Source of the DNA: an uncultured Saprospiraceae bacterium
GTDB taxonomy: Bacteria; Bacteroidota; Bacteroidia; Chitinophagales; Saprospiraceae
NCBI GenBank assembly: GCA_937927575.1
Contig: CALBEE010000082.1
Span: 1 to 40,967, forward strand
Direction: 5' to 3'
DNA: 40,967 bases
A program made the position numbers and the translations under genes. The notes under the pieces were generated by a model that worked only from the letters and a program-made list of their open reading frames with translations, was not told where the DNA came from and ran no database searches. Positions 1-40,967 of this stretch are shown in pieces. The stretch's first letter is position 1. Each line of letters begins with the position of its first letter.

Positions 1-192
1 AAATATTTGTTATGGAATTTATACGGTGAAGAAGATTTGATTATTAATACAAATTCCATTAGTTATTCACATGATTATGGATGGTTTAAAACTAATCTCG
101 AAACTATTGAATTTACTGCACTCGGTGTTACTTTAGATGAAATGAGATTGGATGGAAAAGATTATTTAGGGCAACTTCATTTTACAGGCTAG
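1..192 (+). CDS. 3' end of a protein running in from the left edge
   Basis: Frame 1 is open from the first base to a TAG at 190-192, so this is the C-terminal ~63 residues of a gene that begins outside the window. The visible part is mixed hydrophobic and acidic with no cysteine cluster, no membrane segment and no sorting signal; I do not recognise a family. The TTG at position 7 is merely the first start-like codon and is unlikely to be the true start. After the TAG the same frame stays open to a second stop at 340-342, which may be chance (see findings). Confidence 0.5.
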   Translation, partial: KYLLWNLYGEEDLIINTNSISYSHDYGWFKTNLETIEFTALGVTLDEMRLDGKDYLGQLHFTG

Positions 193-526
193 GATAATAA
201 GAATAGGCTACCGGAAGTAATTTATTCAACTACCATTTTTCTTAATATGATTCAAATAGTTGAATTGCAAGCGGGAATCGCTTCACTTTTTAAAATGGAA
301 TATCTGGAAGAAAGAGGATTTATTCCCTTTTCTCTTAATTAGAATTAATTGTTAACTATAGAGGAAATTGTAATTACATTTTTTTAGTTACATTCTTATT
401 TAAAACCATATATAAGAATTATAAGTCAGTATCAATATAAATTTTTTATCCAAGTTAGAACTGAATCGAAAAAAAACTATTATTTGTTGAATAAAAAGAT
501 GATTTGTTTTCTAGTACTATGCAGAT
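193..526. other. intergenic stretch, no clear gene
   Basis: This AT-rich 334-base gap lies between the left-edge gene fragment and the convergent M28 peptidase gene. The only coding-like signal is frame 1, open from 193 to a TAG at 340-342, with an internal ATG at 247 that would give a 31-residue peptide. I see no good hairpin terminator, tRNA or repeat here. Confidence 0.4.
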
Positions 527-2248
527 TTAATAAGCAAAAATCATCGATCTAGTTTCTACTGGCTTTCCATCAATGACAAGAGAATAATAGTATATTCCTT
601 CTGTTCCCCAGCCATGTGTAAATACCCACTCATTTAACCCAATATTAAGGTCGATGTCTTTTTCTTTGACAAGTTGTCCAGCGGAGGTATGTACTTGTAT
701 CTGAGCAGATTGATATGAAATCGATTTTTCTACATGCCAAGAAATAGTGGTGGCTTCATCAAAAGGGTTGGGTCTGTTAGGTAATAATTTTACATGCCGC
801 TTAGGAAGTAATAGATCTTGATCACCAATAGAATTAATAAGTAAAAATTGCTCTTCTGCAAAACAACTTTCTACTCCAAGTTCATTAACTACACAAGCAG
901 TGATAAAGAAAAATCCATTATCTTCTGGATTGTCAATAAGAGCCACGTTGGTTCCAGTAATTGTGATTAGACTGTCGAATTCATTACCATCAATTCGAGT
1001 ACCTATTCGGAATGTATTGTGAGGCTCATCACTATTTATGGTTACCTGTACCTGATCTCCAACGCTTTCCAATTCAATAGAAGGTTGATCCGGACTGATC
1101 GCAATCATTCCTGCAGCCATTCCATTGATTACGGTATTTCTTTTTAGATAATTAAAATCTACAAAAAGACTATCTAGAATTCCATCGCCATCAGTATCTA
1201 ATCCCAAAATATCTCTTGTCGAATGTTGGTGGTCATGGTAATCTGCATTGATCTGAGCATTGCCATTTTCATTTGCAGAGGTAAATCGAATAGAAGTAAA
1301 ACCATTTTCTCTAAAAGGTATATGGTCGCCACCTCTGCCTGTCCGATCTTCAGCAGACATGATACTAATCTGCATTGGAACTGTAGCAGTCGGCAATATT
1401 TCTTCTTGGTATTGAAGCTTCGTATATCTTGCTAAATTTTTATGTTTTGAAAGTGTAGTGCCATTAGAAAAAATTCTAACCTGTGTACTATCTATATCAC
1501 CTTCTCCCATACAACCCGGAGGCGATGCCGTTTCACCACAGATAATCCCACCAATCACATCATTGTTTAAAACGGCTTTAATATCAATGTTTTCATCAAC
1601 ACATAAAGTCGCCATAGCATTGGCACCCAGAAGACCTTGCTCTTCGGCTGTAGTAAGCATAAACATGATTGTTCTATTATAGTTTCTCTTCGTCATTACT
1701 CTTGCCAATTCCATAACTAAGGCGATTCCACTACCGTTGTCTTCCATTCCTAAGGCTATACAATCAATGTCGCATTCATTTTCACATCTTGAATCCATAT
1801 GGGCCTCGATAATAATTACACCTGCAGTTGGGTCTACTCCAGGATGAACCATGAGTACATTTTTATGGTGATCTACGCCGCAAATCATTTGATCAAATTC
1901 AAGGTAATCGACAATAGCAGGACTTCCATTTTGGATATTAATAGATTCAAGCTTATCATAAATCCATGTCCTGGAAGCACCTATCCCTCTTGTGTTGGAT
2001 ATGGTGTCAGAGCCACTATTTCTAGTTTCAAATTGCTCTAATGCCAATAAATAATTTAGCATGGAATCAGTATTGATTTCATCCAATAGCAAAGATGAAA
2101 TTTCTGTAGGAAGCGCTATAGGTTCGCTAAGATTGTCATATTCTCCTTTGAGTATTAATGTAGTTTCTAATTTACTTGTATGTATATTGCTTTGAGCTTG
2201 TATAAGAAAACTGATTAGAAGAAAAATGAAGGTTGTTAGATGTCTCAT
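527..2248 (-). CDS. secreted M28 family zinc aminopeptidase with T9SS sorting tail
   Basis: This is a secreted metallo-aminopeptidase that should remove N-terminal residues from extracellular peptides using two zinc ions. Residues 1-18 form a signal peptide ending in a typical Bacteroidota QAQ-type cleavage region. The M28 ligand set is visible in order: H150 in the AHMDSR motif, D170 in MEDNGSG, the Glu pair E202-E203 in AEEQGLLG (catalytic base and ligand), D230 in NNDVIGG, and H309 in GGDHIPF. A region around 395-480 looks like a beta-sandwich linker, and the last ~80 residues, with an RPNPF start and a GIYYYSL end, resemble a type A T9SS sorting domain. The ATG at 2248 is supported by the signal peptide. 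It is transcribed divergently from the oxidoreductase operon and has no operon partner. The family call is firm; the substrate is unknown. Confidence 0.9.
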   Translation of the reverse strand: MRHLTTFIFLLISFLIQAQSNIHTSKLETTLILKGEYDNLSEPIALPTEISSLLLDEINTDSMLNYLLALEQFETRNSGSDTISNTRGIGASRTWIYDKLESINIQNGSPAIVDYLEFDQMICGVDHHKNVLMVHPGVDPTAGVIIIEAHMDSRCENECDIDCIALGMEDNGSGIALVMELARVMTKRNYNRTIMFMLTTAEEQGLLGANAMATLCVDENIDIKAVLNNDVIGGIICGETASPPGCMGEGDIDSTQVRIFSNGTTLSKHKNLARYTKLQYQEEILPTATVPMQISIMSAEDRTGRGGDHIPFRENGFTSIRFTSANENGNAQINADYHDHQHSTRDILGLDTDGDGILDSLFVDFNYLKRNTVINGMAAGMIAISPDQPSIELESVGDQVQVTINSDEPHNTFRIGTRIDGNEFDSLITITGTNVALIDNPEDNGFFFITACVVNELGVESCFAEEQFLLINSIGDQDLLLPKRHVKLLPNRPNPFDEATTISWHVEKSISYQSAQIQVHTSAGQLVKEKDIDLNIGLNEWVFTHGWGTEGIYYYSLVIDGKPVETRSMIFAY

Positions 2249-2397
2249 AATTGAAGATTTGTGGCATTAAGATAATCAATTGGATGATTTATCTTGAAGC
2301 GAATTGACATTACTATATATTCTCATAATTAGCCGACAATTAATTAGTATTAGATATGTATATTTATCAATTGAAGTAATTAAATACAGCAATTCTT

Positions 2398-4710
2398 ATG
2401 TCCAATAAAATCCATCAAAGACCGCCAGCTTCTTCTGAAAAAGTAAAGCTCAAAGCGCCTGCTAAAAAAGGGGTGGGCTTAAAAGCGATAAAGTCTTCAG
2501 TCGATCATATGCGTAAATGGATGGATGCACCTGATGCCTTGAAAGCCTCTTTGAAAATGAATCAAAAAGGAGGCTTCGATTGCCCGGGTTGTGCTTGGCC
2601 AGATCCTGATGATGAAAGATCAAAGTTGGGCGAATATTGCGAAAATGGAATCAAAGCATTAGCAGAAGAACGCACAAAATTTAAAGCTGACCCAATATTT
2701 TGGAGTAAACATACTATTCCTGAATTATCCAATTGGTCAGATTTTAAATTAGGAAAATCTGGAAGAATAACACACCCAATGTATCTCAAAGAAGGTGCGG
2801 ATAAATATGAAGAGATTAGTTGGGATGACGCATTTGCAAAAATTGGCAAGAAGCTCAAGTCATTGAATGATCCTAACGAAGCCATATTTTATACTTCTGG
2901 AAGAACGAGTAACGAAGCGGCTTTTTTGTATGGATTATTTGCTAGGATGTATGGCACTAATAATTTACCTGATTGTTCTAATATGTGTCATGAAAGCAGT
3001 GGAAAAGGATTAAGTGAAACGGTGGGAATAGGTAAAGGATCAGTAACTTTAGAAGATTTGCATGAAGCAGAAGTGATTATGATCATGGGACAAAATCCTG
3101 GAACTAATCATCCGAGAATGCTTAATGCTCTCGAAACTTGTAAAGCAAATGGCGGTAAAATAATTGCAGTCAATCCGCTCAGAGAAACAGGACTAATCCA
3201 TTATACTAATCCACAAAAGCCATTACGAATTTTATCTGGTGGAGTCAACCTTGCAGATATATATCATCAAGTAAGAATTAATGGAGATGTAGCTTTATTA
3301 AAAGCCATAATAATTAAGTTGATTGAATTACATGATTCCAATGGTGATGTACTTGACGAAAGTTTTATCAAAGAGTTTACGGTAGGTTATAAAGCGTTTA
3401 AAAAATCTATGGAACAATATGACTTTGCTACTTGTGCGGCAGATGCTGGTCTAAGTGAAGCAGAAGTTATGAAAACGGTAGATTTATTGGCCAGCAATAA
3501 AAAGATAATTATCTGCTGGGCTATGGGACTTACACAACATGTCAATGGTGTAGATAATATCAAAGAGGTAGTCAACTTATTATTGATGAAAGGAGCTATC
3601 GGAAAACCGGGTGCAGGTACTTGTCCAGTGCGCGGACATAGTAATGTACAAGGTGATCGGACGATGGGTATTTGGGAAAAAATGCCAGATAGTTTTCATG
3701 AAAAATTGGGAAGCGCTTTTGGGTTTGTTTCTCCGAAAGAGCATGGATGTGATACCGTAGGCGCTATTAAGATGATGCAAGAAGGTAAGGCAAGATTATT
3801 TTTTGGAATGGGAGGAAACTTCCTTTCTGCTACACCTGATACAGATTTGACCGCTGAGGCATTACAAAATTGTGATCTGACAGTGCATGTTTCTACAAAG
3901 CCCAATCGATCGCATCTTATACATGGAAAAGAAGCTCTAATATTGCCATGTATAGGAAGATCAGAAATAGATATGCAAGTCTCAGGCTATCAGTTTGTGA
4001 GTGTAGAAAATTCAATGGGTGTAGTGCACAATAGCAAGGGTGTATTAGAGCCTTCATCGGATCATCTTTTGAGCGAACCAGAAATAATAGGACGCTTAGC
4101 GAAAGCTTCATTAAAGGATGAACAAAAGGGTTCTGCAGATTGGGATGCTATGATCGCTAATTACGATTTGATTAGAGATAAGATTGAAGAAGTTATTCCA
4201 GGATTTGATAATTATAATCAAAGAGTAAGAAATGGAAAGGGATTTTATTTGCCTAATCCAGCGAGAGATAGAAGATTTAGGGCAGGTGATGCAAAAGCAC
4301 ATTTCTCTGTAGTAGAATTGCCATTGAATGAATTAAATTCTAATGAATTCCACTTGATGACTGTCCGCTCTCATGATCAGTACAATACGACTATTTATGG
4401 ATTGGATGATCGTTATAGAGGAATATCAGGAGATCGAAGAATTGTCATGATGTCTCAATCGGATATGAACAGATTGCAACTTAGGACAGATGATCGAGTG
4501 GATATTACGAGTTATTTCGAAGATGAAGAAAGATCAGTGTCGGCATTCAGGGTTGTACCATATGATATTCCTAGCCAATGCCTAGGGGCGTATTTTCCAG
4601 AGGCTAATCCTTTAGTACATATCAATAATTTTGCAAGAGGTAGTAGAACACCAGTAAGTAAATTAATAAGGGTGACAGTGAAGAAAGTAGAGGTGAATAG
4701 TATCAATTAA
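2398..4710 (+). CDS. FdhF/YdeP-type molybdopterin oxidoreductase alpha subunit
   Basis: This 770-residue protein belongs to the DMSO-reductase superfamily, in the YdeP branch (TIGR01701-like, often annotated as formate dehydrogenase alpha-like). Conserved points are the N-terminal CPGC pair (C62, C65), a further Cys at 81, the SNMCHESSG segment whose C197 sits where Mo/W-ligating Cys or Sec is found in relatives, GQNPGTNHPRM for the cofactor-binding fold, and a C-terminal molydopterin-dinucleotide-binding beta-barrel domain (about 605-760, with RSHDQYNTTIYG). There is no Tat signal, so it is probably cytoplasmic. It lacks the full four-Cys Fe4S4 motif of classical formate dehydrogenases. The next gene, a TRAP small subunit, starts 7 bases after its stop, so the two are probably co-transcribed. 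The electron acceptor and substrate cannot be read from sequence. Confidence 0.88.
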   Translation: MSNKIHQRPPASSEKVKLKAPAKKGVGLKAIKSSVDHMRKWMDAPDALKASLKMNQKGGFDCPGCAWPDPDDERSKLGEYCENGIKALAEERTKFKADPIFWSKHTIPELSNWSDFKLGKSGRITHPMYLKEGADKYEEISWDDAFAKIGKKLKSLNDPNEAIFYTSGRTSNEAAFLYGLFARMYGTNNLPDCSNMCHESSGKGLSETVGIGKGSVTLEDLHEAEVIMIMGQNPGTNHPRMLNALETCKANGGKIIAVNPLRETGLIHYTNPQKPLRILSGGVNLADIYHQVRINGDVALLKAIIIKLIELHDSNGDVLDESFIKEFTVGYKAFKKSMEQYDFATCAADAGLSEAEVMKTVDLLASNKKIIICWAMGLTQHVNGVDNIKEVVNLLLMKGAIGKPGAGTCPVRGHSNVQGDRTMGIWEKMPDSFHEKLGSAFGFVSPKEHGCDTVGAIKMMQEGKARLFFGMGGNFLSATPDTDLTAEALQNCDLTVHVSTKPNRSHLIHGKEALILPCIGRSEIDMQVSGYQFVSVENSMGVVHNSKGVLEPSSDHLLSEPEIIGRLAKASLKDEQKGSADWDAMIANYDLIRDKIEEVIPGFDNYNQRVRNGKGFYLPNPARDRRFRAGDAKAHFSVVELPLNELNSNEFHLMTVRSHDQYNTTIYGLDDRYRGISGDRRIVMMSQSDMNRLQLRTDDRVDITSYFEDEERSVSAFRVVPYDIPSQCLGAYFPEANPLVHINNFARGSRTPVSKLIRVTVKKVEVNSIN

Positions 4711-4717
4711 AGTTTAT

Positions 4718-5230
4718 ATGCACTCAATAATAAGAGCTATAGAATCAATTATCCAGTGGATAGGAGAGAAGAGCAGTTATATCAATATTCTACTCGTGGT
4801 CATCATATGCCTAGATGTATTTATGAGATATGCACTTAATGCAACTCAGACTTGGGTAATAGAATTGGAGTGGCATCTTTTTGCTTTAATATTTTTATTA
4901 GGAGCATCATACACCTTACAAGAAGATCAGCATGTAAGAGTCGATCTTTGGTATGGTGAAAGATCTGAAAAGACAAAAGCATGGATCAATCTTACAGGAA
5001 CATTAATTTTTTTATTGCCATGGTGTTTGATATTAATTAATAGCTCCTATAATTACGCTACTAATAGTTGGATGATGAATGAAGGCTCGCCGAATCCCGG
5101 AGGATTGCCAGCACGCTATATCATTAAGTACGCGATTACATTAGGATTCGTTTTGTTGTTGTTGCAAGGAATAGCAGTAATCTATCGATGTGCTCAGACT
5201 ATTTTTTCATCTCAATCTGTACAATCATAG
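4718..5230 (+). CDS. dctQ: TRAP transporter small membrane subunit (DctQ)
   Basis: This 170-residue protein is the small integral membrane subunit of a tripartite ATP-independent periplasmic transporter, which uses ion gradients to import organic acids delivered by a soluble receptor. Four membrane helices can be seen, with the family motifs of an RYAL turn after helix 1, the WVIELEWH segment, DQHVRVD at the end of helix 2, and SPNPGGLPARYIIK before helix 4. The last motif recalls the mannitol/chloroaromatic (FcbT2-like) branch. Its stop codon abuts the start of the large subunit (TAG at 5228-5230, ATG at 5231), implying translational coupling. It follows the molybdopterin oxidoreductase by 7 bases. 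No DctP receptor gene is in the window. Confidence 0.9.
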   Translation: MHSIIRAIESIIQWIGEKSSYINILLVVIICLDVFMRYALNATQTWVIELEWHLFALIFLLGASYTLQEDQHVRVDLWYGERSEKTKAWINLTGTLIFLLPWCLILINSSYNYATNSWMMNEGSPNPGGLPARYIIKYAITLGFVLLLLQGIAVIYRCAQTIFSSQSVQS

Positions 5231-6526
5231 ATGGAAATAGTAGCGATCATATTATTTATAGTAATTTTTATTTTGATCCTTTTTGGGTATCCAGTTGCTT
5301 TTACCTTGGCTGGACTATCGATATTAACAGGTTATTTTTTGGTTCCTGATTTTTTGGATCTACTACCCTTAAGGATTATGGGTACGATGCAAAATTATGT
5401 CTTGCTAGCAGTTCCTTTATTCATATTTATGGGATTGATGCTTGAGAAATCGGGTCTAGCTGAAAATTTGCTCAATACCATGGCGATTCTCTTTGGTAAG
5501 GTAAAAGGAGGCTTGGCTATATCAGTTGTCGTTGTAGGCGCATTACTAGCTGCGAGCACTGGCATTGTCGGAGCTACAGTGATAACTATGGGCTTGATCA
5601 GTATTCCTACGATGCTAAAGCGAAACTATAAACCGGAATTGGCAGCTGGAGCCATAGCATCATCTGGTACATTAGGTCAGATTATTCCACCTTCGGTAGT
5701 CTTGGTTTTGTTAGGCAGTGTATTGAATGTATCAGTGGGTGATTTGTTTGCTGCAGCGATCGTACCCGGATTGATATTAGTCGTAGCTTATATTACCTAC
5801 ATAGCCATCTATGCGCAATTGTATCCGGAAAGTGCTCCTGCCATTTCAGCAGAAGAAATTGCAAAATTTAAATCTGAAGATTTTGGTAAAAAAGTAGTCA
5901 AGGCGTTTGTTTTGCCCATGTTGTTAATCGTTGCGGTTTTGGGTTCGATTTTCGCAGGTATCGCTTCACCTACAGAAGCCGCAGCAGTAGGTGCATTAGG
6001 AGCTATATTGTTGACTATGACGCAAGGACAATTTAGTATCGAAAAACTCACTGAGGTGTGTAAAGAGACCACGAAATTGACCAGTATGGTATTTATGATA
6101 TTACTAGGAGCAACTACTTTTGCATTGGTGTTTAGAGGACTAGGAGGAGATGGTTATTTGGTAGACCTTATTGAACAATCAGCATTAAGTCCAATGATGT
6201 TTTTGTTTTTGGTGATGCTCGTAGTCTTTGTAGCCGGCTTCTTCATTGACTTTATAGAGATAATATTTATTATTGTACCAGTAGTAGCTCCGATATTTAT
6301 AGCGATGGATATTGATTTGATTTGGATAGGGATATTATTAGCGCTTAATCTGCAGACTTCTTTCTTGACGCCACCGTTTGGATTTGCCTTATTCTATCTT
6401 AAAGGAGTAGCGCCGCCTGAATTAAAAACGTCGATGATTTACAAAGGCGTCATACCTTTTTTGGCAATCCAGCTACTCGTATTGATCTTAGTAGTTTTGT
6501 TCCCTGGATTAATAGGGATTACTTAG
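5231..6526 (+). CDS. dctM: TRAP transporter large permease subunit (DctM)
   Basis: This 431-residue protein is the ion-coupled carrier subunit of a TRAP transporter, with the usual length and about eleven to twelve hydrophobic helices. Family signatures include the LFGYPVAFTLAG N-terminus, GTLGQIIPPSVVLVLLG (the re-entrant substrate loop of the first half), ASPTEAAAVGALGA, and FIDFIEIIFIIVPVVAPIF followed by QTSFLTPPFGFALFYLKG in the second half. It is directly fused in transcription to the small subunit. The gene would need a DctP receptor encoded elsewhere, or work without one. It ends about 80 bases before the next gene, with no obvious hairpin between, so the following lipoprotein gene might be read through. 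Confidence 0.93.
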   Translation: MEIVAIILFIVIFILILFGYPVAFTLAGLSILTGYFLVPDFLDLLPLRIMGTMQNYVLLAVPLFIFMGLMLEKSGLAENLLNTMAILFGKVKGGLAISVVVVGALLAASTGIVGATVITMGLISIPTMLKRNYKPELAAGAIASSGTLGQIIPPSVVLVLLGSVLNVSVGDLFAAAIVPGLILVVAYITYIAIYAQLYPESAPAISAEEIAKFKSEDFGKKVVKAFVLPMLLIVAVLGSIFAGIASPTEAAAVGALGAILLTMTQGQFSIEKLTEVCKETTKLTSMVFMILLGATTFALVFRGLGGDGYLVDLIEQSALSPMMFLFLVMLVVFVAGFFIDFIEIIFIIVPVVAPIFIAMDIDLIWIGILLALNLQTSFLTPPFGFALFYLKGVAPPELKTSMIYKGVIPFLAIQLLVLILVVLFPGLIGIT

Positions 6527-6608
6527 TCAACTACATATGGTATTAGCTGACATGCTATTTAAAAACTAATCCTTACCTTGTCCCCCATAATCGTAAAAAA
6601 GAAATATA

Positions 6609-7133
6609 ATGCAGTATATCAAATACTTATTCGTACTTGCCTTATTCACAGTAGTAGCTTGTAATAATGCACCAGAAAGACCCGCAGCGATCTTAGATCC
6701 TAATTATGTTCCGCCTGCTGAGCCAGCAGCACCTTCTACGCCGGCTAAAGCGCCGGAACCAGCACAAAACGCTCTAGGAGTATGGCATTACACTTGTCCA
6801 AATGGACATGCTGGAGGTGGTGGATCAGCTACTGCTTGTACAGAATGTGGTACTACATTAGTACATAATAAAGAATATCATGATGGTCCTGCTTCTACAG
6901 TGACTCCTAATGCACCTATCAGTACTTCGACAGTCGTACCCGCAGGATCAGAAGGAATCAATGTAACTCCAGGTGCCGTACCTAATTTACCAAAACCAGC
7001 AGAACCAGCACAAAATGCTGCAGGTGTATGGCATTACACATGCAGTAACGGTTGTTCAGGTGGTGGTGGATCAGCGATTGCTTGTAGCTCTTGTGGAAGT
7101 ACATTAGCACATAATAGCGCCTATCACCAATAA
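6609..7133 (+). CDS. lipoprotein with two zinc-ribbon-like modules
   Basis: This 174-residue protein starts with a lipoprotein signal peptide whose lipobox ends at C19 (VVAC). After a Pro/Ala-rich linker it carries two near-identical ~38-residue modules, about 54-93 and 136-174. Each begins GVWHYTC and contains a glycine run (GGGGSA) and a CxxC pair followed by an HN...YH tail. Module 1 offers Cys/His ligands C-x3-H and CxxC, module 2 C-x3-C and CxxC, so both can plausibly hold a metal ion, in the manner of the heavy-metal-binding (HMBD-like) zinc ribbons. A second Pro/Thr-rich linker separates the modules. It is likely anchored in an outer membrane leaflet. A strong terminator follows. No enzymatic function is evident. 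Confidence 0.75.
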   Translation: MQYIKYLFVLALFTVVACNNAPERPAAILDPNYVPPAEPAAPSTPAKAPEPAQNALGVWHYTCPNGHAGGGGSATACTECGTTLVHNKEYHDGPASTVTPNAPISTSTVVPAGSEGINVTPGAVPNLPKPAEPAQNAAGVWHYTCSNGCSGGGGSAIACSSCGSTLAHNSAYHQ

Positions 7134-7154
7134 GGGTAGCAAACAATAATATAT

Positions 7155-7192
7155 AAATGCCATTTTCGATCGCTTCGGAAATGGCATTTTTT
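7155..7192 (+). terminator. intrinsic terminator after the zinc-ribbon lipoprotein gene
   Basis: A perfect 11-base inverted repeat (AAATGCCATTT at 7155-7165 and AAATGGCATTT at 7179-7189) encloses a short GC-containing loop that can extend the stem, and is followed by a T run to 7192. It lies 22 bases after the lipoprotein stop and would end the oxidoreductase-TRAP-lipoprotein transcript. Confidence 0.8.
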
Positions 7193-7279
7193 ATGAGATG
7201 CTATTTGGTTTGAGTAGTAATGTAATTTTTAAGGTTTTGTAGTAGTTCCGAAATTATTTTGCCGGTCTTAATAATAGTA

Positions 7280-7915
7280 TTAAATCATTTCTTTACTATG
7301 ATCATGTAGAATAATATCCATTAACTCTAGACCGTCAAGATAGACGTTGTCCATGTCGATAATATCAGTACTATGGTATTTTCTATATACAGCAAGATGG
7401 TTTCCTTTTCCTTCTACGGTGAAGTCTTTGAGATCTAACATCACTTCAGCAAATTGTATTGTAAGCATCATTTGCATAATATTAATATCAGATGCTTCAA
7501 CAGAAAAACTATTATCAAAATCCTTATTAACGTCAGACCATTCGCTCGATGAAAATAGGTTCCCTAGTTTTCCAAAACTACTTTTGGGAGTAATTATGAA
7601 ATAGGGTAGTTCCATATCTCCATTTTCGAAAAGATAAATAGTAGTTGTCTTTTTACCTAAATCATTATAGAAGTTAAGATCGAATATTTGAGTAAGGATA
7701 TTTAGCATGTTCTCTTTACGATAGATCATACCTTTGATACCACGCTTCTTTCTATTTTGTTTGAAGATCTGCATGCTCAAAACATCAATAGGAAGTAATT
7801 CAGGATTATGTTTTCTCTTGAGACGAAAATCTTTACTTCTCGCAAAATGCTTAAAGGCTTCGATCCTTTTATTGCCGAAAATAATATCACTTATGTCTTC
7901 AAAAAATTCTAACAT
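7280..7915 (-). CDS. unrecognised cytoplasmic protein
   Basis: This ~211-residue protein has no signal peptide, no membrane helix and no motif that I recognise. The N-terminal part is basic (a KHFARSKDFRLKRK stretch around 23-36), which together with the acidic middle suggests a soluble two-domain protein. The pattern of alternating hydrophobics around a SVEASD segment faintly recalls DUF3137-type proteins, but that is only a guess. A TTG lies one codon upstream, but the ATG at 7915 is preferred. It stands alone between a terminator on the left and the creD terminator on the right. Confidence 0.55.
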   Translation of the reverse strand: MLEFFEDISDIIFGNKRIEAFKHFARSKDFRLKRKHNPELLPIDVLSMQIFKQNRKKRGIKGMIYRKENMLNILTQIFDLNFYNDLGKKTTTIYLFENGDMELPYFIITPKSSFGKLGNLFSSSEWSDVNKDFDNSFSVEASDINIMQMMLTIQFAEVMLDLKDFTVEGKGNHLAVYRKYHSTDIIDMDNVYLDGLELMDIILHDHSKEMI

Positions 7916-7989
7916 CAACAGTATTTATAAATAGAAAGTAAGTGAATATAAGTTTTCATATAATTCTATTCTAAAATAAGAACATAAAT

Positions 7990-8036
7990 TATTGTAAAAT
8001 AAATGTGACACCCTTAATAAGATAAAGGTGTCACAT
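7990..8036 (-). terminator. intrinsic terminator after creD
   Basis: A perfect 10-base inverted repeat, ATGTGACACC at 8003-8012 and GGTGTCACAT at 8027-8036, lies 25 bases beyond the creD stop. Read on the minus strand the stem is followed by a T-rich tract (TTTATTTTAC), as expected for factor-independent termination. Confidence 0.7.
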
Positions 8037-8061
8037 CTTCTAGAGTTACACTATAAATAGC

Positions 8062-9434
8062 CTAGGGTGCTACTTCAGTTTGTGTATCTAAATTCTCTTT
8101 TGGAATTACTTTGTTCATGTGATACCAGTCTACATTTCTACTCATATACATGACTAAAGCGAGTATAAAAAATAGACCTATAGATCCTGCTATTAAGGCA
8201 TATTCTTCAAGCTGTAGAAGTACAAAAATGTAACTATAGATTAATATTAAGATTATGCCTAATATCCATAGCGATTTGCCATTTTTAAGTATCGATTTGC
8301 TATATGCAAGAATCAATGCAATGACGGAAGAAGTAGCAATCATATATGCCATATCAAATCCTAAATGTTCGCTTATAGATAAGAGCAAGTAATAGAAGAT
8401 AGATAGACTTAATCCTATGAAAGTATATTGGACTGGATGTACTTTTTTGCGATACATGATCTCGAAGAAAAAGAAAGAAAGAAATGATAGACTAATAATT
8501 AGCAAAGCATATTTGGCACTACGCATATTTTGTTGATATTGATCTACAGGTTGGATGAGTTCTACACCAAACGATCTATTACTTCTGCCGACTTGATTTT
8601 GATCATCAGACCATAATGAGGGTACAGATCTACTATATTCTGAACTTTCCAATTAGCGCTAAAACCCTCGGCGGTGATTTCATGCTTCTCAGCAAGTACT
8701 TTACCAACGAAGCCCGGAGAATGCCAATTGGATACCATTGAGATCGAAGTATTTTTGGCAGTGGGATCAAAGTATAAGTGATAGTGCCCACGTAAATCTA
8801 GTTGTGTTTGAAACTCAGAAATGCCTTCATGATTTTCACTTAAATCTATATCTGTATGAATACCATCAATAACAGCCTTTTGGTATGGTGATCCAGGTGA
8901 CATATCATAACTTGAGCCATTCCATGTGAGCTTAACATTAGCGTTGATTCCAGTTGGGTCAAATATGCCAACGATCAATTTAGCTTTTTGCCATTCGACG
9001 GTTTCTAATTCTTTTTGGGGTATTTCATCTAGGTCAAAAGAACCTTTGATACTCAAACCAGAAGTATAAAGTACTTCTTCATAAATACTTTTTTTTCTAA
9101 TTTCTGAATCTACATCTGCATTGATATTAATATCTTTTGGGGCTAGGTAATACATATGATTAGTTACCCAGTCATTTTCTTCTTTGGCAGCTTTATGTAG
9201 GATAGAATATGGGACGGCTAGAATCGGACCACTTATAGTTTGTCTATTTCCCCAGCTACTTGCGATCTCATTTTGTACTTGATGTTTGGTTTGTTGACGT
9301 TCTTGTATTAATGATTGGACGAGCCCATTAGGTATAGTTAATATTCCCATTAATATTATAATAAACCCAGCTTTCCAATAGATAGAATTTTCTGAATTGA
9401 TTAATTTTTTTCGAGGTGAGCGATTATGTTCCAT
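8062..9434 (-). pseudogene. creD: creD, inner membrane protein, interrupted by a frameshift
   Basis: Two overlapping minus-strand reading frames together encode one CreD-family protein. The first (from the ATG at 9434) supplies the N-terminal membrane helix (about 20-40) and the large extracytoplasmic beta-rich domain with the SWGNRQTISGPILAVPY signature. It leaves the correct frame near 8643 and ends at 8562. The second frame resumes with SEYSRSVPSLW and FGVELIQPVDQYQQNMR and then the C-terminal membrane helices, ending at 8062. Restoring a single T in GTTCAG (8640-8645 region, minus strand) gives an uninterrupted protein of about 457 residues, close to the ~450 of E. coli CreD. CreD is known as part of the CreBC regulon and affects beta-lactam and colicin tolerance. 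This may be a real pseudogene or a sequencing indel; a canonical slippery heptamer is absent. Confidence 0.88.
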
Positions 9435-9550
9435 GATAATAATTGAGTTTGATTATATCTCAAAGGAATCAAAGAATAGATCAGGAAAAATTGAAAACTA
9501 TTAAGCGTAGGAATTGGAAGAGTAAACGTTAATCGAATACTTATTGAGAA

Positions 9551-12500
9551 CTATATTTTAGTCACATCTCCTGTATAGGTCAAGACTTCACCATCTATTG
9601 TAGTAACTCTAAAAAGGTAAACATATACACCGTTGATTGCCATAGATGTATTTAAAGTACCATCCCAGCCGTAAGATGGATCATTAGGGGCAAAATTACG
9701 ATTGCTAAATACCATATTACCCCAGCGGTCATATATGTACATCTCATTGACAATGTTCACGTTTTCATTAGCATATATGGTAAAGCGATCATTAATACCA
9801 TCGCCATTACTAGCTGAGAAAATGTTAGGTATATAAATTTCAGTTAATTTTTTGACTCTAACGTGGACATCTAAAGTAGCAGTACAACCATTAATATTAG
9901 TGACGATCAATTCGTAAGTATCATGTACAAATTCTTGGATGATAGGGTTGAGGCAATCATCACAAGACAGGCCATCAGACGGTGACCATGAATAATCGAT
10001 ATGGTCGGTTGAAATCTCCTCTACCAGTATGTTTGATTGTCCATTAATTTCCAATACAATAGTATCAGGCGAGATCAATTTTATGGATGGAGTATCAGTC
10101 CATTCTTCCACGAGGATTGAATCTATATTAATACAACCAAAGTCATTCATGGCTTCTAGATAATACCATCCGCTTTCAGCGACTTCAAATTGCACATCAT
10201 TGGTGATGGGTTCGATGGCATTACTCCATGCTACATTGCTTATGTTGTCATCAGATTCAAAATAAACGTTTGCTGTTAGATTATTACAAGTAATGCTATC
10301 CGCAATAAGCTCTAGCTGAGGAGGAGCAGAATAATCTTCTATGAAGAATGAGTAATTATTTACACAGCCATTTTCATCTTGTATTTCTAAGAAATATGTT
10401 CCTCCATTATTCACAGTAATCGAATCTACCGTACCTAGATTATTATTTTGCTCATCACTCCATAAAAACATTATTTCTGGATTAATTGTGGTGGCCGAAA
10501 GTAATGCGTTAGGATCGTTACAACTTACAAAAGAGTCTTGTGTAATGCTCGCTTCTGGAATAGTAATCAATGATATAATTTCTGCTGAAGCCGAGGTCAT
10601 ACATCCATTTTCGCCAACGGTACTAATGCTATAGGTTCCACCAATATCTACTGTGTTGGTGAGACTTGTATATACATCGTTATTGGGTGAAGTAATAATT
10701 GCCGAGGCCAGATTTTGCACTTCCGTTAAATTAAGATATGTAGTCGGATGGCTGCAGTCTAGTATTCCAAACTCGACATCAAAACTTGGAGCAATAGTGT
10801 CGATTTGAATTTCGATGATAGTATCCAGATCGCAAGATCCTTCAACTTCGATTTGTAAATTATACTGACCCGCCACGGAAGTGTTGGGATTGACATCATT
10901 GCTCATAAATGAATTTGGGTAAGTCCAAGTGACACTTTCGTATGTAGACAAAATGTCCAAATCCAAAATCACCGAGGAATTAGTACAATTAATTATTCCT
11001 GAGTTAAATGTATAAATAGGTGGATTACTCATATCTAAGACTTCAATGGAATCTGTAGTAACACAGCCAGATTCTACATTAACTGTACTAAGAATATAAA
11101 TGCCAGCTTCACTAGTGGTAATGTCAGATGTAGTAGGATTAGATCCATCAGGTACATCCCAGTTGGAAATAGTACCATTAATAATAGTAGATTGGATCGT
11201 TGCAGATTGATTATCACAATCGATAGTGTCACTTATTAAATTGATCGTAGGATAATAAAAGCCTTCTTCCACATAAAAAGAATCCACGGAAGTACAGCCA
11301 CTAAGGCTACGCACTTCTACTATATAATTTCCAGCATTACTTACAATCAATTCTTTACTGTTAGAGAGGTTGTCATCATCACTTGTATACCAATTATATG
11401 TAACTTCATTTTGATCGGAATCTACAGAAATGGTAGAAGATGTATTAGTACAATTTATAGTATCTAGCCCTTCCAAGGATATGATTGGAGAAGGCCCTAA
11501 AATGTCAAGGGTAAAGGTATCTCTACTTTGACAATAATTTAAAGTGTCAGTCAATAATACATCATAAACTCCAGAAGTACTTAGTGTAGGATTTAGAATA
11601 CTAGGTACATCTTCTGGACCATTCCATTGAGCTATGGTATTTGTAGAATTGCTAGTATTTTCAAGACTTACGGATGGAATATCACAGGGCACAACGATAT
11701 CCGAAATATTACTTTCCGGAGCGATAGTATCAATAAGTACGACTATCGAATCTCGAGTATAACAGCCATTAACATCAACAATCTCTAATCCGTAAACACC
11801 ACTAGAATTAATGTCAATTGAAAGATCATTCGTTAAAAAAGATCCATTGAAATCCCATTCTACAATGCCAGGCATTTGATATATTACACTTGGGGTAATA
11901 GTGAATTCTGTCTCTTCACAATTTAGAATTAGTGAATCTGAATCAAAAGATATGATTGGAATGTCACCATCTATATTTACCATCGCTTGAGTGGTATCGA
12001 TACATCCATTCAAAGTGTCGGTAGCGACTAAAGTATATAATCCTTCGACATTTACATTTAATGTATCTCCGCTGCCCACAAATTCGGTATTCAAGTACCA
12101 TGAATAATCTAAACTATCCGGATCTTCCGGCGCCACCAAAATGCGATCTTCAATAGGTGTATTACATAATATGGTTAGGTCTGAGATGTCAGCAATACTC
12201 GGAGGTATGGTATCGATAAATAATTCTTTACTACTACTTACTTGACATAATACGTCTTGATAGTTAATTATGGTATTCACTCGATACAGACCTGGTTGTG
12301 TGGCTATAATTATTTCATCTTGCGAAGTACCGTTTGGAGTAAGCCAAAAGAAATCGACATCTTGAATAGGGTAGTTTACATCCAAGGCTACGGTAAGAAT
12401 AATTGTATCTGTATCACAAGTAAAAGTTTCTAATCCCACAATTTCAATTGTTGGAGTAATAACTTTTAGATCTAATACAATCGTACTATCACAACCTAAT

Positions 12501-13831
12501 TCTGTCAAAGTGTTTATAGTGTATATTCCCTCTTCGAAGAATATTTCACCATCTACTTCAAATACTTCATCTTGACAAATATATTTTTCTAATTCATAAG
12601 GTATGGATTCTGGGGCTACAAAAAGTCGAGTATGTATTTGATGAATACAACCATTCACTTCTGTTTCCTCGCGAATATAAAATCCCTCTTCAGTCCATCC
12701 ATTGTATGATTCTCCTTCGCAGATAGTTACTTCTTCGTAAGCAACAGTTGCAGGCGTATATTCTACACCTAAAGGACATATCACGTGATTATTATTTAAT
12801 GCTCCAGTAGAAGCGGTATAGCCCCAATACGCCAAATTGTTACCACCAAAACAATTATTGATAATGTCATAGGAACCGCTCAACATAAGTTCACCATCAA
12901 AGTACAACTCATATAAATTACCGGCTGGATTCCAATCAAATAATATAGTATGATCTTGACCGTCTTCAATATTGGGGAACAATATTTCAGGACCATCTAT
13001 GGAGGCAGGATGTGTCATATTCCCATTGACATTGAATGAGACATGATCAAAAAATGGATCTGCGTAAACTCCTCCATTCTGATAAGTATCAAATTCGAAT
13101 ATGGCAGAATTAGGCATTCCTTCGGCTCCAATTCCCGCTCCAGTTCCACCACAATAATCTGGTCCATTAGATTGATAAACGAGACAGATACCATCTGCTC
13201 CATTAAAACTATTATCACCAAAATTGGCAATCATTTCGTGAGTGAATGGTTGACTAAAATCTACTTCTAATTGGTACCAAGCGCATCCATGTTGCCCATC
13301 TTGTTCTGGCGTAAGCTCGATACAGTCACCGATTATAGAAGCGTCATCAAATACTTCAAAACTTAAAAGAGTAGGGACATCGGTACCTAAGAATAAACCA
13401 AAAGTACCATTGGCTCCTCCATCTTCCGACCATACTCTTACGAGATATTCTTCACCTGGATTTAGATCAGTAATAAGTAATTCAGGACTGGCACTTTGAT
13501 TACAATTATTGTCAATAACATTATACATGAGTAAGGGGTCTGTACAGTCACCAGAGTAGATAGCTAAGGCAGGATTAGTCATGCTACCTGATTGTATGAG
13601 TAGTGAGACTTCACTCGATGGCATTGTAAAACTAAACCATATATCACTACCTATATAACCACCTAATGGCGGAGCATCAATTCCAGAATCTGTGTTACCG
13701 AAATTATCATACACTAAAAAGTCATTACTTGAAGTAGATAGGTTGGTAGCCAGACAAGGATCATTGCCTCCTCTTAACGTAAAACTAATTACGCAAAAAA
13801 TGGCAATAAAATAAATCTTGGCTTTAATCAA
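9551..13831 (-). CDS. giant secreted L-type lectin/Ig-like protein with type B T9SS sorting domain
   Basis: This 1426-residue protein is an extracellular, probably carbohydrate-binding surface protein. Residues 1-20 form a signal peptide. Residues 23-150 look like a beta-sandwich of the PPC/CUB-like kind. Residues 154-353 match the L-type (legume-like) lectin fold: GADGICLVYQ near 211, the metal-site strand IFEFDTYQN near 244-252, and NNLAYWGYTASTG near 331. Then come about 850 residues of repeating Ig-like units of ~80-90 residues, each with paired cysteines and a recurrent IxCxxT-type strand. The last ~90 residues (PNIFSASNGDGINDRF to the end, with YDRWGNMVF) are the CHU_C/gliding-motility type B sorting domain. 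The start is a TTG, chosen because it opens the signal peptide and no in-frame ATG is near. It lies 62 bases downstream of the SprB-repeat gene and may share its transcript. Confidence 0.87.
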   Translation of the reverse strand: MIKAKIYFIAIFCVISFTLRGGNDPCLATNLSTSSNDFLVYDNFGNTDSGIDAPPLGGYIGSDIWFSFTMPSSEVSLLIQSGSMTNPALAIYSGDCTDPLLMYNVIDNNCNQSASPELLITDLNPGEEYLVRVWSEDGGANGTFGLFLGTDVPTLLSFEVFDDASIIGDCIELTPEQDGQHGCAWYQLEVDFSQPFTHEMIANFGDNSFNGADGICLVYQSNGPDYCGGTGAGIGAEGMPNSAIFEFDTYQNGGVYADPFFDHVSFNVNGNMTHPASIDGPEILFPNIEDGQDHTILFDWNPAGNLYELYFDGELMLSGSYDIINNCFGGNNLAYWGYTASTGALNNNHVICPLGVEYTPATVAYEEVTICEGESYNGWTEEGFYIREETEVNGCIHQIHTRLFVAPESIPYELEKYICQDEVFEVDGEIFFEEGIYTINTLTELGCDSTIVLDLKVITPTIEIVGLETFTCDTDTIILTVALDVNYPIQDVDFFWLTPNGTSQDEIIIATQPGLYRVNTIINYQDVLCQVSSSKELFIDTIPPSIADISDLTILCNTPIEDRILVAPEDPDSLDYSWYLNTEFVGSGDTLNVNVEGLYTLVATDTLNGCIDTTQAMVNIDGDIPIISFDSDSLILNCEETEFTITPSVIYQMPGIVEWDFNGSFLTNDLSIDINSSGVYGLEIVDVNGCYTRDSIVVLIDTIAPESNISDIVVPCDIPSVSLENTSNSTNTIAQWNGPEDVPSILNPTLSTSGVYDVLLTDTLNYCQSRDTFTLDILGPSPIISLEGLDTINCTNTSSTISVDSDQNEVTYNWYTSDDDNLSNSKELIVSNAGNYIVEVRSLSGCTSVDSFYVEEGFYYPTINLISDTIDCDNQSATIQSTIINGTISNWDVPDGSNPTTSDITTSEAGIYILSTVNVESGCVTTDSIEVLDMSNPPIYTFNSGIINCTNSSVILDLDILSTYESVTWTYPNSFMSNDVNPNTSVAGQYNLQIEVEGSCDLDTIIEIQIDTIAPSFDVEFGILDCSHPTTYLNLTEVQNLASAIITSPNNDVYTSLTNTVDIGGTYSISTVGENGCMTSASAEIISLITIPEASITQDSFVSCNDPNALLSATTINPEIMFLWSDEQNNNLGTVDSITVNNGGTYFLEIQDENGCVNNYSFFIEDYSAPPQLELIADSITCNNLTANVYFESDDNISNVAWSNAIEPITNDVQFEVAESGWYYLEAMNDFGCINIDSILVEEWTDTPSIKLISPDTIVLEINGQSNILVEEISTDHIDYSWSPSDGLSCDDCLNPIIQEFVHDTYELIVTNINGCTATLDVHVRVKKLTEIYIPNIFSASNGDGINDRFTIYANENVNIVNEMYIYDRWGNMVFSNRNFAPNDPSYGWDGTLNTSMAINGVYVYLFRVTTIDGEVLTYTGDVTKI

Positions 13832-13893
13832 ACTTTGTATTTCTCTTAGTGAGTATTCGTTTATATAATTTTATTGTTCTCTTAAAAGTTCTA

Positions 13894-16800
13894 TTAATTC
13901 TGAGTAAAAATCTTCTTCACCATATTACCAATAGAGGTTTCAATATAGACTAAGTACATACCCGATTTTAAATCCTTAGTATCCATAGTGAGTATTTTTT
14001 TACCCAAGCTATGGTTAGGTTTCAAGGTGATTAGCTGTCGACCACTCATATCAGTTAGTTTTAGAGTAATCTCGATGGACTCCTTTAGATCCAAAGTAAT
14101 ATTGATTTGCTCAGACGCAGGATTAGGCCCTAAAGTAATTATCAATACTTCTTCGGAAATATCATTTACATCAGTAGACAATATGGTAATTACACTTTCT
14201 GTAGAACACCCATTTTCATCCACTACTATAATGTTATAATCTCCATTGGATAATCCATTGAAGGTGGATTCAGTTTGAAAATCTCCATCATTTATTGAAT
14301 AAGAATACGCACCTGTACCACCACTCGCTATTATAGTGATGGAGCCATTTCCAGAGCCATCATCATTGATAATGTCTACATCATCAATTTCAAGAAGTGG
14401 AGGTTCGGGAATCGTTACGGTTACTTCTTCCATACATTGATTAGCGTCTACCAAGGTAAGAGGATAGGTTCCTCCTTCGGCCTCGTTTATTTCTACAGGA
14501 TCATTATTTGCGATATCCAAACTGTCACCATCTTCGTCTAAAATTAGGTATGGCGCAGTCCCACCTAATAGAGAGAAAGATATAAAGGCTTCTCCTCCAT
14601 TACAAGGGGCAGGTATAAGTTCATTAATCACAAGTTCTAATGGATCGGGTTCGGTTACGATCAAAGTATAGTTAGTGGTACATCCATTGACATCAGAAAT
14701 AAACAATTCTTCCTGTAATGGTTCGCCTTCGTCGAATTCTTGTATTTCATTATTTGGAATATCAAATACATCGCCATCTGTAGTAGTAAGTGTATAAGGT
14801 GCCATTCCCCCTTCTAAATGAAACCCAAAAGTGGCATCTCCAGCACCATTACAACTGACATTGGTCAAATAGTCTACTACGAATTCTAAAGTAGTCAAAG
14901 TATTAATGGTTACCGAAGTATCAATTGAACATCCATTTGCATCAGAAATGCCTATATCAATTATACTAGCTTCTAATTGGTCAAATGTAACTGTGTCTGT
15001 GCTTTCAACGCTTATTTCCAAACCATCCGAAACTAATAGATATGGCGCTGTACCACCTTCAACGTGAAAGGCTAATGCTCCATCTAAAACTCCTGTACAA
15101 GTTGCATCTGTCAGGCTATCCAAAGTGAATATAAGTTCTGTAGGTTCTAATATTTCAAAGGGTAATAGAAACGAACATCCAGCAGCATCCGTAATCTCGA
15201 TAGAATAATCTCCTCCAGCGAGTCCTTCAAATTCGCCACTAGATTGACTCTCACCTGCATTAAGTGCATACATATAATCGCCTGCGCCCTCCATCCCAAT
15301 TACTGCTATAGAGCCATTGGCGGCACCTGTACAACTTACATTACTCATTGCCAATGTAGCACCGGAGAGTGTAGTGTCTTCTAATATAGTAACTTCTATT
15401 TCTACAGAACATCCAGTATCGTCTGTGGCTCTTGCGGTATATACTCCACTAGACAATCCAGTAAATGCACCTGTTGTATTGGTCATGCCATCTATCGTGT
15501 AAAATATTGTTCCAGTGCCATCTTCGACAAGTAAGGATATGGTGCCTGATGCTACTCCATTACATCCTGCTTCAGTTTGATCTACAACCATCAAAGTAAA
15601 GGTTGCTGCCGGAGCAGTAATGGTGATGGAAATAGTATCTGTACAACCCGTAATATCTTCCACTTCAATCTCATAATCTCCAGGAAGTAATCCGCTAAAT
15701 TCCCCAGTGATATTAGAAGATCCGTCAAGATTATATAAGTATGGAGATTCTCCTCCAGAAGCGGCTAACGTAACTGATCCATTGGCGGCATCCGCACAAC
15801 TTGCTTCTTCGATCGATACAATTTCAATATCTATCATTGGGCCAGGTTGTAATATTATTTCATCGATCACATTACATCCATTACTATCTTCGATCACCAC
15901 TCCATAGATTCCGCTATCGAGATTCGTTTGATCTTCTGAAGTTGGATTTACACCTTCTCCAGTCCAAGTAAATGTATAAGGACCGTCATCAGGATCTAAG
16001 GTCAGGTCGATAAAACCATTCATACTATTATGACAAATTGGTCCATTTGCATCCACACTGTAGCTAATACCGCCACCCATTTCTATGGTAAATGATATCT
16101 CTTGTATGCAACCTCCAGCATCTGTTGCCGTAGCAGAATATGTACCTGCCGCTAAATCGGCAAATGATCCACTCATCTGCGAAGCACCACCATCTATCGA
16201 GTACGTATATCCTCCTACACCACCTGTCGCTAACATATTCACACTTCCATCATCTTGTCCACAATTGGTATCAGAAGTATCAAGAATCAAAAATGTAAAA
16301 GGATCCGAAATGCCAATAGAAAAATCTAAAGTATTAGTGCATCCAGAATCATCTTGAACCGTTACGGTATAATCATCAGAACTCAAATCGTTGAAGGTAC
16401 TTGGCATTTGAAAATTCATACCATCTATAGAATAAGTATAATTTCCTTGACCACCAGAAGCAGAGAAAGTAATGCTTCCATTATTGGCTTCTTCACAGCT
16501 AGCATCCATTTGAGAAGTAATATCAATATCAATTTCTCCTGGACTACCGACAGTAACAGATAGATCTAATACGCATCCATTATCATCAGTTACTACTACT
16601 AAATAATCTCCGGGCATTAGATTATCAAAAATGCCACTACCTTGACTTGGTCCACCACTTAAGGCATAAGTATATGGTCCAGTACCTCCACTGCCTTCTA
16701 CTTCAAATGATCCATCTATTGAATTGGGACAAGAAGCATCAGTCGTATTTATCAATGATAAATCCAAAGCGGGTGGATCTACCAATGTGAAATCATCGAA

Positions 16801-17829
16801 TGCCGTATCATTTTGACCATCAAAGACAGTTATGGTATAAGTGCCGGCAGCTAGATTTTCAAAGAGACCATTATCTTGGCTGCCACCACCTGAGATCTGG
16901 TAGGTATAAGGCGCTACACCTCCTAATCCTGTTACTTCTATCGTTCCATCAAAACTTCCAAGGCAAAGAGGATCAGACTGCGATACCAAAGCTAATTCAA
17001 CTCCGGATGTAGGTATGCATGTAATCGTCACGTTACCGTCTACATTAGCGCCGCCGCCATTGGCTCCTGCATTAGTAGTCAATGTGATACTACTATATAA
17101 TGTAGTAATGTAGGAGTCTCCTCCCATACCGCCATAATTACCTGATGCACCTGTAGCGCCATCACCGCCTTGGTATCCACCACCACCGCCACCGACAGTC
17201 CCTGATCCACCAGCTCCTCCACCAAATCCATTTCCTCCAGGACCAGCTACTACTCCTTGTGTACCACCGGCACCTTGGGCCGTGAGTGTTCCAGCGCCTC
17301 CACCTGTTCCTCCAACTCCATCTTGACCATCTTCATTGAATCCGCCACCGCCAGACGTACCTGGTCCGGCACCGCCACCTGCAGTACTATTAGTAGAAGC
17401 GCCTGCGCCAAATCCTACTTCGAGTTGTCCGCCGCCGCCACCTGCAGCAGCAGCTATTAGTACATCACTTCCATTAATGATTACGGCAGTACCTCCGCCA
17501 CCTCCGCCACCGCCAGGACTTCCAAGGGCATCTGATCCTGATTCACCAACAATAATAAATAGCTCGTCTCCACCATTTACGATGAAACTAGCACCCATAG
17601 TAGCTCCCTCGCCACCATCAGATTGCGGATTGCCACTCCAAATGAAATCACCACCATCTCCCCCTCGTGCTTCTATTTCTATCAAAAAGGACTCACTGCT
17701 TGCTCCAGGTACGATATAAGTGTATTCTCCAGGATCTGCATATGATTGTTCGCTAAAGCATTGCGCACTTAATTGATGATTCAGGAATAGTGAAGTAATT
17801 GCTGTGAGTAGTGTGGTTAGGTATCTCAT
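13894..17829 (-). CDS. giant secreted SprB-repeat protein with glycine-rich N-terminal domain and type A T9SS tail
   Basis: This 1311-residue protein has a signal peptide (1-22, ending SAQ), then a glycine-rich domain (about 35-271) with long GGGGG runs between short hydrophobic strands such as FIVNGGDELFIIVG, resembling bacterial relatives of the ALK-type glycine-rich domain. Residues 276 to ~1215 hold twelve SprB-like repeats of about 75 residues; each has a D-x-S-C or related Cys entry, a GxYTYxI core, an F-x-x-L-x-x-G-x-Y-x-V turn and a D-x-x-G-C exit. The final ~85 residues (GPNPASEQINI, SGMYLVYIE) are a Por-type (type A) sorting domain. Such proteins are exported by T9SS to the cell surface, where SprB-repeat proteins act in adhesion or gliding. 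The GC-rich, purine-biased glycine region leaves a spurious proline-rich frame on the other strand. The ATG at 17829 fits the signal peptide. Confidence 0.9.
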   Translation of the reverse strand: MRYLTTLLTAITSLFLNHQLSAQCFSEQSYADPGEYTYIVPGASSESFLIEIEARGGDGGDFIWSGNPQSDGGEGATMGASFIVNGGDELFIIVGESGSDALGSPGGGGGGGGTAVIINGSDVLIAAAAGGGGGQLEVGFGAGASTNSTAGGGAGPGTSGGGGFNEDGQDGVGGTGGGAGTLTAQGAGGTQGVVAGPGGNGFGGGAGGSGTVGGGGGGYQGGDGATGASGNYGGMGGDSYITTLYSSITLTTNAGANGGGANVDGNVTITCIPTSGVELALVSQSDPLCLGSFDGTIEVTGLGGVAPYTYQISGGGSQDNGLFENLAAGTYTITVFDGQNDTAFDDFTLVDPPALDLSLINTTDASCPNSIDGSFEVEGSGGTGPYTYALSGGPSQGSGIFDNLMPGDYLVVVTDDNGCVLDLSVTVGSPGEIDIDITSQMDASCEEANNGSITFSASGGQGNYTYSIDGMNFQMPSTFNDLSSDDYTVTVQDDSGCTNTLDFSIGISDPFTFLILDTSDTNCGQDDGSVNMLATGGVGGYTYSIDGGASQMSGSFADLAAGTYSATATDAGGCIQEISFTIEMGGGISYSVDANGPICHNSMNGFIDLTLDPDDGPYTFTWTGEGVNPTSEDQTNLDSGIYGVVIEDSNGCNVIDEIILQPGPMIDIEIVSIEEASCADAANGSVTLAASGGESPYLYNLDGSSNITGEFSGLLPGDYEIEVEDITGCTDTISITITAPAATFTLMVVDQTEAGCNGVASGTISLLVEDGTGTIFYTIDGMTNTTGAFTGLSSGVYTARATDDTGCSVEIEVTILEDTTLSGATLAMSNVSCTGAANGSIAVIGMEGAGDYMYALNAGESQSSGEFEGLAGGDYSIEITDAAGCSFLLPFEILEPTELIFTLDSLTDATCTGVLDGALAFHVEGGTAPYLLVSDGLEISVESTDTVTFDQLEASIIDIGISDANGCSIDTSVTINTLTTLEFVVDYLTNVSCNGAGDATFGFHLEGGMAPYTLTTTDGDVFDIPNNEIQEFDEGEPLQEELFISDVNGCTTNYTLIVTEPDPLELVINELIPAPCNGGEAFISFSLLGGTAPYLILDEDGDSLDIANNDPVEINEAEGGTYPLTLVDANQCMEEVTVTIPEPPLLEIDDVDIINDDGSGNGSITIIASGGTGAYSYSINDGDFQTESTFNGLSNGDYNIIVVDENGCSTESVITILSTDVNDISEEVLIITLGPNPASEQINITLDLKESIEITLKLTDMSGRQLITLKPNHSLGKKILTMDTKDLKSGMYLVYIETSIGNMVKKIFTQN

Positions 17830-17921
17830 TTCTTATTAAAATTCTAGTTGTAGGTTAATATACGAAATAAAGCTTTCCTTCAATAATTGATATGGATTAT
17901 GTGATGAAATTGGAAATCTCC

Positions 17922-17955
17922 TTGCAATTACGACTACTTAATCGTAATATTGCAA
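17922..17955. promoter_or_regulatory. inverted-repeat operator upstream of the ArsR gene
   Basis: TTGCAATTACGA at 17922-17933 faces TCGTAATATTGCAA at 17942-17955; the inner halves ATTACGA and TCGTAAT are exact reverse complements and the outer TTGCAA arms match after a two-base insertion. It ends 16 bases before the ArsR start codon, where an ArsR/SmtB repressor would normally bind to control its own operon. The call rests on symmetry and position only. Confidence 0.6.
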
Positions 17956-17971
17956 TAAAGCATTAATAGCT

Positions 17972-18304
17972 ATGGGAATTACTAAAACTGAAATGTTTAC
18001 AAAAGAGCAAAATCACTTAGCCAGTGTGGCGAAAGTGTTAGGACATCCAGCCAGAATTGCGATTTTAGAGCAGATACTAAAAACGAAAGGATGTATTTGT
18101 GGTGATCTAGTAAATGAGATCGGTCTTGCGCAACCTACAATTTCTCAGCATCTAAGAGAGTTGAAAAATGTAGGTCTCATCAAAGGGAATATTGAGGGTA
18201 CCAAAGTTTGTTATTGTATCAATACTGAAGTATGGTCCGAAATTCAGTTACTCATGTCAGAGTTTTTTTCCTCATTAATTATCGAAGATGATAGTTGTTG
18301 CTAA
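17972..18304 (+). CDS. arsR: ArsR/SmtB family metalloregulator
   Basis: This 110-residue winged-helix repressor should bind the operator just upstream and release it on binding a metalloid or metal ion. The DNA-recognition region LAQPTISQHLRELKNVGLI (52-70) is typical. A CxC pair (C41, C43, in GCICGDLV) lies at the start of the helix that carries the ELCVCDL arsenite site in classical ArsR. More cysteines occur at 80 and 82, and the protein ends in CC (109, 110). The cluster that follows (DUF6428 protein, ArsC-like reductase, aquaglyceroporin) supports arsenic as the effector. The gap to the next gene is 44 bases. The effector is inferred from context and the CxC pair. Confidence 0.88.
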   Translation: MGITKTEMFTKEQNHLASVAKVLGHPARIAILEQILKTKGCICGDLVNEIGLAQPTISQHLRELKNVGLIKGNIEGTKVCYCINTEVWSEIQLLMSEFFSSLIIEDDSCC

Positions 18305-18348
18305 TCTAATGCGAAGTACATTATTATAACCATATAAATGATATTAAT

Positions 18349-18822
18349 ATGAAATTACAAGAAGTAAAAACACAGTTAGAAACTGCTGAAATGGTGAACT
18401 TTAGGCTTCCTAATGGAGCATATGTCGAGGCACATTTTCACGTGACCGAAGTAGGAGAGATCACAAAGCATTTTATTGATTGCGGAGGAAAAGAGCGGAT
18501 AGAGAAAAAAGTATCTTTTCAACTTTGGTCTGCTAATGATTATGATCATAGAATCCATCCTGAGAAACTCTTAAAAATTATCAATCTATCTCAAGATAAA
18601 TTAGGCATTGGAAATCATGAAGTCGAAATAGAATATCAAGGGAGTGATAGCATTCAAAAATATGGGCTAGAATATGATGGTAAAGATTTTATGCTCACTA
18701 GTAAAGAGACTACTTGTTTAGCTAAGGACTCTTGTGGAGTGGATGAAAAAGTTAAACTTGATCTCTCTAATCTTACGGCTGCTACTCCTAGCGCTTGTAC
18801 TCCAGGTGGAGGATGTTGTTAA
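18349..18822 (+). CDS. DUF6428-like protein with cysteine-rich tail
   Basis: This 157-residue cytoplasmic protein resembles the DUF6428 family, small proteins that I recall next to arsenic genes in Bacteroidota. The body (1-125) has the family-like segments AHFHVTEVGEITKHFIDCGG and VSFQLW. The C-terminal tail adds six cysteines in ~40 residues: C121 inside TTCLAKDSC, and a closing ACTPGGGCC. Such a tail could chelate a thiophilic ion such as As(III), but that is inference. It sits in the ars-type operon, 44 bases after arsR and 16 bases before the ArsC-like gene. Its biochemical role is not known to me. Confidence 0.7.
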   Translation: MKLQEVKTQLETAEMVNFRLPNGAYVEAHFHVTEVGEITKHFIDCGGKERIEKKVSFQLWSANDYDHRIHPEKLLKIINLSQDKLGIGNHEVEIEYQGSDSIQKYGLEYDGKDFMLTSKETTCLAKDSCGVDEKVKLDLSNLTAATPSACTPGGGCC

Positions 18823-18838
18823 TCATCAAATTATCGTA

Positions 18839-19456
18839 ATGAAAGAAAAATTATTACCGAAACTTCAGTCTTTTTTTGATGATTTAGACACCACAAAGAT
18901 CACAAGGGATAGAATAAAAATTCTGCAATTCCTGATTGATTATGCAAAAGAGAAATGGAAAAATGATCAACCTCTGATTCTTAATTTTGTCTGCACCCAT
19001 AACTCACGTCGAAGTCAAATTTCGCAGATTATGGCAAAGGTAGCATCTTACCATTATGGTATTGAGACTATCTGTTATTCTGGTGGCACAGAAGTCACGG
19101 CTTTTCATCCAAATGCAATAGCTGCTATAACAAGAACAGGTATAGAGATACATGCTTTAGGAGAAGTCAATCCAATTCAATTTGTAAGATTTTCTGAATA
19201 TCACATGCCTTTAAGTTGTTTCTCTAAAACATATGATGATACTTACAATCAAGCCAAGGAATTTGCCGCGGTGATGACTTGTGCTCATGCTGATGAAAAT
19301 TGTCCAGTAATTTTAAATGCTAAGAGAATTCCAATTAGGTATGAAGATCCTAAAAGATCTGATGGTACTCAGGAGATGTCTACAGTGTATGATGAGACAG
19401 TAAAAGAGATCGCTGCCGAGATGAAATACGTTTTTCAAATGATTGGAAATGAATAA
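18839..19456 (+). CDS. arsC: thioredoxin-type arsenate reductase (LMW phosphatase fold)
   Basis: This 205-residue protein should reduce arsenate to arsenite. A ~45-residue N-terminal extension precedes a low-molecular-weight phosphatase domain. The P-loop is C52-T-H-N-S-R-R58-S, a CX5R motif. A second cysteine pair, C148 and C155 in MTCAHADENCP, has the same seven-residue spacing as C82 and C89 of S. aureus ArsC, and the general-acid region is YEDPKRSDG (D170). This three-cysteine relay is the mark of the thioredoxin-coupled ArsC class. The frame is open further upstream, inside the preceding gene, but the ATG at 18839 is the sensible start. Its end overlaps the aquaporin gene by 8 bases, indicating translational coupling. 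Protein tyrosine phosphatase is the alternative reading. Confidence 0.85.
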   Translation: MKEKLLPKLQSFFDDLDTTKITRDRIKILQFLIDYAKEKWKNDQPLILNFVCTHNSRRSQISQIMAKVASYHYGIETICYSGGTEVTAFHPNAIAAITRTGIEIHALGEVNPIQFVRFSEYHMPLSCFSKTYDDTYNQAKEFAAVMTCAHADENCPVILNAKRIPIRYEDPKRSDGTQEMSTVYDETVKEIAAEMKYVFQMIGNE

Positions 19457-20096
19457 GTATATAGCAGAATTAATAGGCACCTTTGCTCTTGTATTTTGCG
19501 GTACAGGAGCCATTATAATCGATGGAGTGAGTAATGGTGCATTAGGAAATATTGGTATTGCGATTACTTTTGGATTGATAGTCATGGCTATGATTGCAGC
19601 AGTAGGTCGTGTTTCAGGTGCGCATTTTAATCCTGCAGTTACAATAGGATTTTGGATAGCTAAAAGATTCGATTCAAAAGAGGTGCTTCCTTATGTAATT
19701 GCACAAGGTATCGGTGCTTTTTTAGCAAGTGGAATATTGCGATTTCTTTTTCCAGACGCTCTGACATTAGGAGAGACTCTACCTGCAGGATCATGGATGC
19801 AAACATTTGTTTTAGAAATTATCTTAACTTTCTTTTTGATGTTTGTGATTATTAATGTTGCTACTGGATCCAAAGAACAAGGAATAATCGCAAGTATTGC
19901 TATTGGCGTTACCGTACTTTTGGAAGCATTATTTGCTGGACCTATTACAGGGGCTTCTATGAATCCTATAAGATCGATTGCACCCGCAATAGTGAATTTA
20001 AATTTTGAATACCTTTGGATATATATTGCTGCGCCGATTATTGGCGCGATGCTATCGATCGGTGCTTGGAGACTCATCCACCCTGAAGAAAATTAG
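19449..20096 (+). CDS. MIP-family aquaglyceroporin of the ars-type operon
   Basis: This 215-residue, six-helix channel belongs to the major intrinsic protein family. The first half-helix motif is normal (GAHFNPAVT, NPA at 61-63), but the second reads GASMNPIRS (NPI at 172-174), with the selectivity-filter Arg at 175 kept. In Sinorhizobium meliloti an aquaglyceroporin (AqpS) in an arsR-aqpS-arsC operon lets arsenite leave down its gradient; the same logic fits here because no ArsB or Acr3 pump is in the window. The start is the ATG at 19449, overlapping the arsC stop; a TTG two codons earlier is less likely. Substrate assignment is inference; water or glycerol transport remains possible. Confidence 0.88.
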   Translation: MNKYIAELIGTFALVFCGTGAIIIDGVSNGALGNIGIAITFGLIVMAMIAAVGRVSGAHFNPAVTIGFWIAKRFDSKEVLPYVIAQGIGAFLASGILRFLFPDALTLGETLPAGSWMQTFVLEIILTFFLMFVIINVATGSKEQGIIASIAIGVTVLLEALFAGPITGASMNPIRSIAPAIVNLNFEYLWIYIAAPIIGAMLSIGAWRLIHPEEN

Positions 20097-20194
20097 TATT
20101 TATACGGTCTGTTCAAAATAGCCAATCCTTCTTATTGATAGATTTTCAAAAAACATTGTAAATTAGGGTCACACTAATCCCTTTATTTTACACA

Positions 20195-20788
20195 TTGATA
20201 CAAGAATCCCACGATATCATTATTATGCTTGATCGTATTAGGTCAGGTAAAGAAGGTAGAGATGCTGTAATAAGTGAATTGTATTATGACCAATCTTTGA
20301 TCAATCGAATCCATGGTGTACTTCACAAATATGGAGGTAAGAAAGAAGATTTTCAAGATGTGTTCAATACTTCTTTGATGCAATTTATCAAAAGTACAGT
20401 GCGTAATAAGGAGCTTAAATTCACATCAGATATTCATTCATATATTTGCGGAATTGCTAAATACGTTTGGTTGGGCGAATTGAAAAAGAGAGGAAAATAT
20501 CTTACCGATAATATTGATGACCAATACGATTTGGCTGATGATTTTACACCTGAATCTTTGTTAATCAATCACTCTAAGAAAGAGATCATTGCTAATTTAT
20601 TAAAAAGATTAGGACGAAATTGTAAAGAAGTGCTGATGTATTGGGCCAATGGATATAAAATGTCAGAGATTGCTGAGTTGATGAATTATAAAAGTGAAGG
20701 GATGGTGAGAAAGAAAAAGCATAACTGCTTTAAAGAATTATTATTAATGCTTGAACAGAATCCGGATTTAAAAATGATATTAAAGTAA
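20195..20788 (+). CDS. ECF-type RNA polymerase sigma factor
   Basis: This 197-residue protein has the two-region layout of ECF sigma factors. Region 2 (about 25-100) includes EDFQDVFNTSLMQFIK and a basic helix, and region 4 (about 135-185) has the helix-turn-helix NLLKRLGRNCKEVLMYWANGYKMSEIAELM followed by a conserved VRKKKHNCFKEL. It would direct RNA polymerase to a small regulon. The downstream gene, starting one base after its stop, encodes a single-pass membrane protein that looks like its partner. The start is uncertain: TTG at 20195 keeps more of region 1.2/2, ATG at 20225 would shorten the protein by ten residues. Confidence 0.85.
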   Translation: MIQESHDIIIMLDRIRSGKEGRDAVISELYYDQSLINRIHGVLHKYGGKKEDFQDVFNTSLMQFIKSTVRNKELKFTSDIHSYICGIAKYVWLGELKKRGKYLTDNIDDQYDLADDFTPESLLINHSKKEIIANLLKRLGRNCKEVLMYWANGYKMSEIAELMNYKSEGMVRKKKHNCFKELLLMLEQNPDLKMILK

Positions 20789-20789
20789 T

Positions 20790-21461
20790 ATGGATTATTA
20801 CGAATATATAGACGATTATATATCTGGTAAGCTTAGTGATGAACTTAAGCTGGACTTTGAGAATGCGATGAAATTGGATGATTCATTAAAATTGGCAGTA
20901 GAGAATTACGATGAAGCAAAATCCATTTCCGAAGGCTTATTGGAAATTGATATCATGGGTACGATTGATAAATTGAGTTCTGAAAAAAATCTACAAAAGC
21001 AAGAAGAATTACCTACATCTAAAGCATCCATTTTCACCATGCGAAGAATCATGGCTGCAGCAAGTATTATCGGTCTGATTGCAATTGCGACTTGGTGGTT
21101 AGGTAATAACGATAAACTTCAAGAAGAGCTTTGGACCAAAAATTATGTTCAAATTATAGATCCAGATGCTGTGAAGTCTGGAGATGGGGTAGAGGGCAAA
21201 GATCCTTTAGCTACGGTCAAACATTATTATGCTCGTAACTATAATGAAGAATGTATAGAAGCAGTGGACCAACTCATCCAAAATACTGATAATAGGGATA
21301 CATTGAGTTTAGCTTATTTATATCTCGGAGATACTTACTTGAAGAGGAGTTACCATCAAGGAACAAACCAATGGAAGGAAGCCATTGCTGCATTTGAAAA
21401 ATCGAATGAGAAAGATGCCATTAAAAGAAAGCAATGGGCTATTGATTTGTCTTCGTACTAG
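20790..21461 (+). CDS. probable membrane-anchored anti-sigma factor with TPR-like C-terminus
   Basis: This 223-residue protein begins with an acidic cytoplasmic segment (MDYYEYIDDYISGKL, typical of Bacteroidota anti-sigma proteins), has one membrane helix at about 86-104, and ends in a ~110-residue periplasmic part with helical TPR-like pairs (YYARNYNEECIEAVDQL, LAYLYLGDTYLKRS). It starts one base after the sigma stop, so the two are co-translated. Anti-sigma function is inferred from position and topology; no zinc-binding HxxxCxxC motif is present. Its 3' end overlaps by 23 bases the convergent TonB-C-domain gene. Confidence 0.7.
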   Translation: MDYYEYIDDYISGKLSDELKLDFENAMKLDDSLKLAVENYDEAKSISEGLLEIDIMGTIDKLSSEKNLQKQEELPTSKASIFTMRRIMAAASIIGLIAIATWWLGNNDKLQEELWTKNYVQIIDPDAVKSGDGVEGKDPLATVKHYYARNYNEECIEAVDQLIQNTDNRDTLSLAYLYLGDTYLKRSYHQGTNQWKEAIAAFEKSNEKDAIKRKQWAIDLSSY

Positions 21462-22227
21462 GTGGCACTTCGCTTTTGATATCTAATACGTTCATAGTAC
21501 AGCTATATTGATCTCCAATAGTCAATACAAATTCTTGTTTCGTCTTGGTACCGTCTGCATAAGAGGCAGATTCCCAATTAGGCATATCGCATACAGTCTT
21601 TAAAATCAACGCATCTGATTCTTCATTCTTACTGTTTTGTGCTATGTGAGCATCTACCACTCTACCTTCCTCGTCAATAATGAATTTCACGGCAGCGACT
21701 TGATATTGAGGAACATCTTCTGAAGTCACTTTCTTTAAGATATTGGTACTTATATAATGATCCAAATCTTTTTTCCCTGCCGCATACCTAGCTTCTATTT
21801 CTGGATCTATTCTAAAGGAAAAGTCCATTTCCGCTACAGGGTTATTAGAAAAGTTATTTTCTGGTAGATAATGTACTACGACTTCTATATCGGTTTCCTT
21901 ATCAGCAGATTGGATGAGAGCTTTTTGCGATGTGCTGATAGTAGCATCTTTACTTTTGATCGTTTGTCTTTTACCATTGACAATGGCAGTAGTGATCACC
22001 GACTTATACTCTTTCACCCAATCGGCTTTATAGTAATGATTGAGATCCGACAAGACCTTCGCCTGCTCAAGCTGCTTTGTGGAAATAGAAACATATTTCT
22101 GGACTCTATTGATTTGATAACCAAAATCAGAAGTTTCGTTCGTTTGTCCGACTAGATTTTGATTGTTAACTAGAATAAGACTCAAGATGGCAACAAGTAT
22201 ATAAGTAATTCGAATGTAACTGTTCAT
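21439..22227 (-). CDS. secreted TonB C-terminal-domain protein
   Basis: This 262-residue protein has a hydrophobic N-terminal segment (about 6-22) followed by a VGQT cleavage-like site, a charged middle region, and a C-terminal domain at about 155-245 with the TonB-C pattern VAAVKFIIDEEGRVVDAHIAQ and a paired-strand end. It has no proline-rich spacer, so it is unlikely to be the energising TonB itself, and may be a periplasmic protein that uses the fold to bind partners. It lies 98 bases from the DUF4249 gene on the same strand. The fold call is reasonable; the role is unknown. Confidence 0.65.
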   Translation of the reverse strand: MNSYIRITYILVAILSLILVNNQNLVGQTNETSDFGYQINRVQKYVSISTKQLEQAKVLSDLNHYYKADWVKEYKSVITTAIVNGKRQTIKSKDATISTSQKALIQSADKETDIEVVVHYLPENNFSNNPVAEMDFSFRIDPEIEARYAAGKKDLDHYISTNILKKVTSEDVPQYQVAAVKFIIDEEGRVVDAHIAQNSKNEESDALILKTVCDMPNWESASYADGTKTKQEFVLTIGDQYSCTMNVLDIKSEVPPSTKTNQ

Positions 22228-22248
22228 ATGATTCTTTTTATTTTGAAT

Positions 22249-22288
22249 CTAAGATAGATGCAGTGGTAATATTTGTCAATTGGCAAAT
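22249..22288 (-). promoter_or_regulatory. near-palindrome and possible promoter of the TonB-C-domain gene
   Basis: ATTTGTCAATTGGCAAAT at 22271-22288 is an 18-base dyad matching its reverse complement at 16 positions. On the minus strand it contains an ATTG followed after 20 bases by TATCTTAG (22249-22256), which resembles the Bacteroidota -33 TTTG / -7 TAnnTTTG promoter with one mismatch in each box. It lies 22 to 61 bases before the start codon at 22227. A bound regulator is a guess. Confidence 0.3.
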
Positions 22289-22325
22289 GTAAAAGAATGT
22301 AAAGAAAGCTTAAAACCTTCATTTA

Positions 22326-23231
22326 CTATTGATCTACCTTGTAGAAATCTTCATTTACGATGCTAAATATACCTATTCCATTTTCGATGTTACTAAATAT
22401 TTGAACTGGTGAAGCGAATGGATTGTCATCTTGGTTTACTTGTTCTCTTGCTGTTTTATTAAATAAATAATGTGCCTCAGAGGTGACTCTCCATAAGACA
22501 TACATATCGTCTATTGCTTGAGTATTGAATTTTCTTATTACTAAAGGGAATTTCTTAAGCTCACCATCAAATGACAGATCGTTGATAATCAAATTGGAAT
22601 AGGCAAGGCCTTGTTGCCCGCCTGGATCATAGGTTTCTGTAAATTCTTCTTCATAAAAAGTATTGCTTCCGTTGGTATTGATTCTAGAAACGTTTACCTC
22701 GTAAAAATTTTCCTGATTTGGTGGATCCTGAAATTCAATTTCTACTTCGCTGTTAGAATCTCCTGGATCCAAAGATGCCCCATCTTCCTCAAACTTTTGT
22801 CGAAGTAGGGGGATATCGTTTGGTACTGTGGCAGTACCAATTGCTTTTTCAAATCCGTCAGCTACGACCTCTAATCTATAAGTCGCCCCTTTTTGGTAAG
22901 TAATACTTCCTTCCGGTAGAAAGTAGTTATAACTAAAATTTGAACTAGAACCAGTTTCCTCTAATTGGGCTACTAATTGATCTCCTTTCCATAAAGTGAC
23001 CTCAGCACCAGAGACAGATTCGTTAGAGCTAATATCTTCCAATAGTCCTACGGATTTAGTCAAGAATACATTAAGATCCATGCCATTTGTGGATCCATAT
23101 GCTTGAACTACCAATCTATCTATATGCTCAGGAGGTTCTATTTCTAATGTAGTAGTAAAAGCATCTTCACAGCTACAAATTGTTAACGCTAATACAAATA
23201 TTTGAACATATATAAGATATAAATTTTTCAT
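22326..23231 (-). CDS. DUF4249 family lipoprotein
   Basis: This 301-residue outer-membrane-type lipoprotein has a signal peptide ending in a Cys at 21 (ICSCED). The mature part is a beta-rich domain with the DUF4249 pattern: an early LVVQAYGS strand, an SVSGAEVTLWKGDQ segment (the Ig/carboxypeptidase-like part), ATYRLEVVADGF, and a late GIGIFSIVNEDFYKV end. It starts 5 bases after the stop of the TonB-dependent receptor gene, the standard arrangement for this family, and probably works as an accessory partner of that receptor at the cell surface. The ligand is unknown. Confidence 0.85.
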   Translation of the reverse strand: MKNLYLIYVQIFVLALTICSCEDAFTTTLEIEPPEHIDRLVVQAYGSTNGMDLNVFLTKSVGLLEDISSNESVSGAEVTLWKGDQLVAQLEETGSSSNFSYNYFLPEGSITYQKGATYRLEVVADGFEKAIGTATVPNDIPLLRQKFEEDGASLDPGDSNSEVEIEFQDPPNQENFYEVNVSRINTNGSNTFYEEEFTETYDPGGQQGLAYSNLIINDLSFDGELKKFPLVIRKFNTQAIDDMYVLWRVTSEAHYLFNKTAREQVNQDDNPFASPVQIFSNIENGIGIFSIVNEDFYKVDQ

Positions 23232-23236
23232 GTGTA

Positions 23237-25612
23237 TTAAAATTTAAAACTGTACGTGATGTAAGGAATAATGGGGAATAGACTGGCTTGTTTTAATTGA
23301 CGTGAACGTGTCTGAGTTGCTTGGTCAAAATCTGAATCAGTAAAGATGAAGAAAGGATTTTTACGGTTGTAAGCATTGTAAGCACCAAAAGACCAAACAC
23401 TGTCCCAATTTTTTTTCTTCCTTGTATACGTAATGCCTAAGTCCATTCGATGATAGGCATTCATTCTAAAATTATTTCTACTGTCGTAATAACTAAAAGA
23501 ACCATTAGCATTAAAATTACCACTGTCATACAAGCCTCTAAAATTAGAATTTCCTAAAGTCACCGCATTTCCTGTACCATATACCCAAGTTCCAGCAAAG
23601 CTAAATCTATCAGATATTTTGTACGTTGCGACTACAGATATATCATGTCTTCTATCGTAAGTATAGGGAAATTCCTCTCCAAAATTGAGATCATCAAATT
23701 GTCTATCACTCTTAGACCAAGTATACCCAATCCATCCACTAAGCCTTCCTTTCTTCTTTTGAATAAATGCTTCTATTCCATATGCATCACCTCTTCCAGT
23801 TACGATTCTATCTTGCCAATCACCAAATTCAAATAATCCAGAACCGTCTTGATACGCAATAAGATTATCCATCTTTTTATAGTACCCTTCAAGGCTCACT
23901 TCATACGTATCATTCAAAGTTTTGGCTAATCCTGCAGCCGCTTGCCATGAGGTTTGTGGTTTTACTTTGGCGGTACTTGGCAGCCAAAGATCTGTAGGTA
24001 ATCCTATACCTTCATTAGATAGTAAGTGAACAAATTGGTTCATCGTAGCGAAAGATCCTTTAATGGCAATGCCATTATTCATGAGATATCTTGCGCTTAC
24101 TCGTGGTTGAATTGAAAAGTATTTTTCTTCTTGTACTAAGAATGCAGAGGTATGAATTCCTGCATTCATTTTAAAACCTTCAAACAATTGCATATCATCT
24201 TCAAAGTAAGCTGATATTTCTTGGGCTTCTACTTTATCTTGACTCACCGTAGTAGAAAAATTCGTAATATCTGGATCAGTAAGTCCAAGTTCGAATGTTC
24301 CAGGATTAAATTTGTGATTAATTCCATTGATTCCAAATCGAATAAAATGATCTGGATTAGGTAAGTAGTCAAAATCAAGTTTGAGCGCAAAATCACGAAT
24401 CCCAGAATCATACTCTAATCTAAATTCTTCGTTTTGCGATGGGTCATTGTATTCTTCTCCGAAACGTGAGAGTACATCAAATTCGTAATTACTGTAAGTA
24501 GCCGTTAAGTTTCCAAAAAGCTTAGGAGTGATCAAGTGATTCCATCTAATAGCAGTGGTAACATTTCCCCATCCTAATCCAAACTCCAATACATCAGATG
24601 GCTCCTCATCGATTTCTTTACTATCAAAATAGAACTTATCTTTTCCAGTATAAGTACTAATATATAATCGGTCTTTATCCGAAAATTTATGATTAATCTT
24701 TGCATTGAGATCATAAAAATAATATCCAGTGCCACCTTCTTGTCCATCTTCTTCAAATCCAGATTGTATGAATGGCTTCGCCAATAAATCGATATAGGTT
24801 CTTCTTCCAGAAACGATGAATGATGTGTTTTCAGAAATAGGCCCTTCCAAAGTAAGTTTAGAAGCGACTATACCTATCGATCCTTCTCCATGAAATTCTT
24901 TTTTATTTCCTTCCTTCATATTGATTTCTAATACTGAAGAAAGCCTTCCTCCATATCTCGCAGGAAAACCACCTTTGATCAGTTTAACATCTTTGATCGC
25001 ATCGGCATTAAATACTGAGAAAAAACCAAAAAGATGGTTGGCATTATAGACAGGGACACCATCCAAAAGAATTAGATTTTGATCAGGTGATCCACCTCTT
25101 ACATATAGTCCGCTTGACCCTTCTCCTCCTGATTGTACTCCAGGAAGTAATTGTAAGGCTTTTATAACATCGACTTCTCCTAGCAAAGCCGGTATCTTTT
25201 TAATTTGTTCGATAGGTACTTCGACAGTACTCATTTGCGTTCGCTCTTCGATCCTTCCTTCAGAAGCTTTGTCTGCCTTGATTACAATTTCATCAATTTC
25301 GACTGTAGAAGGTAATGGGAAATTGATAGTAGTATCTTTAGCTAAAGTAAAGGCAGTATTGATGTCAGTGTATCCAATATATGATGCCCTCAATTTAACT
25401 TCTCCAGCCGGCAAAGTGATACTGTAGAAGCCAAAGGTGTTAGTCACTGTTCCAGAGCTACTTTCAAAATCATACAGATTAGCTGAAATCAGCATTTCCT
25501 CAGAAGAGGCGTCAGAGATATAACCTGATATGGTATACGTCTGCGCGTATAGGTTTCCAGAGACTAAGTACAATATTGCCGCAATCAGCAATCTATTGAA
25601 TAGGTTAGACAT
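23237..25612 (-). CDS. TonB-dependent outer membrane receptor with carboxypeptidase-like N-terminal domain
   Basis: This 791-residue receptor imports a ligand across the outer membrane using TonB/ExbBD energy. After a signal peptide (1-23) comes a carboxypeptidase D regulatory-like domain (about 26-115, with ISGYISDASSEEMLISANL), a plug domain (about 135-235, including the LPGVQSGGEGSSGLYVRGGSPDQNL region and GGFPARYGGRLSSVLEI), and a ~550-residue beta-barrel that ends in an aromatic residue (YITYSFKF). It is the first gene of a two-gene operon with the DUF4249 lipoprotein, but is not a SusC/SusD pair. The ATG at 25612 fits the signal peptide. No nearby catabolic gene indicates the ligand. 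Confidence 0.92.
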   Translation of the reverse strand: MSNLFNRLLIAAILYLVSGNLYAQTYTISGYISDASSEEMLISANLYDFESSSGTVTNTFGFYSITLPAGEVKLRASYIGYTDINTAFTLAKDTTINFPLPSTVEIDEIVIKADKASEGRIEERTQMSTVEVPIEQIKKIPALLGEVDVIKALQLLPGVQSGGEGSSGLYVRGGSPDQNLILLDGVPVYNANHLFGFFSVFNADAIKDVKLIKGGFPARYGGRLSSVLEINMKEGNKKEFHGEGSIGIVASKLTLEGPISENTSFIVSGRRTYIDLLAKPFIQSGFEEDGQEGGTGYYFYDLNAKINHKFSDKDRLYISTYTGKDKFYFDSKEIDEEPSDVLEFGLGWGNVTTAIRWNHLITPKLFGNLTATYSNYEFDVLSRFGEEYNDPSQNEEFRLEYDSGIRDFALKLDFDYLPNPDHFIRFGINGINHKFNPGTFELGLTDPDITNFSTTVSQDKVEAQEISAYFEDDMQLFEGFKMNAGIHTSAFLVQEEKYFSIQPRVSARYLMNNGIAIKGSFATMNQFVHLLSNEGIGLPTDLWLPSTAKVKPQTSWQAAAGLAKTLNDTYEVSLEGYYKKMDNLIAYQDGSGLFEFGDWQDRIVTGRGDAYGIEAFIQKKKGRLSGWIGYTWSKSDRQFDDLNFGEEFPYTYDRRHDISVVATYKISDRFSFAGTWVYGTGNAVTLGNSNFRGLYDSGNFNANGSFSYYDSRNNFRMNAYHRMDLGITYTRKKKNWDSVWSFGAYNAYNRKNPFFIFTDSDFDQATQTRSRQLKQASLFPIIPYITYSFKF

Positions 25613-25785
25613 ATTAGTCGAAGTATTGATATAGTGTTAAGGTATAAATAGAACGCGAATAGATACCATATTGTCGCGATGTTTTTGATAATGTTAACGG
25701 AGCGATAGGATTTTGATAAAGGGTATCTATCGTCAAAAGTAAAGACTTCTTTTGTATAAGCAGGGTTGGTATAAACAGCCTCCTA

Positions 25786-26385
25786 TTATTGAAAGTAATC
25801 ATTGAGATCCAACTCCCTGACTTCTCCAGCTTGTAAGTCTGAAATTGTAAGATCACCTATTCGATACCTCACTAAGCGGAGCGTAGGAAAACCCACTGCA
25901 GCAGTCATCTTTCTGATTTGACGATTTTTACCTTCGATTATAGTGATCGAGACCCAAGTGGATGGTCCATGTCGATCATCCCTAATGGGTTTTCCTCTCA
26001 ATGGCAATGTCGGAGTGGGCATTATTCTAAATGCCTTGCTTGGACGCGTTCGGTAAATCTCCTTTTCGACCATGATATCTACTCCGTTTCTCAGTTGCTC
26101 AAGAGCTTCTTCCGTAATTTCTCCATCTACCTGAACGAAATATTCCTTTTCGACTTTTTTACTTCTTACTTTTTCACTCATTTTACCATCGGTAGTAAGT
26201 AATAGTAATCCTTCAGAAGGTTTGTCTAATCTTCCTATTGACATAGTACCGTCAGGGAAATCATGAAGCGATCCTAGAAGTAATTTCTTTTTATTTCCAG
26301 CCAGTATAAATTGGCTGTGATAACCCCAAGGCTTAAATAATAGAAAGTGTCGATGTGGATTCAATAGATTATTCTTCTTCGTCAA
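25786..26385 (-). CDS. rluE: RluE-like 23S rRNA pseudouridine synthase
   Basis: This 199-residue enzyme belongs to the RsuA/RluE group, which converts a specific uridine in rRNA to pseudouridine. The catalytic Asp lies in GRLDKPSEGLLLLTTDG (D54 in this numbering). The C-terminal half matches RluE closely in pattern: RNGVDI, WVSITIIEGKNRQIRKMT, GFPTLRLVRYRIGD. No ATG precedes the catalytic motif; the TTG at 26385 (or at 26364) must be the start. It overlaps the preceding DUF1456 gene by 17 bases, so translation is coupled. The target position is taken from the family, not shown here. Confidence 0.83.
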   Translation of the reverse strand: MTKKNNLLNPHRHFLLFKPWGYHSQFILAGNKKKLLLGSLHDFPDGTMSIGRLDKPSEGLLLLTTDGKMSEKVRSKKVEKEYFVQVDGEITEEALEQLRNGVDIMVEKEIYRTRPSKAFRIMPTPTLPLRGKPIRDDRHGPSTWVSITIIEGKNRQIRKMTAAVGFPTLRLVRYRIGDLTISDLQAGEVRELDLNDYFQ

Positions 26386-26851
26386 CTGATGTGGTATCTC
26401 TAAATTTTACTTGTAACCCATGAATGAAATTTCGCAATATCTGATCTTTGCATTGGCGATATTGTCTTTGACTTGGTTTTCGAAAAAAGGCGTTAATCTC
26501 ATGTTTGCTCACTCTTAAGTCTACCAATTTTAGAATATCAACTATATCCTCATCAGTCAGTTGGAGAGCGATTTTTAATTTTCGGAGAATAAGATTATTA
26601 TTTAAAGTTTTCTCTGGTTTAGGTTGTTCTCCTTCACGCTTACCTCTTTTTAGATTGATAAATCCATTGAGAAATATAGCCAAGTATTTATCATAAATGC
26701 CTACATGATCTTCATGGTCTTCTTTTTTGAGCCAATTACTGATCTCTTCTCTACTGGCTTCATAATCTGCCAACGCGAATATTTTCATCATCTTCTTGTC
26801 ATTGAAGTCAAAAGCATATCTTAATCGACGGAGTATATCGTTATTGGTCAT
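26369..26851 (-). CDS. DUF1456 (YehS-like) protein
   Basis: This 160-residue protein matches the two-repeat layout of the DUF1456 family, of which E. coli YehS is a member. Repeat 1 (about 1-67) starts MTNNDILRRLRYAFDF and repeat 2 (about 83-150) starts NNNLILRKLKIALQLTDED; each ends in a conserved helix (FLNGFINLKRG, ILRNFIHGLQ). The acidic tail ends EEE. The function of the family is not known. The ATG at 26851 is the start. It overlaps the RluE-like gene by 17 bases and is likely its operon partner. Confidence 0.85.
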   Translation of the reverse strand: MTNNDILRRLRYAFDFNDKKMMKIFALADYEASREEISNWLKKEDHEDHVGIYDKYLAIFLNGFINLKRGKREGEQPKPEKTLNNNLILRKLKIALQLTDEDIVDILKLVDLRVSKHEINAFFRKPSQRQYRQCKDQILRNFIHGLQVKFRDTTSVDEEE

Positions 26852-26942
26852 GTATTTTAATATTGCATTACAAGAGTGAGTAAATCGGCCGCAAATTACG
26901 TCAAGTAGTTCTTATTTTATCATCTCTATTTATTATTCTTAT

Positions 26943-27908
26943 TTAATAAGAAACTTGATATGTATCAAAGGTATCATAGACTTTACTTAAGTAATAGTCG
27001 TAATCTTCGATGGTCTTTGTCTTTTTTAATTTTTTGATTTCTTTTTTGGCCTTAGGCATTACTGTTTCAAAGTATTCCCAATAGCTTACCATTTTTCTGA
27101 TGATAGCTTTATCGCCAGTAAGCTTCTCTTCAAATTGACGAAATAGCATATCGTGAAAATCACTAAATATTTCAATCCTATCTTCAGGATATTCAGTTGT
27201 ATTTTCTTTAATCATAAAGGGTAACCAAGGGTCGGCTATCAATCCTCTTCCAATCATCCAATGATCAATCATCGGAAAGCGTTCCGCTACGGATCTAAAT
27301 GAATCCACTGAGGTAATATCACCATTATAATAAAGCTTATGATTTGTGTGATCTAGGCATTTTGCAAATCCATCCCAATCTACACCTCCTACATATAATT
27401 GCTTACCTATTCTAGCGTGTATTCCTATGTTCTTTAATGGATATTTATTTAGGACATTAAATGCTCTTAATATTTCGGTAGGCTCGTCATATCCCAGTCG
27501 CATTTTCATGGACATAGTGATATCTGTTTCACTATGTATTCGTTCAAGGATATGATCTATTTTTTCAGGATTAGCAATCAATCCTGATCCTAGGCCTCGA
27601 TTGGTTACCATCGGATAAGGGCAACCTAAATTCCAATTTAATTCTTGATATCCTAATGATTGTACATATTCAATAACAAACAATATCTCATCGGCATTGC
27701 AAGTCATTACTTGCGGAGTTACATTTAGACCTCGATTATTTTTATGTTGCAAATCTCTTTGATAGACTGCCTTAATTTCCATCTTGCCATTAAGTCTGAT
27801 ATACGGAGCGTAATAGACATCAATACCTTCAAAATATTTGTGAAAAGCATTTCGGAATCTGAAATCAGTAAAACCTTGGAGTGGTGAAGAAATAAGCGTA
27901 TGCTTCAT
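26943..27908 (-). CDS. tRNA-dihydrouridine synthase
   Basis: This 321-residue FMN-dependent enzyme reduces specific uridines in tRNA to dihydrouridine. The TIM-barrel signatures are LISSPLQGFTDFRFR at the N-terminus, NWNLGCPYP with the catalytic C96, RGLGSGLIANPEKI, MSMKMRLGYDE, IHARIG and MIGRGLIADPWL. The start is placed at the ATG at 27908, because the family begins just before the SPLQGFTD strand; an ATG at 27926 and a GTG at 27941 lie upstream in frame. The C-terminal part (about 245-321) is rich in Lys and Glu. Which Dus subgroup (A, B or C) it belongs to cannot be decided by eye. Confidence 0.88.
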   Translation of the reverse strand: MKHTLISSPLQGFTDFRFRNAFHKYFEGIDVYYAPYIRLNGKMEIKAVYQRDLQHKNNRGLNVTPQVMTCNADEILFVIEYVQSLGYQELNWNLGCPYPMVTNRGLGSGLIANPEKIDHILERIHSETDITMSMKMRLGYDEPTEILRAFNVLNKYPLKNIGIHARIGKQLYVGGVDWDGFAKCLDHTNHKLYYNGDITSVDSFRSVAERFPMIDHWMIGRGLIADPWLPFMIKENTTEYPEDRIEIFSDFHDMLFRQFEEKLTGDKAIIRKMVSYWEYFETVMPKAKKEIKKLKKTKTIEDYDYYLSKVYDTFDTYQVSY

Positions 27909-28074
27909 ATGGTAAAGGTAGTGCATCAATCGACTCCTCACAAACTTATCGCAAAATCCTATACATTAGTATGAAAACTGATGGACATATCCCATGTAAA
28001 ATTGACCTGGATTTAGATTCACTTTACTATTGGAGCGTCATATTGATGTGAAAGTAAATTAGATCATTATCCAT

Positions 28075-28680
28075 TTACTTTTTACGTAAATAAATATCAA
28101 AATTTAGGCTCAAGTTACCATTAGTGTCTTGAGGTATGAGTTCAATAATTCTAAGCTTGGCTTTTTCTTTAGAGGCCCAAGGATCCTTTTCGATATGAGG
28201 ATCTCCCTTAAAGTATATTTGGGATATAAGTTCTTTACAATTCGCTGCTGTCACCCTATAATGAATGTGGGCAGGACGAAACAATTGACCATTTAGATAT
28301 TTGCCCGGTAAGATAGTTTTAAATGAATACTGACCGTCTTCAGAAGTGATCCATCTCGCTCTTTGATGATACGCTTTTGATTCATTGTCATACACTCCAT
28401 TGGTATCACAATGCCAAATTTCAACCATTGCACTTTTTAGAGGAGTCACACAATCTGATTGATATACTTTTCCTTTCAGTTCGATTCTAGTTCCTTTTAA
28501 ACCTTCGTAAGTCAGGTCAGATCGGATAGGTGCATCAGATCTATAAAAAGGCCCAAGTATGTCATTAGTAGTTTCGCAATCGCTATCAAATGTACCGTCT
28601 GAAAGTTTACGTACTTTACCAAATGAAGAGAGACCAATTGCCGTTAAGGTCGAAGTAATCAGGAATTTTTTTCTATTCAT
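28075..28680 (-). CDS. exported intradiol ring-cleavage dioxygenase
   Basis: This 201-residue protein has the fold and ligands of intradiol catechol/protocatechuate dioxygenases, which open aromatic rings using Fe(III). The likely iron ligands are Y97 (GVYDN), Y128 (PGKY), H138 and H140 (PAHIHYRV). The N-terminus MNRKKFLITSTLTAIGL looks like an exported, Tat- or Sec-like signal, so it should act outside the cytoplasm. The DILGPFYRSDAP segment is typical of the secreted branch. No other aromatic catabolism gene lies nearby, so the substrate is open. It is the only gene downstream of the structured tandem repeats. Confidence 0.85.
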   Translation of the reverse strand: MNRKKFLITSTLTAIGLSSFGKVRKLSDGTFDSDCETTNDILGPFYRSDAPIRSDLTYEGLKGTRIELKGKVYQSDCVTPLKSAMVEIWHCDTNGVYDNESKAYHQRARWITSEDGQYSFKTILPGKYLNGQLFRPAHIHYRVTAANCKELISQIYFKGDPHIEKDPWASKEKAKLRIIELIPQDTNGNLSLNFDIYLRKK

Positions 28681-28988
28681 CTTTGCCTAGTTAAAAATCT
28701 ATGAATGTGCCTTACACAATTCAATAGTAATAAATTAATGGTTTGACTAGGTTTCTTGGATTTTAATCTTTGTCAAAAAGATATAATTGAAACTCCTAAT
28801 CTTCATTATTTATTGTGAGTTGGATCTGAGACGAAGTAAGTCTTGAATTGATATCCGTATTAATGTATGATTTGGGAATAGATAAAAGTAATGTAGTTCT
28901 TAGGATTTGAATTATAAATAAAGTGGCATTCTACGATTGTGGTTTGAACTTGAATGTAACGAAAGACATAAGCATTTTGGGGTTGCAG
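28681..28988. other. 5' flank of the dioxygenase gene, AT-rich, no gene seen
   Basis: The 308 bases between the dioxygenase start and the tandem repeats hold no credible reading frame, tRNA or strong hairpin that I can see. The dioxygenase promoter should lie here, but no convincing -33/-7 pair is visible. Confidence 0.4.
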
Positions 28989-29423
28989 TAAAGTGACTGT
29001 GTTTGGCTTATCAAGCCTAAAGAGAGAGCATTTTTACTATTTCATATTGAGCCTGAAATCACGCAGCACTTACGCGTTTTTGCAAATAGTAATTATTCAA
29101 AATAGATGAGAAGAGAAATCTCCCCAAATTGTTGTCAAGGGGATTGTTTGAATTCTATAAAGTGACTGTGTTCGGCTTATCAAGCCTAAAGAGAGAGTAT
29201 TTTTACTATTTCATATTGAGCCTGAAATCACGCAGCACTTACGCGTTTTTGTAAATAGTAATTATTCAAAATAGATGAGAAGAGAAATCTCCCAAATTGG
29301 GATCAAGGGGATTGTTTGAATTCTATCAAGTGACTTTGTTTGGCTTATCAAGCCTAATGAGAGAGCATTTTTACTATTTCATATTGAGCCTGAAATGACG
29401 CAGCACTTACGCGTTTTTGTAAA
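28989..29423. repeat. 2.6 tandem copies of a ~169-base structured repeat
   Basis: Copy 1 starts at 28989, copy 2 at 29158 (period 169) and copy 3 at 29326 (period 168); copy 3 breaks off at about 29423. Copies 1 and 2 differ at only a few positions by eye. Each full unit contains nested inverted repeats: GGCTT-atc-AAGCC (29005-29017), TTACTATTT (29034-29042) with AAATAGTAA (29084-29092), ATTTC with GAAAT inside it, and a CTCCCC / GGGGAT pair. No reading frame spans them. They lie between two leftward genes. Confidence 0.85.
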
Positions 29424-29438
29424 ACGCTGCCAAGTGCT
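29402..29438. repeat. hairpin at the truncated edge of the third repeat copy
   Basis: AGCACTT (29402-29408) and GCGTTTT (29411-29417) pair with AAAACGC (29421-29427) and AAGTGCT (29432-29438), making a two-part stem with a 3-base loop. The left arms belong to the repeat unit, the right arms are unique sequence that replaces the rest of the unit. Confidence 0.7.
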
Positions 29439-29443
29439 ACTAT

Positions 29444-29474
29444 TTTTGAAATCTCATTCTGAGAGATTTCAAAA
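29444..29474 (-). terminator. 12-base perfect inverted repeat after the acyl-CoA dehydrogenase gene
   Basis: TTTTGAAATCTC (29444-29455) and GAGATTTCAAAA (29463-29474) form a perfect stem with a 7-base loop, directly next to the acyl-CoA dehydrogenase stop at 29475. The stem ends in A/T pairs so it may work as a terminator, although no long T run follows. Confidence 0.5.
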
Positions 29475-30629
29475 TTACTGATCAATGCCTTTAAGGATGT
29501 TTCGGCTGATAACAAGTTTTTGGATTTCGCTTGTCCCTTCGCCTATCGTACATAATTTACTGTCTCTGAAAAATTTCTCGACAGGGAAGTCTTTGGTATA
29601 ACCATAACCACCATGTATTTGGATTGCATCTGTTGCTGCTTCTACACATACTTCTGAAGCCATATATTTGGCTTTAGCAGCGATGGTAGTCATTTTCATG
29701 CCTTTGTTCTTAAGGTCTGCTGCTTTACGAGTTAATAGCTCAGCTGCTTGTATGCGCGTTGCCATATTCGCTAATTTGAAACTGATGGCTTGGAATCTAG
29801 ATATTGGCTTCCCAAATTGCTCTCTTTCTTGAGAATATTTTACCGATGCTTCGTAAGATCCTTTTGCTATACCTAGAGAAAGTGCTGCAATAGAAATACG
29901 TCCTCCGTCTAAGACCTTCATCGCTTGTTTAAATCCTTCACCTTCTTTCCCTAAAACATTTGCTGCAGGCACTCGACATTCATCAAAGATCATTTCTGCC
30001 GTCTCCGAAGCTCTCATGCCTAGTTTGTTCTCTTTCTTACCACCACTAAATCCTACAGTTCCTCTTTCTACTACAAATGCGGTAATACCATTACTATCCA
30101 ATAATTCGCCTGTTCGAGCTAAAACCACTGCAATATCACCTGATATACCATGAGTAATCCAGTTTTTGGCACCGGTAATGATATAGTCATCGCCATCTCT
30201 TTTGGCAACACACTTCATACGCATAGCGTCAGATCCTGTATTGGCTTCCGTCAAGCCCCACGCTCCAATCCATTCACCAGTAGCCAACTTTGGCAACCAT
30301 TTCTTCTTTTGCTCTTCATTACCAAACTGTAATATATGACCCGTGCAAAGTGAATTATGAGCAGCTACAGACAATCCTATAGAACTACATACTTTAGTGA
30401 TCTCTTCTATTACGGTGATATACTCTTGATAGCCAAGACCAGCACCACCATACTCTTCTGGTACTAGTACACCCAAAAATCCTTGTTCTCCAAGCTTATG
30501 CATTACATCTTTTGGAAAATGTTGTGACTCGTCCCATTCCATGACATGTGGCCTGATATGCGCTTCGGCAAATTGTTTTGCACTTTCAGCAATCATTTCA
30601 AGATTTTCTACTTGCTCAGATGTCATCAT
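29475..30629 (-). CDS. acyl-CoA dehydrogenase (short/medium-chain type)
   Basis: This 384-residue flavoenzyme catalyses the FAD-dependent alpha,beta-dehydrogenation of acyl-CoAs. Visible landmarks are [18 protein letters not shown] (flavin/acyl binding), [10 protein letters not shown], the [21 protein letters not shown] segment, [20 protein letters not shown], and the catalytic base E364 in GEGTSEIQ. Length and motif order match the butyryl-CoA-dehydrogenase-like group common in Bacteroidota. Two ATG codons open the frame (30629, 30626). It is monocistronic here; the partner electron transfer flavoproteins are not in the window. Confidence 0.93.
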
Positions 30630-30830
30630 AGTGGGAAAGATTTTATTTAGTTATACGCTGGTTGAAAAAACACTGCAAAGTAATCACTATTTGGCTTAAT
30701 CATAACATGAAACCCAAACGATTGTTCGTAAGACTAAATACAATTCAATCTAATTACCAATCCACGCCTTTTTAGGAGTTGTAAAAGCCATATAGACTTA
30801 TACATTGCGTTTTTTACTAAACATCGGACC

Positions 30831-32105
30831 TTAATAACCGTACTTCGCTTTCCATTTGTCTCTTAGAATAGTTCTAATCTTATTTTCTGCTCCATTATTG
30901 CCTGGCTCATAGAACTTTTGTCCTGCAAGCTCTTCAGGCATATATTCCATAGCCACAAAGTTATTTTCATGATTATGAGCATATTGATAGTTTTTGCCAT
31001 AATCCATATTTTTCATCATCTGCGTAGGTGCATTGCGTAGAGAAAGTGGAATGGAAAGATTTCCAGTTTCGCGAACCATTGCCTGAGCCATTCCAATTGC
31101 CATATAAGAAGCATTGCTTTTGGGTGAAGAGGCCAAATACACTGCAGCTTGTGCCATAGGAATCCGACCTTCAGGCATACCTATGTTTTTGACGGCTTCC
31201 ATGACAGCATTACAGATAAGTAGCGCATTAGGATTGGCCATGCCTATATCTTCTGAAGCAGAAATAACCATACGTCTGCATATGAATTTTGGATCTTCGC
31301 CTCCTTCTATCATTCTTGCCAAGTAATAAAGCGTTGCATTTGGATCACTACCTCTTATTGATTTGATAAATGCAGAGGCAATATCATAATGTTGTTCGCC
31401 AGTTTTATCATAAAGTGCCATGTTGGCTTGTATGATTTCACCGACTTTAGCATTATCAATGACTACATCTTCTTCTTGAAATTGATTGACCACTATCTCC
31501 AAAGAATTTAATAATCTTCGAGCATCTCCACCTGAGTATTTAAGTAAAGCATCATATTCATTGATAGTGATGTTCTTACTTTTAAGATGTACATCTTCTT
31601 TTACGGCCCTATTGACTAGACCGATTAAATCTTCTTTATCTAGAGGCTTTAGGACGTATACTTGACATCGACTTAATAAGGCAGAAATCACCTCAAAAGA
31701 TGGGTTTTCAGTCGTAGCGCCAATCAATGTTACAGTACCTTTTTCTACTGCTCCTAAAAGAGAGTCTTGTTGTGATTTGCTAAATCTATGGATCTCATCT
31801 ATAAATAAGATGGGATTGGGACTATTGAAAAATCGATTGCTTTCAGCTTTGGCTATAGTTTCTCTGACGTCTTTCACACCACTATTTACAGCTGATAGGG
31901 CATAATAAGGGCGTTTGAGCATATTAGCCAGCATAGAGGCTAGGGTAGTCTTGCCAACTCCTGGCGGACCCCAAAGTATAAAAGATGGTATTTGCCCAGA
32001 CTCTATTACATTCCTTAGCACAGCACCTTCAGCAACTAATTGCTTTTGACCTACAAACTCATCAAGGTTCTTGGGACGCATTCTTTCAGCAAGTGGCTTG
32101 GACAT
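30831..32105 (-). CDS. rarA: replication-associated recombination protein A (AAA+ ATPase)
   Basis: This 424-residue clamp-loader-like ATPase acts at stalled replication forks. Walker A is GPPGVGKTT (46-54), Walker B is LFIDEIHRF (about 100-108), sensor 1 is IGATTENPSF, and the sensor 2 region is SGGDARRLLNSLE. The C-terminal half carries the tetramerisation and MgsA-type domains (KSIRGSDPNATLYYLARM, EDIGMANPNAL, YKFYEP-like end). The N-terminus PLAERMRPKNLDEFVGQ is the family hallmark. The ATG at 32105 is clear. It lies 48 bases from the next leftward gene, whose product is unrelated. Confidence 0.96.
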   Translation of the reverse strand: MSKPLAERMRPKNLDEFVGQKQLVAEGAVLRNVIESGQIPSFILWGPPGVGKTTLASMLANMLKRPYYALSAVNSGVKDVRETIAKAESNRFFNSPNPILFIDEIHRFSKSQQDSLLGAVEKGTVTLIGATTENPSFEVISALLSRCQVYVLKPLDKEDLIGLVNRAVKEDVHLKSKNITINEYDALLKYSGGDARRLLNSLEIVVNQFQEEDVVIDNAKVGEIIQANMALYDKTGEQHYDIASAFIKSIRGSDPNATLYYLARMIEGGEDPKFICRRMVISASEDIGMANPNALLICNAVMEAVKNIGMPEGRIPMAQAAVYLASSPKSNASYMAIGMAQAMVRETGNLSIPLSLRNAPTQMMKNMDYGKNYQYAHNHENNFVAMEYMPEELAGQKFYEPGNNGAENKIRTILRDKWKAKYGY

Positions 32106-32153
32106 AGATTCCTTATATTTTCAATGTTCAAGATCAAATTTACAGAAAACGAT

Positions 32154-33491
32154 TTATTTGATGAATGAACGAGAATAAATCCCTTTATGAGTTATAATTG
32201 ATAAGAAATATTTTCCAGATGGAAGACTTTCAATCCAAATAGATCCTTTGATATCATTGGTAGATATGATACGCTTACCGATGCTATTATATATGTCAAT
32301 TCTGTCAACAGTAATATCAGAATCGTAGTCAATGAATAGTTCATCTTTAACAGGGTTAGGAAATATTTCGAAACTAGGGCGCTGACTTATGGGATCAATA
32401 TCTACAATACACCAATTTAAAATCTCTGTGACAGAATTGCATCCAAGACTATTCAAGGCGATATTATGAAACTTAGCTTCATTTCTTACATAGTCACAGA
32501 CAAACTGATTACCACAAAAAGATAATTCACTATTACCCATAATGATTAATGTATCTATCAAATTAGCCATTACATTACTTAAGCCTTCGATACTTTCCAA
32601 CTTGTCATTGTTAGATATTACTATTTCTTTACCTATCGATAGTAAATTTTCTGAACCTTCTATAGTTTTCAAATTTCTGTTATTTACTAATAATAACCCA
32701 TGTGCTATGGTAGTCAGATTTTTGAGATTAATAATAGAATTTAAGGTGTCATTTTCCGCTATGATAAATTGGCCGCTTACATTTTCTAAACTGTCCAAAC
32801 TTGGAAATAAAATCAGCTTATCATTATTGATCAATTGAAAAGTGTCCACTTGAAAAAGAGAATCTAATCCGTTGAAAGTCACAAGGCTTGGATGGTCCTG
32901 AATAGCTATATCTTCAATGCTTTTCGTTCCAGAGCAAATCGAAAGACTATTGAGCCTGGGGTTATTGCAAACCTTTAGAGTTTTATGGATTGTAGTTATG
33001 TCATTAAAAGCATTGAGCAGAAAGATGGAGTCATTATTTGCTACGACGGCTAATTCAATATTTTCTAGTTTATTTAACCCAACGAAAAACTGTAATCTTG
33101 GGTTATTAGTGATGACGATATTACCATCGAGTTCTTGAATTTCAGCGATTCCGTTAGCATCTCTAAGATTTGGATTGTTACTGATCTCTAGGTTGTTAGT
33201 TTTAATTACATTCTTTAGGCCATTTAAGTTGTCCAGCGATTGGTTACTTCTAATGGTGATACTATTGGCCACCTGAGTGAGTTGTAGTAATGAATCGAGA
33301 TTAAAGATTTCACTATTTATAATGGATAGTCTACCACTAATTTCTGAACATGTAGGATCATTATTCGGAAAGTTGTCTATTTCTTCTTGAGTACTAAAAG
33401 AATAGTCAGTTTGTATACATTGACTGCAAAGGCTTCCGAGGAATAATAGTTTTATAATAACTAGAATAGAAAACCTTGTTGTATTTTTCAT
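32154..33491 (-). CDS. secreted leucine-rich/receptor-L-domain-like protein with T9SS tail
   Basis: This 445-residue protein has a signal peptide (about 1-24, ending LCSQ) and then a run of ~24-residue solenoid units of the pattern L-x-I-x-x-N-x-x-L-x-x-I-x-G-L, similar to receptor L-domain or leucine-rich repeats. Cysteines (CGNQFVCDY) mark the end of the solenoid near residue 335. The last ~75 residues (EIFPNPVKDELFIDY, GKYFLSIIT) are a type A T9SS sorting domain. The start is the ATG at 33491, not the TTG at 33527, because the signal peptide begins there. It should be displayed or released at the cell surface; a ligand is unknown. Confidence 0.85.
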   Translation of the reverse strand: MKNTTRFSILVIIKLLFLGSLCSQCIQTDYSFSTQEEIDNFPNNDPTCSEISGRLSIINSEIFNLDSLLQLTQVANSITIRSNQSLDNLNGLKNVIKTNNLEISNNPNLRDANGIAEIQELDGNIVITNNPRLQFFVGLNKLENIELAVVANNDSIFLLNAFNDITTIHKTLKVCNNPRLNSLSICSGTKSIEDIAIQDHPSLVTFNGLDSLFQVDTFQLINNDKLILFPSLDSLENVSGQFIIAENDTLNSIINLKNLTTIAHGLLLVNNRNLKTIEGSENLLSIGKEIVISNNDKLESIEGLSNVMANLIDTLIIMGNSELSFCGNQFVCDYVRNEAKFHNIALNSLGCNSVTEILNWCIVDIDPISQRPSFEIFPNPVKDELFIDYDSDITVDRIDIYNSIGKRIISTNDIKGSIWIESLPSGKYFLSIITHKGIYSRSFIK

Positions 33492-33536
33492 GTCGATTCT
33501 GATTAAGGATCTAATATACTTATTCAAGAGCTAATA

Positions 33537-34211
33537 ATGGATTACATAGCGGCATATAACGAAATACAAACTTTACTAAAGGAAAACGCAAATGTGAGTA
33601 ATGCTGTAGATATGTCTAAATATATGCGTGATCAATTTCAGTTTTATGGTATCAAGTCTCCTCTACGAAAAGAGTTAGTCAAAGAAATCAAAGCTGTAAT
33701 AAAACCAAGGGCTGCGCAAGAGTATCAAGAATTTATTCAGTTACTTTGGAGTGATCCACATCGAGAATGTCAATATATTGCTAACGATTTGATGGGAACT
33801 ATAAAGAAGAAGATGAATTTGGAATGGGTTGACTTTTTGGAGCAATTAATTTTGGATAAATCGTGGTGGGATACTGTTGATTTTTTAGCACCCAACTTAT
33901 TGGGGAACATCTTCTTTAGAAATGTAGAATTAGGTCATCGATATACGGACAAGTGGATTGAGTCTGATAACTTTTGGTTGCAAAGATCAGCGCTTATTTA
34001 TCAATTGCGATATAAAGATCAAGTAGATTTTGATCGACTATCAAGGTATATTTTGATAAGAAAGAGTAGTGAAGAGTTTTTTGTGCAAAAAGCTGCAGGT
34101 TGGGCATTAAGGCAGTATTCAAAATATAAGCCAGATGCAGTTGCTGAATTTTTAAATGATCATTTTGATTTGTCTAAATTGACTATGCGAGAGGGTAGTA
34201 AATATCTGTAA
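33537..34211 (+). CDS. alkD: AlkD-type DNA alkylation repair glycosylase
   Basis: This 224-residue HEAT-repeat protein should excise alkylated purines from DNA. The functional residues known from Bacillus cereus AlkD (W109, D113, R148, W187) line up here with a constant +2 offset: W111 and D115 in SWWDTVDFLAPN, R150 in WLQRSALIYQL, and W189 in AAGWALRQYSK. It is a soluble, cytoplasmic protein without signal. The gene is divergent from the L-domain protein (gap 45 bases) and is followed 39 bases later by the TRM11-like methyltransferase gene, which might be on the same transcript. Confidence 0.93.
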   Translation: MDYIAAYNEIQTLLKENANVSNAVDMSKYMRDQFQFYGIKSPLRKELVKEIKAVIKPRAAQEYQEFIQLLWSDPHRECQYIANDLMGTIKKKMNLEWVDFLEQLILDKSWWDTVDFLAPNLLGNIFFRNVELGHRYTDKWIESDNFWLQRSALIYQLRYKDQVDFDRLSRYILIRKSSEEFFVQKAAGWALRQYSKYKPDAVAEFLNDHFDLSKLTMREGSKYL

Positions 34212-34250
34212 GGATTAGGGTGACAAGCGTCTTACAAAACTGAATGAAAG

Positions 34251-35201
34251 ATGGTAATGCAAGAGTCTAAATACATATACACCTTTACCTACGACGAAAC
34301 CGAAAGCGATCTCTGCAAACTAGAATCCAGAAATATTTTCACAGTTGAGGAACAGAATCGATTGGTATTTTCGGATAAGAAAGTAGAGCCATCTAGTAGC
34401 GCTTTTATCAAGAGCAGAATTGATGTCATTTCTTCATCAGAAGATTATTCAAATCTTTTGGATCAAATCAAAAATGAAAGTATAAGCATTGATGATTTTA
34501 AAGTAGAATATATAAAACTTAAAGGAGATAATACCAGATACCCTGAGAGGCTTGAAAAGCTTAGAGAGTTTGGAATTATTATTAAAGGATTGTCAGATTA
34601 TATTAATCCTACGACTGTATTTGCTTTGTGTCATTACGATGGTAGGTGGTATTTCGGTACTCAGATTAAAGACAAAGTAGAATGGCATAAGCATAAAGAT
34701 AAGCCACACTCATACAGTAATTCTATAGGGATCACCATTGGAAAATCATTAGTCAATATTGCCTCCCAAGGAGATACATCTAAGACCTTAATAGATACTT
34801 GTAGCGGTGTGGGGACTATTATGTTAGAGGCTTGTTTTGCAGGGTATGAGATAGAAGGCTGCGAGATCAATTGGCGGATATGTAGAAACGCCAGAGCTAA
34901 TATTACCCACTTTGGCTACGACGCATTCGTCCATCGTATCGACATTAAACATATGAAAAAGAGATTTGATGCTGCAATCATCGATCTACCATATAACCTA
35001 GTCAGTAGTGTCACCGAAAGTGATGTTTTACATATCATTAGTTCAGTGTCTAAGATTTCAGATCGATTGGTAATCGTATCTACCGCAGATATCACTAATC
35101 TGATCAAAGAGGTAGGATTTTACGTTGCCGATACTTGTAGTATTAGCAAGAAAGGCAAAGGTAAATTCACTAGAATAATTTGGGTCTGCAAAAAGTTATA
35201 A
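34251..35201 (+). CDS. TRM11-like SAM-dependent RNA methyltransferase
   Basis: This 316-residue protein resembles the UPF0020/TRM11 group of tRNA guanosine N2-methyltransferases. The C-terminal half is a Rossmann methyltransferase: motif I IDTCSGVGTIMLEACFAG (181-198), the acidic strand end EGCEIN (about 202-207), and motif IV IIDLPYNL (244-250, where family members usually have DPPY). The N-terminal half (about 50-130) may be a THUMP-like RNA-binding part. PHSYSNSIGITIGKSLVN precedes the catalytic domain, as in its relatives. RNA versus other substrate is inference; the LP in motif IV is unusual. Start ATG at 34251, second ATG at 34257. Confidence 0.75.
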   Translation: MVMQESKYIYTFTYDETESDLCKLESRNIFTVEEQNRLVFSDKKVEPSSSAFIKSRIDVISSSEDYSNLLDQIKNESISIDDFKVEYIKLKGDNTRYPERLEKLREFGIIIKGLSDYINPTTVFALCHYDGRWYFGTQIKDKVEWHKHKDKPHSYSNSIGITIGKSLVNIASQGDTSKTLIDTCSGVGTIMLEACFAGYEIEGCEINWRICRNARANITHFGYDAFVHRIDIKHMKKRFDAAIIDLPYNLVSSVTESDVLHIISSVSKISDRLVIVSTADITNLIKEVGFYVADTCSISKKGKGKFTRIIWVCKKL

Positions 35202-35541
35202 TTACCTAAAGCTATCCAAGTCTCATCTTTGGAATTTGAAATTTATTTTCTGAATTTTATCGAGAATTACTATTTCTAGACTGCAGGAATTTTCATTTTC
35301 ACCCTGCATCCCTAAAGTTACTTTGAATTTATTCGAAGTCGGAAAATTCCTCGACGCAGGAGAGGCCTTATGATTTTGAGTTATGTTACTGCGTAACGTA
35401 TTGAATTTTCTGCTACTGAAGTAGGCAATGACATTAGGTTGTACGCCTATTTTTTTTGTTCTTACGATGAAGGCACAACATAGCTGCACTTATCTACACT
35501 GAAATTTGGAATTTTAACTTTATGAAATTTATCGAGAAATT
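35202..35541. other. intergenic region with a degraded copy of the ppk2 3' end
   Basis: This 340-base stretch lies between two convergent genes. Bases ~35230-35315 resemble ~35498-35586, which includes the 3' end of the PPK2 gene: both contain TTTGGAATTT, TTATCGAGAA, CTATTTCT and CCTGCAT in the same order. No second PPK2 coding sequence extends from it. A minus-strand 88-codon frame crosses the region but looks non-coding. No clear terminator is visible apart from short A/T palindromes. Confidence 0.5.
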
Positions 35542-36285
35542 CTATTTCTCGATAGTAGGTAATTTCATCTTCATATCCTGCATAGTCTCCAACACCTTCT
35601 TAGTGATAAACCAATTGCGATAAGTACGACTATCTACTGGAGCTATAATCCAAGGTACTGATGATCTATCAATAGCGTCTTCATAAGCGTCTCGATATTT
35701 AGCCCAAAGTTTTCTTTCTTCCCAATCTCCATCATTATGTTTCCAGTTTTTCTCCGGATCATCTATACGTTCTTGAAGCTTTTCTAGTTGACGTTCTTCA
35801 GATAAGTGCATATAGAATTTCAAGATAGTAGTATTATTATCAAACTGTAATAACTCTTCCCATGCATTAATCGCATTGATGCGTTTAGTCACATGTTCTT
35901 CGTCTATCCATTGGTGTACCCTTTGTATTAAGATGTCTTCATAGTGTGATCTTATGAATACTCTTATCGTTCCCTTTTGCGGAGCGAGTTTATGTACTCT
36001 CCAGAGAAAATCGTGAGCAAATTCTTCGTCAGTTGGCTTTTTAAAAGAGGTAGCATTAATGCCATTTGGTGAGCAGTATTTAAAGGTTTCTCTCGTAGCT
36101 CCATCTTTTCCGCTACTGTCCATTCCTTGGAATACTACAAGCAAACTGTTTTTTCCTTCAGCAAACATGATTTCATGTAATTCACCAATTTCTTTGGCCA
36201 TTTCTCGCTGCTCCTTTTTATATTTTTTCTTATCAAAACCTTTAGGAGGTTGAGTACTAATATCTGCTAATTTGATCTTTGCCAT
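35542..36285 (-). CDS. PPK2 family polyphosphate kinase
   Basis: This 247-residue kinase transfers phosphate between polyphosphate and nucleoside phosphates. It has Walker A at 54-62 (GMDSSGKDG), the lid/basic module in KPTDEEFAHDFLWRVHK, and Walker B as FIRSHYEDILIQRV (110-123); most relatives have FNRSHYED, so the Ile at 111 is a small departure. The C-terminal WIIAPVDSRTYRNW segment is also conserved. Length and motifs fit single-domain PPK2; the subclass (ADP versus AMP) is not decided. The ATG at 36285 is preferred. It starts 38 bases after the stop of the DUF58 gene. Confidence 0.93.
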   Translation of the reverse strand: MAKIKLADISTQPPKGFDKKKYKKEQREMAKEIGELHEIMFAEGKNSLLVVFQGMDSSGKDGATRETFKYCSPNGINATSFKKPTDEEFAHDFLWRVHKLAPQKGTIRVFIRSHYEDILIQRVHQWIDEEHVTKRINAINAWEELLQFDNNTTILKFYMHLSEERQLEKLQERIDDPEKNWKHNDGDWEERKLWAKYRDAYEDAIDRSSVPWIIAPVDSRTYRNWFITKKVLETMQDMKMKLPTIEK

Positions 36286-36323
36286 GTCGTATTTTTTAAA
36301 CTTATTCTTAGACTTAATCTTAT

Positions 36324-37238
36324 TTACTTCATTTTTCCACGCTTCACTAAGTAGGATTGTAGTACCTTATGGAAGCCTTCGTTAATATCTGCTTCTACGA
36401 AATCAATATTATATTGTAAACATTTCATCTTCAAGTCATAAGCAAAAGCTTTGACTTTTTCTTGATACAACTCTTTGACTTGATTGGATTGTAATCTTAT
36501 CTCTTCTCCTGATTCCATATCTACAAATAGATAGGGCCTATTCTCGTATTCAAATTCTATTTCATGTTTTTTATCTACCACATGAAATAGAACTACCTCA
36601 TGTTTTGCATGCTTAAGATGCTGTAAGGCTGCGAACAACTCTTCTTCATTTTTACCATCATCAAACATATCACTAAAGATCATTACCATAGATCTTTTGT
36701 GGATACTATCGGCAATCTCGTGAAATGCTGATGCCGTGGAAGTCGTTTTCTCGGTCATCTTGTCATCAATAAGTCGATCTAAGTGCGTCAGCATTGTATT
36801 ATAATGCTTTGTAGATGATTTAGCCCTTGTAGTCACATGCACTGTATCTTCAAACAAACTCAATCCAAAAGCATCTCTTTGCTTTCTTAATAAATTCATA
36901 AGTGATGCAGCCGCCACAGCTGAAAATTGAAGTTTGTTCATTCCATCTCCTCCTTTGGGGAAGTACATTGAAGAAGAAGTATCGATAACAATTTGACATC
37001 TTAGATTAGTTTCTTCTTCATACCTTTTTACATACATCTTATCTGTACGCCCGTATACTTTCCAGTCAACATTTTTGGTAGATTCGCCTGGATTATAGAG
37101 CCTATGCTCTGCAAACTCAACAGAAAACCCATGAAATGGACTTTTATGTAATCCAATGATAAATCCTTCAACTACTTGTTTCGCAAGTAACTCTAGGTTG
37201 TTAAGTTGACGGAGGTCAAAATTTTCGAAAAACTTCAT
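36324..37238 (-). CDS. DUF58/vWA-domain protein
   Basis: This 304-residue protein carries the DUF58 signature YNPGESTKNVDWKVYGRTD (48-66) followed by a von Willebrand A domain with an intact MIDAS-type DTSSS (86-90) and a later FSDMFDDG. DUF58 proteins usually pair with a MoxR AAA+ ATPase and the Bat proteins, in cell-envelope or stress functions; none of those partners lies within this window. The protein has no signal peptide or membrane helix. It is followed by ppk2 on the same strand, 38 bases away. Confidence 0.9.
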   Translation of the reverse strand: MKFFENFDLRQLNNLELLAKQVVEGFIIGLHKSPFHGFSVEFAEHRLYNPGESTKNVDWKVYGRTDKMYVKRYEEETNLRCQIVIDTSSSMYFPKGGDGMNKLQFSAVAAASLMNLLRKQRDAFGLSLFEDTVHVTTRAKSSTKHYNTMLTHLDRLIDDKMTEKTTSTASAFHEIADSIHKRSMVMIFSDMFDDGKNEEELFAALQHLKHAKHEVVLFHVVDKKHEIEFEYENRPYLFVDMESGEEIRLQSNQVKELYQEKVKAFAYDLKMKCLQYNIDFVEADINEGFHKVLQSYLVKRGKMK

Positions 37239-37296
37239 GTATTATGTTAAAATGTATGTAAAGTTAAATATAACAGCTTATTGCTATATTTTAACG

Positions 37297-37335
37297 AATA
37301 AGCTCGATATTCTAGTTTAGAATACCGAGCTTATT
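37297..37335 (-). terminator. strong hairpin, probable terminator of the small lipoprotein gene
   Basis: AATAAGCTCG-a-TATTCTA (37297-37314) pairs with TAGAATA-c-CGAGCTTATT (37318-37335), 17 base pairs with one mismatch and a 3-base loop, 32 bases downstream of the lipoprotein stop. It lies upstream of the DUF58 gene; no long T run is present on either strand. Confidence 0.6.
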
Positions 37336-37367
37336 TGACATGACGTCAATAGTGGTCATTACTTGTC

Positions 37368-37685
37368 TTAATCAGTGTATAATATCAGTTTCGATCTGAT
37401 GATATGATCATTATCAATCGAATCTGAGAATAAAAACCATATGCCATTTGCACCACGCATTTTGGCTTCTTCTATCATTCCACGTTTTACATCCTCTAGA
37501 TTGACTGCGGTATTTATATTGTCACCTGATAATTGACCAATCACTTTGAATTCTCTTTTGATATCACCTTCATCGTAGTAAACATCGACATGGTCTGTAG
37601 GTGGGTAATTATCTCCTAAATAGTTTAATGTAGGTGAGCAGGCGCCTAGTAGGAATATTAAACTTAATAAAGCTAGGTTTTTCAT
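37368..37685 (-). CDS. small lipoprotein
   Basis: This 105-residue protein has a lipoprotein signal peptide with lipobox LGAC (C16). The mature part begins SPTLNYLGDNYPPTDHVDVYYDE and contains a helix EDVKRGMIEEAKMRGANGIWFLF, a pattern reminiscent of small outer-membrane stress lipoproteins with an alpha-beta fold in which a helical 'AKxxGAN' segment leads into a strand. I do not assign a function. It stands alone, with a hairpin terminator behind it. Confidence 0.75.
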   Translation of the reverse strand: MKNLALLSLIFLLGACSPTLNYLGDNYPPTDHVDVYYDEGDIKREFKVIGQLSGDNINTAVNLEDVKRGMIEEAKMRGANGIWFLFSDSIDNDHIIRSKLILYTD

Positions 37686-37867
37686 GTTGATTAGATTTAT
37701 TGGTTAGTTAATATTGATCAGAGCGATAGGGGTCTGCTATGATCTTCTCTATGATATAAATTTAATTCCTAATTCTGTTAAGGACAGTTATTGATGCAAT
37801 AAGAGAGTGTTAATTTTTAAAAATCTACATTTAGGTACCTTCATGTAAAAGGAAAGTCTAATGAGTT

Positions 37868-38410
37868 TTACCAATTTTGATTTACTCTTCGTAGGTACTT
37901 TTTAGTAGCAGATGTATTGAAGTACTTTGGAGACTTGTTTTTTGACCAGATTTTAATATTATTGGAAGGCTTCTCAAGTACGAAGTCAGCTTTGGTTTCA
38001 AAGAAAATCTTATCAATCTTTACTTCTTGACTGGATGTGTGATTACTAGGGTCTGATATTTTCTGATAACTTATCTCACCTTCATAATAGCTGGTTCCTT
38101 GAAAGAGATTGAGGACATATTTTTTCTTTTCTTTTATATCAATCCGAATAGTATCCTTAGCTGAAGTATCCATGTTTTTGATATGTAAGAAATATGTCCC
38201 TTGTTTTAAATCTCTATTCATTATTGAATTCTCGTCTTTTAGTTGAATCCAATTTTTGTTTCTATACTTAATTTCAATAGATGATCCGGTATAGTTGTCA
38301 ATGTAGATGGTAGGTTTTTTATTATCTATTTCTTTCCATTTAACGTAAGCTGTAAATGCCAATAGGCAAGTAACGCTTGTAATAATGAAATACTTGAGAA
38401 TCTTATTCAT
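37868..38410 (-). CDS. unrecognised membrane-anchored or secreted protein
   Basis: This 180-residue protein has a single N-terminal hydrophobic segment (about 7-22) with no lipobox, then a basic, beta-rich domain with segments such as TIYIDNYTGSSIEIKYRN and TYFLHIKNMDTSAKDTIRI, looking like an Ig-like or immunoglobulin-type beta-sandwich. The C-terminus is strongly basic (KKYLRRVNQNW). No family is recognised. It is followed at the 5' side by the DUF6252-like lipoprotein gene, only 36 bases away on the same strand, so both may be co-transcribed. Confidence 0.6.
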   Translation of the reverse strand: MNKILKYFIITSVTCLLAFTAYVKWKEIDNKKPTIYIDNYTGSSIEIKYRNKNWIQLKDENSIMNRDLKQGTYFLHIKNMDTSAKDTIRIDIKEKKKYVLNLFQGTSYYEGEISYQKISDPSNHTSSQEVKIDKIFFETKADFVLEKPSNNIKIWSKNKSPKYFNTSATKKYLRRVNQNW

Positions 38411-38446
38411 AAGAAAGTGAAGAACTGTGAATGCTACTCTACCAAT

Positions 38447-39328
38447 TTAATATTGAATAGAAAAAGTGCCATCTTCTACTGTAATTACATCTGAAAATAA
38501 ATCTTCATTCCTCATTTCAAAATTAAATGTACCGGTGATCATTTGATTTACAATGTCATGATTGGTAATAGTCATTTCTTCAGAGGCAACGGTTCTATAT
38601 ACGCTATTATCAAAGATGTATCTTCCATTTGGAGGACCAAAAGAATTCAATGCAATAGGTCCACTGCTCGAAAACTGTTGATTGAAAATAAACATAAATC
38701 TTTCTTCATCGGCTAAATCGGACTTCGACCCAGAAATATATATAAGATCGGCATTAGAGGTTGCATTCACAATCTGAGATTGGAAAGTAGTATTGTTCAC
38801 TGTGAATGATATAATGCTGTTGCCAGTTATTTCACTACCCATTTTAAAAGGGACATTATTAAAGATGCCATTACTTATGGATAATGCTTCACCTGAAGAA
38901 TCGCTTTTAGCCAAATCAAAATTAAATGAACCCGATATCATTTTTGTATTATAATCTAAACTTGATATATCGAATGATGCGATTTGACTTGCGAATTGAG
39001 TGCCAAAATATTCGGTATCCGAAATACTGGATTTATAAGATGCAATATTCAAATTTCCAGCAAGATTATAATCATCAACACCTTTATTGTCGATAACTAA
39101 TTTAAGTTGTTCGCCGGACGAGTTTAAAGCTTCTGCAATGATGAAACCATTGTCAATAGTTACCTCAGTACTGTTTGCTATCCAGGCTACGCCATCTAAA
39201 TCGAAATTAAATTCAGCCTCAGGTGTATTTGGATCCATGGAATCAGTCATGCTGTCGCTTCCGCAAGATACTATTCCGAAAAATATTAAAGTATATAAGA
39301 TGGTTAATAAGACTCTACTAGTATTCAT
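38447..39328 (-). CDS. lipoprotein with two DUF6252-like domains
   Basis: This 293-residue protein has a lipoprotein signal peptide (lipobox IVSC, C22) and two similar beta-rich domains. Domain 1 (about 38-160) has FNFDLDGVAWIANSTEV and ends in ISGSFNFDL plus a LSISNGIF edge; domain 2 (about 161-293) ends in ITGTFNFEM and ITVEDGTFSI. The 'GxFxF' ending and the 'dG.xW.A' opening resemble DUF6252, a family of Bacteroidota lipoproteins without known function. Outer-membrane anchoring is likely. The ATG at 39328 fits the signal. Confidence 0.7.
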   Translation of the reverse strand: MNTSRVLLTILYTLIFFGIVSCGSDSMTDSMDPNTPEAEFNFDLDGVAWIANSTEVTIDNGFIIAEALNSSGEQLKLVIDNKGVDDYNLAGNLNIASYKSSISDTEYFGTQFASQIASFDISSLDYNTKMISGSFNFDLAKSDSSGEALSISNGIFNNVPFKMGSEITGNSIISFTVNNTTFQSQIVNATSNADLIYISGSKSDLADEERFMFIFNQQFSSSGPIALNSFGPPNGRYIFDNSVYRTVASEEMTITNHDIVNQMITGTFNFEMRNEDLFSDVITVEDGTFSIQY

Positions 39329-39390
39329 AATTGAGTAAGATATGATGAGTAATCAGAGTAATATAATACTTCAATCTGAACTAGAAAAAG

Positions 39391-40152
39391 TTATTTGACA
39401 AACAACATTTTACCTTCTTCTAATCCACCTCTATATTCATATCCTTCAGTATTAAATGAGGTAAGCGCTTCAGGCGTTTTAATTCTTTGGTCGACTAAAA
39501 ATCTTGCCATATAACCACGCGCTTTTTTGGCATTAAAAGATACAAATTTAAGCTGACCATCTCTATCTTCTCTAAAATCTACGTCTATGATTTTAGCCTT
39601 TAATTTTTTAGTATCTACAGCTTTAAAATATTCATTTGAAGCGAGATTGATAATGGTGTCAGATTTTAGTTCTGCAAGATCTTTGTTAAGAACTGTGGAT
39701 ATTTTGCCTCCCCAAAAGTCGTATAAATTTTTTCCATTCTTATTTTCTAATTTAGTACCCATCTCCAAACGATACGCTTGCATCTTATCCATCGGACGCA
39801 ATACGCCGTATAGACCACTTAGTATTCTAATATGTTTCTGCGCGTACTTAATATCATTTTTATTAGCAGAATCGGCATCAAATCCTTGATATACATCGCC
39901 GCGAAAGGCAAATATCGCTGCGGCAGAAAGTTCATCTGGATAGTCTTTTTTAAATTGCTTGTAGCGTGCTACATTTTCACTGCCTAATTTTTCACTGATA
40001 CTCATGAGCGCCCTTAGATCTTCTACGCCCATTTTTTTCAAAATTCGAACAAGTTGCATCGTTTCTTTTGGAAAGGCATGTTCAGTCTGTAGATCTGGGT
40101 ATTTATCTTTTTCTATATCTAGTGATTTAGCAGGGGAGAGTAAGGCAAGCAT
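39391..40152 (-). CDS. yaaA: YaaA family peroxide-stress protein
   Basis: This 253-residue protein matches the YaaA/DUF328 (UPF0246) family: LLSPAKSLD at the N-terminus, FRGDVYQGFDA, the HIRILSGLYGVLRPMDKMQAYRLEMGT segment and INLASNEYFKAVD. The E. coli member lowers free iron and protects DNA during hydrogen peroxide stress, and the family has a DNA-binding helix-hairpin-helix-like fold. Length matches the family. It is monocistronic. Its regulation (OxyR in E. coli) cannot be read from this upstream region. Confidence 0.94.
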   Translation of the reverse strand: MLALLSPAKSLDIEKDKYPDLQTEHAFPKETMQLVRILKKMGVEDLRALMSISEKLGSENVARYKQFKKDYPDELSAAAIFAFRGDVYQGFDADSANKNDIKYAQKHIRILSGLYGVLRPMDKMQAYRLEMGTKLENKNGKNLYDFWGGKISTVLNKDLAELKSDTIINLASNEYFKAVDTKKLKAKIIDVDFREDRDGQLKFVSFNAKKARGYMARFLVDQRIKTPEALTSFNTEGYEYRGGLEEGKMLFVK

Positions 40153-40349
40153 AGTTGTAATATTAGTTGGGTATATGTATTGATAATTAGTGGAAATCTG
40201 TTTTTCCTTATATTAAATATTATGGGCAAAAATAACCTTACTCTTGAATATTAAAAATAACTCGTCAATTGTCCATTCTCAAAGTATGATGACTTTTCTC
40301 CTTCATAACTTTCGAGAGTGCAATTCACTTTATTTTTTGATTAAAGGTC

Positions 40350-40384
40350 AAAAAAAATGCCCTACTAGATAACTCTAGCAGGGC
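40350..40384 (-). terminator. intrinsic terminator after the DUF1573 gene
   Basis: GCCCTACTAGA (40359-40369) and TCTAGCAGGGC (40374-40384) form a GC-rich 11-base stem with one mismatch and a TAAC loop. Read on the minus strand it is followed by an eight-base T run (40350-40357), a textbook factor-independent terminator located 25 bases beyond the gene's stop. Confidence 0.85.
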
Positions 40385-40409
40385 GTATATTGTTTGACAG
40401 TAAAAGAGA

Positions 40410-40901
40410 TTATTCTCCTCCTGGCTTAATTAAGCTGTTGTCTCCAGCAGGTACTCCCTGGCTTTCTTCTGGCTTAAGTACTTTACCTACTACTTTCACT
40501 ACTTTAGGAGCTCCTTCCTCATTAGTTGTAAAAGTGATTTTCTTACTGAATTTTCCAATTCTATTTGTAGCATACCTCACTTCAATCTTGTCAGTTTGTC
40601 CAGGCATGATTGGCTCTTTTGGCCATGTAGGTACTGTACAACCACAAGATCCTCTTGCATTTTTGATTACTAGTGGTTCTGTACCTGTATTGGTAAAGTT
40701 TAGTACTCTCAGTGGTTCACTATCTTTTTCGATTACACCATAGTCCACTTCCATAGCTTCGAAAGTCATAACTGGACCTGATACCGGAGCTTCCTCGCTC
40801 ATTTCTTGCTTGATTACATCTGCAGGCTTAGGATCTGTTTGAGCATTGATTGCTACTAGACCGAACACCATGAAAAGGGCAAATAGTACTGATTTCTTCA
40901 T
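40410..40901 (-). CDS. exported DUF1573 (ASH-like Ig fold) protein
   Basis: This 163-residue protein has a signal peptide (about 1-20, ending INAQ) and one DUF1573 domain at about 45-140: MEVDYGVIEKDSEP, LNFTNTGTEPLVI, ARGSCGCTVPTWPKEPI, PGQTDKIEVRY and GKFSKKITFTTN. The SCGCT motif is the hallmark of the family; the role is unknown, but it is common in Bacteroidota and is thought to be a beta-sandwich module. A Pro/Glu-rich tail (KPEESQGVP) ends the protein. The ATG at 40901 fits the signal peptide. The next 66 bases to the edge hold only its upstream region. Confidence 0.9.
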   Translation of the reverse strand: MKKSVLFALFMVFGLVAINAQTDPKPADVIKQEMSEEAPVSGPVMTFEAMEVDYGVIEKDSEPLRVLNFTNTGTEPLVIKNARGSCGCTVPTWPKEPIMPGQTDKIEVRYATNRIGKFSKKITFTTNEEGAPKVVKVVGKVLKPEESQGVPAGDNSLIKPGGE

Positions 40902-40967
40902 TTTAATATTTATTGTAATTATTTAATTTGCTTTTGATCTTCTAATATCCGCGATATTATCACCAGA

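Follow-up and report, generated by a model that had tools for sequence, protein, structure and literature searches.

A two-hairpin module behind stop codons beside a tandem repeat array in a Saprospiraceae genome: a candidate REP-like mRNA 3′-UTR element of one genus

Introduction

A 169-bp tandem array in a gene-free gap of an uncultured Saprospiraceae bacterium is, in the reading toward which we lean, a by-product of a genus-specific, REP-like module of two hairpins in mRNA 3′-UTRs that probably defines mRNA 3′ ends. We infer this function from the placement of the module, its descent, its covariation and the strand preference of its outer helix, which are direct observations on the compared genomes. 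The module appears to be specific to one genus of Saprospiraceae-related bacteria, with no convincing copy in the samples outside it.

The making and protection of mRNA 3′ ends in non-model Bacteroidota is, to our knowledge, a little-known subject, and a compact covarying module that follows the stop codon in genes such as gyrB, those of pyruvate kinase and GAPDH, and an RNase E/G gene offers a testable handle on such ends. It is, moreover, REP-like DNA with strand-specific evidence of acting as RNA, and bears on the old question of REP function. What appears to be new is a covarying two-hairpin module fixed behind stop codons, the known kind that it resembles being REP-like elements; among the papers on Bacteroidetes REP-like repeats and on Saprospiraceae intergenic and noncoding elements that our search listed, neither hairpin is described in a title or in the opening of an abstract.

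Results

The array and its surroundings

In the window, i.e., the whole stretch of 40,967 nucleotides that was analysed, Tandem Repeats Finder reports one array only, at 28989-29423, with a period of 169, 2.6 copies, 95% matches and 0% indels. The original prediction of a tandem repeat of about 169 bases, with two full copies and a partial third that are nearly identical, is thus borne out to the base. Two minus-strand genes border the gap holding the array, one for a dioxygenase (28075-28680, PF00775) and the other for an acyl-CoA dehydrogenase (29475-30629), and the absence of a reading frame is upheld, with 0 ORFs of at least 80 aa overlapping the array. The features of the region, including the two hairpins named H1 and H2, are the following.

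28989-29157, no strand assigned: tandem unit copy 1, 169 bp, with one half of H1 only, at about 29061-29085 (Tandem Repeats Finder and sequence)
29158-29326, no strand assigned: tandem unit copy 2, 169 bp, with one half of H1 only, at about 29230-29254 (Tandem Repeats Finder and sequence)
29327-29423, no strand assigned: partial copy 3, gene-adjacent, continuing into the intact H1 (Tandem Repeats Finder and sequence)
29399-29440, minus strand: H1 hairpin, 42 nt (models R1-R3, fold and pair counts)
29444-29474, minus strand: H2, a 12-bp hairpin that directly follows the stop codon (fold)
29475-30629, minus strand: host gene, acyl-CoA dehydrogenase, 384 aa (Pfam; orthologs 95-96% identical in three sister genomes)

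For the array unit the fold is no better than for dinucleotide shuffles, with z −0.09 on one strand and −0.15 on the other, so that the earlier statement of nested hairpins in each copy is weak for the unit. The 9-base arms (TTACTATTT at 29034-29042 and AAATAGTAA at 29084-29092) do exist, but they are missing in the third copy and unpaired in the minimum-energy fold. On the minus strand of 29327-29480, which comprises copy 3 and the bases that follow it, the fold reaches z −5.06, and 0 of 200 shuffles are as good. A small structured RNA family, one of the explanations offered at the outset, was therefore right in kind and wrong in place: the unit is the 42-nt H1 with H2, this pair is read on the minus strand and lies partly outside the array, and the array itself is single. 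The genome to which the window belongs (G000; 262 contigs, 4.45 Mb, 87% completeness) has no second 169-bp array of the same kind in the 262 contigs searched, and the genome-wide search for further copies that had been advised succeeded with H1 instead, which is dispersed in 30 copies.

CRISPR arrays have repeats of 24-48 bp with non-repetitive spacers between them (PMC3733652); the 169-bp units stand head to tail without spacers, and the reported lack of a CRISPR signature holds. In the window 0 matches pass the Rfam gathering cut-off, those in the gap lying far below it (E 0.21-4.4). A mobile, phage or plasmid origin of the array was considered and set aside, no similar DNA being present in the phages or plasmids searched; one core pattern had no exact match in viral contigs.

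A regulatory array for the dioxygenase, also proposed originally, is not supported, because it is the acyl-CoA dehydrogenase gene whose 3′ end carries the module. In G000 the dioxygenase gene separates a Dus gene from the array. The congeneric genome G003 has a different array at the same gene end, where the next ORF is Dus (81% identical to the Dus of the window) with no dioxygenase ORF between, and the dioxygenase is therefore not needed for an array to be present.

Anatomy of the two hairpins

On the RNA of the upstream gene the module runs from the stop codon through H2 and a few nucleotides to H1. The window H1, read as gene-sense RNA, has covarying outer arms of 9 bp, an internal loop GGCA/GU and a conserved inner stem GCGUUU..AAACGC, and the general plan comprises an outer arm of about 9 bp, an internal loop 5′-GRMA / GU-3′, an inner stem GYG-UUU..AAA-CRC and a short loop. 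The arms vary and the internal loop is nearly invariant: among 77 distinct rows its first G is kept in 72, its last A in 76, the subsequent G in 72 and the U in 74. Among the 97 copies aligned on the antisense strand, all 17 with a C-G closing pair have the loop TTTC or TTCC, and of 76 with a T-A or A-T closing pair 65 have TGCC or TGTC; only G001 and G003 contain the C-G type.

H2 is very variable in sequence and length. At the acyl-CoA dehydrogenase it follows the stop codon directly in all four species, and of its 12 pairs from the base 4 differ on both sides among these species and 0 are broken. Relatives of the host dehydrogenase at 80-82% identity are found in five Saprospiraceae genomes and one Bacteroidia metagenome genome.

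Copy numbers and reach of the family

The first lead came from a search of 100 relatives. The first covariance model, R1, was made from a 7-row alignment of the window copy, four other places in G000 and two copies in G003; its seeds omitted places in C16, C231 and C237, the last of which afterwards proved to be a copy. R2 was rebuilt from 59 copies, and R3 is the sense-strand model, which aligned 81 copies (77 distinct rows) against 97 (91 distinct rows) for R2. At E ≤ 0.01, R1 detects 27 copies in G000, 28 in G001, 23 in G003 and 2 in G002, and R2 detects 30, 32, 27 and 5, respectively, at 23, 20, 18 and 5 loci. The 94 H1 copies thus amount to 66 loci or clusters across the four genus genomes, and the only R2 match in the window contig is the H1 at 29399.

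Under strict filters R2 gave 0 copies in 247 other genomes of the order, and R3 gave one place only in 295 other genomes of the phylum, both scans scoring few candidates per genome, so that weak copies may be missed. The one place, in G399, is an unrelated long perfect palindrome and was rejected as a copy of H1. R1 has weak matches in G023, G039, G047 and G048 (E 0.07-0.44), and similarity matches in G061 and G091 lie in unrelated sequence and were taken as chance.

Many copies are close to contig ends, at a distance of about 600 bases or less (C43, C83, C108, C147, C165, C172, C201 and C237 of G000), which suggests that arrays may break the assembly and that true copy numbers may be higher.

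Placement behind stop codons

At 62 of the 66 loci there is a gene-side ORF of at least 100 aa, called by length only, so that some may be false; the 4 loci without one are left out of the count. The element is found at the 3′ end of this ORF in 59 of the 62, the ORF lying on the opposite strand in 3. Where the gene-side ORF is no more than 100 nt away, H1 is behind its stop codon in 50 of 50 loci. H2 starts within 2 nt of the stop codon end at 43 of these, the stop codon is within the H2 loop by eye at 4 (rimO and D-ala-D-ala ligase genes), and the predicted H2 fold begins 7-10 nt from the stop at 3. The 50 stop codons are TAA in 26 cases, TAG in 22 and TGA in 2.

Perfect stems of at least 8 bp adjacent to the stop occur at 17 of 52 element-bearing gene ends vs. 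4 of 122 other ends, the counts at three shifted positions being 0-1 of 52 and 0-2 of 122. The low figure for the other ends, in the stretches examined, led us to reject stop-adjacent hairpins as a general habit. Elsewhere in the window, the minus-strand gene at 35542-36285 has its stop codon inside an 11-bp perfect hairpin made of its last codons and the bases that follow.

About 30 host proteins, mostly one per ortholog group, were scanned with NCBIfam and Pfam. Many hosts are housekeeping genes, and the families recognized include rimO, bshB1, frr, a LolD-like ABC ATPase, a LolCE-like permease, GAPDH, an RNase E/G gene, trxB, thyA, sucB, ribose-phosphate diphosphokinase, an IcmF-like mutase, pyk, gyrB (scanned as a fragment), lptE and D-ala-D-ala ligase; some host proteins have no family match, L020, L030 and L048 lacking one in NCBIfam.

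At 49 of 51 loci the next ORF is at least 128 nt off or absent from the stretch examined (5 of the 49), hence the module usually seems to close a transcription unit. Such a position would also suit an unusual transcription terminator, in which the double hairpin, alone or together with a partner protein, would stop RNA polymerase, and so would the finding that only 2 of 51 element-bearing ends have a U-tract terminator within 250 nt of the stop in a simple scan, a figure that is, however, not clearly below the 9 of 79 for other gene ends. A T-rich stretch comes shortly after H1 in 5 of 50 copies (directly in two, L033 and L035), but 45 of 50 lack one there and 49 of 50 lack one in the spacer before H1, and ordinary U-tract hairpins do exist in the same window, starting about 20 nt or more after stops. 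A terminator of this type is consequently, to our judgment, distinctly unlikely.

Covariation and strand preference

The covariance search with aligned copies that had been recommended revealed strong covariation in H1 across the genus genomes. When 59 copies (57 distinct) are aligned on the antisense strand, both sides change in 13 of 15 pairs and covariation is 0.462, vs. 0.131 when shuffled and at most 0.165 with slid partners; in the sense alignment of 77 distinct rows the corresponding values are 12 of 15 pairs and 0.542, vs. 0.174 and at most 0.133. Since the alignments were fitted to the structure and the copies are related and non-independent, these controls overstate the significance. 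Between orthologs (23 comparisons at 17 gene groups) 80 pairs have changed, of which 31 are double changes with pairing kept, 18 are one-sided with pairing kept, and the remaining 31 lack pairing in one species or more, the sense strand included.

The strand on which the fold matters is indicated by the wobble pairs. Of 1332 H1 pair cells, 1191 are Watson-Crick, 75 are A.C, 19 are G.T and 47 are other mismatches, where an A.C cell is a G.U pair on the gene-sense RNA and a G.T cell is a wobble on the antisense strand only. Counted as loci and summed over pairs, the asymmetry is 62 vs. 20, and it is strongest in the three basal pairs of the outer helix (56 vs. 4 cells). Paired cells make up 96.8% of the outer helix on the sense strand vs. 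88.7% on the antisense strand, values taken from two alignments, each fitted to its own model and comprising 77 and 91 distinct rows, respectively; the A.C and G.T counts show the same strand contrast inside one alignment. The inner stem has no sense bias (10 vs. 11 cells), and one of its pairs is reversed (0 vs. 7 loci). Strand-biased deamination was rejected as the cause of the asymmetry, as the sense-strand flanks (T/A 0.81, G/C 0.95 at 65 loci) are not T-rich and do not fit a C-to-T bias. Because the outer-helix wobbles fit the gene-sense strand, the H1 fold probably acts in the mRNA.

Palindrome-correcting errors of replication could yield double changes without selection. Were template switching in replication to correct imperfect palindromes in this way, the module could have no function and the array could be an ordinary slippage product, and the excess of double over one-sided changes between orthologs (31 vs. 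18) and the two different tandem arrays at the same gene end in two species agree with this. What it leaves unexplained are the unpaired loop positions conserved in 72, 76, 72 and 74 of 77 rows, the fixed orientation at stop codons and the wobble asymmetry of the outer helix, and we regard absence of function as very unlikely.

Descent in place and duplication

The identity of H1 arms is 0.773 at orthologous genes (23 comparisons), 0.551 between other sites of the same genome and 0.522 between other sites of different genomes; the ortholog comparison excluded L024/L025, which are paralogs, and the T9SS-tail group (L029, L039, L054, L090 and L103). The greater likeness at orthologous genes implies that the copies largely descend in place.

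This has a bearing on whether H1 belongs to a selfish REP/REPIN family that a RAYT (Y1) transposase spreads by acting on single-stranded hairpins, tolerated behind genes and functionless for them. In published descriptions REPs stand a short way behind genes, whose TAG stop they often provide, and form clusters together with flanking DNA (PMC3733652); G000 has 4 Y1_Tnp genes, and a REP-like GTGG foot is present in 27 of 96 H1 copies, on the antisense side, which speaks against a role in mRNA and would fit one at the level of DNA. At the four Y1_Tnp loci of G000, two of which start within 350 bases of a contig end, R1 nevertheless has 0 hairpins at E up to 10, and each of the genes is flanked by other hairpin-forming sequence by eye. 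Inheritance at orthologous sites in one fixed orientation also disagrees with such spread, as does the outer-helix wobble asymmetry in favor of sense-strand RNA, and we hold a selfish family of this sort to be unlikely. By eye, the Y1_Tnp genes L056, L057, L058 and L059 have their own hairpin-forming or repeated sequence alongside, which at L059 is a nearly identical long palindrome on both sides of the gene.

More than one copy is present in 16 of 66 clusters. In 13 of these 16 the best score, outright or tied, belongs to the copy nearest the gene (7.3 expected, P 0.003), as it does in 9 of 11 where the gene is within 100 nt (4.9 expected, P 0.011); a distal copy outscores the proximal one in 3 of 16. 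At the acyl-CoA dehydrogenase, G003 matches the window array at its end only (76-80% identity, two tandem places), and the array behind the same gene in G003 is unlike that of the window, with a period of 98 and 2.2 copies. The two arrays share the plan of their ends, i.e., a hairpin with variable arms round a common core. The window array, in which copies 1 and 2 retain half of H1, looks like duplications of the module together with flanking DNA, of which only the copy adjacent to the stop codon would have been kept.

At the same gene G002 has H2 and lacks H1, which is therefore dispensable there, and G001 (L197) has a differently built second hairpin in place of H1. This second type, with the inner motif AATGTGGC..ACACATGGG, is also found in the third distal unit of L199 in G003, and its GTGGC..ACAC core resembles many H2 hairpins by eye. 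At L018 (201-337, contig C172 of G000) a degenerate 48-bp tandem repeat of 2.9 copies and 77% matches abuts an intact gene-proximal H1, a layout that is the same as in the window.

Discussion

The fold of H1 is largely kept while its letters change, which makes it probable that the module shapes mRNA ends. We propose that the double hairpin would form near the transcript end, after termination further downstream, possibly of the Rho type; a Rho gene is present, and a U-tract behind the hairpins is rare. The double hairpin would then stop 3′-to-5′ exonucleases, whereby the mature 3′ end would be defined and stabilised, and the conserved internal loop is perhaps bound by a protein. During replication the same hairpins may provoke slippage, so that module and flanking DNA would be duplicated, and retention of the copy at the stop codon with decay of the distal ones would yield both arrays independently, that of 169 bp in the window and that of 98 bp in G003.

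A bolder and more doubtful version of this scheme is a post-transcriptional regulon, in which about 20 mRNAs per cell would carry the 3′ double hairpin and one dedicated RNA-binding protein would read its conserved core. The arm sequences would in that case be free as long as they are paired, and two of the four species show a joint switch of the GGCA/GAAA loop (sense) and the closing pair, as though the element were evolving together with its protein.

Among known systems, intrinsic terminators share with the module stable hairpins at gene ends, but differ in that the U-tract is rare here, H2 starts at the stop codon itself, and the internal loop of H1 is conserved. Integron attC sites are likewise imperfect palindromes at the 3′ ends of genes, with conserved R and L boxes and an accompanying integron integrase. 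As to the MITE-like element that had been considered for the array, neither terminal inverted repeats nor a target-site duplication are seen by eye in the listed copies, with an empty-site comparison at the acyl-CoA dehydrogenase only, and the inheritance of copies at orthologous sites argues against it.

The atypical, unusually shaped hairpins that flank the transposase gene in Bacteroidetes TnpA-Y1 subclass 2.6 (PMC6006769) come from Bacteroidota too and resemble the dispersed, unusual hairpins found here in a comparison by description, not by sequence. RAYT-linked REPs and REPINs also flank the Y1 transposase gene; R1, in contrast, detects no copy of H1 at any of the four G000 loci with a Y1_Tnp gene.

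REP, BIME and REPIN elements, palindromes with GTAG and CGTC tags, are characterized as short, dispersed, often lineage-restricted and mostly situated right behind genes, where they sometimes provide the stop; they occur in pairs and multiply in clusters that include flanking DNA (PMC3733652). H1 is similarly dispersed (5 copies in G002 and 27-32 in each of the other three genomes), with 59 of 62 loci at ORF 3′ ends. One definition of REPs requires GTAG or GTGG to precede the stem by 0-2 nt on its 5′ side and the basal stem to have 7-20 bp, with an optional second stem joined via a bulge of 1-3 nt (PMC6006769). GTGG is the commonest H1 foot, yet it has the limited frequency given above, on the antisense strand only and at the one register counted, GTAG is not among the 12 commonest feet, and no GTAG/CGTC tag is seen among the commonest ends; the basal stem of 9 bp and the second of 6 bp are joined by a 4x2 internal loop instead. 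Published accounts suggest that REPs may take part in the stabilisation of mRNA, in termination and in translation (PMC3733652; PMC6006769). By analogy, the module would work like a transcribed REP, with the REP family as its nearest kind and membership doubtful on tag and bulge size, and it is set apart by the fixed order and orientation of H2 and H1 relative to the gene and by wobble evidence for sense-strand RNA.
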